Of a DNA stretch of 64,000 nucleotides, positions 1 to 64,000 are shown piece by piece. The notes below the pieces were generated by a model that saw only the letters and a program-made list of their open reading frames with translations, searched no databases and was not told the DNA's origin. The stretch's first letter is position 1; each line of letters begins with the position of its first letter. The stretch comes from Akkermansia muciniphila (GTDB lineage: Bacteria > Verrucomicrobiota > Verrucomicrobiia > Verrucomicrobiales > Akkermansiaceae), in NCBI GenBank assembly GCA_945890645.1, contig CAMDCV010000015.1:1-64000 (forward strand), in the 5' to 3' direction. The position numbers were made by a program, and so were the translations under genes.

Positions 1-3000
1 CGTGGGAACCAATGGCAAGCAGGCCTGGTGGATCGGTAGTGAAAATCAAAAAGCCAAAATCAATCTTGCTAAAAAAACGCGCAATCTTACGGTCGATGCC
101 TGGCAAGCTTCTCAAGGCAACACAGCAGAAGTCGGGGTAGGGGTCTTGGATGGATTTGATGCCCTTGATGAAGATGACACCGTTGGTGACAAGCTCATCA
201 CCACGAATACGTTACGCCCTGCGGCAGTTGAAGCGAGCAAAGTACAGTCCAATTTTTACGATATTTCTTCACACAGTCGCGGGGTTATCACCAGCGTTCG
301 CACCGGTCAGTTGAAAAAGGATTTGAGCCTGTTGTTCGAGCGTTCCAGCATGGGGGCGCCCTTTCAATTTAATCCCGGCAGCGACATTCGGGAGCCATCC
401 ATTCGACCCATGAGTTCGGATCTCATGGCAAAAAACCCGCAATTGCCGAATCGACACTTTCAGTCATGGACTGACATGCGCCACTATTATCGCATGTATC
501 GTTCCAGCAGTGATGCAACCATAGGCGAGACCGGTGGTGGTGGCAATGTGCGATGGACTTCGTCCAAGCCATGGACTGACGTTGTTTCTTCAGTTGGTGT
601 GGGCAAGTGGGGTACTGCTTGGAATGGTTCTAACAATTATTGGCGCACTCCCATTCTCGCCAAAATTACCTTTGTTTATAGTCTTCTTGCTGAACCGCAT
701 CCGACTCAAATCGGCAAATTCAACTTGTATCACACCTACAACCCCGTTTTTACTTTATGGAATCCCTATAATGTGGAGATGCGCATCCCTGACAAAAAAC
801 TCCAGTATCTGACCTCTGCGTACAAATGCTGGCCGAATACGGGTGCTTTCTTTTTAGGAAATACAGTCAACAAAACCGCTGATCAAATGGGTGCTTTCGG
901 AACATTTGGTTACAGCCAGAGCGTCAATACACAGTCGTATTTGAGTTCGGGCAATGGCACCGATATCATTTTTAAACCAGGTGAGCTGCGGGTTTTTTCT
1001 CACAAAAAAACCATTGCCACCGGGGCTGATTCCCAAGCTGCTGATATGTTGCCCGGATTCGACCCGCAGGCCATCGGAGGAGAGAAGAAATTGTACGGCA
1101 TTTATACTCCCGCACAAAATCCTGGAGTAACCATTCAGTACTCGCACAATTATTGGGGCGGCAACATCAACTACGGCAATACGTGCGGTTCATTATGCAT
1201 GGTTTCATGGTATGATCGTGCAAGCAACCCGGGTGCGATGCCCACCAACTATGCGCACGATTGGCTTAACAAGAGTCAAAGGCTGACAGAAATTACTCCA
1301 CCGGGAACGGCCAATATCGCTCGTTGGGTTTACGATGGCAGACCCTATCCGATCGCGTTTAGTCAATTAGTGATTAAAGGATTGTCAGAATTCAACTACG
1401 AGAGTATCAGCTGGGATAAAGACTGGCGTAGTCGCAATTGGATCCAAGCGCCTCCCTCGTACTTTGGCGGTGGCATGTATATTTCCGAGGACGCCACGAT
1501 CGCTCACACGCAGCGGGTGGACAACCCATACGTGGTATTTTTCGGACCAACTTCGATGTCCGAAATGCCTAAAGTAGTGGGTCAGGTTGGTCAAAACTCG
1601 TTTTTCGGATCGGGTTCCAGTCCCTTCGAAAAAGTGACGGCGATCCCCTCCCTTGAACTGCCATCTGCTCCTATCAGCAGCTTGGCTGGCTTCTCAGGCA
1701 TGCGCATTAATCCAGGTTGGGTTGCGGCTGACCAGCTTGCGCCCGGTTTGCTAAGCGTGAATACTTATGGAGGTAATGCAATCCAAAGCTACGGCAAAGG
1801 GGAATCGCTTTATGCCGCTGAGACAAAAGAAGTTAACTACCAGAGTGGGGTGACAGGTCCCGGTATCGGAAACTCATTCATTCATCCCATGTTACCGCGC
1901 ACAGACATTTACAAATATTACAACAACTCTGTGAGTCAGGACATCCTCGACCGCAGCCAACCCGATGTCACTGCCGCCAACGATACCAAGGCCTATTCGG
2001 ACTTCTGGGACCATGTCTTCGTGCTCAATGATGCCTTATGGGATGATTATTACGTATCGTCATTGGCCGATCAAAAACGTCCAGGTGCGAGCGCCTCACT
2101 CAGCTTGAGTCAAAACCTTGATCGTTTCATGACGGGTGAACCAATCTCTAATTCGCGTTATAACTACCGCGTGACAGGTAAAACTTCAGCTGCGATTAAA
2201 ACTGAGTTACAAGCAGCCACTGGCTATTTGAAATCCGCTAAGTATTTGATGATGGATGGCATGTTCAATGTAAACAGTACATCGGTACAAGCCTGGTATG
2301 CGCTTTTTGCCGGGATTCGTGAACGACAACTCGTATTCCGCACAAATACGGGTGCCCTGCAAAAAATCACGGTGCCTTCCGACAAAAGGATCGCGTTGTC
2401 GCGCTTCGACACAGAAGTTTCAGATAAGGAAATGGACGATCCCGCTCAGGGCGTCACACTGCCCGATGGCACGAAGGGTTGGAGCGGCGTTCGTTATCTG
2501 GATGATGAGCAATTGCTGAAGCTTGCAGAAGAATGTGTGAAACAGGTCAAGCAACGCGGTCCGTTTTTAAATTATGCGGAATTTATTAACCGCCGTTTGT
2601 CCGCAGACAATCTCGGCCTCATGGGTGCTCTGCAAAGTGCCATTGATTACGATGATAAGTCACCAGACTCGAAGTCCATCAACTACCGCTTTAAAAATGG
2701 TCCGAGTTTCATGCTCGAAAAATCGCAACTTGGCCAAACGGACTTCGCTACTCCGGAGGCTGCAGAGGGCTCACGGTTTGCTGGAATTCCCGGCTATGTC
2801 ATTCAATCGGACTTGCTGAAACCGATCGCAAATACACTCTCCGTGCGCGACGATACGTTCCGCATACGCGCCTACGGAGAAGCGCTTGATGCGAATGGCA
2901 AAGTATCCGCGCGTGCTTGGTGCGAGGCCCTCGTGCAACGCACCCCCGATTACATCGATCCGAAGAATGAACCCGACATCGCGGCACGAAATATGAGTGC

Positions 3001-3106
3001 AAATGGAGCTTTCTCGGATAATAGTGCGCTCACCGCATTGAATCGACGTTTCGGTCGCAAATTTCAGATCGAAAGCTTCCGTTGGTTGAATAGCGCAGAG
3101 GTCTGA
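1..3106 (+). CDS. Verru_Chthon cassette protein A-like giant protein (5' truncated by window edge)
   Basis: The 5' end lies outside the window: the first visible residues align with about residue 215 of the downstream paralogue (3281..7003), so roughly 200 N-terminal residues including the prepilin leader are missing. About 1034 residues are visible. Shared blocks with the paralogue include AWWIG, SLLFERS, FVYSL/FIYSL, SGNG(T/S)DI, GIGNSFIHPMLPRTD, GMFNVNSTSV and a nearly identical last 150 residues ending RWLNSAEV. The middle section (about visible residues 150-450) is much more divergent. The family (Verru_Chthon cassette protein A, from memory) groups large cell-surface or pseudopilin-associated proteins of Verrucomicrobia; function is unknown. 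The tandem arrangement points to gene duplication. Confidence 0.8.
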   Translation, partial: VGTNGKQAWWIGSENQKAKINLAKKTRNLTVDAWQASQGNTAEVGVGVLDGFDALDEDDTVGDKLITTNTLRPAAVEASKVQSNFYDISSHSRGVITSVRTGQLKKDLSLLFERSSMGAPFQFNPGSDIREPSIRPMSSDLMAKNPQLPNRHFQSWTDMRHYYRMYRSSSDATIGETGGGGNVRWTSSKPWTDVVSSVGVGKWGTAWNGSNNYWRTPILAKITFVYSLLAEPHPTQIGKFNLYHTYNPVFTLWNPYNVEMRIPDKKLQYLTSAYKCWPNTGAFFLGNTVNKTADQMGAFGTFGYSQSVNTQSYLSSGNGTDIIFKPGELRVFSHKKTIATGADSQAADMLPGFDPQAIGGEKKLYGIYTPAQNPGVTIQYSHNYWGGNINYGNTCGSLCMVSWYDRASNPGAMPTNYAHDWLNKSQRLTEITPPGTANIARWVYDGRPYPIAFSQLVIKGLSEFNYESISWDKDWRSRNWIQAPPSYFGGGMYISEDATIAHTQRVDNPYVVFFGPTSMSEMPKVVGQVGQNSFFGSGSSPFEKVTAIPSLELPSAPISSLAGFSGMRINPGWVAADQLAPGLLSVNTYGGNAIQSYGKGESLYAAETKEVNYQSGVTGPGIGNSFIHPMLPRTDIYKYYNNSVSQDILDRSQPDVTAANDTKAYSDFWDHVFVLNDALWDDYYVSSLADQKRPGASASLSLSQNLDRFMTGEPISNSRYNYRVTGKTSAAIKTELQAATGYLKSAKYLMMDGMFNVNSTSVQAWYALFAGIRERQLVFRTNTGALQKITVPSDKRIALSRFDTEVSDKEMDDPAQGVTLPDGTKGWSGVRYLDDEQLLKLAEECVKQVKQRGPFLNYAEFINRRLSADNLGLMGALQSAIDYDDKSPDSKSINYRFKNGPSFMLEKSQLGQTDFATPEAAEGSRFAGIPGYVIQSDLLKPIANTLSVRDDTFRIRAYGEALDANGKVSARAWCEALVQRTPDYIDPKNEPDIAARNMSANGAFSDNSALTALNRRFGRKFQIESFRWLNSAEV

Positions 3107-3280
3107 TTCAGCCTCCACTGAAATTTATCCATCAGGGTGGCAGGTACACTGCTATCCCGATAATTTTTTGCAAGATCTACTCTCGAAAACCTGTCCTATT
3201 CTGGGCACGTGATGTGGTTTTTTTTCTTTCTTTTTCTAAAAAATGTCATACATTGTATATCAAAGAAAACGCGCTGCTTT

Positions 3281-6200
3281 ATGAAAATTTACCTGCCCAA
3301 ATACCATCATGAACACGGGTTTACTTTAATCATTACCATATCGATGCTGGTTCTATTGGTTTTGGTATCGATAGCGCTACTTTCTTTGTCTTCTGTTACT
3401 CTCCGAACCACGAGTCGTGGTGACGCCCAAAGTATCGCCCGAGCAAACGCTCGTATGGCACTCATGATGGCGATTGGCGATTTACAAAAGCAAATGGGTC
3501 CGGACATGCGCATCAGTGCGGAAGCTGCCCTGTTTGACCAAAATAAAGAAACCGAGGTGATTGATGGCATCGCTCAACCTCATTGGCTTGCTAGCTACAA
3601 TGCTTGGGGAAATTGGCTTAATGCGAAATACACATTACCAAGCGGCGGATCATCACTTTCAATTCAAGATACTTATGCACCCAAAAGGGATAAAATGTTC
3701 CGTCAATGGCTGCTGTCTTTGCCCGCAGGGCGAGAAATGGACGTGAATGCGGCCGATTCCGTCAGCGGCTGGGATGATACAAATTCGGTGGTGTTAGTGG
3801 GAGAAGGGAGCATAGGTGCAGCCGCGGATACAAGTCCCGAACTCGTGACGCGTGCCTATCTTAAATCGGTCGGCACAAATGGTAAAAATGCTTGGTGGAT
3901 CGGCCCCGAGAATCATAAGGCGAGAATTGATATGTCGAAGCAGCCGCGGACTTTGAATGTTGCGTCTTGGGAAGTGGGGCAGGGCGAAACGGCCGAGGTC
4001 GGGGTAGGGGCCTTGACGGGTTTTGAGCTGCTTGATGCCGACACCAGTTTGGGAGATAAGCTCATCACAAGAAACACATTGCGCCCAGCACAGATCGAAA
4101 AGGAAACAGTGCAACGGCATTTTTTTGATCTCACTGATTCGAGCAAAGGTGTAATTGCCAGTGTTCGAAGCGGTCACCTCAAAAAAGACCTCAGCTTGTT
4201 ATTTGAAAGAAGCAATTCCAATTTGCCCTCAACCTTTCGCTATACGGCTGGCTCGGGACGTGAACCTTCGATTCGCCCGATGAGCACTGAGCTGCTCGCG
4301 AAAAGTCCCGCTATCACCCATCGACATTTTGCTTCATGGACGAACATGCGGCATTTTTATCGCATGTATCGAACCAACTTAGACGCGACTGAGATCAGCG
4401 GAGGTTCAGGTCCCGGAGCAGGCACTGGTACTTCTGGCTCATTAAAATGGAGTGGTGGACGACCTTATTCAGAGTCGCAAATTCCCGTGTTTTACCGTGA
4501 CGCGGGTAAGGCCGGTTCATGGCAGGGGGATAATGCGTATCTTCGTTTACCGATTTTAGCAAAACTTTCGTTTATTTACAGTCTTCGGACTGAGCGATTT
4601 AATCCAGCAAGTACTACCGATCTGCGGTACCGGCTACAACTCGTATACACCCCGATTTATACCTATTGGAATCCCTATAATACAGAATTGCGGATACCAG
4701 ATAACAGGCTAGGCTGTCTCAGTTCTACATATCAAGTAATGCCAATGCGTTGGCAATTATATTTGGGCAACACTCCGCAAGGGGCAACTCCTGGCGCTTT
4801 GTTTTCTGGTAATGCGCACTCGTTTTTACGCTCGGGCAATGGCTCTGACATTGTTTTCAAACCTGGGGAACTCAAAGTATTTTCTCATCCTGGAATTGGT
4901 CCACAGTCGGCAGGGCAATCGGACCCGTTGTCATTGATGCCCGGATTTAACCCTCTGGCGTACGGAGGTGATCTCATGAACGTGGGTACCCGAAATCAAT
5001 CGGAAAACCCCGGCATGGTATTGCAGTTTAGCCACTCGTACTCGAGTGGGAATGTCAGTTACGGCAATACGCCCGGTTCTCTCTGTCACACGCCTTTCTG
5101 GTTACCCTCAGGTGATCAACACATCAATGCGTATCAATACAATTTTCCAGTGATGTATCAAAATGACTGGTTCAATCTCGCGCAAACTTACACTCCCGTT
5201 ACTCCGGAAACGATCGGAGGTGTGGCCCGGTGGGACTTTGGTAGCAGTAATCCGTTGCCGATTGCTTATTCCCAGCTCGTGCTCAAAGGGTTTTCCGAAT
5301 TCAACTACGAGAGCATCAATTGGGCAAAAGATTGGCGCTCTCGTAACTGGATCATGTCACCACCTTTTTATTTTGGGAATAACATGTATGTTTCGGAAAA
5401 TGATACCATAGCTCATACACAACGGATTGATAATGCTTACGCCATGAATTTCGGCCCGATGTCGATGGCGGAGATGGGGAAGGTTGTAGGACATGTCGGA
5501 ACAAGATCGTTTTTCGGTTCGGGCTCTAATCCCTTTGAAAAAGTAACATCTGTTCCCGCAATTGAATTGCCAACAGCGCCGATTTCAAGTCTCGCAGGTT
5601 TTTCCGGCATGCGAATTAATCCGGGCTTCGCGGATCCGACCCAAATGAATTCAGCCCTTACGATTGAGAGCACTGGCGGTAACAATACCAGTAAAGCCTC
5701 CTACTACTTTGCGTTAGCGAAAACGATTGCCTATCAGAGCGGCGTCACTGGACCCGGCATCGGTAATTCCTTTATTCACCCGATGCTGCCTCGCACCGAT
5801 GTCTATCAGTATTTCAATAATTCCGTTAGTTCGGATCCTGCTGATCGGACAAAGCCGCTGGATAACATCAATTACAACGACAACAAAGTTTTCAGTGATT
5901 ACTGGGACCACGTTTTTCTTTTGAATGATTCGCTATGGGATGACTACTTTATCTCGTCACTCGCCGATCAGAGTCGTCCCTCAGCCAGCGGTGCTAGCAA
6001 CCTCGACGCTAACCTCGATAAATTGTTCAACGGCGAACCTATTGCCAATTCTCGTTACGTATTCCATCCCGACGGGCAGCCGAACACTACCGCGAAAACA
6101 GCACTCAAAGCGACGGACGGCTATCTCAAGGCGGCGAAACACCTCATGGTGGATGGCATGTTCAATGTGAATAGCACCTCAGTCGCCGCATGGTACGCGC

Positions 6201-7003
6201 TTTTCGCCGGCATCCGTGAGCGACAGTTGGTTTATCGCGATGATAATGGAACGCTTAAACCCATTACAGTGCCCTCGGGCAAACGCATTGCCCTGTCTCG
6301 CTTCAACACAGAAGTTTCCGATCAGGAAATGAGTAGCCCGGAGCAAGGTGTCACGATGCCCGATGGCTCGAAGGGCTGGAGCGGGGTTCGATACCTTGAT
6401 GATGAGCAACTCCAGAAACTCGCCGAAGAATGCGTGAAACAAGTCAAAAAGCGCGGACCATTTTTGAATTATTCCGAATTTATCAATCGCCGACTATCGA
6501 ATGACCAGCTTGGTCTCATGGGTGCATTGCAGAGCGCGATTGATTACGATGACAAGAGTCCTGAAGCCAATTCCATCAATTATCGTTACAAAAACGGTTC
6601 CGACTTCATGTTGGACAAAAGCAAGCTTGGCAATACAACCTATAAAACACTCGATGCGGCTGAGGGGTCACGCTTTGCAGGCATTCCGGGTTATATCATT
6701 CAATCCGACTTGCTTAAACCCATCGGCAATACTTTGGCAGTGCGCGACGATACTTTCCGCGTTCGCGCTTACGGGGAAGCGCTCGATGCGAATGGAAAAG
6801 TCACTGGACGCGCTTGGTGTGAGGCAGTCGTGCAGCGCATGCCGGAGTATGTTGATTCGCGTAACGCTGCAGACGTGTCCGCCCGGTTGATGAGCGCAAG
6901 CGGCATATTTCTCGATAATGCCGCGCTTACAGCCTTGAATCGAAACTTCGGGCGAAAATTCAAAATCAACAGTTTCCGCTGGCTAAATAGCGCAGAAGTT
7001 TAG
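3281..7003 (+). CDS. Verru_Chthon cassette protein A-like giant protein with prepilin leader
   Basis: 1240 residues when started at the ATG at 3281; an upstream in-frame ATG at 3209 would add an unconvincing Phe-rich stretch. Residues 13-42 form a type IV prepilin-like leader: G|FTLI followed by a long hydrophobic helix. The usual Glu at +5 of the mature pilin is absent (Ile-Thr-Ile there), as in pseudopilin-like cassette A proteins. The rest is a very large soluble domain without recognised catalytic motifs, closely related to the preceding gene. It probably needs a prepilin peptidase and acts at the cell surface or in a type II/IV-like export cassette; this is inference. It lies 174 bp after its paralogue and 19 bp before the next gene, so it is probably in one operon with 7023..7739. 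Confidence 0.85.
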   Translation: MKIYLPKYHHEHGFTLIITISMLVLLVLVSIALLSLSSVTLRTTSRGDAQSIARANARMALMMAIGDLQKQMGPDMRISAEAALFDQNKETEVIDGIAQPHWLASYNAWGNWLNAKYTLPSGGSSLSIQDTYAPKRDKMFRQWLLSLPAGREMDVNAADSVSGWDDTNSVVLVGEGSIGAAADTSPELVTRAYLKSVGTNGKNAWWIGPENHKARIDMSKQPRTLNVASWEVGQGETAEVGVGALTGFELLDADTSLGDKLITRNTLRPAQIEKETVQRHFFDLTDSSKGVIASVRSGHLKKDLSLLFERSNSNLPSTFRYTAGSGREPSIRPMSTELLAKSPAITHRHFASWTNMRHFYRMYRTNLDATEISGGSGPGAGTGTSGSLKWSGGRPYSESQIPVFYRDAGKAGSWQGDNAYLRLPILAKLSFIYSLRTERFNPASTTDLRYRLQLVYTPIYTYWNPYNTELRIPDNRLGCLSSTYQVMPMRWQLYLGNTPQGATPGALFSGNAHSFLRSGNGSDIVFKPGELKVFSHPGIGPQSAGQSDPLSLMPGFNPLAYGGDLMNVGTRNQSENPGMVLQFSHSYSSGNVSYGNTPGSLCHTPFWLPSGDQHINAYQYNFPVMYQNDWFNLAQTYTPVTPETIGGVARWDFGSSNPLPIAYSQLVLKGFSEFNYESINWAKDWRSRNWIMSPPFYFGNNMYVSENDTIAHTQRIDNAYAMNFGPMSMAEMGKVVGHVGTRSFFGSGSNPFEKVTSVPAIELPTAPISSLAGFSGMRINPGFADPTQMNSALTIESTGGNNTSKASYYFALAKTIAYQSGVTGPGIGNSFIHPMLPRTDVYQYFNNSVSSDPADRTKPLDNINYNDNKVFSDYWDHVFLLNDSLWDDYFISSLADQSRPSASGASNLDANLDKLFNGEPIANSRYVFHPDGQPNTTAKTALKATDGYLKAAKHLMVDGMFNVNSTSVAAWYALFAGIRERQLVYRDDNGTLKPITVPSGKRIALSRFNTEVSDQEMSSPEQGVTMPDGSKGWSGVRYLDDEQLQKLAEECVKQVKKRGPFLNYSEFINRRLSNDQLGLMGALQSAIDYDDKSPEANSINYRYKNGSDFMLDKSKLGNTTYKTLDAAEGSRFAGIPGYIIQSDLLKPIGNTLAVRDDTFRVRAYGEALDANGKVTGRAWCEAVVQRMPEYVDSRNAADVSARLMSASGIFLDNAALTALNRNFGRKFKINSFRWLNSAEV

Positions 7004-7022
7004 ATAAACTCCTCACACAATC

Positions 7023-7739
7023 ATGAAGCAAATGATCCAACGATTTTGGCTGGCTGTTTTACTTGTTCTTCCCCTTTCAGCACAAGAAGCAGAGCAACCT
7101 GAAGTGCGTGCGGCACGAGGTCGACTAGCCTATTTCATTTACACGAGCATGCCCGAGGGGATGGAAAATCCTGTTAGCATCATGACCGGCAAAGACATTT
7201 CTGAACTCACACTCTCCAAACGCATGGCCAGCGAGGGCGTAAAGATTCCTGCGGACGGAATTGTGCGAGTGGTTCGCAAACTTGCAGCTCCACCGGCGCC
7301 GGGGGAATTGCCCTATCAGATTCTTGCTCAAACGATAGTGCCGGAGAATGTTACCAAAGCACTCATCATCTTAATTCCGATCAAACCCACTGGCAATGGC
7401 ATCCTTTTCCAATGCAAAGTGCAGGATTTGGCGGCGTTCAAAGGGGGGGATTATCTATATATGAACCTCACCAACCTGAATGTTGCCGTGGAAATGGGCC
7501 CAACCAAAATCCCCGTCAAACCAGGTGAGACGAAAATCTATGATTCTCCCGTCTCTGCCGAGCCAACCAATATTCCCATTCGCTACAGCTACTTCGACAC
7601 CACGAAAGAGGAATGGAATGTTCTCAGTGCGTCCACAGTTGTACTCTACGGTACGCGGAGAGAAATCTGCATATTCAGCTGGGATACCCGCTACAATCGC
7701 ATCGATTATCACGGAATCACCTTTCCCGTTACAGATTGA
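7023..7739 (+). CDS. Secreted protein of unknown function downstream of cassette A
   Basis: 238 residues with a clear N-terminal signal peptide (basic MKQMIQR, hydrophobic core, cleavage expected after LSAQ/A at about residue 21). The remainder looks like beta-rich soluble protein without motifs I recognise. It starts 19 bp after the giant cassette A-like gene and is very likely co-transcribed with it, so a role with the prepilin-leader proteins is plausible. No closer function can be given. Confidence 0.75.
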   Translation: MKQMIQRFWLAVLLVLPLSAQEAEQPEVRAARGRLAYFIYTSMPEGMENPVSIMTGKDISELTLSKRMASEGVKIPADGIVRVVRKLAAPPAPGELPYQILAQTIVPENVTKALIILIPIKPTGNGILFQCKVQDLAAFKGGDYLYMNLTNLNVAVEMGPTKIPVKPGETKIYDSPVSAEPTNIPIRYSYFDTTKEEWNVLSASTVVLYGTRREICIFSWDTRYNRIDYHGITFPVTD

Positions 7740-7823
7740 TGCAAGTCATAGATTGCACCTTCCTTTTCATCAAAATACGCGACTTTTCCGCGAAAGATGA
7801 ATTAGTTTCGTAATTCTCTGGAA

Positions 7824-8420
7824 ATGACCCAAGAAAATCCTGAGTCGGACGTTTCTGCTTTGACGAACATGAAAGCAGGTTCGCCTCCAGACATGGTGCA
7901 AACGCAAGAACAATTCATCGAATGGGCGCTCAAGGAATATGAGCGGCCTTTGATTGGATACGCTCAAGGCTTTGTGCACGATTGGGAGCGCGCTCGCGAT
8001 GTGGTGCAGGATACGTTCATCCGACTGTGCCAACAAGACATGGCAAAGGTCCGCGATGGCCTGAAAACATGGTTGTTCACCGTCTGTCGGAATCGTGCGC
8101 TTGATGTCTTGCGCAAAGATTCCCGACTGGTGGAGATGGACGAAAAGAAGCTTTTGACAATCCCCGGAAATTCAGTCTCAGCCGCCGACATGCTGGAGAA
8201 AGAAGAGTTGCAGGAACGACTGGATGGTTACCTGCAACGTCTGACACCCAATCAGCGCGAGGTGATTGTTTTGAAATTTCAACAAGGATTGAGTTATGAA
8301 GAAATTAGCCGGGTCACCGGTCTCAGTAATGGCAATGTGGGATTTCTCCTGCATCACGCCCTAAAACGTCTGCGCGAATGGATGCCACGCGATCTGACAG
8401 AACCAAACGAAGAATCATGA
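7824..8420 (+). CDS. ECF-type RNA polymerase sigma factor
   Basis: 198 residues. A region 2 block (residues about 33-75, with YAQGFVHDWERARDVVQDTF) and a region 4 helix-turn-helix (about 130-188, RLTPNQREVIVLKF ... YEEISRVTGLSNGNVG) are present, with no region 1 or 3, as expected for an extracytoplasmic-function sigma-70 family member. Its stop overlaps the next gene by 4 bp (ATGA), so the two are translationally coupled, as sigma/anti-sigma pairs usually are. It may control the upstream surface-protein cassette; that is inference from proximity. Confidence 0.93.
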   Translation: MTQENPESDVSALTNMKAGSPPDMVQTQEQFIEWALKEYERPLIGYAQGFVHDWERARDVVQDTFIRLCQQDMAKVRDGLKTWLFTVCRNRALDVLRKDSRLVEMDEKKLLTIPGNSVSAADMLEKEELQERLDGYLQRLTPNQREVIVLKFQQGLSYEEISRVTGLSNGNVGFLLHHALKRLREWMPRDLTEPNEES

Positions 8421-9697
8421 AAACGATAGTCGATACCCCCGAATTCACTGCATGGCTGTTGGGCGAATTGCCCGAAGCTGACGCGGCCACTATGGCGCGC
8501 GCTGTTGCAGCCGATCCCGCCATGGAATTGGCGGCCCGGGAGCAACAACATTTCCTACAACAAGTCACCGGTCTGCTCGGGGGCTCACAAGAATCTCTCG
8601 ATGCACGCCAACGGGAGAAAATCATGCGTGCCGCCCGTTCGCAATCGGCGGATCACATCGTGGCTCTGCCACAAAAGCAATCGGGTCGCGGATGGGGATG
8701 GATCTCGCTAGCCACTGCGGCAGTTGCTGTCGTGGGCGTATGGATTGGCTTTCAAAATCCATTAAAGCCTGGCAAAGGCCATCTTGCCATCGAAGATGTC
8801 ACTCGGGAAATTGCACTGCTGCCGAGCGATGCTGCTGGATTCCCTGAGGAAAATTCAACCGAGCAAGGAAACGCAGCGACTGCAGTGGGTGGCATATCGG
8901 CGGCAACACAGCGTGATGCATTACTGACGCGTCAGCCTGATGAATACATGCAGGTGATTGCCAAACGCATAGCCATCGAGCCACTTCCCTCAGCTACAGA
9001 GCTTCCAGCCATACGCGAGCGGGGATTTGTCGAGGCCGCCCAACATCCATTGGCACCACTGCCCTTGCACGTGGGCACGGCGTCGTGGAATTGGATCAAA
9101 CGCAGCATCACCGAAGAACAAAAGTTACCGCATCCTTCGATGGTGCGCGCTGAGGAAATCATCAATGCCTTTTCATTTGAGGCAGGCCAACAGCTAGGAC
9201 AGAATAACTGCATCTTACGGGCCGAGAGTTTTGCCCAAGGCAGCGATCGTGTACGTGTTGTGGTCAGCTTGCGCAATGCGGGTAACACTGCTCAGCAAGT
9301 TACTTGGGGCTTCGTACCCATGGCTGGATCTCGTTATCGCTTGATTGGTTTCGGCAGCTCAGTTCCAGGATCGAAAATGAGCGAACTTCTGCCCGCGGGA
9401 GGCTCTGTGACTCTGATGTTAGAAATCGAAAGTGCATCGCTCACAGATCGCTCGGGCGAGTTGCTATTCACAGTAGCAGGCCAAGAAAATCGTTTGCCCA
9501 TTACACTATCGGATCAGCCATCGACACAAGCTGCATACTTTTCGCTGCTAACTGATTTTGCTTCTTGGCTCCGCTCACCAAAAAGTTCAACCAGTGAATT
9601 GCAGCAAATGGTACAGTCTTTGGAAACGCTTAATCCATCAGTAGAACAGATGACGGCGTTATCTCTCATGAAAAAAGCGTTCATTCTCAATGAGTAG
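8417..9697 (+). CDS. Membrane-anchored anti-sigma-like protein with partial YfbK/VWA N-type region
   Basis: 426 residues. The ATG at 8417 overlaps the sigma factor stop (ATGA), which decides the start. The N-terminal ~80 residues (WLLGELPEADAA ... MELAAREQQ) resemble the zinc-less anti-sigma or YfbK N-terminal region of Verrucomicrobia and Planctomycetes. One transmembrane helix lies at about residues 97-115. A block around residues 230-260 (LPHPSMVRAEEIINAF) resembles the segment preceding VWA domains in YfbK-like proteins, but no MIDAS motif (DxSxS) follows, so the VWA fold itself seems absent. It probably holds the coupled sigma factor at the membrane; which signal releases it cannot be read from the sequence. 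Confidence 0.75.
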   Translation: MKTIVDTPEFTAWLLGELPEADAATMARAVAADPAMELAAREQQHFLQQVTGLLGGSQESLDARQREKIMRAARSQSADHIVALPQKQSGRGWGWISLATAAVAVVGVWIGFQNPLKPGKGHLAIEDVTREIALLPSDAAGFPEENSTEQGNAATAVGGISAATQRDALLTRQPDEYMQVIAKRIAIEPLPSATELPAIRERGFVEAAQHPLAPLPLHVGTASWNWIKRSITEEQKLPHPSMVRAEEIINAFSFEAGQQLGQNNCILRAESFAQGSDRVRVVVSLRNAGNTAQQVTWGFVPMAGSRYRLIGFGSSVPGSKMSELLPAGGSVTLMLEIESASLTDRSGELLFTVAGQENRLPITLSDQPSTQAAYFSLLTDFASWLRSPKSSTSELQQMVQSLETLNPSVEQMTALSLMKKAFILNE

Positions 9698-9816
9698 TGA
9701 ATTATTCCTGATGCAACATAATATCTTACGACTTAAGTTGCTACAAATCACACATAGTTTACTTTCAAAAAAGATGCTATTCTGCTAAATTTTTTCTTGC
9801 CCGTTAAGCGGGTTGA

Positions 9817-9879
9817 TGTTACAAAAACGACGCATTCATCACCCATGTATCTGAGTACAATGAATGCATTCTTGTAACA
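9817..9879. repeat. Long imperfect inverted repeat in the intergenic region
   Basis: Two 8-bp blocks, TGTTACAA (9817-9824) and GCATTCAT (9832-9839), are mirrored as ATGAATGC (9860-9867) and TTGTAACA (9872-9879). The result is a 16-bp stem with an asymmetric internal loop and a 20-nt apical loop. There is no T-run, so it is not a classical terminator. It could be an RNA structure or a binding site for the gene at 9923 or the end of the sigma operon. Confidence 0.5.
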
Positions 9880-9922
9880 CTTATTTCGAGCTTTCCCTAG
9901 CACGAAATAAACCCTCTCCTCA

Positions 9923-10315
9923 ATGCATTCTTACCGTAGCATACGTCCGATATTCTGGTTGCGCATCTGCGCGATCACTCTACCTTTAGTGTTTCTCGCT
10001 TGTATAGCACAAATCGTTTTTTTGATATACGCTATTTTAAACAGTTCCACGGAGATCATGTTTCAGGTCTTGTATGGTTTAGGTGGTTGTGCCGCAATTG
10101 CACTTTTGCACACGGTAGCTGCTCATCATAGCAAATGCCCCCTATGCCGAAGTGGTCCGATGACGTCTCAACGCTGTGCTCGTCACAAATTGGCAGGTAA
10201 AGTTCTCGGTAGTTACCGATTGAGTGTGATGTTCAGCGTCCTATTTATGAATCGTTTCCTCTGTCCCTATTGTGGCGAATCCACACGTTTGAAGGTTAAG
10301 GAAAAACAAAATTAA
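9923..10315 (+). CDS. Small membrane protein with two zinc-ribbon-like Cys pairs
   Basis: 130 residues. Two hydrophobic helices (about residues 14-36 and 45-67) are followed by CPLCRSG (about residues 73-79) and CPYCGE near the C-terminus. The paired CxxC knuckles could bind zinc. No family recognised. It stands alone, convergent with ligA downstream, behind the long inverted repeat. Confidence 0.6.
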   Translation: MHSYRSIRPIFWLRICAITLPLVFLACIAQIVFLIYAILNSSTEIMFQVLYGLGGCAAIALLHTVAAHHSKCPLCRSGPMTSQRCARHKLAGKVLGSYRLSVMFSVLFMNRFLCPYCGESTRLKVKEKQN

Positions 10316-10332
10316 GCCGAAGGCCTTGGTCC

Positions 10333-10349
10333 GCGGTAAGAATTACCGC
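10333..10349. terminator. Stem-loop between convergent genes (possible terminator)
   Basis: GCGGTAA-gaa-TTACCGC forms a 7-bp perfect stem with a 3-nt loop, followed by TTTAG on the + strand. It sits between the 3' ends of the membrane protein gene and ligA. The stem is short, so activity is uncertain. Confidence 0.4.
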
Positions 10350-10380
10350 TTTAGTTGTGTCGCAAATGCAAATTACGATC

Positions 10381-12822
<2,442 letters not shown>

Positions 12823-12862
12823 TTATTGATATAAATTAGGGTGAATATATATTAAAAGAATC

Positions 12863-14425
12863 TTACGGAGAAGATTTTTTAACTATGCGAAACCCAGTGT
12901 AAACAGCCCTTTCGGTTGGCCACCAGCCGCCTTTATCTGCTATTCGGCAGAAATCGGCAGGACTGACGGCTGTGCCACCTTTACACACTCGAAGCTCGCC
13001 ATGCGCAACTCCGCGTGGATCTCTCATGCCATCTGACTGAGGGTTCCGCGCATTCCAATCCCAACACCATTCATCCACATTACCTATTATATCATGTATC
13101 CCATAGCCATTTGCAGGGAATTTTCCTACTGGTGAAGTAAATGGTGCTATCCCATCGTCATATGTCGGATGATAACCTACTGTAGGATTTACGTCGTAAT
13201 GGTAACGAGGTTCACTTTCGTAATTCGCCTCTTTGTGAGAAATAGTATCACCCCAAGGGTATCTTCTTCTGTTAAAGCCTCCCCTCGCCGCTTTCTCCCA
13301 TTCCGCTTCAGTTGGAAGACGGTAACCGTTTGCGGACCAGTCACACACTAAATTATTTTGTATTCCTTTTTTATAAATTGAATTTAATTCCTTGTAACAA
13401 GGAACCAAGCCATCCGCTTCGCTCCGCGCATTGCACCATTTAACTACATCATACCATGTGACAGTTTGGACTGGATGATTTTTTCCTTTTCCTTTTCCTT
13501 CGCATATGTCTGAGTAACCGTTAATAAGACCCCAAGCTCTAGTCTTATCCCATTCCTCCTTGGTGACTTCGTATTTTCCTATGTGAAATGAACTCAAATT
13601 GACTAGTGCTGGTTGGCTTTTTGTAGTCCAAAACGGTGGATCGTCTTCACTGGTTCTACCCATTACAAAGCTGCCTCCTGGAATTAACACTAGTGGGTAG
13701 TCAGATTTTGATTTTATATTTTCTGATTTATCAATTTCAACTTGTTCTATTTTTTTTTCTTCAGCGATTAATGTTAATTTTTTTTCACTATTTTCAGGTT
13801 TTTTAGCATCTGGTTTTTGATGGTTGTTTTCTATTTTATCATTTTGCAAAAGACCGCTCAATGGAATACTTTCTAATTTGAGTTTTTTCTTGTCGTCGAC
13901 ACTTAAATCACTTATCTTTAAAGTTTTTATACCATTCGAATGCATGATTGTTACAGTGTCATAATTTCTCTTAGTTACGCGGCATCCATTGAAATTGACT
14001 CCATCAAGAGTAGTTATAGTCGGTAGTTTAGCAATTTCTTGTGCCTGTAATGATAGTGCATTTTGATTTGTGCGAATTTTTACAATCCATGGATTTAAAT
14101 ATGGTTGTGTCGATGGACTGTTAGAAACGTGCGACTCATAAGTCTTTAAAATTTTGTCTAATACCTCTTGCGAAGATATCTGACTTGCTGTAGGGTAAAG
14201 TATGAAACCTCGATTTCTATAATTAGATACAACTACTGAACTGCCGCTCGGCTGATAAACTCGTGTACCTAATGAGTCGTTTTCTGTTCTTACAAATTCA
14301 AAACATTCAATTTTTTCAGATGGTGCGTCTGGACTATAAGCATGTAAAAAAACACCAATGGGTTTAGTGCCAGCATTCACAATAGTTGTGGTCAGGATAA
14401 GTAGTAAGATGTAGATATTTTTCAT
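12863..14425 (-). CDS. Secreted FGE/SUMF1-fold protein (formylglycine-generating-enzyme-like)
   Basis: 520 residues: a signal peptide (residues 1-18), about 220 residues of Lys/Glu-rich, AT-rich linker and an unknown N-terminal domain, then a SUMF1-type C-type-lectin fold (about residues 243-517). Typical blocks are IPGGSFVMG, HPVQTVTWYDVVKWCNA, YRLPTEAEWEKAARGG, YPWGD, GNVDEWCWDW and a closing GFRIV. The paired copper-binding cysteines of true formylglycine-generating enzymes are not evident near the C-terminus, so a binding or structural role is as likely as catalysis. The gene is AT-rich compared with its neighbours and ends 46 bp upstream of the ligA start on the same strand. Confidence 0.85.
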   Translation of the reverse strand: MKNIYILLLILTTTIVNAGTKPIGVFLHAYSPDAPSEKIECFEFVRTENDSLGTRVYQPSGSSVVVSNYRNRGFILYPTASQISSQEVLDKILKTYESHVSNSPSTQPYLNPWIVKIRTNQNALSLQAQEIAKLPTITTLDGVNFNGCRVTKRNYDTVTIMHSNGIKTLKISDLSVDDKKKLKLESIPLSGLLQNDKIENNHQKPDAKKPENSEKKLTLIAEEKKIEQVEIDKSENIKSKSDYPLVLIPGGSFVMGRTSEDDPPFWTTKSQPALVNLSSFHIGKYEVTKEEWDKTRAWGLINGYSDICEGKGKGKNHPVQTVTWYDVVKWCNARSEADGLVPCYKELNSIYKKGIQNNLVCDWSANGYRLPTEAEWEKAARGGFNRRRYPWGDTISHKEANYESEPRYHYDVNPTVGYHPTYDDGIAPFTSPVGKFPANGYGIHDIIGNVDEWCWDWNARNPQSDGMRDPRGVAHGELRVCKGGTAVSPADFCRIADKGGWWPTERAVYTGFRIVKKSSP

Positions 14426-14741
14426 ATTTTGTATGTGGAATGATTGTTAGAATAATTTATTTATACGACGAAATAGCCTTAAATGCAATAAAAAAATCAC
14501 TCAACTATTTAAATACTTAATCAAAAATTTAAAATACTTGTTGTAATTAACTAAATTAATAAAAATGGTAATGTGAACTTTTCAAATCTCATGTATGGTG
14601 TTGAGACGGGCGGAGTAGGGAAACAGATCCTCCATAAAGTTTATTTATCATGTACATTCTGGCAGAGGAGGGGTGGGGGAAACAATACCTTTCATGGAAT
14701 TTTCTTGGTGGCGCGTGCTGTGGGCGATAACTTAAGCGCGT
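14426..14741. other. AT-rich intergenic region
   Basis: 316 bp between divergent genes (the SUMF1-like gene leftward, lnt rightward). Very AT-rich from 14440 to 14590, normal afterwards. It presumably holds both promoters, but I cannot single out a convincing pair. The open reading frame crossing it from 14573 overlaps lnt in another frame and looks spurious. Confidence 0.5.
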
Positions 14742-16487
14742 ATGAGCCGTGGATGGATCAATCGGAAACTTATCAGTCGTATGGCACTGGCGCTCGGCGG
14801 GGGCTATGCGCTGAGTTTAGCATTTCCGAACGTGAATTGGGGCATCACCGCCTGGATGGCGCTGGTGCCACTGATGTTCGTTTTGTGGAGCGGAGAAGAG
14901 ACCAAACGCAAGCGGCGGGGCTTTGGGTATGGTTACTTATTCGGTTTGGCATTTTTTGTCACGAATGTGTCGTGGCTTTCCACAGTGAGTGGCTTGGGTG
15001 TGGTGGTGCTGGGATTTTATCTCGCGCTTTACCCGGCACTCTGGGGGCTGGTGGTAAGTCGATGGATGAATCCGTGGGCTGGTCCCGCGGCTACTGGTCG
15101 ATGGGGTGATACGCGGCGCTCACTGGGCTATGCTTGTGCGCAAGCCACGCTATGGGCAGGCTTGGAGTGGCTGCGTGGCTGGGCTTTGACAGGTTTCGGC
15201 TGGAATGGGCTGGGTGTGGCGATGCATGAGCAACCTGTGATGGCGCAGTGCGCGGATCTTTTTGGAGTGGCAGGGTTATCTGGTTTGATGGTTCTGGTGC
15301 AGTCCGTTGCTTTGCAAGTGGTGCGCCGTATGATCGTCGAGGCGAAGGCGGGCCGACGTCGTGCGCATCCGGATTTCGGCATCGCGGGATTGCTCGTGGC
15401 TGCGGCTTTTGCTTACGGTGTGTGGCAGCTATCCGCGCAACCGAAGCGTGAGTATTTCCCGCTGCGAGTTTGCCTGGTGCAAGCGAATGTGCCTCAAGTG
15501 GCGGCACGACAACTGTGGACGGCGGAAGAAGTGCATGCGGCTTATGAAGAAGAGGTGGAAAGCGCAATGCAAGAAGTAGAGCGTCGCAATCAGCAAGCGT
15601 TAGAAAAGTCAGCAGAGTCGGGTGAAGAAGCTGAACTGTTTTATCCCGACTGGCTGGTGTTGCCGGAGGTCGCGCTTAATGGCCGACTCATGAGCACGGC
15701 GACTGGTGAATTTGCGATGTGGCGTGAGAGCGAACTGAGCATCGAAGCATTCCGCAATCAGGGGGACTTCGCCATTTTGTTAGGCATGGGAGAGTTGGAA
15801 GGAGTGATCGATGGTGAGATGATCACGATCCCCGAAAACCCACGGGCCTGGAATTCGCTGGTGATCTTGCCCGAGGACGCACCCTTGCAGCGCTTTCAGA
15901 AAAAGCATTTGGTGATGTTTGGAGAATACATCCCATTAGTTGATGAGTTGCCATGGTTAAAACGCATTTACGAACAACAAGCGGGTACAACATTCGACGG
16001 GGCCTTTGATGCCGGAACATCGGTCGATCCATTACCGATGACAGCTCGCGGACAAAAGTTTTCCATCATTCCCTCGATCTGTTTCGAAGACACCGTGCCG
16101 CGTGAGACGCGGGGCTTTGCGCGCGACGAAGCGCAAGTGATTGTGAATGTGACGAACGATGGATGGTTCGCACAGAGTGAGGCGGCTGCGCAGCATTTTG
16201 CGAATGCGAAGTTTCGCGCGATCGAACTGCGCAGACCGATGATCCGCTGCGCGAATACCGGCGTGAGTGGAGTGATCTCGACCAGTGGACACGCGCAGAT
16301 TTTACAGGATAAAAACGGCAGTCATTTTACGCGAGGGTTTCTGTTAGATACGGTAAAAGTCCCATTGCAAGCCACTACGACACTTTACCAACGCTGGGGC
16401 GATGCACCTGTGATCATCGCGGCTTTGTTGTCGGTTATTGTGATGGTTGTATTAGGGCGTCGAGCTAAGCTAGAAGTAAAAGTGTGA
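14742..16487 (+). CDS. lnt: Apolipoprotein N-acyltransferase
   Basis: Transfers the third acyl chain to the N-terminal cysteine of lipoproteins in the inner membrane. 581 residues. Several transmembrane helices occupy roughly residues 10-230, followed by a nitrilase-type (CN hydrolase) periplasmic domain and a C-terminal helix (~555-573). The Glu-Lys-Cys catalytic triad is visible: E309 in LPEVALNG, a Lys in QKKHLVMFGEY (K387/K388) and C447 in SICFED. The ATG at 14742 gives a standard N-terminus. It implies a diderm envelope with triacylated lipoproteins. Confidence 0.95.
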   Translation: MSRGWINRKLISRMALALGGGYALSLAFPNVNWGITAWMALVPLMFVLWSGEETKRKRRGFGYGYLFGLAFFVTNVSWLSTVSGLGVVVLGFYLALYPALWGLVVSRWMNPWAGPAATGRWGDTRRSLGYACAQATLWAGLEWLRGWALTGFGWNGLGVAMHEQPVMAQCADLFGVAGLSGLMVLVQSVALQVVRRMIVEAKAGRRRAHPDFGIAGLLVAAAFAYGVWQLSAQPKREYFPLRVCLVQANVPQVAARQLWTAEEVHAAYEEEVESAMQEVERRNQQALEKSAESGEEAELFYPDWLVLPEVALNGRLMSTATGEFAMWRESELSIEAFRNQGDFAILLGMGELEGVIDGEMITIPENPRAWNSLVILPEDAPLQRFQKKHLVMFGEYIPLVDELPWLKRIYEQQAGTTFDGAFDAGTSVDPLPMTARGQKFSIIPSICFEDTVPRETRGFARDEAQVIVNVTNDGWFAQSEAAAQHFANAKFRAIELRRPMIRCANTGVSGVISTSGHAQILQDKNGSHFTRGFLLDTVKVPLQATTTLYQRWGDAPVIIAALLSVIVMVVLGRRAKLEVKV

Positions 16488-16516
16488 CCACTGAGTTTTT
16501 GCAGAGGATTTGAACA

Positions 16517-16551
16517 CACTGATCACTGCTCACTAGGCACTCATCACTACT
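16517..16551. repeat. Five-unit 7-nt tandem repeat (CACTNNN), chromosomal copy
   Basis: CACTGAT CACTGCT CACTAGG CACTCAT CACTACT, exactly 35 bp. On the opposite strand it belongs to the same AGTGATC-type family found in the prophage at 37724-37758, 37184-37204 and 47171-47205. It is the only copy I found outside the prophage. Confidence 0.75.
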
Positions 16552-16820
16552 GACGATACGACTCCGCCACGAAAAAAAAGTACCGCTGTGCCGTTCAAGG
16601 AGCAAAGAGCCTCGTTCCTGTAAGCTCTCCAAATGTGGGGTCTAGCGTAAGCATTTGTCTTCCTGTAAAGGCATGACATCAACTCACGGTTCGCGCCCCG
16701 GATATAACGCATCGGATCGGGCTTGCAAACCTTAGACGAACGCACACAGCAGTGATGAAGGATTACGTGTGAAGACGAAACTTATCAAGTGGATTTGTGA
16801 TCATGACACGGATTTTTAGC

Positions 16821-16852
16821 AAAAAAACCGCGCCCCGGTGAAGGGCGCGGTT
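16821..16852 (-). terminator. Rho-independent terminator of fusA
   Basis: On the minus strand AACCGCGCC...GGCGCGGTT forms a strong GC-rich stem followed by a run of seven T. It lies about 75 bp after the fusA stop codon. Confidence 0.9.
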
Positions 16853-16925
16853 GAATGCTTTGGTAGATGGGGCGGACTGCCTACTTCGCCGAGGCTACGA
16901 AGGCCATAGAAAGTCCGCGGTCCGG

Positions 16926-19016
16926 TTACTTACGCAGTGCTTCTTCGCGGGCTTTTGCTTTGGCGATCACGTCGTCGGAAACGTTGCGTGGGCAGGCGAA
17001 GTAGTGACTGAATTCCATCGAGAACTGGCCACGACCGGAGGTCATGGTGCGCAGGTCACCGATGTAACCAAACATCGCGCTGAGTGGTGCTTCGGCTTTG
17101 ATGCGCACGCCAGTCGGGCCGCTTTCTTGGCTCTTGATCATGCCGCGGCGACGGTTGAGGTCGCCAATGACGTCACCGACGTTGGCATCGGGCGTGAAGA
17201 CGTCGATTTTCATGACGGGCTCCAGGATTTGTGGACCTGCTTTGAGCATGGTTTGACGATACGCAGCTTTCGCAGCGATTTCGAATGCCAGGGCGGAGGA
17301 GTCAACGGCGTGGAAACCACCGTCGATCAGTGTGACTTTGAAGTCGAGGCAAGGATAACCAGCCAATGGACCTTTGTGGATCGAGGTTTTGAAACCTTTT
17401 TCGACAGCGGGGATATATTCCTTAGGAACGTTACCACCGACTACTTTGGATTCAAACACGAAGCCATCACCTGGCTCAAGCGGCTCGATGATGTAGCTGA
17501 TTTTAGCGAACTGACCCGAACCACCGGATTGCTTCTTGTGCGTGTATTCGTCTTCGATGCGCTTGGTGATGGTTTCACGATAGGCAACCTGCGGAGCGCC
17601 TACGACGACTTCCACTTTGTGCGTGCGTTTCAGGATGTCGATTTTGATGTCGAGGTGAAGTTCGCCCATGCCTTTAAGGATGAGTTCGTTCGTTTCCTCG
17701 TCGGTTTCCACGCGGAACGAAGGGTCTTCTTGCACCATTTTGCCAATGGCAGTTGCCAATTTCTCGGCGTTCGCTTTGTCCTTGGCGGCCACGGCGATCG
17801 AAATAACGGGATCAGGGAATACCATCGGCTCGAGAGTCGCTGGCTTTTTCTCGTCGCAAAGGGTGTGACCCGTTTGCACGTTTTTCATGCCGACAATGGC
17901 GATGATGTCACCAGCCTGCGCGGAATCGATCTCGGTGCGGTCATCGGCATGCATTTCCACCATGCGGCTGATGCGCTCGGTTTTGCCAGTGAAGGTGTTG
18001 AGAACGGTGTCGCCTTTTTTGATTTCACCGGAGTAAATCCGAGTGAAGGTCAGGGCGCCGAATTTGTCATCCATGATCTTGAATGCCAATCCGCGGAATG
18101 GCATGGTAGGATCGACGATGGCGAACTCGCCCGTTGGATTGCCTTCAAGGTCAACTTCGGGTTGTGGCTTCACTTCGGTAGGGCAGGGAAGGTAGTCGAT
18201 GACGGCATCGAGCACGTTTTGCACGCCTTTGTTTTTGAAGGAAGAACCGCAATAGGTGGGGAAGAACGAGAGATTGATGGTGCCCAAACGAATGCACTTT
18301 TTGATCTCTTCAATGGTCGGCTCTTTGCCATCCAGGAAGCGCTCCATGATTTCGTCGTCTTGCTCTACGGCAGTTTCGATGAGGTCAGCACGGTATTGCT
18401 CGACTTTATCCACCATATCGTCGGGCACGGGGCCGGTGACGAATTTTTCGGGCAAGCCGGACTCATCCCAGACGTAGGATTTTCTTTCGAGAAGATCGAC
18501 GATGCCTTTGAAGCCTGTCTCTTCGCCGATTGGAAGAACCATCACGAGAGCCTTGGCACCAAGGATCGTTTTCACTTGATTGACAACGCGATAGAAATCA
18601 GCGCCGACGCGGTCCATTTTATTGACGTAAATGACACGCGCGACTTCCGAATCGTTCGCGTAACGCCAGTTGGTTTCCGATTGTGGCTCCACGCCGCCGG
18701 ATGCGCAGAATACGCCAATGCCGCCGTCGAGCACTTTTAAGGAACGATACACTTCGATGGTGAAGTCCACGTGACCTGGTGTGTCGATGATGTTAAAGCG
18801 ATAGTCTCTCCAGAAGCAGGTAGTGGCAGCGGATTGAATTGTGATGCCGCGCTCTTGCTCTTGCACCATGAAGTCGGTGGTGGCTGCGCCATCGTGCACT
18901 TCGCCGATTTTGTGAATTTTTCCGGTGAGCTTAAGAATACGCTCGGTGGTCGTAGTTTTGCCGGCGTCCACGTGGGCGAAAATGCCGATGTTGCGATATT
19001 TGGTGAGGTCCTTCAT
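16926..19016 (-). CDS. fusA: Translation elongation factor G
   Basis: GTPase that drives ribosomal translocation. 696 residues from the ATG at 19016, which gives the canonical N-terminus [12 protein letters not shown]; an upstream in-frame ATG at 19064 would add 16 Arg-rich residues and is less likely. The P-loop AHVDAGKT (14-21), DTPGHVDF switch II motif, NKMDR G4 motif and the domain IV/V signatures are present. It is not part of a str operon here, since rpsL, rpsG and tuf are absent nearby, so it may be a dispersed or second EF-G. A strong terminator follows. Confidence 0.96.
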
Positions 19017-19189
19017 GAAGATGAGAGTCAGTGTTCGAGGTCGCGCACGCTGGCGCGGGCGCATGTTTCAGCGTATTTTGGTCAAATGAGCAACAGAAAT
19101 ACGACAGTTTTTGGATTTTTTCCGTTTCAGACTTGCATCGATAAAATTCCAAGCGATGATGTTCGCTCTTACCAGAAACTGAATTTATT

Positions 19190-19822
19190 ATGGCACAATC
19201 GACATTACCCGCACTCGGCTACGACTACAACGCCCTCGAACCGCACATCGATGCGCGCACGATGGAAATCCATCACAGCAAGCACCATCAAGCTTACATC
19301 ACCAATCTGAACAACGCCATTGCTGGCAAAGCAGGGGTGGAGGAAAAATCCGCCGCTGAGCTGATCGCCGATCTTGCTTCTGTGCCGGAAGACATCCGCA
19401 TGGTCGTTCGCAATAACGGCGGTGGCCATGTGAATCACAGCCATTTCTGGGAAATCATCGCCCCCGGTGGTGCCAAAGCTCCGTCGGGCGAGCTCGCGGC
19501 TGCCATCGATAAGGCCTTTGGCTCGTTTGATGCCTTTAAAGAAGCATTCGCCAAAGCGGGTGCCACGCGCTTCGGTTCCGGTTGGGCTTGGTTGGTGGTA
19601 AAAGATGATGGCTCGGTAGCTGTCACTTCGACTCCGAACCAAGACAATCCACTCATGGGCGCTGCGGCTGCTTGCTGCGGCAATACACCCATTCTCGGTC
19701 TCGACGTATGGGAACACGCTTACTACTTGAATTACCAAAACCGTCGTCCGGATTACATCGCCGCCTTCTGGGCCGTGGTAAATTGGGATAAAGTAGCCGC
19801 TAATTTTGCCGCTGCGAAATAA
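19190..19822 (+). CDS. Superoxide dismutase, Fe/Mn family
   Basis: Converts superoxide to hydrogen peroxide and oxygen in the cytoplasm. 210 residues. The four metal ligands are visible: H28 (MEIHHSKHH), H83 (HVNHSHFW), D172 and H176 ([10 protein letters not shown]). Whether iron or manganese is used cannot be told from the sequence alone. Divergent from fusA, monocistronic, and followed closely by a terminator. Confidence 0.95.
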
Positions 19823-19836
19823 TTGAGTTTTTTACT

Positions 19837-19874
19837 AAAACCTCCCGTGGACTTGTTCTGCGGGAGGTTTTTTA
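19837..19874 (+). terminator. Rho-independent terminator of the superoxide dismutase gene
   Basis: AAAACCTCCCG ... CGGGAGGTTTTTT: a perfect 9-11 bp stem with a T-run. A-rich flanks on the other side make it plausibly bidirectional, serving the convergent transporter gene as well. Confidence 0.9.
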
Positions 19875-19892
19875 TGCGTAAAAATACCGTAA

Positions 19893-20816
19893 TCAGCCCC
19901 TCATGCCTTCCCATACTTCATCTTTTTCCTCGGCTGACCGGGGCTCGAGGTGAGTGATGATACGTCCATACGGTGCAAGCAAGGCGCAGATCTTTTCTTC
20001 GACAGTTGTTGCGACCTCATGCGCATCATGCACGGTGGTCTCGTCGGCAAATACGAGATGCAACTCGACCCAGTGGGTATGGCCTGAGAGTCGGTGGCGC
20101 AAATGGTGATATCGGAAGTCATGCTCCAGAATCAATGCATCAAGAAGTGCGCGGATTTTCGCTTCGGTTTCCGGTTCAGCCGCATCCATCAATCCAGCAA
20201 GACTTTCTCGCACCAGTTTGATGCCAGTCCACAAAATGTTAGTAGCGGCCAGCATGGCGATGATCGGATCCCACCAGGGCCAACCGGTGAAATACACTAA
20301 AGCCAAGGCGCAAAGTACGGCAATACTCGTGTATACATCGGTCATAACATGATGCCCATTCGCGCGAAGGACGGGGGACTTTCGCTTTTTACCAATGTGC
20401 AAAAGAGCGGCTCCTAGCAAGATATTGACAATGGTCGCAGAGCCCGCGAGTAAAGCACCGAAGCCAATTTTTTCAATTTGCACGCCCGTGTGGAATTGTC
20501 GCCCAGCTTCATAATAAATGAATAACGCTGCGCAGGAAATCATCGCACCCTCGATCCCTGCGGAAAGGAATGCGGCTTTGTCATGCCCGAAATGGTGTTC
20601 GTCATCGGCAGGTTTGTGCGATAACTGCAGGGCGCGAACTGCAATAGCTACCGCAATTAGATGAACGAACGATTCCGCCGCATCGGAATACAAGGCGGAT
20701 GAATTCGTCATCCACGCAGCCCATGCTTTGAGGAACAGCAACACAATCGCAACGCCTAGCGAGACGAGCATGATGCTCATTTGTTCGCGATAGGACTTTT
20801 CCGCAGCATTCATCAA
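19893..20816 (-). CDS. Cation diffusion facilitator family transporter
   Basis: Inner-membrane divalent metal/H+ antiporter, probably exporting Zn2+, Fe2+ or Mn2+. 307 residues. About six transmembrane helices occupy residues 13-205. Metal-site motifs are ALYSDAAESFVH in TM2 (Asp), HHFGHDK between TM2 and TM3, and HHVMTDVYTS in TM5 (His and Asp), all typical of the family. A cytoplasmic C-terminal domain rich in His (FRYHHLRHR, GHTHWVELH) follows. The exact metal cannot be assigned. Convergent with the superoxide dismutase gene. Confidence 0.93.
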   Translation of the reverse strand: MMNAAEKSYREQMSIMLVSLGVAIVLLFLKAWAAWMTNSSALYSDAAESFVHLIAVAIAVRALQLSHKPADDEHHFGHDKAAFLSAGIEGAMISCAALFIYYEAGRQFHTGVQIEKIGFGALLAGSATIVNILLGAALLHIGKKRKSPVLRANGHHVMTDVYTSIAVLCALALVYFTGWPWWDPIIAMLAATNILWTGIKLVRESLAGLMDAAEPETEAKIRALLDALILEHDFRYHHLRHRLSGHTHWVELHLVFADETTVHDAHEVATTVEEKICALLAPYGRIITHLEPRSAEEKDEVWEGMRG

Positions 20817-20918
20817 GGGGTTGGGACTATGCTAGGAGAGATCGGCGATGACAAGCCAGGAGTCACAGAGAAGGGGATTTTGGTTGCCAGAATCGTCAGG
20901 TCTTGGCACAAGGCTTCG

Positions 20919-21584
20919 ATGAATGACTTGCGCGCCGTGCTGTTTGATTTTGATGGCATACTGGTCGATACCGAGTGGGCGATCTATCAAGCATGGTGTC
21001 GGTGTTTCGAAGAGGAAGGGTGTGAGCTGCCCTTATCACTCTATACCCGCTGTATCGGTAGTGATTTCGCGACGTGGTCGCCAAAAACGTACTTGCAGGA
21101 ACTCACGGGAAAATCGTTTGACTGGACAGTGTTGGATGCCGAGCGGCAGCGGGAAATTGTTCATGAACTTACTGACGAAGGTGTGATGGACGGTGTTCAT
21201 GAATTGATCGAGACCTTACATAAGCAAGATATTTCGTTAGGTGTGGTATCGAGCAGTTCGCATCATTGGGTCGATGGCTGGCTTGATCAACTCAATATCC
21301 GCAGTCATTTTACGCATGTGGTTTGTCGGGGAGATGCGCCGCGCATCAAGCCTGCACCAGATCTATGGATCGAAGCAGCGCGACGATTTACGTTGGATCC
21401 GAAACATTGCCTGGCGATTGAGGATTCGCACAACGGGTTGGTTTCAGCACAGGCGGCAGGCATGCCTGTGTGGGTGGTACCGAATCGCGTTACTTCGGTG
21501 CTGGATTTTTCCTCTGCGGAAGAGAGATTCGGCACCTTGCGCGAAATCGCTCATCGATTCAGAGCCCGGGCGGGTGTCGCATGA
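20919..21584 (+). CDS. HAD-superfamily hydrolase, beta-phosphoglucomutase-like
   Basis: 221 residues from the ATG at 20919, where the sequence becomes typical (MNDLRAVLFDFDGILVDTEW). Upstream in-frame codons back to 20781 overlap the divergent transporter gene and look non-coding. Motif I DFDGILVDT, motif II SSSSHH, motif III with Lys (RIKPAPD) and motif IV EDSHNG are all present, with an inserted helical cap of the PGMB/phosphonatase subfamily. The likely role is hydrolysis or mutation of a small phosphorylated sugar; the substrate is unknown. Its last 26 bp overlap the convergent NlpC/P60 gene. Confidence 0.9.
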   Translation: MNDLRAVLFDFDGILVDTEWAIYQAWCRCFEEEGCELPLSLYTRCIGSDFATWSPKTYLQELTGKSFDWTVLDAERQREIVHELTDEGVMDGVHELIETLHKQDISLGVVSSSSHHWVDGWLDQLNIRSHFTHVVCRGDAPRIKPAPDLWIEAARRFTLDPKHCLAIEDSHNGLVSAQAAGMPVWVVPNRVTSVLDFSSAEERFGTLREIAHRFRARAGVA

Positions 21585-22071
21585 TGTAGCCTTTGGCACC
21601 GCGACGCCATGGTTTCCACTTGGGTCCGGAGCGCTGGCCATCGCCACCGGTATCGAGCCTGAGTCCGGCAATGGTCATGAAAACGTGGCCGTTGCGTGAG
21701 TAAATGGTGATCCAGTCGCCCTCGCCGCGTTTGCCATAATTGAGGTACGCTTTGGATGGCATGCTGCCTTTGATGATGCCAGCTTCGCGCAAAACATACG
21801 ATACGGTGCCGGAGCAATCGTAGCCGCTGTCATTATGTTTTGCATGACCACCGCCCCATTTGTAGGGTTTCCCTTGAAGGCGATTTCCTGCGGCGATTGC
21901 GGCGATGACTTTAGCGGGTGCCTTTCGAGGCGCGTAGGCCATGCCGTCCTTGAGCATCGCGGTGCGGCCGGGTTCGAATTTATACACTACCGGATTTTTT
22001 GCCCGTGCTTGGAAACAGGAGCTTTGCCCCAAGGCAAGAGCGAAGACGATGAGAAGAGAAAAAAATCGCAT
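21559..22071 (-). CDS. NlpC/P60 family cell-wall hydrolase, secreted
   Basis: 170 residues with an N-terminal signal peptide (residues 1-18; a Cys at 19 makes a lipoprotein possible, though the lipobox is weak). The catalytic Cys is C86 in YDCSGTVSYVL and the catalytic His H129 in RNGHVFM, preceded by the usual KPYKWGGG block. Likely cuts peptide cross-links of peptidoglycan in the periplasm. It ends convergently inside the HAD gene and starts 6 bp after rdgB ends, so the two probably form an operon. Confidence 0.88.
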   Translation of the reverse strand: MRFFSLLIVFALALGQSSCFQARAKNPVVYKFEPGRTAMLKDGMAYAPRKAPAKVIAAIAAGNRLQGKPYKWGGGHAKHNDSGYDCSGTVSYVLREAGIIKGSMPSKAYLNYGKRGEGDWITIYSRNGHVFMTIAGLRLDTGGDGQRSGPKWKPWRRGAKGYIMRHPPGL

Positions 22072-22077
22072 TTTATG

Positions 22078-22677
22078 TTAGAAAGATTGTTGTTTCAGCC
22101 ATTCAAGAACTTGCGCGAGTGCGCGGGCCCGATGGCTCAATTGATTTTTTATGTCCGCACCAAGTTCGGCAAAAGAAAGCTCATGACCTTGTGGGGCGAA
22201 AAGCGGGTCATAACCGAACCCGCCACAGCCCGCTGCGGTAGGTAATATGCGGCCTTCGCACGTACCACGAAAATTCGTTAGAGCCTTGCCGTCTCGGGCA
22301 ATCACCATTGTGCAAACAAAACGAGCGCTACGATTCTCAGCGCCGACGTTTTTCATTTCCTCGAGCAAACGAGCATTATTGCTTGCGTGATTTCCTTCCT
22401 CGCCACCGTAGCTTGATGACCATACGCCGGGTGCGCCATGGAGCGCATCGACCTCGAGTCCAGAATCATCGGAGAGGACATAACCATCGATGCGGGAACT
22501 GATCGCTTCCGCTTTTAACGTCGCATTTTCAAGAAAGGTCGTGCCCGTTTCGTCAACCTGTGGGAAGTCAGGAAAATCATTCGCGTCCAGAACTTGGAAT
22601 GATGCGCCAACGATTTGACGTATTTCCGAGGTCTTGTGTGAATTGCGGGTCGCAATGATTAGCGGCGCAGCGGGCAT
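22078..22677 (-). CDS. rdgB: XTP/dITP diphosphatase (non-canonical purine NTP pyrophosphatase)
   Basis: HAM1/RdgB family house-cleaning enzyme that removes dITP, XTP and ITP from the nucleotide pool. 199 residues. The motifs TRNSHKTSEI (phosphate binding), LSDDSGLEVDAL (catalytic Asp), GGFGYDPLF and SHRARAL are all intact. Upstream of, and probably co-transcribed with, the NlpC/P60 gene. Confidence 0.95.
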   Translation of the reverse strand: MPAAPLIIATRNSHKTSEIRQIVGASFQVLDANDFPDFPQVDETGTTFLENATLKAEAISSRIDGYVLSDDSGLEVDALHGAPGVWSSSYGGEEGNHASNNARLLEEMKNVGAENRSARFVCTMVIARDGKALTNFRGTCEGRILPTAAGCGGFGYDPLFAPQGHELSFAELGADIKNQLSHRARALAQVLEWLKQQSF

Positions 22678-22756
22678 GGGCGAACCATGTCAGTCACCCT
22701 GGCAAAAGGCGAACGTTTTTTGAACAAAATTGCATATCCCAATCGCTACTAAGTTG

Positions 22757-23212
22757 ATGAGAACGTTACAAAAATGGATGACGATGTTGGTTGCCAGTGT
22801 CGCGATGGTGGGTGTGAGTTTTGCTGAATTAGAGGGATGGGGCACGGATTTGGAAAAAGCTTTGGAGCAGGCGAAAAAGGAGAAAAAAGCCGTACTTGTG
22901 GAATTCACAGGCAGTGATTGGTGTCCTCCCTGCATTGCCATGCGCAAGAATGTATTCTCGAAAAAAGAGTTCGTGGATGCGGCTTCCAAAAACTTCATTC
23001 TTGTGGAGCTCGATTTTCCCAAAGGTGACAAGGAGCTCAAAAAGAAAAATGATCCTTACGCGAAGCAATATAACATCGAAGGCTTTCCCACGGTGATTTT
23101 GCTTGATCATGAAGGAAAAGAATTCACCCGCTTTTTCGCATCGGAGCACCCTACTACGGAGAAATTCCTTGCGCACTTGAAAGCGGCGATGGAGAAAAAA
23201 GATCTCGATTGA
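22757..23212 (+). CDS. Secreted thioredoxin-fold protein
   Basis: 151 residues when started at the ATG at 22757, which gives a clean signal peptide (MRTLQKWMTMLVASVAMVGVSFA). The active site WCPPC lies at about residues 54-58 in FTGSDWCPPCIAMRKNVFS, and GFPTVILLD supplies the cis-Pro. It belongs to the DsbD-gamma/thioredoxin_7-like group of periplasmic disulfide reductases or oxidases. The partner is unknown. Divergent from rdgB, convergent with yqgE. Confidence 0.9.
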   Translation: MRTLQKWMTMLVASVAMVGVSFAELEGWGTDLEKALEQAKKEKKAVLVEFTGSDWCPPCIAMRKNVFSKKEFVDAASKNFILVELDFPKGDKELKKKNDPYAKQYNIEGFPTVILLDHEGKEFTRFFASEHPTTEKFLAHLKAAMEKKDLD

Positions 23213-23232
23213 TTCGCGCCAATGCGCTGCAT

Positions 23233-23796
23233 TTAATTCGCGAACGGATTTTTCGGAGCATCCGCTAATAGGCGATGATACGGCGATAAACTTTTTAAGG
23301 TGGTAGCCCATAACGTGTTGTCGTGGCTGAAGCCTAAAAAATTCGCGGGGGGTTCGGTGACAATCCAAGTGTGACGATCCAGTTCGTCTTCTAATTGTCC
23401 TGGGCTCCACCCCGAATAACCAATGAACGCCCGCACGAGTGTTCCCGGTTGCTTGTTGTGTTTGATCGCATCTTCTGCTGATATTTGATGAATGATGCGA
23501 AGGCTTTGCTGAGACTCCCACCACAGCGCAGCAAAGAACAAATTGTTTTGTGCTACGGGCCCACCCCGATGGACGGAAATATGGCGCAATGAATGAAAAG
23601 CTGGATCTTTCAATACATCTCCGACGACTTGTCCCGTCGGTTGATTCAGTATCAATCCAAACGCGCCCTCTTTCTCTGAATGTTCCGACAGCAAGATGAC
23701 GGAATGATCAAAGGTGCCGCCTTGCATCGTGGGCGAGGCAAATAATAATCGGCCTTGTAACGGCTCGCTTGAAGGATTTGATTCCGGTAGATTCAT
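23233..23796 (-). CDS. YqgE/AlgH family protein (UPF0301)
   Basis: 187 residues from the ATG at 23796; an alternative in-frame ATG at 23814 adds six residues. Family hallmarks are LLFASPTMQGGTFDHSVI near the N-terminus, FGLILNQPTG, and YSGWSPGQLEDEL in the second half. Molecular function is unknown; AlgH was linked to alginate regulation in Pseudomonas. Convergent with the thioredoxin-like gene and about 25 bp downstream of the gene that follows it on the minus strand. Confidence 0.92.
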   Translation of the reverse strand: MNLPESNPSSEPLQGRLLFASPTMQGGTFDHSVILLSEHSEKEGAFGLILNQPTGQVVGDVLKDPAFHSLRHISVHRGGPVAQNNLFFAALWWESQQSLRIIHQISAEDAIKHNKQPGTLVRAFIGYSGWSPGQLEDELDRHTWIVTEPPANFLGFSHDNTLWATTLKSLSPYHRLLADAPKNPFAN

Positions 23797-23820
23797 GATG
23801 ATACCATGAAACAAAATCGA

Positions 23821-24840
23821 TTATTGTCCAGTCGTTGTTAGAGGCGCTGGCTCTTCTTCCTTATACTGTTCTGCTCGGCCATTTTCGAGACAGTTACTGA
23901 GCCACTGCATCATATTGCGCGCTTCGGGACTTTCGCTCTTGAGGCTATTTAAGCCATGCCAATCAAGATGGGGACGGATCCGCGGCGAGGCAATGCGATT
24001 GATTTCAAGTCGCGCCATGATCGCTTCGGTTTCGCGAGGATGGGCATTAAGAATTTGCGCTGGGCGTGGCAAATCGTCGAGCATATCTGAGGTCAGACCA
24101 AACGATGTCACGCCGATGCCAAATACGGAATTTAAACGACGCAAGCCATCGGCGAGTGCTTCATCGATGATTGGTGCGGCATAAATCAACTCGCCCGCAT
24201 GAGCCCACTGAGATACGGCGAGGGTTTGGAAAAAGTCTTCGCGATAGGTTTGCAACGAAGGTTGAATCCGCAAACGAGCGGCATGCATCCCGAATGGGGA
24301 AAGCCCCAAACGCTGCTTTAACGTAAGCATGGCGGGATCAAGCGTCATTTCTTCATCAGGCGTTTCATTGGTTTCCCAATCGATCAACACCATTTCTGGG
24401 TATTTCCACAAATTTCCTAAGGGTGATTCACGGGTGAACGCTTGGCGGAAAATGTAGGGAAATCGACCATTGATCTCAAAATAACGATGCACAATCGCGC
24501 GAAATTTGCGAATGCGGAGTAACGTCTGATCAATCGCGGATTGATCGGTGTTCATGTCATCAAGGCGACCTTGCGTCAGAGAGATCAGTTCCTGCGCGCT
24601 CGAGAGCGCGGGCGCGGGCGCGCTGCGACGGTAATAGCCTTGGCCTTTTTCGACTTTCGCAATCGGCGACGATGGGTCGCAGGACATGATGGAAAAATGA
24701 TAGCGCAGCGAGGCGTCCGAGTAGTTGCCATCGAGTTGCAGTCGCACCAAACGAATGAGCTCCGTACCTTTGATCGACTCGACAGGGTTCGTAGGGAGGA
24801 GCGCGATGAGGATGTCGTTCAGTTGTTTGCGAAGACTCAT
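23821..24840 (-). CDS. Uncharacterised protein with N-terminal winged-helix-like region
   Basis: 339 residues. Residues 1-70 (LNDILIALLPTNP ... GTELIRLVRLQL ... SDASLRYHFSIMS ... KVEKGQGYYRR) have the helix-helix-wing pattern of a DNA-binding domain. The remainder is mixed alpha/beta without motifs I recognise and contains no transmembrane helix. Probably co-transcribed with yqgE. It might be a transcriptional regulator; no family is assigned. Confidence 0.7.
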   Translation of the reverse strand: MSLRKQLNDILIALLPTNPVESIKGTELIRLVRLQLDGNYSDASLRYHFSIMSCDPSSPIAKVEKGQGYYRRSAPAPALSSAQELISLTQGRLDDMNTDQSAIDQTLLRIRKFRAIVHRYFEINGRFPYIFRQAFTRESPLGNLWKYPEMVLIDWETNETPDEEMTLDPAMLTLKQRLGLSPFGMHAARLRIQPSLQTYREDFFQTLAVSQWAHAGELIYAAPIIDEALADGLRRLNSVFGIGVTSFGLTSDMLDDLPRPAQILNAHPRETEAIMARLEINRIASPRIRPHLDWHGLNSLKSESPEARNMMQWLSNCLENGRAEQYKEEEPAPLTTTGQ

Positions 24841-25073
24841 GTTTTGTGAAAGTCATGCAAAAGCAATTCGCCATAACTTTCAAGAGAGAAGGTGGACTTT
24901 TTTGAAATTCCCCGTAGGTAGAGGTGGGAATTTGAAAAATGTTAGGGATTATTCGCTAGGGCATCGCATTGCTTTTGTCGCGGGCTTCGAAAAATAATCT
25001 TTTCCCGCACACATCTCCTGCTATGCAGATGTTTCGCCAATTAGTATGCGGAAATTTTTACAGTCCTGACCTC

Positions 25074-25997
25074 ATGAAATCCAATCGCAATTCTGAAGAC
25101 CCATCGAGCAACCGTAAGGGCGGCACACCGTTTTGGGAAAAAATGAAACCGAAAGCTCCACGTCGTCCAACTTCACGCGAGTCGCAGTCATCGACCGGTA
25201 AGCCCGTGCCGACGAGAGAAAACCAGCAAGAGCGTGGCTGGGATCAGGTGGCGCAGTGGTATGATCAATTGGTGGGCGATGAGGGATCGGACTACCATAA
25301 AAATGTCATCATGCCGGCTTTGCTGAAACGTCTGCAACCTTTGAGTGGCGCAAGTGTCATCGATGTCTGCTGCGGTCAGGGGTTTGTCGGCAAGCTTCTG
25401 AAGCAGGCGGGAGCATCGCGAGTGCATGGCGTGGATGCTAGTCCGCAGCTAATCGCCTCGGCGCAGAAGCGCAATGCAGGAGAAACGAATTTATCCTATG
25501 AAGTGGCCGATGCCTGCCAGCCAGGTGCTTGGGCCAATGGTTCTTACGATGCCGCTTTATGCATCATGGCGGTTCATGATGTGCCCGATCTTACGGGGCT
25601 ATTTCAGAACATCGCTCGCTCGCTGACCGATCGGGGTCGCGCGTTGTTAGTATTCATGCATCCCTGTTTTCGTATGCCACAGCATTCCCATTGGGGATGG
25701 GATGCGGAGCAGAAAATTCAATACCGCCGCATGGATCGATATGGCACGGAAAAAACCATCGCCATCACCACCCACCCAGGGCGCAAGAGCAGTGAACAGA
25801 CGAAATTTTATCATCGCCCCTTGCCATCTTACGTTCAGTCTTTAAGCGCTGCCGGATTGGCAATCACTGGTTGCGATGAATTATTCAGTCACCGTCGATC
25901 GCAAGTCGGTCCACGCAGCAAAGCCGAACATCTCGCAGCAGAAGAATTCCCGCTATTTTTGCTCTGGGAATTGCGCAAGTGCCCATCTCTTCAATAA
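25074..25997 (+). CDS. Class I SAM-dependent methyltransferase
   Basis: 307 residues from the ATG at 25074; in-frame ATGs at 25023 and 24969 are possible. After a ~50-residue basic, Pro/Ser-rich N-terminus comes a Rossmann-type methyltransferase domain: WYDQLVG, motif I VIDVCCGQGFVGK (about residues 100-112), acidic end of beta 2 in VHGVDAS, and ALCIMAVHDVPD as motif IV-like. The substrate is unknown; the fold resembles small-molecule (UbiE-type) methyltransferases. It ends 7 bp inside the convergent Nudix gene. Confidence 0.88.
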   Translation: MKSNRNSEDPSSNRKGGTPFWEKMKPKAPRRPTSRESQSSTGKPVPTRENQQERGWDQVAQWYDQLVGDEGSDYHKNVIMPALLKRLQPLSGASVIDVCCGQGFVGKLLKQAGASRVHGVDASPQLIASAQKRNAGETNLSYEVADACQPGAWANGSYDAALCIMAVHDVPDLTGLFQNIARSLTDRGRALLVFMHPCFRMPQHSHWGWDAEQKIQYRRMDRYGTEKTIAITTHPGRKSSEQTKFYHRPLPSYVQSLSAAGLAITGCDELFSHRRSQVGPRSKAEHLAAEEFPLFLLWELRKCPSLQ

Positions 25998-26614
25998 GCA
26001 TGGTCCGCAAGATGCGCGATGCAATGCTGCGACCATGTTTCGAGTCGTTCGAACAGCTCTCCACGCAGTTCAGCAAGAGGCGTGAAGCATAAGTCGGTTA
26101 GTGCATCTTCGCGAGAGGCGACATCATCGCTATCGAGATCCACCAGATGCACAATGCCGAGGTGGACTTGACCCACGGGATTGCTGTCGTCATTGAGCAA
26201 GGCGATGATCCGGCTGGTGCGTTTGCTGACTATGATCAATTCTTCTTCTAACTCGCGAGATACGGCGGCGAAATACGCTTCGGGCCCGACGCGACCATCG
26301 CCCGTGTCGATCGGATTGATGTGCCCGCCGACACCGACCGAAATTTTTGCATGCAAGCGGCTCTCGCCACCCGCTTTGCCGCGGGTGTAGTGAAGAATAC
26401 GATCGCCGCAACGAAAAACACAGTAGGGAATGAGTTGCTTGTGAGTCGGATCATCTTCCGCTGTAGCGCGATCCATGAAAAAATGGTTTTGCGGATCGAG
26501 CAGTCGAGCAATCACGGGATCGATATTTTCCGTAAGAATGCCATGAAACATACCGACTTCTTCGAGCAACGCACGACGAACCACTAACACTTCTTCTCCC
26601 GCATATTTTGACAT
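25991..26614 (-). CDS. Nudix-domain protein
   Basis: 207 residues from the ATG at 26614 (an upstream in-frame ATG exists at 26644). The Nudix box is visible as GGHINP ... AAVSRELEEELII (about residues 97-128), with the RExxEE core intact. An N-terminal extension of about 90 residues precedes it. Such proteins hydrolyse nucleoside diphosphates linked to other moieties; the substrate is not predictable here. Convergent overlap of 7 bp with the methyltransferase gene. Confidence 0.85.
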   Translation of the reverse strand: MSKYAGEEVLVVRRALLEEVGMFHGILTENIDPVIARLLDPQNHFFMDRATAEDDPTHKQLIPYCVFRCGDRILHYTRGKAGGESRLHAKISVGVGGHINPIDTGDGRVGPEAYFAAVSRELEEELIIVSKRTSRIIALLNDDSNPVGQVHLGIVHLVDLDSDDVASREDALTDLCFTPLAELRGELFERLETWSQHCIAHLADHAY

Positions 26615-26767
26615 ACTATCGTGGTGCACGGTTTTGTCCGTCACGCTGCCGCGAGGCTAGGGAAGGCGGCGACTGACGGCAAGTGGCATTTCCATAAAAA
26701 TCTTGTCGTAGTAAATTCGAAAATCGTTAGAGGGAATAAGTTCAATGAGCGGAATTCAGCCCTGATT

Positions 26768-27358
26768 CTAGAGCACCGATGGCAGTGGATGAGGTCCTTC
26801 GTGAATTTTTACCGGCGTGCCGATGCGACAGTGCTGATAAAAAAACGTTTGTCCCTCTTCTGGGCAGCGGATGCAACCTTTGCTGGTCGTGACGCCTCGT
26901 GAAAATTGTCCCACATGCATGCCGACGCCACCTGCCGTCAATCGCATCCAGAACGGCATCGCGATGCCCTGATATACCGTGCCTGCGGGTTTGGGGCCCT
27001 TGTGTTCCCAATGTCTTGCCACCACAACTTCACGCGTGTCTTTTTTGACATACTGGCCATAGCGATTCGAACGCTTGAGAGACATTTTTTCGGTGATGCG
27101 AAAAGTGCCCTTTGGTGTGCGATGCCCAGCTTCTCCCGTGGAAACATCCATTTCCGCGAGCAATGTATCTTTTCCCTGTAGCAGTTGCGCCGTCATCGAT
27201 GACAGGGAGATATCCACCCGAACCGGTCCTGGTGTTACGGTCGATGCTACAATGGTAGCGCGGGGTGCTTTGTAGGCATTAGGATCAGTTTTTCCACCCT
27301 GGAACGCGCATGAAACCACGAAAAATGGCAGTAGGAAAAAAATCGAATATCGTTTCAT
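26768..27358 (-). CDS. L,D-transpeptidase (YkuD family) lipoprotein
   Basis: 196 residues from the ATG at 27358. The N-terminus is a lipoprotein signal (hydrophobic stretch ending VVSC, Cys 17). The YkuD catalytic motif is seen as H148 ... SKGCIRC with the nucleophile C162, in the context HVGQFSRGVTTSKGCIRCP. It forms 3-3 peptidoglycan cross-links or attaches proteins to the wall in the periplasm. Its start codon is 57 bp from the left end of the prophage, so the insertion lies in or close to its promoter region. Confidence 0.92.
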   Translation of the reverse strand: MKRYSIFFLLPFFVVSCAFQGGKTDPNAYKAPRATIVASTVTPGPVRVDISLSSMTAQLLQGKDTLLAEMDVSTGEAGHRTPKGTFRITEKMSLKRSNRYGQYVKKDTREVVVARHWEHKGPKPAGTVYQGIAMPFWMRLTAGGVGMHVGQFSRGVTTSKGCIRCPEEGQTFFYQHCRIGTPVKIHEGPHPLPSVL

Positions 27359-27411
27359 AGGCGCAGTGTTAATATCTCTGATTAAGAGGTAGCTCAAGAG
27401 TATTAGGCATT

Positions 27412-27415
27412 ACTT
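27412..27415. repeat. Left copy of the putative target-site duplication (ACTT)
   Basis: ACTT immediately outside the TG terminus at 27416; the same four bases directly follow the CA terminus at 62131. Mu-type transposition usually duplicates 5 bp, so either the duplication is 4 bp here or one base has changed. Confidence 0.55.
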
Positions 27416-27565
27416 TGATCAGAAGCTTAGGGTTTAAGAAAGCCGAAATATCATGAAGGATCCCGAAATAGCCCGAAACTGTGGGGTTTCATCGGTTTGG
27501 GTCGGGAATCGGCTGGTTTGAGAATTCTTGGCAAGATTGGCGGGATTTGCAGAGGTTTAAGAAAG
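27416..27565. other. Prophage left end with transposase-binding-site candidates
   Basis: GGTTTAAGAAAG occurs at 27431-27442 and again at 27554-27565, with a one-mismatch copy GGTTTGAGAA at 27515-27524. This gives three candidate sites in the same orientation, as in the multi-site ends of Mu. The terminal dinucleotide is TG at 27416. In Mu the equivalent end also directs packaging. Confidence 0.75.
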
Positions 27566-27572
27566 TTTTCAA

Positions 27573-27599
27573 CCGCGCTGCAAGAGTGATGCAGCACGG
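27573..27599 (-). terminator. Stem-loop after the leftward operon (probable terminator)
   Basis: CCG-C-GCTGCA ... TGCAGC-A-CGG forms a nine-pair stem with one mismatch and a 7-nt loop just after the methylase gene. On the minus strand it is followed only by an interrupted T-rich tract. A similar structure occurs near the right end (62030-62060). Confidence 0.5.
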
Positions 27600-27612
27600 C
27601 TGAAATTGTGTT

Positions 27613-28422
27613 TCAGGCTGCTTTCTGCTCCTGGGCATTTAGAGTGGGGCGATGACTGTAGATGATGAGTTCGCCGAAGGTCTTGTTCACGAGTGCGCGA
27701 TTGACTGCACCGTTCTGTGTGGCGACGGCAATGAAGTGGTAATCTTTCCAGAGTTCACGGTTGAGCGGTGAATCATCGACGGTGACGATCCAGCGGGATT
27801 TCAGATTTCTCACCTCGGCAGCGAATTGGTGCATCTCGATCTCGGACCAGCCCCGGTAGTTTTTGGCTTTCGAATTGAGATACGGTGGATCCAGAAACAT
27901 GAAATTGCCGGGATGATCGTAGAGCTTGAACACGCGGCGATAATCGAGGTTTTCTACGACGACGCGGTTTAGGCGTTTTGCGAATGCCTGGAGATTGGCA
28001 ATAAGGCGCTCTTTGCCGATGACGGCAGATGATCCGGGATCGCGGGCCACGGCCATTGAGGTGCCGGATCCGCCGAAGCTGGTTTTATTGCAGTGCAGGA
28101 AATAGGCTGCTCGCTGAACATCGGTCAGGGCGTTGGTTTTGAGCAGCTCGTTCAGATCCTGCAGCACGCGGCGTGACGAAAGGAGAAACTCCAGCTCTTT
28201 CGTAAGCGCGTCTGGATGGAATTTGGCCACTCGGTAGAGATTCACAATATCACCGTGGATGTCGTTTACGACTTCTAGCTTACTCGGTTCTTTCGCCAGG
28301 AGCAGAGCGAGGCCGCCTGCGAAGACTTCGATGTAACCGGCGTGAGTCGGGATGTTTGGGAGTAGATGCTTGAGTAATCGGGTCTTGCCGCCCGGCCAAC
28401 TGAGTAGTGGTGTAATTTTCAT
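27613..28422 (-). CDS. Dam-type (D12 class) DNA adenine N6-methyltransferase
   Basis: Phage orphan methylase, 269 residues from the ATG at 28422; a TTG-initiated extension to 28482 is possible but overlaps the upstream small gene. Motif X WPGGK (residues 9-13), motif I FAGG (34-37) and motif IV DPPY (178-181) are visible in the alpha-class order. The family usually methylates GATC-like sites, but the target cannot be read from sequence. As the last gene of the leftward operon it may protect phage DNA from host restriction or tune expression; no cognate restriction endonuclease is evident. Confidence 0.92.
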   Translation of the reverse strand: MKITPLLSWPGGKTRLLKHLLPNIPTHAGYIEVFAGGLALLLAKEPSKLEVVNDIHGDIVNLYRVAKFHPDALTKELEFLLSSRRVLQDLNELLKTNALTDVQRAAYFLHCNKTSFGGSGTSMAVARDPGSSAVIGKERLIANLQAFAKRLNRVVVENLDYRRVFKLYDHPGNFMFLDPPYLNSKAKNYRGWSEIEMHQFAAEVRNLKSRWIVTVDDSPLNRELWKDYHFIAVATQNGAVNRALVNKTFGELIIYSHRPTLNAQEQKAA

Positions 28423-28435
28423 ACCCGCTCGATTT

Positions 28436-28615
28436 CTACGCGGCACGCTTTTGGTCAAGCGTTTTTCGTGTCCTGAAATCAATGCCGTGCTTCCCTCTTT
28501 GGAATATGCCTTTGGCTTCCAGAAAACAAATCAAATTCTTATCGATCGAAGGCTCCCGCTTGGGAGCCTTTTCGCGTTTGCCAGATCTGGAATGCTTGTG
28601 TGCTGAGTTGCTCAT
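28436..28615 (-). CDS. Small basic phage protein (59 aa)
   Basis: The ATG at 28615 overlaps the stop of the preceding gene (ATGA) and the frame runs 59 codons to TAG, ending 13 bp before the methylase start. The product is strongly basic at its N-terminus (MSNSAHKHSRSGKREK). A perfect hairpin at 28549-28570 lies inside the coding sequence. Function unknown. Support comes from the coupling, which is the rule throughout this operon. Confidence 0.55.
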   Translation of the reverse strand: MSNSAHKHSRSGKREKAPKREPSIDKNLICFLEAKGIFQRGKHGIDFRTRKTLDQKRAA

Positions 28616-29265
28616 TTGCGGCGGCGTTGGCTTTTATTGCGGTCCTTGGGGTGTCCCCTGCCTTCGCGGGCTGTGATTCGATTTACAACGGTGAAGAGCA
28701 GGCGTTGCAGTTGTGCGGCGGTGAGTTCTTCAATGGGCTTCTTGTGCTGATTTTTTACGATGGCTAGCACATACGGGTATGTGATGGGTGCCGGTGGTTC
28801 TGTTTTCCATTTGGCCAGCCGGGCTTTGTGATCATCAAGCTCTTGCATGATATTTGCCATGGCGGTCTTGCGATTTTCGTGGGTATCATGCAAGATCGTG
28901 GATCCTTTGACGCGGCCTGTGCGTGACCAGGTGTTTTTCGATTGTGTGGCTTCTCCGGCCAATGCTTGAAAATGCGCGACGAGGCTCAAGAAATGAGTTT
29001 GATTACACGACTTAAGACTTCGCTTGCCACAGGCGATTTCCTGCTCATCACGACGCCATTCTTCCAATGTGACATCGAGATATTTTTGCGCTTTGTATGC
29101 CTTCGCTGCCAGCTGCGCAATAAGGGCTTTTTGAGTATTGCTGAGAAGCGTGGTAGACCAGTTAAGAGCCTCATCATCCCATCGCTTAACTTTACGAATT
29201 GGAAGAATTTCGACGGGCTTATTTTTGCTGGCGGCGATGGCTGCCAGGCGTTCGAGAGTGGTCAT
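28612..29265 (-). CDS. Phage early protein, possibly GemA/gp16-like at the C-terminus
   Basis: 217 residues, coupled by ATGA to the HNH gene upstream. Mostly alpha-helical and basic. The C-terminal region (YVLAIVKNQHKK, then EELTAAQLQRLLFTVVNR) loosely resembles the C-terminal half of Mu gp16/GemA-type regulatory proteins, but the match is weak. Function otherwise unknown. Confidence 0.65.
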   Translation of the reverse strand: MTTLERLAAIAASKNKPVEILPIRKVKRWDDEALNWSTTLLSNTQKALIAQLAAKAYKAQKYLDVTLEEWRRDEQEIACGKRSLKSCNQTHFLSLVAHFQALAGEATQSKNTWSRTGRVKGSTILHDTHENRKTAMANIMQELDDHKARLAKWKTEPPAPITYPYVLAIVKNQHKKPIEELTAAQLQRLLFTVVNRITAREGRGHPKDRNKSQRRRK

Positions 29266-29669
29266 AGTTTTGTGATGATGGAGGTTACGAGTGGCAATGA
29301 TGGGGCGATGGCTTCCAGGGCATCGAGGCGTTTGGTTTTGCGGATCTTGGCACGGCGTTTTGCATCGCGCCGGTTGGCGCAGCGGAGGCAGAGAACGCGG
29401 AGGTTTTCCGGGGCGTTGTTCATCGGGAAACTGTCCAGGTGAACCACGGTCAAAACGACGATGGTGAGCACATCGGAAATGCCGCTTTCGTAGCGACGAT
29501 GCTGCGCTTGCTTAAAGGAATCATTGGTGCAAAATTGAGTGCCCTGCAGGTACCGCAGTGAATAGTTTTCCGTGCCGCAGTCCTGGCATGCGTTGTTCGC
29601 CCGGGCGATGGCCGCTTTGCGGATCTCGCTGAACCAGTTGAGCGGGTAGGTTTTGTAGTCGCAGGGCAT
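29262..29669 (-). CDS. HNH-endonuclease-like zinc protein
   Basis: 135 residues from the ATG at 29669; upstream in-frame codons overlap the preceding gene. A CQDCG knuckle and a later CLRC knuckle (about residues 99-102) enclose the block VVHLDSFPMNNAPENLRVLC, which follows the HNH pattern (hydrophobics-H-D ... N..NL..LC..C). The second His that normally begins the finger is replaced, so nuclease activity is uncertain. Coupled by ATGA to the downstream gene. Confidence 0.7.
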   Translation of the reverse strand: MPCDYKTYPLNWFSEIRKAAIARANNACQDCGTENYSLRYLQGTQFCTNDSFKQAQHRRYESGISDVLTIVVLTVVHLDSFPMNNAPENLRVLCLRCANRRDAKRRAKIRKTKRLDALEAIAPSLPLVTSIITKL

Positions 29670-29673
29670 GGAG

Positions 29674-29889
29674 TCAGGAGGTTTTATTTGTGCTGCTTTC
29701 GTGCGTGTAGCTCGGCAGGCCGTGCCACAGATTGAATATATGAGTCGCGAAAAATAACTGAATGTATGGGGCGTGAATGCAGGGCCAGTAGCCAACGGAG
29801 AAGCCAAACTTGAGGCCGTGTTTTCCATCGGCGCGTGCGGCGGTGCGGACGCGGTTGAAATGGAATTTGCGCTGGCCTGGTCTATTCAT
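29674..29889 (-). CDS. Small phage protein (71 aa)
   Basis: Its ATG overlaps the stop of the upstream gene (ATGA at 29886-29889) and its stop lies 4 bp before the HNH start, so it fits the coupled operon exactly. The sequence is basic and aromatic-rich with no recognisable domain. Function unknown. Confidence 0.6.
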   Translation of the reverse strand: MNRPGQRKFHFNRVRTAARADGKHGLKFGFSVGYWPCIHAPYIQLFFATHIFNLWHGLPSYTHESSTNKTS

Positions 29890-30092
29890 TTTTTCTTTTT
29901 GGGCAGATGAAATTTGAATGTGATCGTGTGGCCTTCGATGAGGTAATCTCTGCCGAGTTTTTCTAGGACTATTGCGGCAATCTTGGTTGAGTTTGAGTAA
30001 GGATTACCATCGTTTATTTTCACCTCTTGTGTGCCGGTTAGCTTGCGGTGCAAGCATCCGTTCTGTACCGTGAGATTGAATTTGCATTTCAT
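29886..30092 (-). CDS. Small phage protein (68 aa)
   Basis: Start at the ATG 30092, inside a 4-bp overlap with the preceding gene; an upstream in-frame extension to 30146 would overlap that gene extensively. The predicted product is beta-rich (KFNLTVQNG ... GHTITFKFHLPKKKK) with a basic tail. Function unknown. Confidence 0.6.
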   Translation of the reverse strand: MKCKFNLTVQNGCLHRKLTGTQEVKINDGNPYSNSTKIAAIVLEKLGRDYLIEGHTITFKFHLPKKKK

Positions 30093-30418
30093 CCTACGTA
30101 TTCTCCACAGGCTTGGCAGAGGGTTCCTTTGACGACGCTCACGCACTCACAAAAAGGGCAATCAACGGTATTGCGCTTTGGGGCTGGCAGACCGAGGGGG
30201 CGTTGTTTCTTGGGCTGAGCTACTTTACCCGATGATAATCGCATTCTTCGATGGAAACGCTGATCGTCCTCTGGAGTGATGATGTAATCTTTGTATTCGC
30301 TGTCGTGATCAACTTCGATTCCTTTCGAGAGTGCAGTCATGGCGGTAGTCGCTGCACTCATGGATTTGAAAGCAAGGGATACGCCATAGAGTTCAAGGAT
30401 GTGCATGTTGGTTTTCAT
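30089..30418 (-). CDS. Phage protein with C-terminal zinc-ribbon-like motif
   Basis: 109 residues. The C-terminus carries CPFCECVSVVKGTLCQACG, that is CxxC-x10-CxxC, a probable zinc knuckle, after a basic linker. The N-terminal 40 residues are helical. Likely a nucleic-acid-binding accessory protein of the early operon. Coupled to the next gene by overlap. Confidence 0.65.
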   Translation of the reverse strand: MKTNMHILELYGVSLAFKSMSAATTAMTALSKGIEVDHDSEYKDYIITPEDDQRFHRRMRLSSGKVAQPKKQRPLGLPAPKRNTVDCPFCECVSVVKGTLCQACGEYVG

Positions 30419-30458
30419 GGAATTGATTTAGGGACTTTCTTGGTGATCGAATTGCAGG

Positions 30459-30836
30459 TCAATAAGGCACTTCGTCGTCGTCTTCGGGTGATGTTTTGTT
30501 CTTTGGGCAATCATCCGCGTGGCCGAGTTGGAAGTCACCGCGATCACAGGCGGCACAGCCTTGGGTTATACCGATTTTCAAAGTCGGCATTTCCCAGGAG
30601 TTTAGTGGACGGTGTGAGTTCCCTGCGCATGCAGCGCGGGCCAATTGCTCCGAGCACATCGTGAGCCGATAGATGCTGTTCGGGTTGACGAGTTGAGAGA
30701 CAAAGTTTTCGCCTTCTGGCACATCGACACGGAGCATGGACGTGCCGAGTTGTGTGTCTTTGCTAACGAGTCCGCCGTAGCGGATGTGGCCCATCAGTTC
30801 GATGATGGCCCATTGTGGTGTGTTCTCTGGATTCAT
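30459..30836 (-). CDS. Conserved-type phage protein with CxxC pair
   Basis: 125 residues from the ATG at 30836, which overlaps the stop of the upstream gene (ATGA). The N-terminal block WAIIELMGHIRYGGLVS followed by LRVDVPEGENFVSQLVNP and IYRLTMCSE resembles a protein type I have seen repeatedly in temperate phages but cannot name. The C-terminus has CAACDRGD and an acidic tail. Function unknown. Confidence 0.68.
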   Translation of the reverse strand: MNPENTPQWAIIELMGHIRYGGLVSKDTQLGTSMLRVDVPEGENFVSQLVNPNSIYRLTMCSEQLARAACAGNSHRPLNSWEMPTLKIGITQGCAACDRGDFQLGHADDCPKNKTSPEDDDEVPY

Positions 30837-31333
30837 GGCTTTGATGGGGTGAGTAATTGCACGGCGTCCCAAGCGATTACGGTTTTCGATTTCGCGATGC
30901 CGTCTGAGTCTGTTGCGCGTAGGGCTTTGATGAGCTTCAGATACGCGGTTTGATCGGGGATCGCCTTCTTGGCTTTTTTGCGGAAGTCGTGACCGTCTTT
31001 TTCCTTGCGCTCGTACTTTTCAACACGCTTGAAAAGAGCATTGAATTGATCGGTCGAGATGATGGCGCTGATTTCTTTTTCGGTATCGCTGCCGAAGTCG
31101 AATCCGCCGACAAGCGAATCGCTTTCGAGTCGCACGGGCAAGCGGTGCGTGGGGCTCGTGAGGATGGCTTGTTTGCCCTCGCGGTCTTTGTCTTCGAGTG
31201 GCACGTGTGGGCCGCGCAGGCCAGCGGCTTCTAAGCGTGACTCGATGGCTTTGAGTTCGGCTTTGTCTTTTTCCATGCGGGCCTTTAGGAAAATTCCGCG
31301 TGCGATGTCGGCGGTGATTTGTTCGTTGGTCAT
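30833..31333 (-). CDS. Phage early protein, unknown function
   Basis: 166 residues, mostly helical. The N-terminal half is a likely coiled coil (residues ~10-40, ARMEKDKAELKAIESRLEAA); the C-terminal part is Lys-rich. Its position next to the MuB-like module recalls Mu's gam/kil region, but I see no clear Gam signature. Confidence 0.65.
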   Translation of the reverse strand: MTNEQITADIARGIFLKARMEKDKAELKAIESRLEAAGLRGPHVPLEDKDREGKQAILTSPTHRLPVRLESDSLVGGFDFGSDTEKEISAIISTDQFNALFKRVEKYERKEKDGHDFRKKAKKAIPDQTAYLKLIKALRATDSDGIAKSKTVIAWDAVQLLTPSKP

Positions 31334-31345
31334 GGTGGTGATTTG

Positions 31346-31567
31346 TTAGGCTTCGTTTCTGCCTTCGAGGATTGCGAGGCGGCGGTTGATTTTTTTGGAT
31401 AGGAGATTCTGCTGCAGATCGAGCACTTCGATTTTTCGCTCTGCTTTGCGGATGATGGTTCTCTGGGCCTTGGCGGCTTTGAGGTTGGCGCGTTGTTTGG
31501 ATCCAAGAAGCTTGCGCAGATCGCGGGCTTCTTTTTGGTTTGCTTTGATTTCTAATTTTGTGGGCAT
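31346..31567 (-). CDS. Small coiled-coil phage protein
   Basis: 73 residues, almost entirely charged helix (KANQKEARDLRKLLGSKQR ... RKAERKIEVLDLQQNLL), strongly basic, predicted coiled coil. It starts 16 bp inside the upstream winged-helix gene. Function unknown; it could be a DNA-compacting or partner protein. Confidence 0.6.
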   Translation of the reverse strand: MPTKLEIKANQKEARDLRKLLGSKQRANLKAAKAQRTIIRKAERKIEVLDLQQNLLSKKINRRLAILEGRNEA

Positions 31568-31890
31568 GGTGGTGTGCTGGTTGTTTGGATGATGCGCTGA
31601 ACAGCGACTTCAATATTTGAGATGAGATTGATTCCTAGTGCGGTGATTTGATAGAGTCGCGGCGGGCGTGAGCTTTTGCCAGTGGCCTGCGGGGTTGGAT
31701 AGGTGATGAGCTTTTTGTGAAGCAGTGATTTGAGAAAGTAGTCAGCTGCTCCGTAGTTGAGGCATGCGAGTTCGTCGTAGCGCAGGCTTGTTTTGCTCGG
31801 GTGTTTTTGAACAAGGACGAGCATGGCGTATTGACTAAAATTGATGCCGGACGCGCGGAGTGGCTGGATTAGGAAAGGTGCCTCTTGCAT
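31552..31890 (-). CDS. Winged-helix (MarR-like) DNA-binding protein
   Basis: 112 residues. Helices FSQYAMLVLVQKHP, SLRYDELACLNY and ADYFLKSLLHKKLITYP followed by a wing (RPPRLYQITALG) fit a MarR/wHTH fold. Directly downstream of the MuB-like gene (5-bp gap). Probably a regulator of early or late phage transcription. Confidence 0.68.
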   Translation of the reverse strand: MQEAPFLIQPLRASGINFSQYAMLVLVQKHPSKTSLRYDELACLNYGAADYFLKSLLHKKLITYPTPQATGKSSRPPRLYQITALGINLISNIEVAVQRIIQTTSTPPCPQN

Positions 31891-31895
31891 TGTGA

Positions 31896-32864
31896 TTATG
31901 GTCTGAGGGTTTTGAGGTTTTTGATTCCTTGCTCGACGATGTCGGGGGTGATGGGCTGCTCACCGGCTTCGTCATGGATGGCATCGGCGATTTGGACTAC
32001 GGTGTCGTAGAGGCCGAAGCTGTTCGCGGCATCGGTGATGTCTTGGATGCACTTGCGATGAGATCCATTGAGCTGGCTGGTGAAATGTGGCAGTCGTGCG
32101 CTCATGAGTGTTTCCACATCGCGGATGGTGACGCTGGCCATGGCGACATGTGAAATGGTGCGAGTGCGCAGCTGCGCGGCTTCTGTCCATGTTCGTTGTT
32201 TCATGGCGTTCCAAAGTTCTGGTAGCGCAAGGATGACGACGGTGGATTGGGTTTGGTTCAGGATGGCTTTGACGAGGTTCAGCGATTGCTTGCCGAAATA
32301 ATTGCCTTCATCGATCACGATGATGCGGGGGCGTTGCTTCAGCTCTGTGAGCAGGGCGCGTTCTGCTACGCGTGAGCTGGAGGCAAGGCCGGTGAGACCG
32401 AGTGAATCGCCGATGGCGTGGATGGCGGCGATGTAGGATGTGCGCCATGGCTCGGTGGCCTCGACGATCACGGTGCGTCCGGTGAATTGTGCGAGGATGG
32501 CGCGTGCCATGGTGGTCTTTCCTCCACCGGTGGGTGTGAGGATGACGCAGAGGCGATCGCGAGGTTGATCGAATGCGCGACGCACTGCCACGACTGCGGC
32601 CTTGACGTTGCTCAGGGGGACGATGGCGGTATCACGCTGGCTCTCGGTGATGGTGGCGTGGTCCTCAATGCTGCGCAGGGCGGCATCGAGCTTGTCGCTG
32701 AGTTTTTCGTAATCTTTGAGAGGGTATTGGCCTTTTTTTAATCTGAACCATACGGTTGAGGAAATGGGCAAGAAGCGCTCGGCGAATTTGTTATCGCTCA
32801 TGTTGCCCTGATGGGTGATGAGCGCGGCGATGGTGGGATGGTTGCTGTCTAGTATTGGTTGCAT
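31896..32864 (-). CDS. MuB-like AAA+ ATPase, transposition target-capture protein
   Basis: 322 residues. An N-terminal helix-turn-helix (residues ~22-60, DNKFAERFLPISSTVWFRLKKG) precedes an AAA+ domain with Walker A PTGGGKTT (111-118) and Walker B IIVIDEG (181-187), the same order as Mu B. In the family, the ATP-bound filament captures target DNA and stimulates the transposase. It follows the two transposase genes in the same operon. The ATG is preceded by an AAAACC leader instead of a Shine-Dalgarno sequence. Confidence 0.9.
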   Translation of the reverse strand: MQPILDSNHPTIAALITHQGNMSDNKFAERFLPISSTVWFRLKKGQYPLKDYEKLSDKLDAALRSIEDHATITESQRDTAIVPLSNVKAAVVAVRRAFDQPRDRLCVILTPTGGGKTTMARAILAQFTGRTVIVEATEPWRTSYIAAIHAIGDSLGLTGLASSSRVAERALLTELKQRPRIIVIDEGNYFGKQSLNLVKAILNQTQSTVVILALPELWNAMKQRTWTEAAQLRTRTISHVAMASVTIRDVETLMSARLPHFTSQLNGSHRKCIQDITDAANSFGLYDTVVQIADAIHDEAGEQPITPDIVEQGIKNLKTLRP

Positions 32865-32898
32865 GGTTTTCGTTGGTTGGTTGTCAGTTGATTTTTTG

Positions 32899-33681
32899 TT
32901 AGAAGATGTCGTCTTCGTGTGCGCCTTTGGCTAAGAGTAGATCAAGGGCGGTGGGTGCGGTTTGGCGTGATGACGGGTTGGTTGTTGTTTGGCGGCTGGG
33001 TGGTGCGGCGGGGAGATCGCGGTAAGTCTGATGATGGGCGTGAGCGGCATCGTGGATGCGATCCCCTAGCGGGGATGGTGCAGGCGCTACGTTTGGTGTG
33101 GCGACGGGTGCGGGCATGGCCTGGACAACGCGCTGCATTTCCATGGCATTGTGTGAGGCGGCAGCGAGCGCGGCATCGCTATCGGGCTGATGGATGCGCT
33201 GCATGTGTTCTGCTACGCGGCTGATTTGGCGGGCTTTGGCGGCGTGGGCTGCTTGGCTTCCTTCTACATCGAAGGCATCGACTTGCGTGGCGCGTGGCAG
33301 CGTTTCGATGTAGCGGCCTTTTTCATCGAGGCAGTGAATGAGATCCGGCTGCAGGGCGGTGTAAACGTAGATGACTTTGCGATTGCGGTGTGAGAGGTCA
33401 TTGCAAAGGCGTGAATCTGCATGCCAGAAGTAGGCGCGGCCAATGTCTGTGCGATCGACGAGCACGCCTTTTGGTTTGACCTCTGCCTTGCCTGTTTTGG
33501 AAAGGATCATGGCAGCGAGTGACATGGGGATGGGGCGTGGGTTGCCAGGACGCTGCGTGTATTCTTCTGCAGGGGAAAGTTTCACTTTGCGAAGGCGCAA
33601 GCGGATTTCCTCGGGTGCGGGGCAGGCTTCTGGCTCTGCATCTGCGATCGCTGACTGGAAGTGAATGTTCGTGAGTTCCAT
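32899..33681 (-). CDS. Transposase subunit: Mu A C-terminal beta-barrel and tail as a separate protein
   Basis: 260 residues from the ATG at 33681, 5 bp after the stop of the catalytic gene and in a different frame. Residues ~60-140 (LAAMILSKTGKAEVKPKGVL ... RAYFWHADSRLCNDL ... VIYVYTALQPDLIHCLDEKG ... TQVDAF) match the beta-barrel that follows the DDE domain in MuA. The rest is an Ala/His-rich helical tail, comparable in position to MuA domain III, which contacts MuB. In Mu both parts are one 663-residue polypeptide. Here they are split, which could be a genuine two-subunit enzyme or a recent frameshift; each half has plausible starts and intact sequence. Confidence 0.82.
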   Translation of the reverse strand: MELTNIHFQSAIADAEPEACPAPEEIRLRLRKVKLSPAEEYTQRPGNPRPIPMSLAAMILSKTGKAEVKPKGVLVDRTDIGRAYFWHADSRLCNDLSHRNRKVIYVYTALQPDLIHCLDEKGRYIETLPRATQVDAFDVEGSQAAHAAKARQISRVAEHMQRIHQPDSDAALAAASHNAMEMQRVVQAMPAPVATPNVAPAPSPLGDRIHDAAHAHHQTYRDLPAAPPSRQTTTNPSSRQTAPTALDLLLAKGAHEDDIF

Positions 33682-33686
33682 AAATG

Positions 33687-35084
33687 TTATTGGTCGAGTT
33701 CGTTGACGCGTGCCCATACGCCTGGTGAAATTTCTGCCTCGGTGCGAGTGCGGAAGCCTTGCATGTCATGGCCGCCGGTGAGGTTGTAGGAGTGGATCGC
33801 TTTGGTGACCTGGACGCGCAGGCCGTTGATGGTGAGAAGCGGCAGTTGCAGGTCGGCATTGATGCCTGCGGCACGTGCGGAGGTTTTGAATTGAGCGAGC
33901 TTTTCTGCTGCTGCTACGAGTGTGCCTTTGTTGCTACGGCTTGGGTCTTTGACTTGAGTCTCGCCAACGCCAAGGTTAGCCGGTTGGTTTTTCAAGTTGT
34001 TCCCGCGTTGTCCAGGGAGATCGATCAAGAGGTTGTGAAGTTTGCCATTGAAACTTTCCATGGCTCCTTTGCCCATGGCGTGACCGGATGCTTTGTCTGC
34101 TGCGGAACCTGCCCAACGAATGCCGCCATCCATGCCGGTGCGGTGAACTTTGATACCTCCTTCTGATCCGGCTTCGAGAACGGCCTGTGCTGCCTCGCTG
34201 CAGGCGATGGTGCCGCGTTCGAAGATGATGTGGGTGGTGTAGCCATCGCCGATGCCGAAGCCATCCGCACTGAGGCCCACGGCGAGCAGCTCATCGACGT
34301 CTTCTTGCTTGATTGCATTCTTTGGTTTGAGAACGAAGCTGACGATGTAGCGTGAGCTGATCTCCATGAGGATGTAGCAAGTGATCTCGATGACGCGGCC
34401 GGTGATCTCATCGATCGCAACGAGGTCGAGCCGGACGTCGTCGAGCGTGTAGGCTTCGCAGCGCCGGAGGTTTGAGTAGTTGAGAGTGATCTGTGGCAGC
34501 TCGGCATTGGCAGCGGCTTTTCCTACTGTTCCCCATTTGCGCACGGCCTTGGATCCGGTGTAGCGATTGATGCAATCATAGCTGAAGGGAAATTCCGGTG
34601 CGGTGTGTGGCAGTGAAATGCCAGGGTGATTTTTTGCCCACCATGTTTGCCAATCGCCGAGTCCTGGGATGGATTCGCCGCGCTGCCATTTTTGATTGAG
34701 CTCTTTCCAGATGGTGGTGGAGGACTTGCCTTTTTGATGTTTGTCGCGGCCGCCAACGGTCATGGATGCTTGGCGCTGGATCTCGGCTTTGAGCTGATCG
34801 GGGACGGTGTGTTTTTTCGTGCCGCAGGTGTATTGCGGAATGAGTGCAGAAGCTTTGCAGTTTGCTTTGATCCACTCATACCAGAGTGTTTTGAGTGAGC
34901 CTGCGGAGCAACGTATGGTGTATCCACGGCTGAGGATTTTCCCGTTGAGCCGACCGGCGATCTGATGAAGCGCGGGCACGAGCGGTGCGGCCTCCGCACG
35001 GCGTGAGGCGTGGAGTGTGACGAATTCCGCATGAATGTAGGCGGCTTTTTCGCGTTGCCAGTCTGGTGTTTTATCGAGGCTCAT
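33687..35084 (-). CDS. Mu A-like transposase, DNA-binding and DDE catalytic part
   Basis: 465 residues. The N-terminal region (1-190) provides helical end-binding domains. The integrase-core (rve) domain follows with the first acidic residue at D215/D216 (YTLDDVRLDLVAID) and the last at E343 (GAMESFNGKLH). At the position expected for the second Asp the sequence reads HIIFERGTIAC, giving E289. The E289 to E343 spacing of 54 residues is close to the 56 between D336 and E392 of MuA. The beta-barrel is encoded separately downstream. It starts 14 bp inside the preceding winged-helix gene. Confidence 0.87.
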   Translation of the reverse strand: MSLDKTPDWQREKAAYIHAEFVTLHASRRAEAAPLVPALHQIAGRLNGKILSRGYTIRCSAGSLKTLWYEWIKANCKASALIPQYTCGTKKHTVPDQLKAEIQRQASMTVGGRDKHQKGKSSTTIWKELNQKWQRGESIPGLGDWQTWWAKNHPGISLPHTAPEFPFSYDCINRYTGSKAVRKWGTVGKAAANAELPQITLNYSNLRRCEAYTLDDVRLDLVAIDEITGRVIEITCYILMEISSRYIVSFVLKPKNAIKQEDVDELLAVGLSADGFGIGDGYTTHIIFERGTIACSEAAQAVLEAGSEGGIKVHRTGMDGGIRWAGSAADKASGHAMGKGAMESFNGKLHNLLIDLPGQRGNNLKNQPANLGVGETQVKDPSRSNKGTLVAAAEKLAQFKTSARAAGINADLQLPLLTINGLRVQVTKAIHSYNLTGGHDMQGFRTRTEAEISPGVWARVNELDQ

Positions 35085-35283
35085 AAAGTGATTGGCGTGT
35101 TTTTTCTGTGAGGCGATAGAGGGGCATGAAATCGGAGATGAGGGATTTCAGAATGACACCTTCGATCAGCATGGCTTTGAGTTCTTCGAGGACTAGATCG
35201 GCAGGCTCGTTGAGACGCAGGGCGATGGGCTCAAGGGTGGATTGGCCTTTTACTAAGTCTCGGATGATGCGGTCTTTGAGCAT
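35071..35283 (-). CDS. Small winged-helix protein upstream of the transposase
   Basis: 70 residues (MLKDRIIRDLVKGQSTLEPIA ... ADLVLEELKAMLIEGVILKS), the pattern of a compact wHTH domain. Similar in size and fold to the protein at 43527..43787. Overlaps the transposase start by 14 bp. Possible regulator of transposition. Confidence 0.65.
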   Translation of the reverse strand: MLKDRIIRDLVKGQSTLEPIALRLNEPADLVLEELKAMLIEGVILKSLISDFMPLYRLTEKTRQSLYEPR

Positions 35284-35311
35284 TTAGATTTTTTGAGGCG
35301 GGGGGAGTTGC

Positions 35312-35336
35312 TTGACGGATGAGTTATGCTGAGGGC
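35312..35336 (+). promoter_or_regulatory. Compact promoter-like element, copy A
   Basis: TTGAC at 35312-35316 and the hexamer TATGCT at 35325-35330, 6 nt before the ATG at 35337. The 13-nt start-to-start spacing and the 6-nt spacer are identical in copies at 37759 and 38864. With so short a distance the transcript would be leaderless. Confidence 0.5.
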
Positions 35337-35594
35337 ATGACAACTGAGGAACGATTGATCAGGATGGAACGGGCGCTTGCTGAGGTTTTGCTGAAGCACG
35401 ATCAGATTCTTTCCGCATTAGCTGGTATTGGCGCATTACCATTCGAACCAGGGTCGGCTTGCTCAGACGAGAAAGCGCTTGCACATCGTGATGCCTGGAT
35501 TTCTCAGAATCTAAACTCCACGCAGCTTTTGGCTGATCTTGGCTGGTTGCGGATTGTTGATTCCAGCGCTCCGGATTTTCCTGAAAGTCCATGA
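35337..35594 (+). CDS. Small rightward phage protein, likely leaderless
   Basis: 85 residues. The start at 35337 is chosen over an in-frame ATG at 35319 because it lies 6 nt after the -10-like hexamer shared with other genes. The N-terminus is a short coiled coil (TTEERLIRMERALAEVLLKH). It points against the early operon and overlaps the 3' third of the gene on the other strand, so one of the two may not be expressed. Function unknown; it looks like a moron. Confidence 0.55.
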   Translation: MTTEERLIRMERALAEVLLKHDQILSALAGIGALPFEPGSACSDEKALAHRDAWISQNLNSTQLLADLGWLRIVDSSAPDFPESP

Positions 35595-36090
35595 TGAGTT
35601 CTGCGAGCGCCAGTGGTTCATTGCTGCTAACTAACCACTCTAAAAGACTTACGCTGTTCGACGGTTCCAATGTGGCTTCTGCTGCGTATGTTTTAGCGGC
35701 AAAAGCGGGAGAGGATCGCTGTGAACTATGAGCAAATATATGTGTTGGTGCAGGACCTGCGGTATTCACTGTCGCTGCAGCTGACTCAGGCTTTGCTCTG
35801 AGAATCTCTTCACATTCCCTCATCTCGCGGCGAATCTGGTCATACAGTTCTTGGTCGAATTCGAAACTGCATCTTGCAATCTTCAACGCTGTTTCACGCG
35901 GATTGATGGGTGCTGATGTTTCCTGAATCGCAGAATGTAGGGGGGTCAATAGGTCTGCAGCAGCAGTTGTCGCGAGCTTTGCATTCCTCTTTTCAATCAT
36001 GAGCGCAACAGCGTGATCTACTGCTTTGCTGATGGCTTGTTGTTGTTCTGCGGGAGTGCCTGCGGGGATGTGGATATGGATGATTTGCAT
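35359..36090 (-). CDS. Phage early protein, unknown function
   Basis: 243 residues. The N-terminus (MQIIHIHIPAGTPAEQQQAI) is beta-strand-like and convincing; a charged helical middle follows. The last ~80 residues overlap the rightward gene at 35337..35594 in antisense. The leader contains CCACTAAAACC, as for other leftward genes. No domain recognised. Confidence 0.6.
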   Translation of the reverse strand: MQIIHIHIPAGTPAEQQQAISKAVDHAVALMIEKRNAKLATTAAADLLTPLHSAIQETSAPINPRETALKIARCSFEFDQELYDQIRREMRECEEILRAKPESAAATVNTAGPAPTHIFAHSSQRSSPAFAAKTYAAEATLEPSNSVSLLEWLVSSNEPLALAELIMDFQENPERWNQQSATSQDQPKAAWSLDSEKSRHHDVQALSRLSKPTLVRMVMRQYQLMRKESDRASAKPQQAPVPS

Positions 36091-36116
36091 GATGATGTAT
36101 GGTTTTAGTGGATGGA

Positions 36117-36785
36117 TTACAGTTCGATTTGATCGGGGTTGATTTGGGCGTATTCGTGTTCGGTGTCGCTGGGTTGCCAGTGGACGCCGGTGAGTTTGTA
36201 GAGGGTGTCGTAAAGGCGAGCGCAGGCGGCTTTGTGCAGCTCGGGGAAGGCTTTGAGGCGATCACCGGTTGCCGCGAGTTCTTCGCACTGTTGGCGGTTG
36301 GCTTTTAGGCAGCTGCGTAGAAGATCGAATTCTAGTTGTTGCTCTTGTGGCGCTTGTGGTGGCACTAGGGGCACGGGGTTGGCATTGCAGAGCAGGGCGA
36401 GCGTGGGGTTGGTGTAGGTTTTGAAGACGGTGGTGAGTTCTTCCTCTGTGCTGTTTTCATCGCAGCCAAGGCCACGCACGGCGGACATGTATTTGTAGGT
36501 GGTGGCTCTTTTCAGATCGGTATTAGTGCCTGTGAGCCAGTCTTCGTAGGAGGCGACTGTTAGCTCGGTGGTTTCGAGTTTCTTCTTGCCCCTACCTCCT
36601 ACACCTTTGCGCTTGGATGCGTCGACCAGGGCAAAAAGGTGGTGAGCTTTGAGGCAGTGCAGGCCGATCAGTAGGCGCGGCAGCAGGGTCTTGCGCTGCG
36701 CATCGGTCTCGATCTTAACGATGGCGGCGGCATGATGGGCTACGCGCTCTGCGGAGTCTGTGAGGGATACGGGTGGTAGTGTCAT
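36117..36785 (-). CDS. Phage early protein, helical, unknown function
   Basis: 222 residues from the ATG at 36785 (MTLPPVSLTDSAERV). The longer in-frame reading to 37031 runs through the repeat-filled spacer and the upstream gene and is rejected. The product is predicted mostly helical, with a basic GRGKKK patch near residue 70. Its 5' leader is the six-unit 8-nt repeat at 36789-36836. Confidence 0.65.
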   Translation of the reverse strand: MTLPPVSLTDSAERVAHHAAAIVKIETDAQRKTLLPRLLIGLHCLKAHHLFALVDASKRKGVGGRGKKKLETTELTVASYEDWLTGTNTDLKRATTYKYMSAVRGLGCDENSTEEELTTVFKTYTNPTLALLCNANPVPLVPPQAPQEQQLEFDLLRSCLKANRQQCEELAATGDRLKAFPELHKAACARLYDTLYKLTGVHWQPSDTEHEYAQINPDQIEL

Positions 36786-36788
36786 TGT

Positions 36789-36836
36789 GAAAAAAGCTGA
36801 AATTATGAAAAGCTGAGATGCTGAAATTTTGAGGAA
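36789..36836. repeat. Six-unit 8-nt tandem repeat (CTGAAANN)
   Basis: Units such as CTGAAATT, ATGAAAAG, CTGAGATG, CTGAAATT in 8-nt register, 48 bp, forming the leader of the leftward gene starting at 36785. Confidence 0.75.
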
Positions 36837-36856
36837 AGGCAGGTTGAAGTTTTCAC

Positions 36857-36883
36857 CACGGATTACACGGATTGCTCGGATTT
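36857..36883. repeat. Three-unit 9-nt repeat (CACGGATTN)
   Basis: CACGGATTA CACGGATTG CTCGGATTT. The stop codon and last residues of the membrane protein gene 36863..37162 lie inside it. Related copies are at 42323-42347 and 51919-51937. Confidence 0.7.
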
Positions 36884-37162
36884 TTGACGGGGTTGATGAC
36901 GGGGTTGATGGCGGGTGTAGTCGCGGAGGTACAATTTCCAGAGGCGTAGGTGCCGGCGGTGCTGTATGGCTTTGCAGCGCGAAACATCTGCGAGGACGAG
37001 GAAGAGGAGTGCGATGACGATGAACTCCCAACTAGCCTTTTGGGTAAGTGCGAAGAGCATGCAAATCACTCCCAGGGCGGAGACGATGGCCGCTACCGTA
37101 GTGCCGATGAGCAACAGCCGAGTCGTGCGAATGAGGTGGCGAATGAATGAGGGCGGGAACAT
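36863..37162 (-). CDS. Small phage membrane protein
   Basis: 99 residues with two hydrophobic helices (about residues 12-38 and 44-60) followed by a basic C-terminal tail (HRRHLRLWKLY ...). The tail ends within the 9-nt repeat. The position inside the early operon suggests superinfection exclusion or a similar membrane role, but nothing specific identifies it. Confidence 0.6.
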   Translation of the reverse strand: MFPPSFIRHLIRTTRLLLIGTTVAAIVSALGVICMLFALTQKASWEFIVIALLFLVLADVSRCKAIQHRRHLRLWKLYLRDYTRHQPRHQPRQKSEQSV

Positions 37163-37183
37163 GGTTTTAAGTGGTGAGTGTGA

Positions 37184-37204
37184 AGTGATCAGTGATCAGT
37201 GGGT
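37184..37204. repeat. Three-unit 7-nt repeat (AGTGATC)
   Basis: AGTGATC AGTGATC AGTGGGT fills the spacer between two leftward genes, directly after the stop of 37204..37503. Confidence 0.75.
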
Positions 37205-37503
37205 TAGAAGGGAATGTGGTTGAGGGCGTTTAGGTAGTGTGTTGCGGCTTGGGCATCGCCTTTGAAGTGGATGTCCGTTAGATGGGCGTGGATGAGATCG
37301 GCATCTTGCTGGAGTAGATGCATATCTCCCCACTGGTCGTTGCCATCGGGGTCTTGATGCTGCGCAATGTAGTTAATGTGATCATGCCAGAGTGCGCCGA
37401 GGGTGGCGGGCGTGAGAAGATCAAGGCAGAGCTCTAATAAATCGGGCACGGTGTTGGTATCAGGGAGTCCGATGAGGATGGCGGGGTAGGTTTGTTCAGA
37501 CAT
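37204..37503 (-). CDS. Small acidic phage protein
   Basis: 99 residues, acidic and helical (PDTNTVPDLLELCLDLLTPA ...), many His and Asp in the second half. No domain recognised. The leader ends in ACACTAAAACC before the ATG. Confidence 0.58.
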   Translation of the reverse strand: MSEQTYPAILIGLPDTNTVPDLLELCLDLLTPATLGALWHDHINYIAQHQDPDGNDQWGDMHLLQQDADLIHAHLTDIHFKGDAQAATHYLNALNHIPF

Positions 37504-37507
37504 GGTT

Positions 37508-37714
37508 TTAGTGTTGTTGGTTTGTGATGTATTTTTTGTAGGCGCGGGGAACTAGGTGACGGGTGGCGGGGTCTTTGTGGAGGGCGATGGTGAGTTTGAT
37601 CTGGAAGCGCCTTTCGACGCAGGCAATGTAGGTTTGCGAAATGCCCATTTTCTCTGCCACCTCTTTGCGCGTGAGGCCGCGTATGATTTCGGATGGTGGT
37701 GAGTCGTCGGGCAT
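37508..37714 (-). CDS. Small helix-turn-helix protein (possible Ner-like regulator)
   Basis: 68 residues with a clear HTH (LTRKEVAEKMGISQTYIACVERR, residues ~14-36) like sigma region 4 or XRE proteins, and a basic C-terminal tail. Being near the start of the leftward operon, it could play the role of Mu Ner. Its leader holds the five-unit 7-nt repeat. Confidence 0.7.
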   Translation of the reverse strand: MPDDSPPSEIIRGLTRKEVAEKMGISQTYIACVERRFQIKLTIALHKDPATRHLVPRAYKKYITNQQH

Positions 37715-37723
37715 GGTTTATTT

Positions 37724-37758
37724 AGTGGCTAGTGGGCAGTGATCAGTGAGCAGTGGGA
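37724..37758. repeat. Five-unit 7-nt tandem repeat (AGTGATC family)
   Basis: AGTGGCT AGTGGGC AGTGATC AGTGAGC AGTGGGA, exactly 35 bp, between the divergent genes 37508..37714 and 37784..38191. It abuts the TTGAC of promoter copy B. Confidence 0.8.
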
Positions 37759-37783
37759 TTGACGGGGGTGTTAGGATCAAGGG
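37759..37783 (+). promoter_or_regulatory. Compact promoter-like element, copy B
   Basis: TTGAC at 37759-37763, GGGGTGT, then TAGGAT at 37772-37777, 6 nt before the ATG at 37784. Same geometry as copies A and C. Confidence 0.55.
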
Positions 37784-38191
37784 ATGAACGGAGTGATTCG
37801 CTGTGCTGCTGTGCTGGAGAAACTGATTGATTTGCAAATGATGCTCCCTCGGGAGGATCCATCTGAGCTGCCTCCGTTGGAACAAGAGCGCACGGAGGCG
37901 TTTTGGATGGAGGCATGCAAACTTGAGATGCAAAGGCGTGATAACGTCTCCGAACTTCTGAAGGAATGGATTGCTGAGGGATCGATTGCCAATCTCCCTG
38001 TGCTGGATGGCTGGCTAATAAATTTGCGGATCCAATGGGCACAGCAACTGATTGCTGAGCTGCTGAAGAAGGATTCATATCCTCCTTACGATTTGAAGCA
38101 GACCCTTGCGTGGTTGCTGTTGGATAGCTGGCAAACGGATGGCTGTATAGGCTTGTGGATGCACGGCGAAAGAGGCGGGCAATTGCCATAA
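37784..38191 (+). CDS. Small rightward phage protein, likely leaderless
   Basis: 135 residues, predicted helical (EKLIDLQMMLP ... ELLKEWIAEGSIANLPVL ... LKQTLAWLLLDSW). Starts 6 nt after promoter-like element B. It lies on the opposite strand to the flanking early genes without overlapping a convincing leftward gene, the arrangement of an autonomously expressed moron. Function unknown. Confidence 0.62.
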   Translation: MNGVIRCAAVLEKLIDLQMMLPREDPSELPPLEQERTEAFWMEACKLEMQRRDNVSELLKEWIAEGSIANLPVLDGWLINLRIQWAQQLIAELLKKDSYPPYDLKQTLAWLLLDSWQTDGCIGLWMHGERGGQLP

Positions 38192-38240
38192 GCGATACGC
38201 GGATGTCTGGCTTAGCGGTAAAATGAATGTTCATAATCGG

Positions 38241-38405
38241 TTAGGCTTTGATTTTGACTTGGGATTGGTAGAGGAAGTAGAGGCGCTTTTTGCGCGCGAA
38301 TATGAGATGCCAGGGTTTGCCTTGGCAGGCGGCATCAATCATGCGCTCATGATGGCGGCGGTGTGCGCGGGCGGTGAGGATGAAGTCTGGCTTGAGTTTG
38401 CTCAT
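38241..38405 (-). CDS. Small basic phage protein (54 aa)
   Basis: The ATG at 38405 overlaps the stop of the preceding gene (ATGA), and the frame runs 54 codons to TAA. The product is basic and His-rich (ILTARAHRRHHERMIDAAC ... FARKKRLYFLYQ). Support is the coupling; an antisense frame at 38223-38567 is considered the shadow. Confidence 0.5.
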   Translation of the reverse strand: MSKLKPDFILTARAHRRHHERMIDAACQGKPWHLIFARKKRLYFLYQSQVKIKA

Positions 38406-38590
38406 GACTGGAGGTATTCGAGGATTTCAGCGAGGTCAGTTTCGACGCGAGCGAGGTCGCCGTGGTTGGCCCAAGTGAGTTTGTCATCATCGGGGCAGGG
38501 CATGTCTTCGATAGCTTGCTGCAGCTCGGCCATGAGGCTGAGGACGGCATTGTGCTTTGCTGCGTAGTTGACTTGTAGGTTTTGCGGCAT
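38402..38590 (-). CDS. Small phage protein (62 aa)
   Basis: Predicted helical, acidic C-terminus (VLSLMAELQQAIEDMPCPDD ... VETDLAEILEYLQS). It starts 6 bp after the HTH gene ends and is coupled to the 54-aa gene. Function unknown. Confidence 0.6.
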   Translation of the reverse strand: MPQNLQVNYAAKHNAVLSLMAELQQAIEDMPCPDDDKLTWANHGDLARVETDLAEILEYLQS

Positions 38591-38596
38591 GAGTTC

Positions 38597-38812
38597 TTAG
38601 GCGGTTTGTTTGAGTTTTTTGGTGGGCTTTTGGAGGGCGGCGAATTCGGGGTTGGCGTGGAGCCATGCATGCCATTGGGCAGTGAGGGAGCGGCTGACGC
38701 GCTTGCCACTCAGCACGGCATGGAGATGGCCGCGTGATACGCCGAGATCACGGCTGGCGATTAAGCTGCCAGGGTATTTGGCGTTGCGGCTTTGGTGCGG
38801 TGCGGTCTTCAT
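38597..38812 (-). CDS. Small DNA-binding protein, candidate first gene of the leftward operon
   Basis: 71 residues. The segment SLIASRDLGVSRGHLHAVLSGKRVSRSL fits a helix-turn-helix of the lambda-repressor/Ner type. It is the most upstream leftward gene, so it may sit directly behind the early promoter. Candidate for a Ner-type negative regulator. The 38822-38842 repeat lies in its leader. Confidence 0.65.
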   Translation of the reverse strand: MKTAPHQSRNAKYPGSLIASRDLGVSRGHLHAVLSGKRVSRSLTAQWHAWLHANPEFAALQKPTKKLKQTA

Positions 38813-38821
38813 GTTCTTAAA

Positions 38822-38842
38822 AGTTGTTAGTGATCAGTGGAT
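38822..38842. repeat. Three-unit 7-nt repeat (degenerate)
   Basis: AGTTGTT AGTGATC AGTGGAT in the leader of the leftward HTH gene starting at 38812. Confidence 0.6.
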
Positions 38843-38863
38843 TAGCGGAGGATAATGCGTGGC

Positions 38864-38888
38864 TTGACTGGGGTGCTAGGCTGGTGAA
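38864..38888 (+). promoter_or_regulatory. Compact promoter-like element, copy C
   Basis: TTGAC at 38864-38868, GGGGTGC region, then TAGGCT at 38877-38882, 6 nt before the ATG at 38889. TG-C-TAGGCT also reads as an extended -10. Confidence 0.55.
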
Positions 38889-39245
38889 ATGGCACGAAAG
38901 AAGCGGCTGTTTTATCCGAAGCGCGACGCTCTTGGGGAGAAGTTGGCCGTGGAGCAGGAGTATAGTGGTGAAGCTCTGCGTGCTTTTGAGGAGCTTCTAA
39001 GTAGCGAACAATGGCCCGCAACAAGCGAGCAAGCCGCGTTTTTACTCCGTGAACGCTTGCGATGGGCGGCGGCGGTGTGTGATCTTCTAGACAAGACCCC
39101 AAGATCAGTTGGTTGTTTAACCTTACGGCTTCCTGATAACTGCTGTCTGAAAGATAAGCTGATTTTTTTAACAGGGGACTTTTATGATGCCATTTCCTGT
39201 TTCCCAAAGAAATGGTGGGACGGCAGTTCATTTGAGGGGCATTAG
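38889..39245 (+). CDS. Small rightward phage protein, likely leaderless
   Basis: 118 residues. A basic start (MARKKRLFYPKRD) is followed by a helical body (EALRAFEELLSSEQW ... AAFLLRERLRWAAAVCDLL) and an aromatic C-terminus. It lies behind promoter-like element C. No family recognised; another candidate moron. Confidence 0.6.
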   Translation: MARKKRLFYPKRDALGEKLAVEQEYSGEALRAFEELLSSEQWPATSEQAAFLLRERLRWAAAVCDLLDKTPRSVGCLTLRLPDNCCLKDKLIFLTGDFYDAISCFPKKWWDGSSFEGH

Positions 39246-39355
39246 AGGTGAGGTGGTTTTTCATTGTGCCGGTGGGTGGTTTCTGATTTGGTTTTGCTTG
39301 CGTCTCTCGTTTCAGTAGCGGGTGACGGGGTGAAATTAGAACAAAATTAGAACCA

Positions 39356-39811
39356 ATGCAACAAAAAAAGGAAGATTTTAGATTTTTTTTAGAGCGCACT
39401 GATGACCTGGCTTACAAGTTGCGAATTACGTTGCGTGAGCTTGGCCCAGTGATCGGTATGTCGACAGCATCGCTCTTCGGCTATCGATCGGGAAAAATTC
39501 CTTTAAGCAGCAAGGCTTGGGGTAAATTGGAAGCTGCCGAAAAAAAGGCGGGGATAAACTCCGTCACGCATGACGGAGTTTCGGAAACTGACTCACGCGT
39601 GAGCGAGTTTCGACAGCCTCCTGAAACTCCTGTCACGCGTCAGGAGCTTTCCGAAATGAGTGCAAAGCTTGATCGGTTGACTGGCCTAGTGGAACAGCTC
39701 ATTGAGCAAAGGGCAGCGACGACGAGACAAGCCGAAGCAACATCATCGAGTTCCCCTGGAAGTACTTCCCAACGGAAGACGATGAAGACGACGCGTAAAA
39801 AATTGGCTTGA
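39356..39811 (+). CDS. Helix-turn-helix regulator, candidate phage repressor
   Basis: 151 residues. The N-terminal XRE-like HTH is seen in LRITLRELGPVIGMSTASLFGYRSGKIP (about residues 22-50). A coiled coil follows (ELSEMSAKLDRLTGLVEQLIEQ, ~97-120), then a Ser/Thr/Lys-rich tail; the coiled coil suggests a dimer or oligomer. The gene starts after a doubled TTAGAAC (39337-39353). Three palindromes lie within its own linker-coding region and a fourth just after its stop. Between the divergent leftward and rightward blocks, it is the best candidate for the lysogeny repressor. Confidence 0.65.
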   Translation: MQQKKEDFRFFLERTDDLAYKLRITLRELGPVIGMSTASLFGYRSGKIPLSSKAWGKLEAAEKKAGINSVTHDGVSETDSRVSEFRQPPETPVTRQELSEMSAKLDRLTGLVEQLIEQRAATTRQAEATSSSSPGSTSQRKTMKTTRKKLA

Positions 39812-39828
39812 TAGCGTCACGGGTGACG
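39556..39828. promoter_or_regulatory. Cluster of four CACG-centred palindromes (operator candidates)
   Basis: Palindromes centred at about 39568, 39597, 39636 and 39821. The first three share arms ending GAAACT...AGTTTC or CTCC...GGAG around TCACGCRTGA; the fourth is CGTCAC-gg-GTGACG. Three lie inside the regulator gene and one directly after it. Repetition of the same palindromic core is what protein-binding operators look like. Confidence 0.55.
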
Positions 39829-39867
39829 TTAGAAAGAGGGGAGATTTTCAGACATAAGAGATGAGCT

Positions 39868-40182
39868 ATGAGCGAAATCAGTGAGAAAACGTTAGAGGCG
39901 ATCGTGTTGATATTGCGTGCGGTCGAGCCGGAGTTAATCGATGCGGTGAAGAAGATTGTTAGAGAGAATGAGGGGGAGCCTGGCGGGAATGTTATGGGAG
40001 GCTCCGCACACGGGACGCTCAGGGGCGGGGTGAGTGGAGAGGAGGGGCAGCGGATTCTGATGGTGCTGCAGGCCTACTGTGAGTCAATGGGGGAGACTCA
40101 CCGGGTGCGAGGGGTTCAGATGAATTTTGTGGTTCATGAATGGCAGGGTTTTCTGGAAAGCCATAGAAGGAGTGAAGAATGA
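39868..40182 (+). CDS. Small phage protein downstream of the regulator
   Basis: 104 residues. A helical N-terminus (TLEAIVLILRAVEPELIDAVKKIV), a Gly-rich linker and a helical C-terminus. It lies 56 bp after the candidate repressor and after the fourth palindrome. Its 3' half overlaps a leftward frame (40019..40345) in antisense. Function unknown. Confidence 0.55.
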   Translation: MSEISEKTLEAIVLILRAVEPELIDAVKKIVRENEGEPGGNVMGGSAHGTLRGGVSGEEGQRILMVLQAYCESMGETHRVRGVQMNFVVHEWQGFLESHRRSEE

Positions 40183-40345
40183 CCCACTCCATGTGGGCTT
40201 CTATTTTCGCCTGGTATTCTGGTGCTACCTGATGCCACCATGCTTTAAAGCCGTTTCTCATCAAGAGGTGAATCATGATTCTTTGGACGGCTGCGTGGGC
40301 GTTCGATCTAGGTGTGCGGTCTAGGATGTATTCTGGATCTGGCAT
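40019..40345 (-). CDS. Small leftward phage protein, possibly leaderless
   Basis: 108 residues. The first ~60 residues (MPDPEYILDRTPRSNAHAAV ... HMEWVILHSFYGFPE) look like genuine protein; the Pro/Ser-rich remainder is antisense to 39868..40182 and less convincing. On the minus strand TGTTACGCT ends 6 nt before the ATG, the same geometry as the rightward promoter-like elements. Confidence 0.45.
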   Translation of the reverse strand: MPDPEYILDRTPRSNAHAAVQRIMIHLLMRNGFKAWWHQVAPEYQAKIEAHMEWVILHSFYGFPENPAIHEPQNSSEPLAPGESPPLTHSRPAAPSESAAPPLHSPRP

Positions 40346-40474
40346 GAGTGGAGCGTAACATGGACTTGTGTGTGGCTGTCACAGATGCGGCAGGAGCGGC
40401 ATAAAGTAGTGGGGAGAAAATCCGGTGCATTTTGGAATTGTGCCGGTTTGATGGATTGCTAGGATGCGGCGGTT

Positions 40475-41146
40475 ATGAAAAAGATATTGCTTTTGTCCGT
40501 GGCTTTTGTTTTTGTCACTGCGCCTCTGATGCTGGCTCAAGTGGATCCTTTCAAAAGCGATCCGTTGCCAGAAGGATTTGATCCATTTGATCCTGAGGGA
40601 AAGAAACAGGCAAAGAAGGCTCCTGCCAAAGAGTTCAAGGTTTCTCAGGCAAATTCTACTCCTGCAAACAAGAAACTTTTCTTGGAACTTTGGCAGGCCC
40701 TAACGAAACCGAGCCTTACAGAGAAGTCGGTAAAGATGACGTTCACGATCACGCAAGCAGTTGGGAAAGAAGCGGGTGGCATGCACCGCTATCTGTGCGG
40801 AGATCAGGCAGTGATTTTAAAAGATGGTGATTTGTTAGAGGATGCTAGTGTTACGGCATGGGTCAATCCGGCAGGCGTTTATGATTTCACGACGGTGCTC
40901 GGAGCTACAAGACGGGTGGCGCTGTATAAGGAGGCGGTGGCAATCGCTGATGAGAACGCACCGACTCAGGAAGAGTTTGTGGCGATGCTGAAAAACGGTC
41001 AGACTTTCAAAGTGCTGACGATTAACTCCAAAGGTTGCCCGAAGTGTTTCGGTGATGGGGAGTTGGGAGCGATGTCTAAAAATGCCCCATGCCAAGATTG
41101 CGGCGGCAGTGGTGAAGCGGTAGTGAACTGGCTGCTCAAGTGGTGA
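40475..41146 (+). CDS. Secreted protein with DnaJ-type zinc motif (candidate lysogenic-conversion gene)
   Basis: 223 residues. Signal peptide at residues 1-21 (cleavage near LMLAQ). The C-terminus carries CPKCFGDGELG and CQDCGGSGE, two halves of a CxxCxGxG-type zinc centre as in DnaJ-like chaperones. Behind TGC-TAGGAT (40460-40465) and followed by a strong terminator, it is an independent transcription unit inside the control region. An exported protein here suggests expression from the prophage. Function unknown. Confidence 0.7.
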   Translation: MKKILLLSVAFVFVTAPLMLAQVDPFKSDPLPEGFDPFDPEGKKQAKKAPAKEFKVSQANSTPANKKLFLELWQALTKPSLTEKSVKMTFTITQAVGKEAGGMHRYLCGDQAVILKDGDLLEDASVTAWVNPAGVYDFTTVLGATRRVALYKEAVAIADENAPTQEEFVAMLKNGQTFKVLTINSKGCPKCFGDGELGAMSKNAPCQDCGGSGEAVVNWLLKW

Positions 41147-41148
41147 AT

Positions 41149-41169
41149 ACACTGGCAAGACGCCAGTGT
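41149..41169. repeat. Short palindrome, REP-like (AGACGCC type), copy 1
   Basis: ACACTGGC ... GCCAGTGT with AAGAC in the loop, followed by TCC. Shares the layout (stem, A-GAC loop, TCC) with copy 2 at 41260. Confidence 0.5.
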
Positions 41170-41181
41170 TCCTTTCCTGAA

Positions 41182-41209
41182 AAGCCTCGGCGATTGCCGG
41201 GGCTTTTTT
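41182..41209 (+). terminator. Rho-independent terminator
   Basis: AAGCCTCGGC-gatt-GCCGGGGCTT forms a 10-bp stem (one G-U pair) followed by T6. It insulates the secreted-protein gene from the late region. Confidence 0.9.
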
Positions 41210-41259
41210 GTTAGTATGTTGATGATGGGAATGGGCCTCTGTGGTGGGGAGTGCCGTGC

Positions 41260-41278
41260 AGCCGCCGAGACGGCGGCT
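41260..41278. repeat. Short palindrome, REP-like (AGACGGC type), copy 2
   Basis: AGCCGCCG-aga-CGGCGGCT, then CTCC and a T5 run at 41286-41290, so it may also terminate transcription. Confidence 0.5.
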
Positions 41279-41321
41279 CTCCCTGTTTTTCTGTTAGAGA
41301 GTGGTGTGCTAGAATAACGGC

Positions 41322-41606
41322 ATGCAGCAGGAACAGATGACTTTGATGATCTGGGAAACGACGCGCGGTCCTAAGATCGAGGCGCGTAAGCCGGTGTTCA
41401 CTCTTAGTGTCACGAAGGCTGCGAAGATTTTAGGCATCTCGAAAGATGTGGTGCAACGGCTTTGCAAAGCGGGAATCCTCCGCTGCAGCAAGCCGGGCGG
41501 CTGGCGTGAGCGCCGTGATGGCAAGCCGACGAATGCGAAGTATGTGCTCTGTGCTGAATCGGTCTTGAGCTATAAGAAGGCAATCACGGTGGAAGGAGAG
41601 TTTTGA
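41322..41606 (+). CDS. MerR/excisionase-type DNA-binding protein
   Basis: 94 residues with a winged helix of the MerR/excisionase class: FTLSVTKAAKILGISKDVVQ (residues ~26-45), then RLCKAGILRCSKPGGWRERR. An extended -10 (TGC-TAGAAT, hexamer 41310-41315) ends 6 nt before the ATG. The first rightward gene before the lysis genes, it is a candidate activator of late genes (the role of Mu Mor/C), although not homologous to them as far as I can see. Confidence 0.7.
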   Translation: MQQEQMTLMIWETTRGPKIEARKPVFTLSVTKAAKILGISKDVVQRLCKAGILRCSKPGGWRERRDGKPTNAKYVLCAESVLSYKKAITVEGEF

Positions 41607-41642
41607 AAAGCTGCAAAGCGGAAACTCTGAAAAGCTGAAAGG
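41603..41642. repeat. Five-unit 8-nt tandem repeat (CTGAAANN)
   Basis: TTGAAAAG CTGCAAAG CGGAAACT CTGAAAAG CTGAAAGG; 40 bp. The stop codon TGA of the MerR-like gene (41604-41606) is inside the first unit. Confidence 0.75.
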
Positions 41643-41825
41643 GAGAAGCGGAATGAATTCGCGCACCATTTTGCGGCTGATGCTGTGTGTGTGAGGGCGT
41701 GTGATTTACATGTGGCATTGTGGAGTTCCTCGCAGGTCGTGATGCCTGCAACAAGTCGCCGGTGGGGTGGTTTTTTAGGTTTTTCCACTTCACCGGCGCA
41801 TCTAACGCAAACACACAAACACATT

Positions 41826-42251
41826 ATGAAAGATACAATTATCTCGTTGGTTCGTCATGCGCTTACAGCGCTGGTCTCGGTTGGTGCATTACTCTCGTCA
41901 CGCGGCATGATCGCTGCTGAGGATGTGGAAGCGGTGAACGCTAGTGGCGTAACGATCCGTGATGCTGCGCTCGTCATCATAATGGCAGTGATCACGCGGT
42001 TGCTCATGAAGTTCGGTGGAAAGCTTTTTTCTGGTGATAGTGTAAGTGATAGCAAGGACAAGGGTTTGAATACATTGCTCTTGTTCTTGGGGATGGCAGG
42101 TTTGTTTATGGGCCTGCCATCCTGTACTCCGCAGCAGATGGAGGCGGTGAAGGCAGTGCCGATCAAGGCGTGCTACGCGGATCCAAAAGGCAACAAGGTT
42201 TGCTACAGCTCGCAGGATGGCATCGAGGTTGAAGTAACCGGTGCCAAGTAA
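41826..42251 (+). CDS. Holin-like membrane protein with C-terminal lipobox-like segment
   Basis: 141 residues from the ATG at 41826; the in-frame extension upstream looks non-coding. Hydrophobic segments lie at about residues 8-25, 48-63 and 85-102. The third ends in LPSCTPQQ, a lipobox-like sequence, and is followed by a ~45-residue hydrophilic tail with two Cys. The N-terminal half looks like a small holin and the C-terminal half like a short outer-membrane spanin lipoprotein, possibly fused. The endolysin gene follows, supporting a lysis role. Confidence 0.6.
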   Translation: MKDTIISLVRHALTALVSVGALLSSRGMIAAEDVEAVNASGVTIRDAALVIIMAVITRLLMKFGGKLFSGDSVSDSKDKGLNTLLLFLGMAGLFMGLPSCTPQQMEAVKAVPIKACYADPKGNKVCYSSQDGIEVEVTGAK

Positions 42252-42322
42252 ATTTCCCGTAGACGGAATACCATGCGCGAAAAGTGGATGATACGCGTGA
42301 GCCACAGCTTTTGATTTTTAAC

Positions 42323-42347
42323 CACAGATTGCACGGATTGCACGGAT
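42323..42347. repeat. 9-nt repeat (CACGGATTG) abutting the endolysin start
   Basis: CACAGATTG CACGGATTG CACGGAT, ending directly at the ATG at 42348, so it forms the whole translation leader. Confidence 0.75.
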
Positions 42348-42872
42348 ATGAATAAGGAAATTTTGGTATTGCAGACTGGATTGCAGCGCGATGGATTGTA
42401 TCGCGGCGTGATCGATGGCGAGTTCGGTCCGCTGACTCTTGCAGCAGTCATGCAGCGTGCTGGTGCTGGCTGCCCTGCGTATCTTCGGATCGCCGCTGCG
42501 GAGATGGGCGTATCTGAAATCTATGGTGAGCGTGATAATCCGCGGATCATTGCCTATCACGCGAAGACTACTCTAAAGGCGCAGGCCGATGGAGTTCCGT
42601 GGTGTGCTTCGTTCGTTAATTGGTGCATGGCGCAGGTGAGCATCAAAGGCACTAACAGTGCCGGTGCAATCTCTTTTGCTACTTGGGGTGTGCTAGGCAC
42701 TGGCTCTGTGGGTGACGTGTATGTGATGAGTCGCCCGGGCGGTAATCACGTGGCATTTGTGGTTCACATGACCAAGACGCATGTGTGGCTGCTAGGTGGC
42801 AACCAGGGCAATAAGGTTTCGATCAAGTGCATGACTCGGTCGAGAGAAAAATCTATCCGCCGCGCAAAATGA
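42348..42872 (+). CDS. Phage endolysin (peptidoglycan-binding plus CHAP/NlpC-like domain)
   Basis: 174 residues. Residues 1-40 are a compact peptidoglycan-binding repeat (LQRDGLYRGVIDGEFGPLT). The catalytic part resembles the TIGR02594-type phage lysin: AAAEMGV ... IIAYH, nucleophile C86 in VPWCASFVNW and H134 in GGNHVAFV. It degrades peptidoglycan at lysis once the holin opens the membrane. Coupled by ATGA to the next gene. Confidence 0.87.
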   Translation: MNKEILVLQTGLQRDGLYRGVIDGEFGPLTLAAVMQRAGAGCPAYLRIAAAEMGVSEIYGERDNPRIIAYHAKTTLKAQADGVPWCASFVNWCMAQVSIKGTNSAGAISFATWGVLGTGSVGDVYVMSRPGGNHVAFVVHMTKTHVWLLGGNQGNKVSIKCMTRSREKSIRRAK

Positions 42873-43078
42873 ACGAGGCTGAACATCTTTGGGAGTTGCT
42901 TTGTGAAGCTCCGGATCCGGTGGCGAATTTGACGGCACTTTCGAAACATGAGCTGGTGCTGCTATCGAATCACATTGGACATGTGATTAAGCGCAACGGT
43001 GGTGCGGAAACTGGTGTGCCAGGGCTTTGTAAAGGGCTAGTAGAGCTAGAAGCGGCTACAAGATTTCTGAAGATTTAA
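42869..43078 (+). CDS. Small phage protein (69 aa)
   Basis: The start at 42869 overlaps the endolysin stop (ATGA); an in-frame ATG at 42827 would lie inside the endolysin gene. Predicted all-helical (NEAEHLWELLCEAPDPVANL ... SKHELVLLSNHIGHVIKR). No family recognised; in the lysis cluster by position. Confidence 0.6.
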   Translation: MNEAEHLWELLCEAPDPVANLTALSKHELVLLSNHIGHVIKRNGGAETGVPGLCKGLVELEAATRFLKI

Positions 43079-43082
43079 TTTT

Positions 43083-43523
43083 ATGATGATCCTATTGATG
43101 CAGATGATGTTGGCTGAGACGGTGCAAACGCACGGGACTCAGGGGGAGGTGTCGAACATCACGACCGGTGCAATCTCAGCTGTTGCGACGGCGATCGTGA
43201 CCGTGCTGGTGATGTACTTCCGCACAAAGGCCAAGGTGACGGTGGATGGCGAGGTTAATCTGAAGGATTCCGCATCACGGCCGCGCAAGCAAGAAGTGTC
43301 CTGGACTGAGGTTCGCGATCTGAAGGACCGCATGACACACATGGAGCGGAAGATGGACGAAATGAAGATTTCTCAAAGCGACCAATTCCGCACCTTGCTG
43401 ACCGGAGCATTTGAACGTGAACAGCGGCTATCTGACAAAATTGAAAATTGTGTGAAGCCGGTGCATGCCAGGATTGATGACATTTTCAAAGCTCTAGGAG
43501 TCTCCAAAACAAAGGAGAAATAA
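43083..43523 (+). CDS. Membrane-anchored coiled-coil protein of the lysis/packaging region
   Basis: 146 residues. One transmembrane helix (about residues 28-47, ISAVATAIVTVLVMYF) precedes a basic linker and a long coiled coil (WTEVRDLKDRMTHMERKMDEM ..., ~75-130). Topology and place recall inner-membrane spanins or the DUF2730 protein of Mu-like phages. Exact role uncertain. Confidence 0.65.
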   Translation: MMILLMQMMLAETVQTHGTQGEVSNITTGAISAVATAIVTVLVMYFRTKAKVTVDGEVNLKDSASRPRKQEVSWTEVRDLKDRMTHMERKMDEMKISQSDQFRTLLTGAFEREQRLSDKIENCVKPVHARIDDIFKALGVSKTKEK

Positions 43524-43526
43524 TTT

Positions 43527-43787
43527 ATGGATCCATTCCGCAAAAAGAAAGCGAGACGCGCATTATTAGAGGCACTCGAAATGGCAGACGGCTATCCGCT
43601 CGCTGATTCCGTGCTGCGAAACTATCTGCAAGACCTGGTGAAGCCACCGATGAAGGATACGGAGTGGAAGGATCTGATCGCCGATGCGTTGCAGAATGAT
43701 CTCATCGTGCAGGTGCCGAACAAGCTCGATGATGAGCTGGTGCAGTATGCTATCACCGAACGCGGGCAATCCGTGAAGCGCAACTGA
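43527..43787 (+). CDS. Small winged-helix protein before terminase
   Basis: 86 residues (ARRALLEALEMADGYPLADSVL ... WKDLIADALQNDLIVQ ... YAITERGQSV), a typical wHTH layout. A GGAG box lies 9-12 nt upstream of the ATG. In Mu-like phages the gene before the small terminase is often of this type, perhaps helping packaging-site recognition. Its stop is 1 bp before the next ATG. Confidence 0.68.
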   Translation: MDPFRKKKARRALLEALEMADGYPLADSVLRNYLQDLVKPPMKDTEWKDLIADALQNDLIVQVPNKLDDELVQYAITERGQSVKRN

Positions 43788-43788
43788 T

Positions 43789-44346
43789 ATGAACGACAAA
43801 GAAGTCAGAGCAGATGCCAAGCTGAAGAACCTCTCGCAGGAGATGCTTGATGTTCTGTGGCGGTACCGCAATCCGGAGGACGATGGCGAGAAGCTGACTT
43901 TGGAAGCGGTGCTTGTGGAGCTGAAAAATACTCAAGGCATTGAAGTTAGCCTCTCGACGTTATCAGAATTTTACAAGTGGTTGCGCTTCAAGCGGCGGAT
44001 GGAGAGCGGACGCCGCGTCACGGATCAGGTGATGGAGGAAATGCGCAAGGATCCTAGTATGACAGTGGATCGGATGAATGAGGCGGCTCATTTTGTTTTC
44101 ACGCATGCGACTCTTGATGATGATGATCCTCAAACTTACATCGCACTCACGAAGCTGAAACTAGAGGCGGAAAAGGTTAGGAACGATGCACGCAAGATCA
44201 AGTTGTTGGAAGATAAGGCGCGGGCCTTTGACCAGGCACAGGAGAAGATCAAACAGCTGCGTGATGCGAAGGGCAGCGTGGATGAGACGGCACAACGCAA
44301 TGCGATCCTGGACAAGGTAGATGAAATTTTCGGAATTAAAAAATAA
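43789..44346 (+). CDS. Small terminase subunit, Mu gp27-like (DUF3486 type)
   Basis: 185 residues. Overall layout fits DUF3486: a helical N-terminal recognition domain (LSQEMLDVLWRYRNP ... LSTLSEFYKWLRFKRR) and a long C-terminal coiled coil (LEAEKVRNDARKIKLLEDKA). Binds the phage end and presents DNA to the large subunit. Stop and next start overlap by one base (TAATG). Confidence 0.78.
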   Translation: MNDKEVRADAKLKNLSQEMLDVLWRYRNPEDDGEKLTLEAVLVELKNTQGIEVSLSTLSEFYKWLRFKRRMESGRRVTDQVMEEMRKDPSMTVDRMNEAAHFVFTHATLDDDDPQTYIALTKLKLEAEKVRNDARKIKLLEDKARAFDQAQEKIKQLRDAKGSVDETAQRNAILDKVDEIFGIKK

Positions 44347-45902
44347 TGGCTGCCATCCTTCCATCACTGAACATCGACTCTGACGCGCTGATCTCGCGGT
44401 ATTTCCTGCCGTATCAGATGCTTTGGATCGCGGATGATTCCAAGATGCGCCTGGCAGAAAAGAGCGTGCGTATCGGGTGGACCTTTGCGGATGCGTTTAA
44501 GAATGTGCGCAAGCGTTTGCGCCATCCGGATCGTGACTATCTGTTCGCGACAAAGGACCAGCAATCGGCCATCGAGTATCTTTCCACCTGCGAGAAGTTT
44601 GCCGACACGTTTGACTTTGCCAAGAGCATCATCAGCCGTGGTGAAGATGTGCTCATCAATCGGGGCAAGGACGATAAGGGGAACTCTTTCACGGAAGAGG
44701 TAAAATTTGGGTATATCAAATTCGACAATGGATCGCGGATCATCGCCTTCAGCTCAAACCCTTATGCGATGGCCGTGTTCGGTGGCGATGTGGGCCTTGA
44801 TGAGTTTGCCAAACATCCGCAGGCAGAGAAGCTGTGGGAGACTGCGCAAGGCCGTAGCACATGGGGCTATGATCTCGGTGTATGGTCCGCGCACGATGGC
44901 AATGATACGCTGTTCTATCAGTTCGCTCGCGAAGCCGCTGAAGGCAAGGGCGACTGGAGTCACTACAAAGTGACGATGCAAGATGCTGTGGACATGGGTC
45001 TTGTAGAAAAGATCAATGAGACGCGCGGCACGAACATGACACGCGAAGCGTTTATCCAGGACTGTAGGAACCGTGCCCGCCTGGAGGAAGTGTATGATCA
45101 AGCTTATGACTGTAAGCCGGTGGGCGGCACTGCTACGATTGTGAGCTGGTCCACGCTGAGCGCATGCCGCCAAGACTACGAGATGGAGCGCGTGCACATG
45201 GAAGCAAAAACGGTGCGTGAGACTTTCGGCAACTTTGACCAGGCGAAAAAGAATCAGCGCGAGGCGCAGATCGAGGCCTACATTCTCTCTGCGTTTCCTG
45301 AGCTGTTTGCCATGACCGAGCATTTCCGTCTTGGATTCGACGTGGCGGCCAGTGGCCAGGGCGACTTGGCATCCGTGTATGTCGCGCCTAAGAAGAATGG
45401 TCAGTTGAAACTGGCAGGGCTTTTCACATGCCGCACGGATGACTGGCATGTAATCAAGATAGTGGTGCGGACATTTATGAAGCACCTGCCTGCTGTGCTG
45501 GGTTGCGGTGATGAAACGGGACTGGGCAGACAGATTTGTTGGGAGTTAGCTGCGGAATTCAGTGGTCGATTCGAAGGAATCAATTTCTCTTCCTCAAAGA
45601 CTGACATGGGAGTGGCCTTGATGTTCGCGCTGAACGAGCAGTCGTTCATCATCCCGGATGACAATGATGACATTGCCCAGGACTTTTACTCGATCCGCAA
45701 GAACTGGACCGGGGGCAAGTGGGTGTTTTCTGCAGGGCAGAATATTTTGAATGAAGCGAGCCATGCGGACATCGCCTGGTCGGGGGCACTTGCCTTGCGT
45801 GCCGATAGCATGACGGGCGGTGTGGTGTCCGTTGACACGGATCTGGGGGATAGCGAATACGAGGATGAAATCTATACCGGAGGGAGGCTTTATGCAGGGT
45901 AG
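44346..45902 (+). CDS. Large terminase subunit, Mu gp28-like
   Basis: 518 residues. The N-terminal ATPase begins YFLPYQMLWIADDSKMRLAEKS, typical of gp28-like terminases, with an atypical Walker A (EKSVRIGWTF) and an acidic Walker B-like FGGDVGLDEFA. The C-terminal RNase H-like nuclease shows its first Asp in LGFDVAASGQGDLASVY (~residues 328-344). It pumps DNA into the prohead and cuts it; in Mu-type phages it cuts host DNA flanking the right end. Directly coupled to the small subunit. Confidence 0.88.
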   Translation: MAAILPSLNIDSDALISRYFLPYQMLWIADDSKMRLAEKSVRIGWTFADAFKNVRKRLRHPDRDYLFATKDQQSAIEYLSTCEKFADTFDFAKSIISRGEDVLINRGKDDKGNSFTEEVKFGYIKFDNGSRIIAFSSNPYAMAVFGGDVGLDEFAKHPQAEKLWETAQGRSTWGYDLGVWSAHDGNDTLFYQFAREAAEGKGDWSHYKVTMQDAVDMGLVEKINETRGTNMTREAFIQDCRNRARLEEVYDQAYDCKPVGGTATIVSWSTLSACRQDYEMERVHMEAKTVRETFGNFDQAKKNQREAQIEAYILSAFPELFAMTEHFRLGFDVAASGQGDLASVYVAPKKNGQLKLAGLFTCRTDDWHVIKIVVRTFMKHLPAVLGCGDETGLGRQICWELAAEFSGRFEGINFSSSKTDMGVALMFALNEQSFIIPDDNDDIAQDFYSIRKNWTGGKWVFSAGQNILNEASHADIAWSGALALRADSMTGGVVSVDTDLGDSEYEDEIYTGGRLYAG

Positions 45903-46038
45903 GAAAAAGGGCCTCAAATCGGCGATTTGCGGGGGGGGTGGGGTAAAACCGCTCCGATCACGCTCCTATGGCCCTGAAAATCGATTTGCAACGGTTTTGC
46001 AATGGGGTTGTGCGCCTCTGGAAAGGCTTTGGGAGACG

Positions 46039-46070
46039 CTGAAAAGCGGAAAATCTGAAAAACTGAAATT
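46039..46070. repeat. Four-unit 8-nt tandem repeat (CTGAAANN)
   Basis: CTGAAAAG CGGAAAAT CTGAAAAA CTGAAATT just before the portal gene start at 46077. Confidence 0.75.
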
Positions 46071-46076
46071 TTGACT

Positions 46077-47993
46077 ATGAATCAGGGAGAATCCATCATC
46101 ATCAGCGCGGAGGCGCTCAAGAGTCTGCGCGAGATGCGTTACAATCCATCGCGGAACATCACTGCATCCCGACTCGGCACGATTTTGGATGCTTACGAGT
46201 ATGGTGAAATCCGTGAGGGGGCGATGCTGTTTGAGCAAATCGCCGAGCGTGACGACACGCTGAAATCGGTGAAGCCAAAGCGCGAAAAATCCGTGAGTGG
46301 TTTGGTGCCGGTCTATGAGGTGTCACGCAATGGTGGTGCGCTCGGTGAAGAGCAAGCGGATGTGCTGCAAAATTTCTGGGGTAGCGTGCGTGCGACGAAT
46401 GCCTATGACCGCAATGTGAGCGGCGGCCTGCGCCTGTTGATTCAGCAGATCATGCTCGCTGTGAGCTATCGCTATGCATGCCATCACATAGTGTGGAGTC
46501 CGCGTGCGACGGGTCTGACGGCAACCTTTGAATATGTGCCGTTGTGGATGTTTGAAAACAAAACGGGCCGCCTGCGCTTCCTGAAAAATCCGTATGATGT
46601 GAATGGCCAGGACATGGAGCCGGGCGAATGGATGGTCACCGCCGGTGAAGGCCTGATGATCGCGTGCAGTATCGGATGGTTAGCCAAGAGAGAGACATAC
46701 AATGATTGGCTGATTTTCAGCTCGCGATTTTCCACGCCGGGTGTGCTCGGACGCACGACGCATGCTAAGGGCACGCCAGAGGGCGAGGCAATGAAACAAG
46801 CGGTGCAGATGTTTGGCCGTGATCTGAAGGCCGTGGTCTATGGTGACAATGGCACGATTAAGGATCCGATCCAGCTCGTGCAGGCCGATGGCAGTCCGAA
46901 TGGCCAACCGATGCCCGCGCTGATCGAGCGTGTGGATCGCAAATTCGCGGCACTGTATCGTGGTGCGGATCTCGGTACCATGAGTGCCGGGAGTGGCGAG
47001 GGCAGTGGTGCCAGTCTGCAAGGTGACGAGGCGTTGATTTTGTTAGATGACGATCGCGCCCTGGTAGAAGAGAAGATCGCGGAGATCAGCAAGATGGTGC
47101 TGGAATGGCACTATGGCGGGGATGTGGAAATTTTAGCATCGGTGAAGCTCAAGACGCGGGAGGAAATCAAAGTGGCTAGTGATCAGTCAGCAGTGAGCAG
47201 TGGGGGGAAGAAAAAAGACGCTCAGAAACAAGACGAGAGACTTGATGCAGAGAATGCAGTGGTGAAGAAAGACGATGATCTTGAATCGTTGAGTGAGCTT
47301 TTGCGCGATGGCTTTGCTGATGTGGCTGCTGTGCTCGAGGAAGCGCTCAAGGCGACCGGCGACGAACGCACTCGTCTGCTGCAGGAGGCAGCGGCGATGC
47401 TCCCGGATCAGATCGTGGACGATGCGCTCGATGCGGAAGTGACGCGGTTGCTTACGGCGGCATTTCTTGGTGAGGATCAGGAGAGCGAGGAGGTCGAGAA
47501 TGGTGATTTCAAAGGCCATCCGTTTCGGGGTAATCAATGGAGCAAGCGTCCGAAAGGAACGGGTAAGCCTAAGAAGGCTAAACGGTTGAGTAAAATTTCC
47601 GAAGTATTAAACGCGGCCTTTGATGATCCAGACAATCGCGATTTTACAGATTACCAACAACTGGGAGTTAAGGAAATTGCAGCGATCGAAGCACGAGCTG
47701 GGCGAGTACCAGCGGAAGTTGGATCCTTGGAAAATGTTCATCGCACATTAGAAGCGGAAAAGGCGATGAAGATTTTAGAGAAACACTCGAATGATCGTTA
47801 TCCGGTCACGGAGCAAGATTTCGAAGCGCTCCCGATCTATCTCGCCGCGCCTGATAAGCAGGAGTGGCAAATCAAGTCGGGCAAGACGCCACGTTTGGTT
47901 AGCACCATCAGACGTGGTCGTGACTTGCTGATCATTGAAGAAGTTCAAACAGGAAACCAGCGGCTCACTGTCTTGAGCATGTATCGCCCATGA
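46077..47993 (+). CDS. Portal protein (Mu gp29/DUF935-like) with C-terminal nuclease-toxin-like tail
   Basis: 638 residues from the ATG at 46077. Residues ~1-380 are the portal (MLFEQIAERDDTLKSVKPKR ... VPLWMFENKTGRL ... GNEALILLDDD-type end region), forming the DNA entry ring. Then come a 7-nt repeat-encoded linker, an acidic helical part, the motif GDFKGHPFRGNQW (about residue 482-494) and a ~130-residue terminal domain closing PIYLAAPDKQEWQ ... LLIIEEVQ ... LTVLSMYRP. That end resembles phage-borne Barnase/EndoU/colicin/RelE-like nuclease domains (PBECR type) usually fused to head proteins; this assignment is from pattern memory. Confidence 0.82.
   Translation: MNQGESIIISAEALKSLREMRYNPSRNITASRLGTILDAYEYGEIREGAMLFEQIAERDDTLKSVKPKREKSVSGLVPVYEVSRNGGALGEEQADVLQNFWGSVRATNAYDRNVSGGLRLLIQQIMLAVSYRYACHHIVWSPRATGLTATFEYVPLWMFENKTGRLRFLKNPYDVNGQDMEPGEWMVTAGEGLMIACSIGWLAKRETYNDWLIFSSRFSTPGVLGRTTHAKGTPEGEAMKQAVQMFGRDLKAVVYGDNGTIKDPIQLVQADGSPNGQPMPALIERVDRKFAALYRGADLGTMSAGSGEGSGASLQGDEALILLDDDRALVEEKIAEISKMVLEWHYGGDVEILASVKLKTREEIKVASDQSAVSSGGKKKDAQKQDERLDAENAVVKKDDDLESLSELLRDGFADVAAVLEEALKATGDERTRLLQEAAAMLPDQIVDDALDAEVTRLLTAAFLGEDQESEEVENGDFKGHPFRGNQWSKRPKGTGKPKKAKRLSKISEVLNAAFDDPDNRDFTDYQQLGVKEIAAIEARAGRVPAEVGSLENVHRTLEAEKAMKILEKHSNDRYPVTEQDFEALPIYLAAPDKQEWQIKSGKTPRLVSTIRRGRDLLIIEEVQTGNQRLTVLSMYRP
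47171..47205. repeat. Five-unit 7-nt repeat inside the portal coding sequence
   Basis: AGTGGCT AGTGATC AGTCAGC AGTGAGC AGTGGGG, 35 bp, translated as a linker (VASDQSAVSSG) between the portal core and its extension. Same family as the intergenic arrays. Confidence 0.75.
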
Positions 47994-48136
47994 AAATAAG
48001 AAACCGGAGATTCACCCGAGGTCTGCCTTAGCTCTTTCAAGCTAGCTGCCTCTTTACGGATTCCACTACTGGAGCCCGAAGTAAATCGTCCGGCGAGAAA
48101 AAGATAACACTCAAACACACCAACTCAAGAAAAATT

Positions 48137-49435
48137 ATGAAACTGAAATCGACAAACTACATCGGGCGTTGGCTGTTGCCGATCGCACCACTGATCATCA
48201 CGTATTCCCTGCCCCGCGAAGAGTGCCATAATGCCACTGCCGAACGCATCGAAGAATGTCACAATGTGGATGAAGCGAACGCGCTCGAGGAAGAGGATGG
48301 CTGGTTCAAGGTTTCTCCGTATGGAGCGTTTCCAGGCAAAGAGCCGGGACGCATTCAAAAGTTCGGCAAAGCTGAGGCACAGTTGATGGAAGTGCATTTC
48401 AATTCGCTTGCTGGCAAGCTTGGCCGGGTATTTCGCGGTGCACCGATTTTTATCGGTCATCCGGATGTGGATCGCACGCTATGGCCTGACGAACGTCGCC
48501 TGGGCAAGGTGGCAGAAATTCAAGCCCGCGCGGATGGCCTATGGGCACGCCCGGAATGGAATGCGCTGGGCCGCGAGAACATCGAGAACGGTTACTGGAT
48601 CTATCCCTCGCCACGATGGGATGCGCCGAAGGGCAAACAGGAATTCCGCCCAGACCGATTGCTCTCCATCGGCCTTACCAATATGCCGCGCATTAAAGAG
48701 AGTGATCCCATCGCGAATGCGTCTTTTGCTCAAGCGATCGACGAGATGAGAAAAGGTGTGGATCAGAACCAAGATGCGGCTGCTGCGGCGGGTGTGAGCG
48801 ACTCTGAAAATGTCGTGCATAATAAAAATCCCGAGACGGAAACCTCTCAACAAACAAACATTATGGATCGCAAATTAATGATCGAAAAGCTGGGTCTGCC
48901 GCCGGAGGCGACGGACGAGGAAATTTGGGCAAAGCTTGATGCTATGCTGAAAGAAAATGCCGACATGGCCGCTACCGAAAAAGCCAAGCTCGATGCGGAA
49001 GCGGAAAATCAGGGCTCAGGGGGCACGGGTCCGGAGTCAGGTAAAGAAAAAGTGGCAGCTGCGGAAGATGACGAGCTTGCGAAAGCCCGCATGGAGACCG
49101 CGAATGCACGCGTCGATCTTGCGATCGCAGAGGGGCGCATTGGCCTTTCTGAACGTGATGCATGGCTCGGTCGCCTCACTGGTGAAAACCGCGAGACGGA
49201 ATTCAATTCTCTGACTGCTCTCAAGCCTAAGCTCAACACCGGCGCGCTGGATCTGAAAAAGGCCCGCACGGAGATCGGCGATGAAGCGCAACGCCGCGAG
49301 ACGATTGCCAATGCCGTGGCAGTGGAGCAGGCGAAGGGTAAGACCTACAGAGATGCTTACCTGGCCGTTCAAAACAACCCTGAATTTAAGGCCGTGTTCG
49401 AAGCCATGAAAGAGCCGGACAGAGAAGAAAGCTGA
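48137..49435 (+). CDS. Head maturation protease with scaffold region (Mu I/Z-like) and REECHNA leader
   Basis: 432 residues. Residues 1-50 are an unusual extension: MKLK start, hydrophobic stretch (~9-25), then REECHNA (27-33) and a second copy IEECHNV (38-44). The Mu gp32-like protease follows (DGWFKVSPYGAFPG ... APIFIGHPDVDR ... RLLSIGLTNMPRI, ~54-200). The C-terminal half (from ~240) is a charged scaffold with MDRKLMIEKLGLPPEATDEE and a long helix. An internal ATG at 48863 could yield a free scaffold, as Z from I in Mu. It cuts scaffold and capsid during prohead maturation. Confidence 0.85.
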   Translation: MKLKSTNYIGRWLLPIAPLIITYSLPREECHNATAERIEECHNVDEANALEEEDGWFKVSPYGAFPGKEPGRIQKFGKAEAQLMEVHFNSLAGKLGRVFRGAPIFIGHPDVDRTLWPDERRLGKVAEIQARADGLWARPEWNALGRENIENGYWIYPSPRWDAPKGKQEFRPDRLLSIGLTNMPRIKESDPIANASFAQAIDEMRKGVDQNQDAAAAAGVSDSENVVHNKNPETETSQQTNIMDRKLMIEKLGLPPEATDEEIWAKLDAMLKENADMAATEKAKLDAEAENQGSGGTGPESGKEKVAAAEDDELAKARMETANARVDLAIAEGRIGLSERDAWLGRLTGENRETEFNSLTALKPKLNTGALDLKKARTEIGDEAQRRETIANAVAVEQAKGKTYRDAYLAVQNNPEFKAVFEAMKEPDREES

Positions 49436-49463
49436 AATGCGGAAAATCTGAAACACTGAAATT
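49432..49463. repeat. Four-unit 8-nt tandem repeat (CTGAAANN)
   Basis: CTGAAATG CGGAAAAT CTGAAACA CTGAAATT. The protease gene's TGA stop (49433-49435) lies in the first unit. Confidence 0.75.
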
Positions 49464-49492
49464 TGAAAGCAGAACTAAGAAAATTTTGACTT

Positions 49493-49702
49493 ATGAAAAA
49501 TGATACAGACACCGGCATTGCCGAGACCATGAAGACAGCCGCCACGGAAGTGGAAGCGCTGAAAAACCAGACATCGGCACCGAAGGGTGTGACGGAAGAA
49601 GAAATCGCGAAGAAGGTCGCTCTTGGCCTGACCCGCGCACAAGCAGTGGAAGTCCTCGAGCGTGATGCTGAGGAAACCAAGCCCAAGGGGAAAAACAAAT
49701 AA
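49493..49702 (+). CDS. Small head-region protein (69 aa)
   Basis: Helical and charged (KTAATEVEALKNQTSAPKG ... TEEEIAKKVALGLTRAQAVEVL) with a Lys-rich tail. It lies between protease/scaffold and decoration protein genes and lacks the REECHNA leader. Function unknown. Confidence 0.6.
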   Translation: MKNDTDTGIAETMKTAATEVEALKNQTSAPKGVTEEEIAKKVALGLTRAQAVEVLERDAEETKPKGKNK

Positions 49703-49743
49703 GTCCCTCACCTCTTAATCTCAATCAACATTAAATCAACAAC

Positions 49744-50232
49744 ATGAAAAAGCATAATATCATTGCAACCATCGTCGTGCTGCTACTCGCAGCGTATCAT
49801 TCGTTTCTTCAAGTCTTCGACCGTGAGGAATGTCACAATGCCCTGGCGAATTCTCCGCATCCAAACGGGGACATTACCCTGGCATCTGAATTCACGCCTA
49901 CCTTGACTCACCTGATGGTGAAAAAGGGTGCGGCTGCAGGCGGCTTCGCTCTGTGTGCGGCGACCGATAAACCACTCGGCCCTTGCACGGACACACCAAC
50001 GTCCGGAGAGAAAGCGAACGTGCGCCATCTGGGTGCCGCAACCGGCACTTGTGTCGGTCGTGGATCCAAAGCGATCGCCGCTCAAGTGGAAGTCTATACG
50101 ACGGCCGCTGGCAAGCTCACCGACACAGCCGTTAATAACTCCTACCTTGTGGGAACGAGTGTCACGGCCTGTACCGGCGACGGCGCGGAGTTCGAGTTCG
50201 TGCCCTGCTATCCCGTGAAGCAAACCGTCTAA
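49744..50232 (+). CDS. Head decoration-like protein with REECHNA leader
   Basis: 162 residues. The leader is MKKHN, a strong hydrophobic helix (~7-25) and REECHNAL at 27-34, the same residue positions as in the protease. The rest (SEFTPTLTHLMVKKG ... AAQVEVYTTAAGKLTDTAVNN ... CTGDGAEFEFVPC) is beta-rich and resembles small DUF2190/head-stabilising proteins of siphophages. No alternative start codon lies between the leader and the domain. Confidence 0.72.
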   Translation: MKKHNIIATIVVLLLAAYHSFLQVFDREECHNALANSPHPNGDITLASEFTPTLTHLMVKKGAAAGGFALCAATDKPLGPCTDTPTSGEKANVRHLGAATGTCVGRGSKAIAAQVEVYTTAAGKLTDTAVNNSYLVGTSVTACTGDGAEFEFVPCYPVKQTV

Positions 50233-50273
50233 TTCAACCTCTAGCACCTCTAACGTTTCTCAATCAATTCAGT

Positions 50274-51380
50274 ATGAAAATCAAATCATTACTCCACATC
50301 GTGGCCACTCTTGCGAGTGTCGCCTTCACTCAACGCGAAGAGTGTCACAACGCCCTCTCACGTTCCAAACAGATCGACGCGGAAAAGCATCGCGAAAGCG
50401 TGGCAAACGCGCTCGAACGCATCGAGTCTCGCCGTTGGGATAATCCCTACACTGGTGCCGCCGTGCACGACCGGATCGAGGAGGCGAATGCTTCCCTTTT
50501 CGACAATGCGAACTACTCGGAAGGTCTGACGAACTTCGCGCTTGGTATTCCGAACGACGGTGAAGCCCTGCGTGCTGCTCGCGATGCGATCGCACCCTTG
50601 GTTCCCGTTGGCCGTCGCTTTGAATATGCCTCGCATACCAAAGCCGAGCTGCTCGAAACTGATGCCGACGATGAACGTTCCGTGGGCTCTGACTTCAAAG
50701 AGTTGAAGTTCACGCAAACCATGGTGCAGGACAAGCTCGCGAATCGCGGCTTGACCATCACGGTGGATGAAGATGAAGTTGGCTCGATTCCGAACTGGGA
50801 TCAGGTCTATACGCAACGCCTGGTCGATCGAATGGACCGCAATGGCCTAGTGCGTGACATCGCGCTACTCGATGCCGCTGCTACCAACACCGCACGGACT
50901 TGGGATACGACGGCTGGCAAAGATCCGGATGCCGATCTCAAAGCCGATCTGCTTCTCAGCGGTGACGGCGGTGGCCTGCAAGCCAATCGCATTGTCTTCG
51001 GTGAATCCGCCTGGACCAAACGTTTCCTCAGTCACCGTGCGCAGACGGGTGCCGGTGGTTTCGCCAGTGCTGGCCTCACGGAAGATCAACTCGCTGCTCT
51101 CCTTACCGTTGACATGGTGGCAGTCATCAAGAGCCGCGCTACCAGTGGCAGCACGTTTCCGCAGATCGCCGGTTCGAAGGTGTATTCGTTCTTTGCCCTC
51201 CCTGGTCTCATGGCCGAGGATGCAAGCAACATCAAACGCTTCTACGGTAACGTAGAAGGCAGCCGCTACCGCGTGTATAAATACCGCGTGGGTGCAAAGC
51301 TCTGGAAGATCACCGTGGAATGCTACGAGCGCACTCGTATCACTTCGCTGGCTGGCATTCGCAAATCGACCATCAGCTGA
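50274..51380 (+). CDS. Major capsid protein with REECHNA leader
   Basis: 368 residues. The leader is MKIKSLLHIVATLASVAFTQ followed by REECHNAL (21-28). The body shows HK97-fold capsid features of the Mu/siphophage type: RFEYASHTKAELLETDADDER, IALLDAAATNTARTW, RIVFGESAWTKRF and a C-terminal KITVECYERTRITSLAG. It follows protease and decoration genes, as in Mu-like head modules. A membrane-targeting leader on a capsid protein is unexpected; the phage protease probably removes it, which is inference. Confidence 0.82.
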   Translation: MKIKSLLHIVATLASVAFTQREECHNALSRSKQIDAEKHRESVANALERIESRRWDNPYTGAAVHDRIEEANASLFDNANYSEGLTNFALGIPNDGEALRAARDAIAPLVPVGRRFEYASHTKAELLETDADDERSVGSDFKELKFTQTMVQDKLANRGLTITVDEDEVGSIPNWDQVYTQRLVDRMDRNGLVRDIALLDAAATNTARTWDTTAGKDPDADLKADLLLSGDGGGLQANRIVFGESAWTKRFLSHRAQTGAGGFASAGLTEDQLAALLTVDMVAVIKSRATSGSTFPQIAGSKVYSFFALPGLMAEDASNIKRFYGNVEGSRYRVYKYRVGAKLWKITVECYERTRITSLAGIRKSTIS

Positions 51381-51402
51381 ACCTGATCAGGACTTCAGTC
51401 CG

Positions 51403-51435
51403 AGCCGTGGCAGAATGCACAAGCCTGCCACGGCT
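51403..51435 (+). terminator. Perfect stem-loop after the capsid gene
   Basis: AGCCGTGGCAG and CTGCCACGGCT form an 11-bp perfect stem with an 11-nt loop. There is no T-run, so it may partly attenuate transcription or stabilise the abundant capsid mRNA. Confidence 0.6.
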
Positions 51436-51466
51436 TCACTGAGAGCCTAATCATTCTCAAACTTTT

Positions 51467-51910
51467 ATGGCCTGGATCACGCTAACACAAGATAACCTTC
51501 TCAGCGCGCTGAATGCTTCTGAGGCGGCAGCCTATAATGCGGCTGTCACCGGAGCCATTGACCCGGCTGATGAGATCATTTTGACGGCGGTCCACGAGGC
51601 ACGAGGACACATCGAAGACGCACCAGGAAATGAACTCGCTGCCGGTGCTACCATCCCGGAACGGATCCAGCATCATGTGCTATCGATCATTCGCTTTCGT
51701 ATTCTCACACGCCTGGACATCGAGGTCAGCAAGGCCCGCACGAAGGAATATGACGATGCTCGGAGATTCCTCGAGCGCGTCAGCGAGGGCAAGGTCCGCG
51801 TGGAAAAACCAGAGGGCGCGAAGGATACGAGCGGTGGCACGTCTGACAACATCGATGTGGTGGATTATGGGCCGGATACGCTGGATCGGGAGGGGTTGAA
51901 TGCGCTTTGA
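51467..51910 (+). CDS. Head-tail connector, Mu gp36-like (DUF1320 type)
   Basis: 147 residues. WITLTQDNLLSALNASEAAAY, then EIILTAVHEARGHIEDA and a helical middle (RIQHHVLSIIRFRILTRL) match the DUF1320/gp36 pattern of Mu-like phages, thought to be a head completion protein. It follows the capsid gene as in Mu. Confidence 0.78.
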   Translation: MAWITLTQDNLLSALNASEAAAYNAAVTGAIDPADEIILTAVHEARGHIEDAPGNELAAGATIPERIQHHVLSIIRFRILTRLDIEVSKARTKEYDDARRFLERVSEGKVRVEKPEGAKDTSGGTSDNIDVVDYGPDTLDREGLNAL

Positions 51911-51918
51911 ATTTTTAA

Positions 51919-51937
51919 CGACGGATTGAACGGATAA
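51919..51937. repeat. 9-nt repeat, degenerate copy (ACGGATTG)
   Basis: GACGGATTG AACGGATA after TTTTTAA, in the spacer before 51965. Same family as 42323-42347. Confidence 0.55.
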
Positions 51938-51964
51938 AGGCAGGATTTTTTGAGTTTTTGTAAT

Positions 51965-52999
51965 ATGAACGAAGATGACATTTTTGACGCATTCAAGGCG
52001 GCACAGGCACGGGGGGAAATGCCCACGGATCTGAGCAGTGCGGAACTGCGTGAATTGTCAGCCGGTGTACGGGCCAACAGTGTCTTCACCTCACGCGGCA
52101 CGAATGCGATTTTTGTTTCTAAACTTAAGGAAGTGATCAATGCGGTCACTGCAGGCGAGATGGATGATGCTACGGCCCGTTGGACTCTGCTGGAAACTCT
52201 GCGCTCGCTAGGCTATACGCCGGAGGGTGGGTTTCCTGAGACTCCTGCAGGTGCGGTGCCACCGGCGGTGAAGGGATCGATTCAAGACCTCAGCTCACGC
52301 CGTCGTCTCGATCTGATCATTAACACGCAACGCGATCTGATGCGCGGTGCTGGCATGCAGATGAGTGGTATGGAGCCGCGCAAGCTGGCAGCGTTTCCTT
52401 GTTGGGAATTGGTCCGGGTTTACAATGTGCGCGTGCCGCGCGATTGGCAGGCACGGTGGAAAGAGGCCGGAGGATCCTTTGTGATCGATGGGAAATTTTA
52501 TGGTCCCTTTGATGAGACGCCCTGGGAGCTGGATGATGCTAAGGGCCGTGAATCTCTCAAGATCCGCATGATCGCGCCGAAGGGGGACATGATCTGGGGC
52601 GAGCTTGGCTCGAGCGAAAACTTTGATGATGCGCTCGATGTGGATTATCCGCCGTTTGCTTTCAACTCCGGCATGGGCTGGCAGGATGTTACGGCCGCCG
52701 AGGCTGATCGCTTAGGTGTGCTCACCAGCGATGGCCAACCATGGGAAAGTTTTCTCCGGAGCGTGGAGCGGCCGCGCGTGATGGCCGGTGCGCTGCCATT
52801 GCCTGCACCACAGATCTCGATGCGCAATGTGGATCCGGAAATTATTGACCGCTACCTGAAAGAAACAGATGCCGTGATGGTGGATGATACGGCGACGACG
52901 TCGTCCGGTGCGGAGGACTTGCGGGCACGCCTGGACGAGCGAGCAGCGGCACGTGAAGAGCGCCGTGCAGAGCGCATGAGGAGGGCGCTGGAGAAATGA
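51965..52999 (+). CDS. Head morphogenesis protein, Mu F/SPP1 gp7-like (tentative)
   Basis: 344 residues from the ATG at 51965. The N-terminal part is helical (ELSAGVRANSVFTSRGTNAIF); then RRRLDLIINTQRDLMRGAGM resembles the N-T...GR helix of Mu F-type minor head proteins, and a Trp/Pro-rich part (PCWELVRVYNVRVPRDWQ) follows. In Mu the F gene comes directly after the portal gene, so if this is its counterpart it has moved behind gp36. The C-terminus is an Arg/Glu coil. Coupled by ATGA to the next gene. Confidence 0.6.
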   Translation: MNEDDIFDAFKAAQARGEMPTDLSSAELRELSAGVRANSVFTSRGTNAIFVSKLKEVINAVTAGEMDDATARWTLLETLRSLGYTPEGGFPETPAGAVPPAVKGSIQDLSSRRRLDLIINTQRDLMRGAGMQMSGMEPRKLAAFPCWELVRVYNVRVPRDWQARWKEAGGSFVIDGKFYGPFDETPWELDDAKGRESLKIRMIAPKGDMIWGELGSSENFDDALDVDYPPFAFNSGMGWQDVTAAEADRLGVLTSDGQPWESFLRSVERPRVMAGALPLPAPQISMRNVDPEIIDRYLKETDAVMVDDTATTSSGAEDLRARLDERAAAREERRAERMRRALEK

Positions 53000-53586
53000 G
53001 CATCAACGTAGAAATCACCTATGACAGTGCCGACCAGCTGACCTACCTGACGGAAGCTCTGGAAGACAAAGCAGGCATGCACGATCGCATCGCGCGTGAG
53101 GCGTTGCTTTTTGTAAAAGAATTTGGATCCGCGAAATCGACTAGTGAACATCGCACGGCGACGAGCCTTGGTGCGCGGCCAACGGGGCATCTTGCAAAAG
53201 CGTATGCCGGGATCGAGGGCAAGAGTGATGCCAGCTCCGCACGCTTGCTCGTTCCCCGAGCATCACGACTCCGTGCCGCGTTCGGTGCCTACACGCTTAC
53301 GCCTCAGAATTCCGAGTATCTCACACTGCCGGTGCACCGTGAAGCGTATGGTCGCCGCGCCGGTGAGTTTCAGGATCTCATCGCGCTGCGTGTGGGCCCC
53401 CGCAAGAGTTTAATTTTAGCGCGTGAAATCGAGGGCGGCGGACTGGAGACAATGTATTTTTTAACCAAGTCGGTAAGCATTCCCGAGGATGCCACGCTGA
53501 TTCCTTTCGAAGAAATTTATGAAGGCGCTGGTGACTCGGTAGAAGCATTTTTAGATGACGCGATCGCAAGGGGGGCACAAGTATGA
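52996..53586 (+). CDS. Virion morphogenesis protein, Mu gpG-like (tentative)
   Basis: 196 residues. The block IAREALLFVKEFGSAKS followed by RPTGHLAKAYAGIEG and a beta-rich second half fit phage_tail_S/gpG-type head-tail joining proteins. Coupled by 4-bp overlaps on both sides. Confidence 0.62.
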   Translation: MSINVEITYDSADQLTYLTEALEDKAGMHDRIAREALLFVKEFGSAKSTSEHRTATSLGARPTGHLAKAYAGIEGKSDASSARLLVPRASRLRAAFGAYTLTPQNSEYLTLPVHREAYGRRAGEFQDLIALRVGPRKSLILAREIEGGGLETMYFLTKSVSIPEDATLIPFEEIYEGAGDSVEAFLDDAIARGAQV

Positions 53587-54347
53587 GCGATACCATTTTA
53601 CGAACACTGCAGGCGGATGCCATGGGGATTCTCAAGGCGGTGCCGGGTCTTGCCCTGGCACAAGTGCTCAGTGCGGATGAAGGACTCACGGAATCCGACG
53701 TGCAGCAGAAGCTGAGTCACCTGACGGGTGCTGAGAAAATCGGTCTCGCGGTGATCGTGATGCAGCCCGAGATCCCGCGTGCGGAAAAGAATCTCCCTGG
53801 TCCTGTGGTGCGGGTGGAGCTATCCATCCAGGTCATCGAGTCCGTGCTCATCAACCGTTCCGCGAATGGCACTCTCATTCCTGCGAACGTGGCATCCTTG
53901 CGTGTGCTCGCGGCACTGCACCAGCAGGTGATCGGCAATTCAATTCTCTATGCGGATCAGAAACCCTTAGAGCCATTGCCAGGGAAAAAGGGATTCGTGA
54001 CTTACCTTGTGACAGTCTACGCAGAGCAGCTCAGCGCGGCAACCGTAGAGCGAGTGCAGCCGCTGGCATTCGGCATTGATGAGGATTCCGATCTGGTCAT
54101 CACGACAGCCACGTCCGGAGCTGCGATCTACTACACGACGAACGGAAATTTCCCTGGACCTTCGAACGATGCCGCGACTCTGTACAGTGGCCCGGTCACG
54201 ATCGCGGATGGCGATTTCATTCGCGCGGCCGCTTTCCTCTCTCCGCTCAATCCGTCATCGATCTCTAACGTCACGATCCGCATAGACGGTGAAATCACGC
54301 TCAATGGTGAGCTGGTGACTATGAGCGGTGAAACGATCTTTTTATGA
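53583..54347 (+). CDS. Tail completion protein, gp37-like, with chitobiase-type beta domain
   Basis: 254 residues. Residues ~1-160 look like a gp37/minor tail terminator (RVELSIQVIESVLINRS ... KKGFVTYLVTVYAEQL). Residues ~165-235 form a CHB_HEX_C-like beta sandwich (TTATSGAAIYYTTNGNFPGP ... YSGPVTIADGDFIRAAAF), a common surface or sugar-binding module. Fusion of an Ig-like domain to a tail component suggests surface exposure. The stop falls in the 8-nt repeat. Confidence 0.68.
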   Translation: MSDTILRTLQADAMGILKAVPGLALAQVLSADEGLTESDVQQKLSHLTGAEKIGLAVIVMQPEIPRAEKNLPGPVVRVELSIQVIESVLINRSANGTLIPANVASLRVLAALHQQVIGNSILYADQKPLEPLPGKKGFVTYLVTVYAEQLSAATVERVQPLAFGIDEDSDLVITTATSGAAIYYTTNGNFPGPSNDAATLYSGPVTIADGDFIRAAAFLSPLNPSSISNVTIRIDGEITLNGELVTMSGETIFL

Positions 54348-54383
54348 AAAGCTGAAATACTGAAACGCTGAAAAACTGAAAAC
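54344..54383. repeat. Five-unit 8-nt tandem repeat (CTGAAANN)
   Basis: ATGAAAAG CTGAAATA CTGAAACG CTGAAAAA CTGAAAAC, 40 bp. The TGA stop of the preceding gene (54345-54347) is in the first unit. Confidence 0.8.
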
Positions 54384-54411
54384 TAGAACGAACCAATAAC
54401 AAAATACGACC

Positions 54412-55347
54412 ATGCCAAGCATTGACAGAACAACAATCATCACCGGCCCTGCGCTGGTGACATTCGGCGGCCAGAGCTTCTGGTCGAAGGGCGACGTGAC
54501 CTTGAAACCTACCGTGGATAAATTCGCCGTATCGACCTCAGCCTTTGGCGAGGTGGACGGGCGGATTAACGACAAACGCATCGAGGTAAGCTTTGAACCA
54601 GAGGGCCGCTACACGGCTGGACTACTGGCGATCCTTTTCCCCTACGCGGCGACAAGCATCGGTGCCTCGATCTATGGTGCCTCTGACCGTGCCCTGGTGA
54701 TTCATTCCCGCGCTGGCACGAAGATCACTGTGCCGAATGCATCGTTGACGAAGCTGCCGAACCTGCGCTTTGGCGTAGCGCAGACGATCACCGGCAGCGT
54801 GACCTTTACCGGCCTGCTGAAAAAATCCACGGCTCCGGAAGCGGCGGGTGCTTACTGGGTAGTGGCGAGTGAATCGTATCCAGGCGATACCAGCTTTGCG
54901 ACGAGTGACATTCTGACCAAAGCCTACACCTCAGCATGGGGTGGGTCTGCGCCATGGAGTTCGTTCCTCACGGAAGGTGGATGGGATGTGCAATTCGATC
55001 TTTCCCTGGCACCACAGAAAGTGGATGGCCTGGGCACGGTGGACATGACGCTGCAGGAGCTCAAGGTGACGGCCACCGCGATTCCCGTCGGCCCGACGGA
55101 AGCACAAGTGCTCACGGCGATGCAACAAGAGCAAGCCATGGGCACGAGCTACGCGACGGCCAACGACCTCGTGATCTCCGCGACCGGCGTTTACTTCTCC
55201 CTGGCGAATGCTGGCCTCACGGAAGCGGACCTTGGTTGGGGATCGCAGCGCAAACGCATCGGCCCGTGCAAGTGGATGGCCACGCGCACGGTTACTTCTG
55301 GTGTGCCGGATCCACTCTACTTCATCGGCACGGCCGCGCCGGAGTAA
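54412..55347 (+). CDS. Major tail tube protein (tentative)
   Basis: 311 residues, predicted beta-rich. TTIITGPALVTFGGQSFWSKG, a central block AQTITGSVTFTGLLK and the repeated VDGLGTVDMTLQELKVTATAIP are in keeping with siphovirus tail tube proteins. It lies where a tube gene is expected, followed by two small genes and, beyond the appendage genes, the tape measure. No sheath gene is seen. Confidence 0.65.
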   Translation: MPSIDRTTIITGPALVTFGGQSFWSKGDVTLKPTVDKFAVSTSAFGEVDGRINDKRIEVSFEPEGRYTAGLLAILFPYAATSIGASIYGASDRALVIHSRAGTKITVPNASLTKLPNLRFGVAQTITGSVTFTGLLKKSTAPEAAGAYWVVASESYPGDTSFATSDILTKAYTSAWGGSAPWSSFLTEGGWDVQFDLSLAPQKVDGLGTVDMTLQELKVTATAIPVGPTEAQVLTAMQQEQAMGTSYATANDLVISATGVYFSLANAGLTEADLGWGSQRKRIGPCKWMATRTVTSGVPDPLYFIGTAAPE

Positions 55348-55351
55348 TCTG

Positions 55352-55391
55352 GCGAAAATCTGAAACGCTGAAAATCTGAAACGCTGAAATT
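55352..55391. repeat. Five-unit 8-nt tandem repeat (CTGAAANN)
   Basis: GCGAAAAT CTGAAACG CTGAAAAT CTGAAACG CTGAAATT, ending 2 nt before the ATG at 55394. Confidence 0.8.
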
Positions 55392-55393
55392 TT

Positions 55394-55672
55394 ATGAGCA
55401 AGAAGAATTTGAAAAGTGAAGCTACACCCGAAGACGTAGCACCTGCACCATCGATCAATCCTGATGACGTGCGTGCCGCTATCGGTGAAGAGACGCTCGC
55501 GAAGCTGGGCAGACAACCGCTGGCGATCGCTGGCGGTGGTGTGGAAACGCTGCTGCAGGCGGCCTGCAAGAAGTGTGCAGGATACCCGAATCCGGTGGAA
55601 GCGGCGGTGCGTGAGCTGCGGGTCTCGTGTGGATCCAAAGCAACGCCTGCGGTGAAATCCTCTGCTGAATAA
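55394..55672 (+). CDS. Small tail-region protein (possible tail assembly chaperone)
   Basis: 92 residues, helical with a Cys pair (AACKKCAGYPNP). Placed between tail tube and further tail genes, where siphophages encode assembly chaperones; no frameshift signal is obvious. Ends 2 bp before the next gene. Confidence 0.6.
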   Translation: MSKKNLKSEATPEDVAPAPSINPDDVRAAIGEETLAKLGRQPLAIAGGGVETLLQAACKKCAGYPNPVEAAVRELRVSCGSKATPAVKSSAE

Positions 55673-55674
55673 GT

Positions 55675-56136
55675 ATGAAGATCGCGCTCGTTCACTCATC
55701 GGGAACCTACTGGCTGGCTGGTCAGGTAGGGGTGAGCGAGCGCGTGCATTCGTCTGCAGCGGATCTGGAATTCAGTGGCGAGATTGCAGTGCAGGGACAA
55801 GACCGGGTGCGAGCGCCCGCGCGGGCCTTTCGCGATCGGCTGAACTACTCGTCAGGGGTTTCGTTTACGACCTCGCGGAAGTTTGACACTCTCACCGCAG
55901 CGGAAGAATTCGCGGCAACCTATGATGCCGTTTACCCGCGCACGGGATCGATCGAACTCTACGGTGCGAGCGAGGTCATCGTGGCAACATTGCAAAACGC
56001 GATCGTGAATCCCCCACGGCGCAGAGTGACTGGTGTCTCGGTGCAGCTGATTTATTCTGTAGTAGGCGGTGCCTGGGAACTGCCGGAAGGATTCGAGTAT
56101 CTCACCATGGGCGGTGAAGTGATCACAATGGACTAA
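55675..56136 (+). CDS. Tail-region protein, unknown function
   Basis: 153 residues, mixed alpha/beta (SSGVSFTTSRKFDTLTAAEE ... ELYGASEVIVATL ... VSVQLIYSVVGGAWELPEG). Typical of small beta-rich tail components. No specific family. Confidence 0.6.
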   Translation: MKIALVHSSGTYWLAGQVGVSERVHSSAADLEFSGEIAVQGQDRVRAPARAFRDRLNYSSGVSFTTSRKFDTLTAAEEFAATYDAVYPRTGSIELYGASEVIVATLQNAIVNPPRRRVTGVSVQLIYSVVGGAWELPEGFEYLTMGGEVITMD

Positions 56137-56155
56137 AATTTAATCAATTACTTTT

Positions 56156-57148
56156 ATGGGAAAACAAATCGAAAATAACGACGTTGCGAAGGAATTCTGG
56201 GAGAATCTCAGCGATGCCACGGCACTGGACGCAGAAACAAAAACGGCAGTGCTAGCGAAGATCGGAGCAGTAGAGCAATCTCCAGAAGATACGATACCAT
56301 ATGTCCAGAAAGACAACACATGGTCACGACTTATCATCTACTCCGAGTCCGACTTGTTTGCGGATCGCGCAGTGGTCATCATAACAGTAACGGAAGGTGT
56401 TGATTCACTGAGCATTGGCCAAATAAACTTCGAATACGGGTCAGTTACTGGTAATGTAGATTTCGTTGGTTCAGGATCAGACATCAATCAAACTGCTGCG
56501 GATATTAAAGATGCGCTTGCGAGTAACGGAATTTTTGCGGCAGATTGGAGTTCGAACGTAGACGGGAACGTCATAACACTAACTAGAACAACAGCAACTT
56601 TTGAGACGTTCGTTGCGCTCTATCAGGCAGGTGACGTCGTTACGATGGACAACACATACACGCAGAACGTATATGACGGAGATTTTGTTGGACAGATGCA
56701 AATCGTCGGTGATTCATACCCCTTTGAATTTTTTCAGTGGGATGGCCAAGCTTGGATCGATGCAAAGTTCATCACAGCGACTAGCGCGGAACTCCTCGAA
56801 AACAAAATCATCATAAATCCAGTGGTCCGTAACTACGGCGAAAGTGTTGTGGAACTGGGCAGTAGCGGTGCAGTGGAAACAATAGTTTTAACGAGCGGGA
56901 CATTTCAGATTATCACTCTCACAGCCAATTGCGCATTTACTATGCCAGCAATTACGCCTGAGAGTAAATCATTCGTTCTCAAAGTGCTGACAGGTGCAGG
57001 AGGGTTTGCAGCAACTTTCATTGGCGTTAAATGGAGCGGGTCAATCGCGCCTACGATCACTCCCACGGCGGGTCGATACGATCTTCTTTCTTTCATTTCC
57101 GATGGCACGGCCTGGAGTGGCTCAGCAATTCAAAACTTCACCCCATAA
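56156..57148 (+). CDS. Tail appendage protein (candidate host-recognition protein)
   Basis: 330 residues. A helical start (NDVAKEFWENLSDATALDAETK) is followed by beta-rich, Ser/Thr/Asn-rich sequence; the last 100 residues (VETIVLTSGTFQIITLTANC ... TFIGVKWSGSIAPTITP) resemble C-terminal beta domains of fibre-like proteins. The gene looks AT-richer than flanking structural genes, as host-range genes often do after exchange. Confidence 0.6.
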   Translation: MGKQIENNDVAKEFWENLSDATALDAETKTAVLAKIGAVEQSPEDTIPYVQKDNTWSRLIIYSESDLFADRAVVIITVTEGVDSLSIGQINFEYGSVTGNVDFVGSGSDINQTAADIKDALASNGIFAADWSSNVDGNVITLTRTTATFETFVALYQAGDVVTMDNTYTQNVYDGDFVGQMQIVGDSYPFEFFQWDGQAWIDAKFITATSAELLENKIIINPVVRNYGESVVELGSSGAVETIVLTSGTFQIITLTANCAFTMPAITPESKSFVLKVLTGAGGFAATFIGVKWSGSIAPTITPTAGRYDLLSFISDGTAWSGSAIQNFTP

Positions 57149-57151
57149 AAA

Positions 57152-57943
57152 ATGTTCGCCGCTCGTAATATGACTTTTGCGTCAGCGCTGGATCCTGCGA
57201 TTATCGCATTACGCAACGCATCCGGTGCCCCTGATCTAGCAGGTTTAAATACGTTAGCCTCCTACATCCGCGGTCAAGGATTGATTTCGCAAGCTCGTGG
57301 ATTTCCCATGAAGACCGCGCAAAACGCTGGTAGTGGCAGCACGGTTTATGGCTACGGCGATCTGACCGCCAACAACATGACGCTCGTCAATTCCCCCACG
57401 TGGTCCGCGAGCGGAATTGCTATGAACACGACGACGCAGTTTGGTCACATGGCGGATTTTCTCGATGCGGAAACCATCACAGTTTTTGTGCGACGGAGCG
57501 GCACACTGGGCGCGGTAGGAACTCCGATGGTATCGCAGCTGGATTTCACGGGCAACCAGCGGTCATGGGCGATCACGGCATCGAGCAGTAGCACGAGCGT
57601 CATCTCGGTGCGCCGGTCACCCGATGGATCGAGCGCATTGCAAGAGCTTTACAACGGCGATGCATCATCGCTGGTCACTGCTGACACGACCTATGTCGCT
57701 CAATGGAGCAATGGCGGTGGCAGAAACGTGTGGACCAACAAGACAGAGCGCACGCTAACGTTGGTTTCCGGACCTCAGACATCGCGGCTCAATGCCACAG
57801 CGGCAATCATGCTCAACGCATTCGGAACTGTCGCGGTGCCATCGGGATTCATGGGCGGCACGTATCTTCATTTGTTAATCGTGCGCGGTACCATCACAAC
57901 GCCGCAGCGTGAGACCATCACGGATCTAATCAACGCACTATGA
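57152..57943 (+). CDS. Tail appendage protein, beta-sandwich type
   Basis: 263 residues. After an N-terminal helix, the body (SGIAMNTTTQFGHMADFLDA ... TVFVRRSGTLG ... RSWAITASSSSTSVISVRR) suggests a concanavalin/LamG-like sandwich, common in carbohydrate-binding phage proteins. Starts 3 bp after the previous gene and overlaps the tape measure by 4 bp. Confidence 0.6.
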   Translation: MFAARNMTFASALDPAIIALRNASGAPDLAGLNTLASYIRGQGLISQARGFPMKTAQNAGSGSTVYGYGDLTANNMTLVNSPTWSASGIAMNTTTQFGHMADFLDAETITVFVRRSGTLGAVGTPMVSQLDFTGNQRSWAITASSSSTSVISVRRSPDGSSALQELYNGDASSLVTADTTYVAQWSNGGGRNVWTNKTERTLTLVSGPQTSRLNATAAIMLNAFGTVAVPSGFMGGTYLHLLIVRGTITTPQRETITDLINAL

Positions 57944-59778
57944 GCGACGGCAAACAAATCCCGATTGATATCAAGACCACGGCTGACACCAGTGGTCTCA
58001 ACCAGGTCACGAAGGGACTCGATGACGTCAAAGCCGCTGCGAATGATGCGGGTCAAAGCTCCTCCGGCATTGATGCCGTGGATCAAGCCATTGCCCGTAT
58101 GGATGCCGCTGCAGAAGATGCCATCAAACGCATCGATGCGCTCGATGAGAGTAATGCCGCTCTCGCACCTGGACTCGCGGACGTAGCGAAGCAAGCTGGT
58201 GAAGCGGAAAAAGCGATCGACGATACGAAGAAAGCGGTGCAAGAACATGGGGAAAAAAGCGAGCAAGCCACGCAAAAGATGATGGCCATGGGGCAGATCA
58301 GCCAGGGCCTTGCTATGGGTCTCAACAACCTCGCGGATGTGGCGCGTGCGAATGGTCAAGTAGAGCTTGCGAATGATCTCAATAAAGTGTCGGCGGCGAT
58401 GTCTGCAATCGTTCCAATTGCTTCAATGGGCATGGGGCTGCATGCCGCGATCGCAGCTGCGGGAGGAATGCAGGCGGCTCTGATTGGACTACGCACTGCT
58501 GCGATCGCATCACTCGCGGCATTCGGTCCCTACCTTGCAGCACTGGCAGCTGGAGCGGCTCTCTACTATGGGCTGCAAAAAGCAGCTGATGCCTACATGG
58601 GAACCGTGGAGGAAATGGACGCCAAGAACGAGCGCGCAGCAATCGCGATCGGTGGCGTAACCGTCAGTCACGAAGAGGAAAAAGAAGCACGCGATCGCGC
58701 CAAAGAATCAATCGATAAATACAAGGACGCTCTTGAAGGAGCCAATGACGAACTGGAGCGAAATCTCGAATTAGCTGGCAACCAAGAGCAGCTCGCAAAA
58801 GCGCGGATCAATGCCGACATCCGCAAGCGACAGGCAGACGTGGATGCGCAAGCCGCTGCCTTTGAGCGCACTGATGGAAATCAAGGAATCAGTCCGGAGC
58901 AAGCCATCATTGAAACGCAGAGACTAAATGAAGAAAAGCTGCGCCGAACCACTGCAGCTGAAGAACAACAAAGGCTATCGGAAGAGCAGGCACTCGCGGC
59001 CGCTAATCGCAGACGAGCAAAAGAGCTGGAAGATCTCCGCACGGAAAACACGGCCAACAACGATGGCATCAAAGGCACAGAAGGCCGGTTCAATCTCAGT
59101 GCGGAAGAACGCAAGCAACTGAGTGCCAAGGCAAAGGAAGTCGAAGCAGCAAGGCAAAAATACGGTGCTGATAGTGACGAGGTAGCCAGTGCGATGCAGG
59201 AATATACGGCCATGGCCGTGAAGATGAATGATGAGGAAAAGGCCGATTTATTACGTCGACTCACACTGCGTGAAGAACTCAGCAAGAAAATCGAAGCAGC
59301 AGCGGCCGACCTCGATGCGCTAGAAAAAAAGTTACTCAAAACTCAGCGTGACAACAATCAAGAGCGCGCTGTGACCCAGGTGGAAACGGAAGGTGAAGTC
59401 GTGACAACTCGCACGCAATCAGAGACCCGGATCGAAGAAGAGCGGGCGCGACAACAGGCTGCTAAAAAAGCGGCCGCCGAACGCGCTGATCGAGAGAAGA
59501 TCACTGGCATGGAAGATGATCTGGATCGCACAGCGGCGGGAAATCGTGACCAATTGCTAGGAACGAATCAGGCAAGAAGCGGACCTAAAGCAAAGGAATT
59601 GCAGGCCATCGCCAAGCAGATTGCCGATGCTGATAGCACGGAAGAAATCAAGGCCATCGCTGACCGCTTTAACAACATGAGTGGTGGCACAGTGGAGATG
59701 ATTCGTATGATGCTCGCGGTCCAAGAAAGACAGGCTAAGGAGATCGAGAATATGAAAGCTCGTCTGAAGAAACTATGA
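57940..59778 (+). CDS. Tape measure protein
   Basis: 612 residues. Long coiled coils flank a hydrophobic segment (~155-215, AAIAAAGGMQAALIGLRTAA ... YLAALAAGAALYYGL), the standard layout of tail length rulers. With about 0.15 nm of tail per residue (general rule), a tail near 90 nm is expected, short for a siphovirus. Coupled by 4-bp overlaps to both neighbours. Confidence 0.82.
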   Translation: MSDGKQIPIDIKTTADTSGLNQVTKGLDDVKAAANDAGQSSSGIDAVDQAIARMDAAAEDAIKRIDALDESNAALAPGLADVAKQAGEAEKAIDDTKKAVQEHGEKSEQATQKMMAMGQISQGLAMGLNNLADVARANGQVELANDLNKVSAAMSAIVPIASMGMGLHAAIAAAGGMQAALIGLRTAAIASLAAFGPYLAALAAGAALYYGLQKAADAYMGTVEEMDAKNERAAIAIGGVTVSHEEEKEARDRAKESIDKYKDALEGANDELERNLELAGNQEQLAKARINADIRKRQADVDAQAAAFERTDGNQGISPEQAIIETQRLNEEKLRRTTAAEEQQRLSEEQALAAANRRRAKELEDLRTENTANNDGIKGTEGRFNLSAEERKQLSAKAKEVEAARQKYGADSDEVASAMQEYTAMAVKMNDEEKADLLRRLTLREELSKKIEAAAADLDALEKKLLKTQRDNNQERAVTQVETEGEVVTTRTQSETRIEEERARQQAAKKAAAERADREKITGMEDDLDRTAAGNRDQLLGTNQARSGPKAKELQAIAKQIADADSTEEIKAIADRFNNMSGGTVEMIRMMLAVQERQAKEIENMKARLKKL

Positions 59779-62021
59779 GTGCTGTATGGACCATCACCGG
59801 CCCGAGTGGCACAGGCACTGTGGAGCTATCACCAGCGGACATTGAATCGCTGGCTGTGAGCTTCCGGATCATGGCAACATCGACCGCGCAGCTCAACATT
59901 CATCGGGACTATGATTCAGCGGCTGATTGGTGGGCAGAAGACACTCTGGTAACGATCTATCGCGCACCATCTGCCGAGGGAGAGGCAGTGCCATTTTTCA
60001 CAGGCCGTGTGCTTGAAACTTCGATCAATGCGGATGGTGGTGGTGAGTATAGAACCCTGCAACTCGCAGACGGTTGGCAGGATCTGGAAGACATCATTTA
60101 TCAGGAGCCGTGGGCCATCGGCAGTGGGTCTGTTTTGATACCGAAAGCAGTGCTGGGACTGGACACTTCTGGTGACCCAATAAGCACCGGCGCGCAGATC
60201 ACAGCGGCAGTGGAATATGCGATCGATGAAGGGGCTGCGATCGCACTCGGAACGATCGATGCTGGTGTGAGTGTGTGGCCTTCTGAAGTGGCGAATATTT
60301 CCTGCGCGGATGTGATCCTGGGCGAGATGAGATGGAACCCAGATTGGGCAGCTTGGCTGGATCATTCGACCGTGCCGCCGACCTTCAACGCCAGGGCAAA
60401 ATCGGCGCTTTCAACAAGCACGATCGACATCGAGGACGAGGCTGTGGAGTCGTTCAATTTCGCGAAGCTCATCCGCAACATTCCGCGCGGTGTGCGCATC
60501 CTTTATGAGGATGCCAGCAGCATCGATGACACGGTGTATCGCAACGGTTATCTCGACACGGCAGGTGCCACGACCGGGCGCAAAATCATGCATGCGACGA
60601 TCGAGCTTTCGGGCCTCAACATGCAGCTGCAAAAGAGCCGGATCGAGACGCGCACGCTGCCGACTGATGGGGCGAGTATGAAGGCGTATTTCAAGCTCAA
60701 ATGGCCTGAACTTGCAGCGATCCCCGATGCAGCTTTTGAGTTCTCTGATGTAAGTTTTACCCTGGCACCTATCGCTACTCAACCGGATCCGATTTGCCCG
60801 AAGGCGACGCGCCTTTCTGTGGCGACGGCCGCCGATCTGCCGCGTGAATTAGTGCGTGGCACGATCGAGGACTGGATGCGTAAAAAAGTGGGTGAAGTGA
60901 CGGTTAAGTATAAGCTAAAAGCTAATGCTGTGGCCACCGCGGCCGAAAAAAAATCTATGGCGGCATTTCTCACTTTGTTTGATAACATGTTGCCAGCCGA
61001 CGAAGCACATAAGGCCTTCACTGTCACGGCCACGAACGCGATCACGAAGTTGTATAAGGGCATCAGCAGCTTTACTGAAGGCGAAGGGAAGCCGACAGGA
61101 ATCGCGGCGGCCGTGTATGCGGCAGCCAGCGCGGAGAAGTATGAAGGGCAGGTCACTCTGGCCGATGAAGACGTGCCGGTCACGCAGTGGATGGGCCGGA
61201 AGCTCAGCCTAGTAGATGGCGCGACTACGCTCATGCCTGCGATGGTCATTCACTCGGCGAGTCTGGACATTTCCTCGGGCGTCGTGGCTCTTTCCTTTGG
61301 CCCACTGCCTTACCTATCGGCGGGCGATTTCCTCGAGCTACAGCGCATGGCGAAGAGCAGGCCAGTGAAGTGGTGGAGCAAAGAAGAGCGTGAGTCAAAC
61401 GAACTCGGCGCGTCAGCTGCACCCGGATCCAAAGGCGACACGGTCAGTGGGTATGACATACCCACAACTACAGTCCCTCCTAGTGGTGGGCATGTGGCAA
61501 CGCACCCATGGAAGGTGAGCGATGGAGGCAGCGGCAATGCGGCCATTGCAGCGGGCTTCATCCTTGGCTATTACATGACCTATGCAGCAGCCGATAGTTC
61601 TGGCAGCGCGCCTGCGGATGGGGATTATCAGCCGGAAGGAATCGTGCTCGGTCCGGGTGGCAGCTATGCCGGGGGCACGGCGGCCGTCACGGGAACGAAA
61701 TACATTTACGCGGAAATCCCCCGCAACGGACCGGATGAAGAGTATGCAGAAACGCAGAACTCGGCGGACTCGCTGGAGATCGGCATCGAGCTTTACGACG
61801 ACATCAATCCGGCACTGGCTGACGCTGCGACAATCGTCGTGCATGCATCCGATCCGTCTGCCTACAGCCCTACCACGGGCAAAGCTGCGGTCTGCATCGC
61901 CAAGGTGACAAACGCTGATGGAGTCATCACGGTGGACAAGCAATATGTCACGCACAACCCGACTCTGTTCGTGCCGGTGCCCAAGGTCATCGCTGTGCCG
62001 GGTTCATTTGGGGCTGGTTGA
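59775..62021 (+). CDS. Tail tip / hub protein
   Basis: 748 residues. The N-terminal part (ESLAVSFRIMATSTAQLNIHRD ... FFTGRVLETSINADGGGEYRTLQLADGWQDLED) resembles hub proteins at the tail tip of siphophages. The C-terminal ~200 residues are Gly/Ser/Thr-rich beta (GFILGYYMTYAAADSSGSAP ...). It is the last phage gene; no separate fibre or chaperone gene follows. Ends 110 bp before the right end. Confidence 0.72.
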   Translation: MSAVWTITGPSGTGTVELSPADIESLAVSFRIMATSTAQLNIHRDYDSAADWWAEDTLVTIYRAPSAEGEAVPFFTGRVLETSINADGGGEYRTLQLADGWQDLEDIIYQEPWAIGSGSVLIPKAVLGLDTSGDPISTGAQITAAVEYAIDEGAAIALGTIDAGVSVWPSEVANISCADVILGEMRWNPDWAAWLDHSTVPPTFNARAKSALSTSTIDIEDEAVESFNFAKLIRNIPRGVRILYEDASSIDDTVYRNGYLDTAGATTGRKIMHATIELSGLNMQLQKSRIETRTLPTDGASMKAYFKLKWPELAAIPDAAFEFSDVSFTLAPIATQPDPICPKATRLSVATAADLPRELVRGTIEDWMRKKVGEVTVKYKLKANAVATAAEKKSMAAFLTLFDNMLPADEAHKAFTVTATNAITKLYKGISSFTEGEGKPTGIAAAVYAAASAEKYEGQVTLADEDVPVTQWMGRKLSLVDGATTLMPAMVIHSASLDISSGVVALSFGPLPYLSAGDFLELQRMAKSRPVKWWSKEERESNELGASAAPGSKGDTVSGYDIPTTTVPPSGGHVATHPWKVSDGGSGNAAIAAGFILGYYMTYAAADSSGSAPADGDYQPEGIVLGPGGSYAGGTAAVTGTKYIYAEIPRNGPDEEYAETQNSADSLEIGIELYDDINPALADAATIVVHASDPSAYSPTTGKAAVCIAKVTNADGVITVDKQYVTHNPTLFVPVPKVIAVPGSFGAG

Positions 62022-62084
62022 ATAGTACCGGCGCGTTGCAAGTTTAGTGCAGCGCACGTGCATTCGACCTGAAAAGCGTGTATT

Positions 62085-62131
62085 TTTCTTAAACTTCATC
62101 CAATGTTTCTTAAACCTTGTTCGGCTTTACA
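62085..62131. other. Prophage right end with inverted transposase-binding-site candidates
   Basis: TTTCTTAAACC at 62106-62116 and TTTCTTAAAC at 62085-62094 are inverted copies of the left-end core. Exactly 15 nt lie between the outer site and the terminal CA at 62131, matching the left end. Confidence 0.75.
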
Positions 62132-62135
62132 ACTT
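62132..62135. repeat. Right copy of the putative target-site duplication (ACTT)
   Basis: ACTT immediately after the CA terminus, matching 27412-27415. Confidence 0.55.
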
Positions 62136-62199
62136 AGGGCAACAATCTTGAACTGTATCTCCCTAAACATAGGAAAATGATTTGTAGCGAAAAATCGTA

Positions 62200-64000
62200 T
62201 TACTTCGCATTCACTGTTAGACGCTGACGTAGGGATTTTGCTCGCTGTCGAAGGTCGGCAGCATCGAACGCAATTTCCATACTAACAAGACGATTTTCCA
62301 GAATAAATGCAAGACGTGATCCATCTGCTGCGAAAAATGCATCCGTGACAGATATGCCAGGTTGTTCTGTGAGAATCTCTCCATCACGCAAACGAACGAC
62401 ACGCAATATTTTAGTATCATCCATGCTAGTATTCACAGCGACCATAGTGAGTGCGTCATCAATCGCGATTGCATCAGTGAAGCGCGATTGCACAGCACTA
62501 GTTTTTTTGTCCACAATCGTAACAACTTTATCCCATCTAGACGTCAGCACTATATTGTTTGAATCTGGCAAAATCTTGGCTGTTGTGGAAAACCCATCGG
62601 ATTTAATTTGCCCTATTAATTGAAGGTCTGGAAAGCTCCACCACTTCATCATCGATCCAGAGTTGCCGACAAGCAGCTTCTCATTATCAAGAAACTGCAG
62701 ATTGTTATCTGGTTTTTCGTCGTGGGAGAATACCTTGTTCGCAGTGGAATTTTCCAAATCAACACGCCACCATTGGTTATAAGTCGCAAGTAAGCACCAG
62801 CGACCGGATGGACTGATGGAGAGGGAGTTGATAGATGTTTGTAGATCCTCAGCAAACGAAAATGTGCGTATCGACTTGCCGGTTGCACTCGCAAAAATTT
62901 CTATCGTGCCGTCGCCACGCGCTTCAATTACTTGAGCCCCGTCTGGGGAAAATGTTGTGGCACTGGACCACTCTGATTTTTGAGTGTGCGTGGAAAGCAA
63001 TTTTACTTTAGTGAGGGCATTTTCTTTGAAACCAATGATATGCAATCCTTCGGCATCTTGTGCTAAAGCTTGTCGTCCCGTCCTAGCTAGCTGATATTCT
63101 CTTGCTGGCACGCGACCAAGGAGTTGCCCACTGGTCCAGTCAAAAAAACTGGTTTCCCAGCCCTGAGGGATTTCTCCCATCATAGGAAAAGAGGGATTAA
63201 CCATGAGCCAGTTGGCGGTCAGATTTACAGAAAATCGAAGATTCGTTTTCGGAGGTTCTACGAGTCCTTTGAACTCTGCCATCGCACATTGTTTGGAAAT
63301 ATCATATTTCGTGACTTGATCCGTACCGCTTATGAAGAGAACCGAAGGCGTGGGATCGCTAGCGTTAAGGGGGATTTCGTTGATCAATGAGCGTGCTAAG
63401 GGAATCTCCGCTTCTACCTGATACGGGCACTCCGTACGGAAGAGTGAAATGATACCGCGCTGGTCTCCCATGGCGATTAGTTTCCCGTCGGGAGAAAGGG
63501 AGAGACTCTCTGCTTCATTCGACAATGTCATATGCCATGATTCTTTCGGTCGAAACAATTGTGCCACATTGTATTTCCCTAAAATGGCGGCGACAGGACT
63601 GACCGCATCATGCCAAGCAATCCCTGCGGCATCGTATGAGGAGCGCGGTTGCGCAATTCGTCCAAGATCATTCGCCACCATAGCAATCAGTTTCTCAGAA
63701 TTGCCAGTGAGCCCGTTGACCCCAACTTCGCGCAGCCAAGTATGGGATCCAGAGTCATCATCCTCAACTTGATGAGACACAATAAGCTTGCCATCACTAG
63801 CACGCCATACGCCGATCGACAGTAATGTATCGCCATTCCAAACAAGAGCGGCAAACGCTGTCTTATCATGTGATGGAATGAAGTGGGTTAATCTCAATTT
63901 TTCCATAGGAGAAATTCCTTCTAGGACACCTCGCTCTGCGCCATCACCACCGAGCGTGTAAAGTCTAACGCTTTGTAGGGGATCGACGAGTAGTACGACG
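62200..64000 (-). CDS. Beta-propeller (WD40-like) protein, 5' end beyond the window
   Basis: At least 600 residues; the reading frame continues without stop past the ATG at 63906 to the window edge (… SVRLYTLGGDG … GVLEGISP), so that ATG is probably internal. Repeats such as SLSPDGKLIAMGDQRG, FSPDGAQVIEARGDG and ISPSGRWCLLATYNQ are WD40/YVTN-like blades. In Planctomycetes and Verrucomicrobia such propellers are often fused to Ser/Thr kinase domains, which could lie outside the window. Ends about 70 bp from the prophage right end, so the insertion did not disrupt it. Confidence 0.75.
   Translation of the reverse strand, partial: VVLLVDPLQSVRLYTLGGDGAERGVLEGISPMEKLRLTHFIPSHDKTAFAALVWNGDTLLSIGVWRASDGKLIVSHQVEDDDSGSHTWLREVGVNGLTGNSEKLIAMVANDLGRIAQPRSSYDAAGIAWHDAVSPVAAILGKYNVAQLFRPKESWHMTLSNEAESLSLSPDGKLIAMGDQRGIISLFRTECPYQVEAEIPLARSLINEIPLNASDPTPSVLFISGTDQVTKYDISKQCAMAEFKGLVEPPKTNLRFSVNLTANWLMVNPSFPMMGEIPQGWETSFFDWTSGQLLGRVPAREYQLARTGRQALAQDAEGLHIIGFKENALTKVKLLSTHTQKSEWSSATTFSPDGAQVIEARGDGTIEIFASATGKSIRTFSFAEDLQTSINSLSISPSGRWCLLATYNQWWRVDLENSTANKVFSHDEKPDNNLQFLDNEKLLVGNSGSMMKWWSFPDLQLIGQIKSDGFSTTAKILPDSNNIVLTSRWDKVVTIVDKKTSAVQSRFTDAIAIDDALTMVAVNTSMDDTKILRVVRLRDGEILTEQPGISVTDAFFAADGSRLAFILENRLVSMEIAFDAADLRQRAKSLRQRLTVNAK

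Follow-up and report, generated by a model that had tools for sequence, protein, structure and literature searches.

In T4, phiKZ and SPN3US, several head proteins are processed at one motif ending in Glu, with multiple sites per propeptide (PMC9026906, PMC10052503). The T4 protease gp21 removes capsid-targeting propeptides and also processes itself, and the proheads of T4 and SPN3US form on the inner membrane, from which they are released once proteolysis has taken place (PMC9026906). HK97 and D3 instead remove an N-terminal scaffold (delta) domain from the major capsid protein (MCP) (PMC12749128). In Mu, the start of the MCP gpT has been confirmed by amino-acid sequencing, as noted in its database record, and this MCP is therefore not N-terminally processed. 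In the Mu protease gpI an Asn lies just ahead of the domain (MKKHAIGIAALN↓ALS; IAALN↓ALS, where the arrow here and below follows the Asn), and its scaffold contains AALSA-type repeats; a literature search on gpI cleavage gave nothing useful.

The locus described here belongs to a Mu-like prophage in a window of 64 kb (the whole stretch of DNA that was analysed), in which the products of three adjacent head genes, a protease/scaffold protein, a capsid cement protein and the MCP, each have an N-terminal leader ending in REECHN. It resembles Mu in the protease family (PF10123) of gpI/Z and in the gene order leading to gpT, except that in Mu no cement gene separates I/Z from T. A preliminary description of this DNA knew of no such leader on capsid proteins, which is too strong a statement, since T4 and phiKZ-like phages share cleavable head-protein propeptides (PMC9026906, PMC10052503). 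As in the T4 gp21 system, several head proteins would carry short propeptides at the N-terminus, all closing in a single protease motif (PMC9026906), and as in phiKZ and SPN3US (gp175/gp245), which are unrelated large myoviruses, cleavage would be defined by a motif, with several N-terminal propeptides carrying more than one site each (PMC10052503, PMC9026906). However, Glu is the last residue of the T4 and phiKZ-type motifs (L/I-x-E, A-x-E; for phiKZ and SPN3US, A-X-E or S/A-X-E), whereas the tag here is a phage-specific x-x-[A/H/S]-N with a constant Asn. Unlike in T4, the putative substrates also include a cement protein, the leader of which is usually transmembrane-like. By analogy, the system would work like the propeptide processing of T4 and phiKZ, but it is not counted as a member because Glu is absent at P1. 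The MCP has its closest parallel in HK97 and D3, with an HK97-fold precursor and a helical N-terminus before the N-arm (PMC12749128), although here its cleavage is predicted, the N-terminal part is about 72 residues long, a separate scaffold is fused to the protease, and the tag is common to the MCP and other head proteins. In the open-licence papers searched, neither a shared Asn-ended tag on phage head proteins nor a prohead protease with Asn at P1 was found.

The three head genes and their common motif

All coordinates are on the forward strand of the window. The product of the first gene (48137..49435) is a 432-aa head maturation protease of the Mu-like type, fused to a scaffold at its C-terminus. 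It matches PF10123 (Mu-like_Pro, E=5.9e-15, with a profile score of 56.1 bits against a curated cut-off of 25.2) and phrog_328, a head maturation protease (E=9.1e-18). Across 22 relatives including Mu gpI, Ser158 is invariant and His108 (in GHPD) is at least 90% conserved, and judging from the PF10123 family these would be the catalytic residues. The protease search gave weak matches only, and the protease had no match when used as a query against the viral_contigs set. A small 69-aa head-module gene lacking the motif follows (49493..49702).

The next gene (49744..50232) encodes a 162-aa protein without a Pfam or PHROG match. Its AlphaFold2 model (mean pLDDT 89.9) consists of a hydrophobic helix at residues 3-24, a low-confidence linker carrying REECHN, and a beta domain, for which the best Foldseek matches (E 4e-5 to 4e-4) are 8hdt_G of Pam3, 8qsy of HFTV1 and 6qyy (phi29 gp8.5). 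On this predicted match to solved cement proteins, the product is a capsid cement ("decoration") protein; its counterpart in a related locus (L013) has no match among cultured phages. The third gene (50274..51380) encodes the 368-aa MCP precursor, which matches phrog_1005, a major head protein (E=1.5e-10). The model of this protein is matched by Foldseek to HK97 Prohead I/II, the HFTV1 capsid and the Bordetella phage-related protein 3bjq, and its predicted fold is thus that of HK97. No match to the MCP was found among cultured phages.

REECHNA occupies residues 27-33 of the protease (48215-48235), 27-33 of the cement protein (49822-49842) and 21-27 of the MCP (50334-50354), and a second protease copy, IEECHNV, occupies residues 38-44 (48248..48268), exactly as first described. 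The earlier observation that the motif codons differ synonymously under an unchanged peptide also stands: the three REECHNA copies differ at six nucleotides, all in third codon positions and all synonymous, and the chance of six out of six synonymous differences without constraint is about 1e-4. Given these synonymous differences, and given that the leaders themselves are mutually unrelated (2-5 identical residues of 20-26, ungapped), what is kept is the peptide. A DNA- or RNA-level element is ruled out, as all motif differences are synonymous.

The motif is also confined to these genes. A six-frame search of the 64 kb window found EECHN only in the head-gene copies, and a degenerate DNA pattern, GARGARTGYCAYAAYGC, scanned over the whole 3.8 Mb genome, detected the three REECHNA sites only. 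The relaxed peptide pattern [RI]Exx[AHCSV]N[ASTVE] is found six times in the three head proteins, in none of the 15 other phage proteins of the window, and a single time in the 8165 aa of other window ORFs. The two scans and this last count rule out a chance origin of the motif.

Asn-ended tags in related phages

Both viral contigs and genomes of Verrucomicrobiota supplied relatives. Those assigned to the same genus or family carry the name Akkermansiaceae or Verrucomicrobiaceae, so that the host is probably a member of the Akkermansiaceae. Brevifollis gellanilyticus, a cultured member of the phylum (L081), has part of the head module. Across some 50 related phages of Verrucomicrobiota, the products of these three genes begin with an N-terminal extension that closes in a short tag. 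The near-constant residue of this tag is an Asn just ahead of the conserved domain, and the protease usually has two such tags. Regardless of leader length, the tag immediately precedes the protease, cement and MCP domains in about 40 related loci. The hydrophobic part diverges in close relatives with approximately 62-82% identity (L006, and the G008 loci L032, L046 and L079), but all three of their genes preserve REECHN. The L006 protease leader is weakly hydrophobic (MKMNPKNYIMRHLLAKPLQ), and the protease extension of G008/L079 is longer, at about 100 residues, yet it carries REECHN...AEEVHN immediately ahead of the protease domain. A leader followed by EECHN, by which the preliminary description proposed to recognise relatives, is present in all three genes of L006 and L032/L046/L079. 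The exact motif is rare in the viral_contigs set, where the L006 contig was the only match to a REECHNA DNA scan.

The tag differs from phage to phage but matches within one phage. In the order protease, cement protein, MCP, the tags are RVAVAN.AAVAN / RVAVAN in L096, PRILRLAN / PRILRLAN in L013, CIAAN / CIAAN in L095, FFAN / FFAN in L023, HLCN / HLCN / HLSN in L026, VRLN / VRHN / TRLN in L047, REAVAN / REIVCN / REVVCN in L090 (on the contig that also carries L080), and RESVEN..RESDIAN / REECHN in L058. The scaffold half of the protease gene repeats the phage-specific tag as well, as RETIAN↓A in the window, RESEAN↓A and RETIHN↓A in L006, TRVN↓A and TRLN↓A in L047, and TAAN↓E and similar in L095.

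These sequences bear on the earlier suggestion that REECHN forms a Cys/His metal or redox site joining the three proteins. Cys and His are conserved in the close clade of the window, but in most relatives they are replaced while the Asn is retained (RESVAN, RVAVAN, PRILRLAN, TRLN), and the residue preceding the Asn is most often Ala. As Cys and His are not conserved, such a site is very improbable.

The agreement of tags within a phage was tested by taking, for each phage, the best match of 5-residue words ending in Asn between two of its own proteins and comparing it with shuffled pairings. The main set comprised 29-30 dereplicated phages, and the shuffles ignore phage phylogeny. With kinship thus ignored, the match was strongest between protease and cement protein (z=9.3), followed by protease and MCP (z=7.2) and cement protein and MCP (z=5.9), each at the permutation floor of p=5e-5. 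The scaffold copies matched the cement protein (z=5.7), the protease (z=5.2) and the MCP (z=4.9), again at the floor of p=5e-5 and with kinship ignored. Control words with any of ten other residues in last place reached |z| values of up to 2.5 when cement protein and scaffold were compared. Ala-ended words had given z=5.1 in an earlier comparison of protease and cement protein; such a value is expected, since the Asn is most often preceded by Ala.

Both the definition of the words and the domain offsets were settled with the first set already in view, and the cement boundary was shifted by two residues between runs, so that a second set of 12-14 later-fetched loci is the cleaner test. In these loci, with kinship again ignored, the match was replicated for cement protein and MCP (p=5e-5), protease and MCP (p=6e-4), protease and cement protein (p=0.006), and cement protein and scaffold (p=0.014).

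Predicted processing by the prohead protease

Because the tags are located at domain boundaries, are duplicated in the protease, are repeated in the scaffold and change in concert within each phage, REECHN is read as a prohead-protease site. It is highly probable, on the evidence of these sequences, that REECHN is the site of the phage's own prohead protease, cut after the Asn, and that the leaders are propeptides; the cleavage itself, the enzyme responsible, the identity of P1 as Asn and the role of the leaders are what we infer. A propeptide with a recognition tag for the phage protease was one of the possibilities raised at the outset, and the covariation among protease, cement protein, MCP and scaffold argues strongly for it. 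Since the tag varies from one phage to the next, the enzyme is more likely to be encoded by the phage than by the host, and a host protease is disfavoured as the main cutter.

If this is correct, the three head proteins would be synthesised as precursors with N-terminal propeptides, and the protease (gene 48137) would cut after the Asn in REECHN during head maturation. It would cut itself twice, at REECHN↓A and at IEECHN↓V, a tandem pair of Asn-terminated sites that recurs in relatives, and once more at its own scaffold junction, DPIAN↓AS (48704..48724); the Asn residues of the second site (N48) and of the junction (N194) are each at least 90% conserved among 22 proteases. The scaffold itself is expected to be destroyed, and would be cut at RETIAN↓A (49295..49315), where L006 has RETIHN↓A. 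The MCP would be cut after Asn26, then after Asn45 at RESVAN↓A (50391..50411), where R40 and N45 are invariant in six relatives, and finally after Asn72 at RIEEAN↓AS (50472..50495), the predicted start of the HK97 N-arm, where N72 is invariant in 26/26 aligned MCPs. The cement protein would be cut after Asn32. Each phage lineage would have its own version of the tag, with the enzyme and its substrates drifting together, and the hydrophobic leader would constitute a second, looser layer.

Several points count against this reading. The established sites of T4, phiKZ and SPN3US have Glu at P1, and REECHN is stricter at the leaders than the scaffold copies (RETIAN) would require. The cement protein poses a further constraint. 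Cement proteins usually bind the exterior of the mature shell and the protease works inside the prohead, and cleavage of the cement protein would therefore need an early or external step. The cement protein of JBD30 binds only after expansion (PMC11445458).

Should the proposed processing hold, the mature ends of capsid, cement protein and protease could be deduced directly from the sequences of a large group of uncultured phages, and a cement protein as well as an apparent specificity for Asn would be added to the propeptide processing of heads. The approximately 50 co-evolving pairs of protease and substrate would represent a natural series, and the anchoring of head assembly to the membrane by a cement protein would become a testable question.

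The leaders preceding the tags

A leader was considered transmembrane-like if its mean Kyte-Doolittle hydropathy reached at least 1.6 over 15 residues. In the main set this applies to 38/41 cement proteins (median hydropathy of the cement leaders, 2.6 over 15 residues) but only 4/39 proteases and 6/39 MCPs, so that it is chiefly the cement protein that is characterised by a hydrophobic stretch. In the window, the cement leader (49744..49821) has a 15-residue hydropathy of 2.18, whereas the best 15-residue value of the putative protease propeptide (48137..48214) is 1.47. The three hydrophobic stretches had been described as different in sequence but alike in character, and the second part needs refinement, as the protease leader is weakly hydrophobic. 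Similarly, an alternative start after the leader had been excluded; there is indeed no ATG between leader and motif, but in-frame GTG codons are present inside the cement and MCP leaders. In the second set, the cement leader is short or weakly hydrophobic in L125, L126, L128 and L133, the last of these being MNTIFAN.

The prevalence of transmembrane-like cement leaders, together with the predicted helix at residues 3-24 and the membrane-bound proheads of T4 and SPN3US (PMC9026906), is consistent with a leader that is functional in its own right, as a signal-anchor for prohead assembly at the inner membrane (a membrane-tethered step had also been suggested at the outset), REECHN then being a linker or a site for a host membrane protease. 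However, L133, L022 and L128 keep the Asn tag behind a short or weakly hydrophobic leader, as do most proteases and MCPs, and a host enzyme of the signal-peptidase type would explain neither the phage specificity of the tag nor its copies in the soluble scaffold. This possibility is a reasonable one that falls somewhat short of even chances, and a signal-anchor layer can coexist with cleavage at the tag by the phage protease. By inspection, no AxA or lipobox follows the hydrophobic stretch (REECHN, RVAVAN, RILRLAN and others), and with a phage-specific tag, a Sec or lipoprotein signal was rejected.

The leaders may instead be capsid-targeting sequences in the T4 sense, i.e. helices that bind the scaffold or inner shell and have no membrane role. 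Many protease leaders are amphipathic and carry positive charge (MKPNFFNSLFKVIRKIL), the N-terminus of the MCP is predicted to be helical to residue 52 and is positioned like a scaffold domain, and it is propeptides of this kind that gp21 removes in T4 (PMC9026906). The leader sequence is not conserved, however, and the strong hydrophobicity of the cement leaders is more readily reconciled with a membrane than with a protein surface; we regard this as plausible, though with the balance slightly against it.

In terms of prohead-protease processing, the cement leader would probably be a removable membrane anchor or assembly-targeting helix, and by analogy with T4 it may tether assembly to the membrane. 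In the clade to which the window belongs, a similar leader is also found on the MCP and the protease. A more ambitious version, in which Mu-like phages of Verrucomicrobiota combine an Asn-specific protease drifting with its substrates with an inner-membrane prohead held by a cleavable cement helix, the same protease freeing the head, is tentative and as a whole rather unlikely.

Finally, the common ending could reflect recent copying of leaders between genes, with no function attached. The DNA of the L080 leaders is nearly duplicated between MCP and cement protein, which indicates that leaders can be copied between genes. However, the window leaders are unrelated and their six motif differences all synonymous, and the tags match in about 50 loci whose leaders are unrelated. 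Copying without function is hence improbable by a wide measure; it probably explains the spread of leaders but not the retention of the tag.

Leaders and probable propeptides of the head proteins

In a single phage, L080, the leaders of the major capsid protein and the cement protein (L080:4056-4150 and L080:5001-5084) are near-duplicates at the DNA level, which suggests, on sequence grounds, that leaders are copied from gene to gene. The protease propeptides of three compared loci, L079, L027 and L007, feature an additional module of about 90-100 residues between leader and tag, with the signature ..GDPxxLDELVKxG.., and the extension in the L080 protease is longer still. A second Mu-like head module (L049, G000:C2 100000-118000), in the genome that the window itself comes from, carries a different tag, ..ALN.

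Candidate sites in phage Mu

On inspection, Mu gpI (gene I, L098:2557-3639) begins MKKHAIGIAALN, with the possible cut point directly before ALS, and the Mu Z scaffold contains five [AVS][LV]SA repeats (VAALSA, ASLSA, VAALSA, IAALSA and VAVLSA). Judging from these sequences, the gpI start and the repeats may be cleavage sites equivalent to the tags.

Other genes of the window

The portal protein (46071-47993) has a weak, below-cut-off C-terminal match (E 0.0015) to PBECR3, a phage-borne nuclease-like domain. A WD40/beta-propeller-like protein (62203-63906, minus strand) adjoins the tail genes of the prophage.
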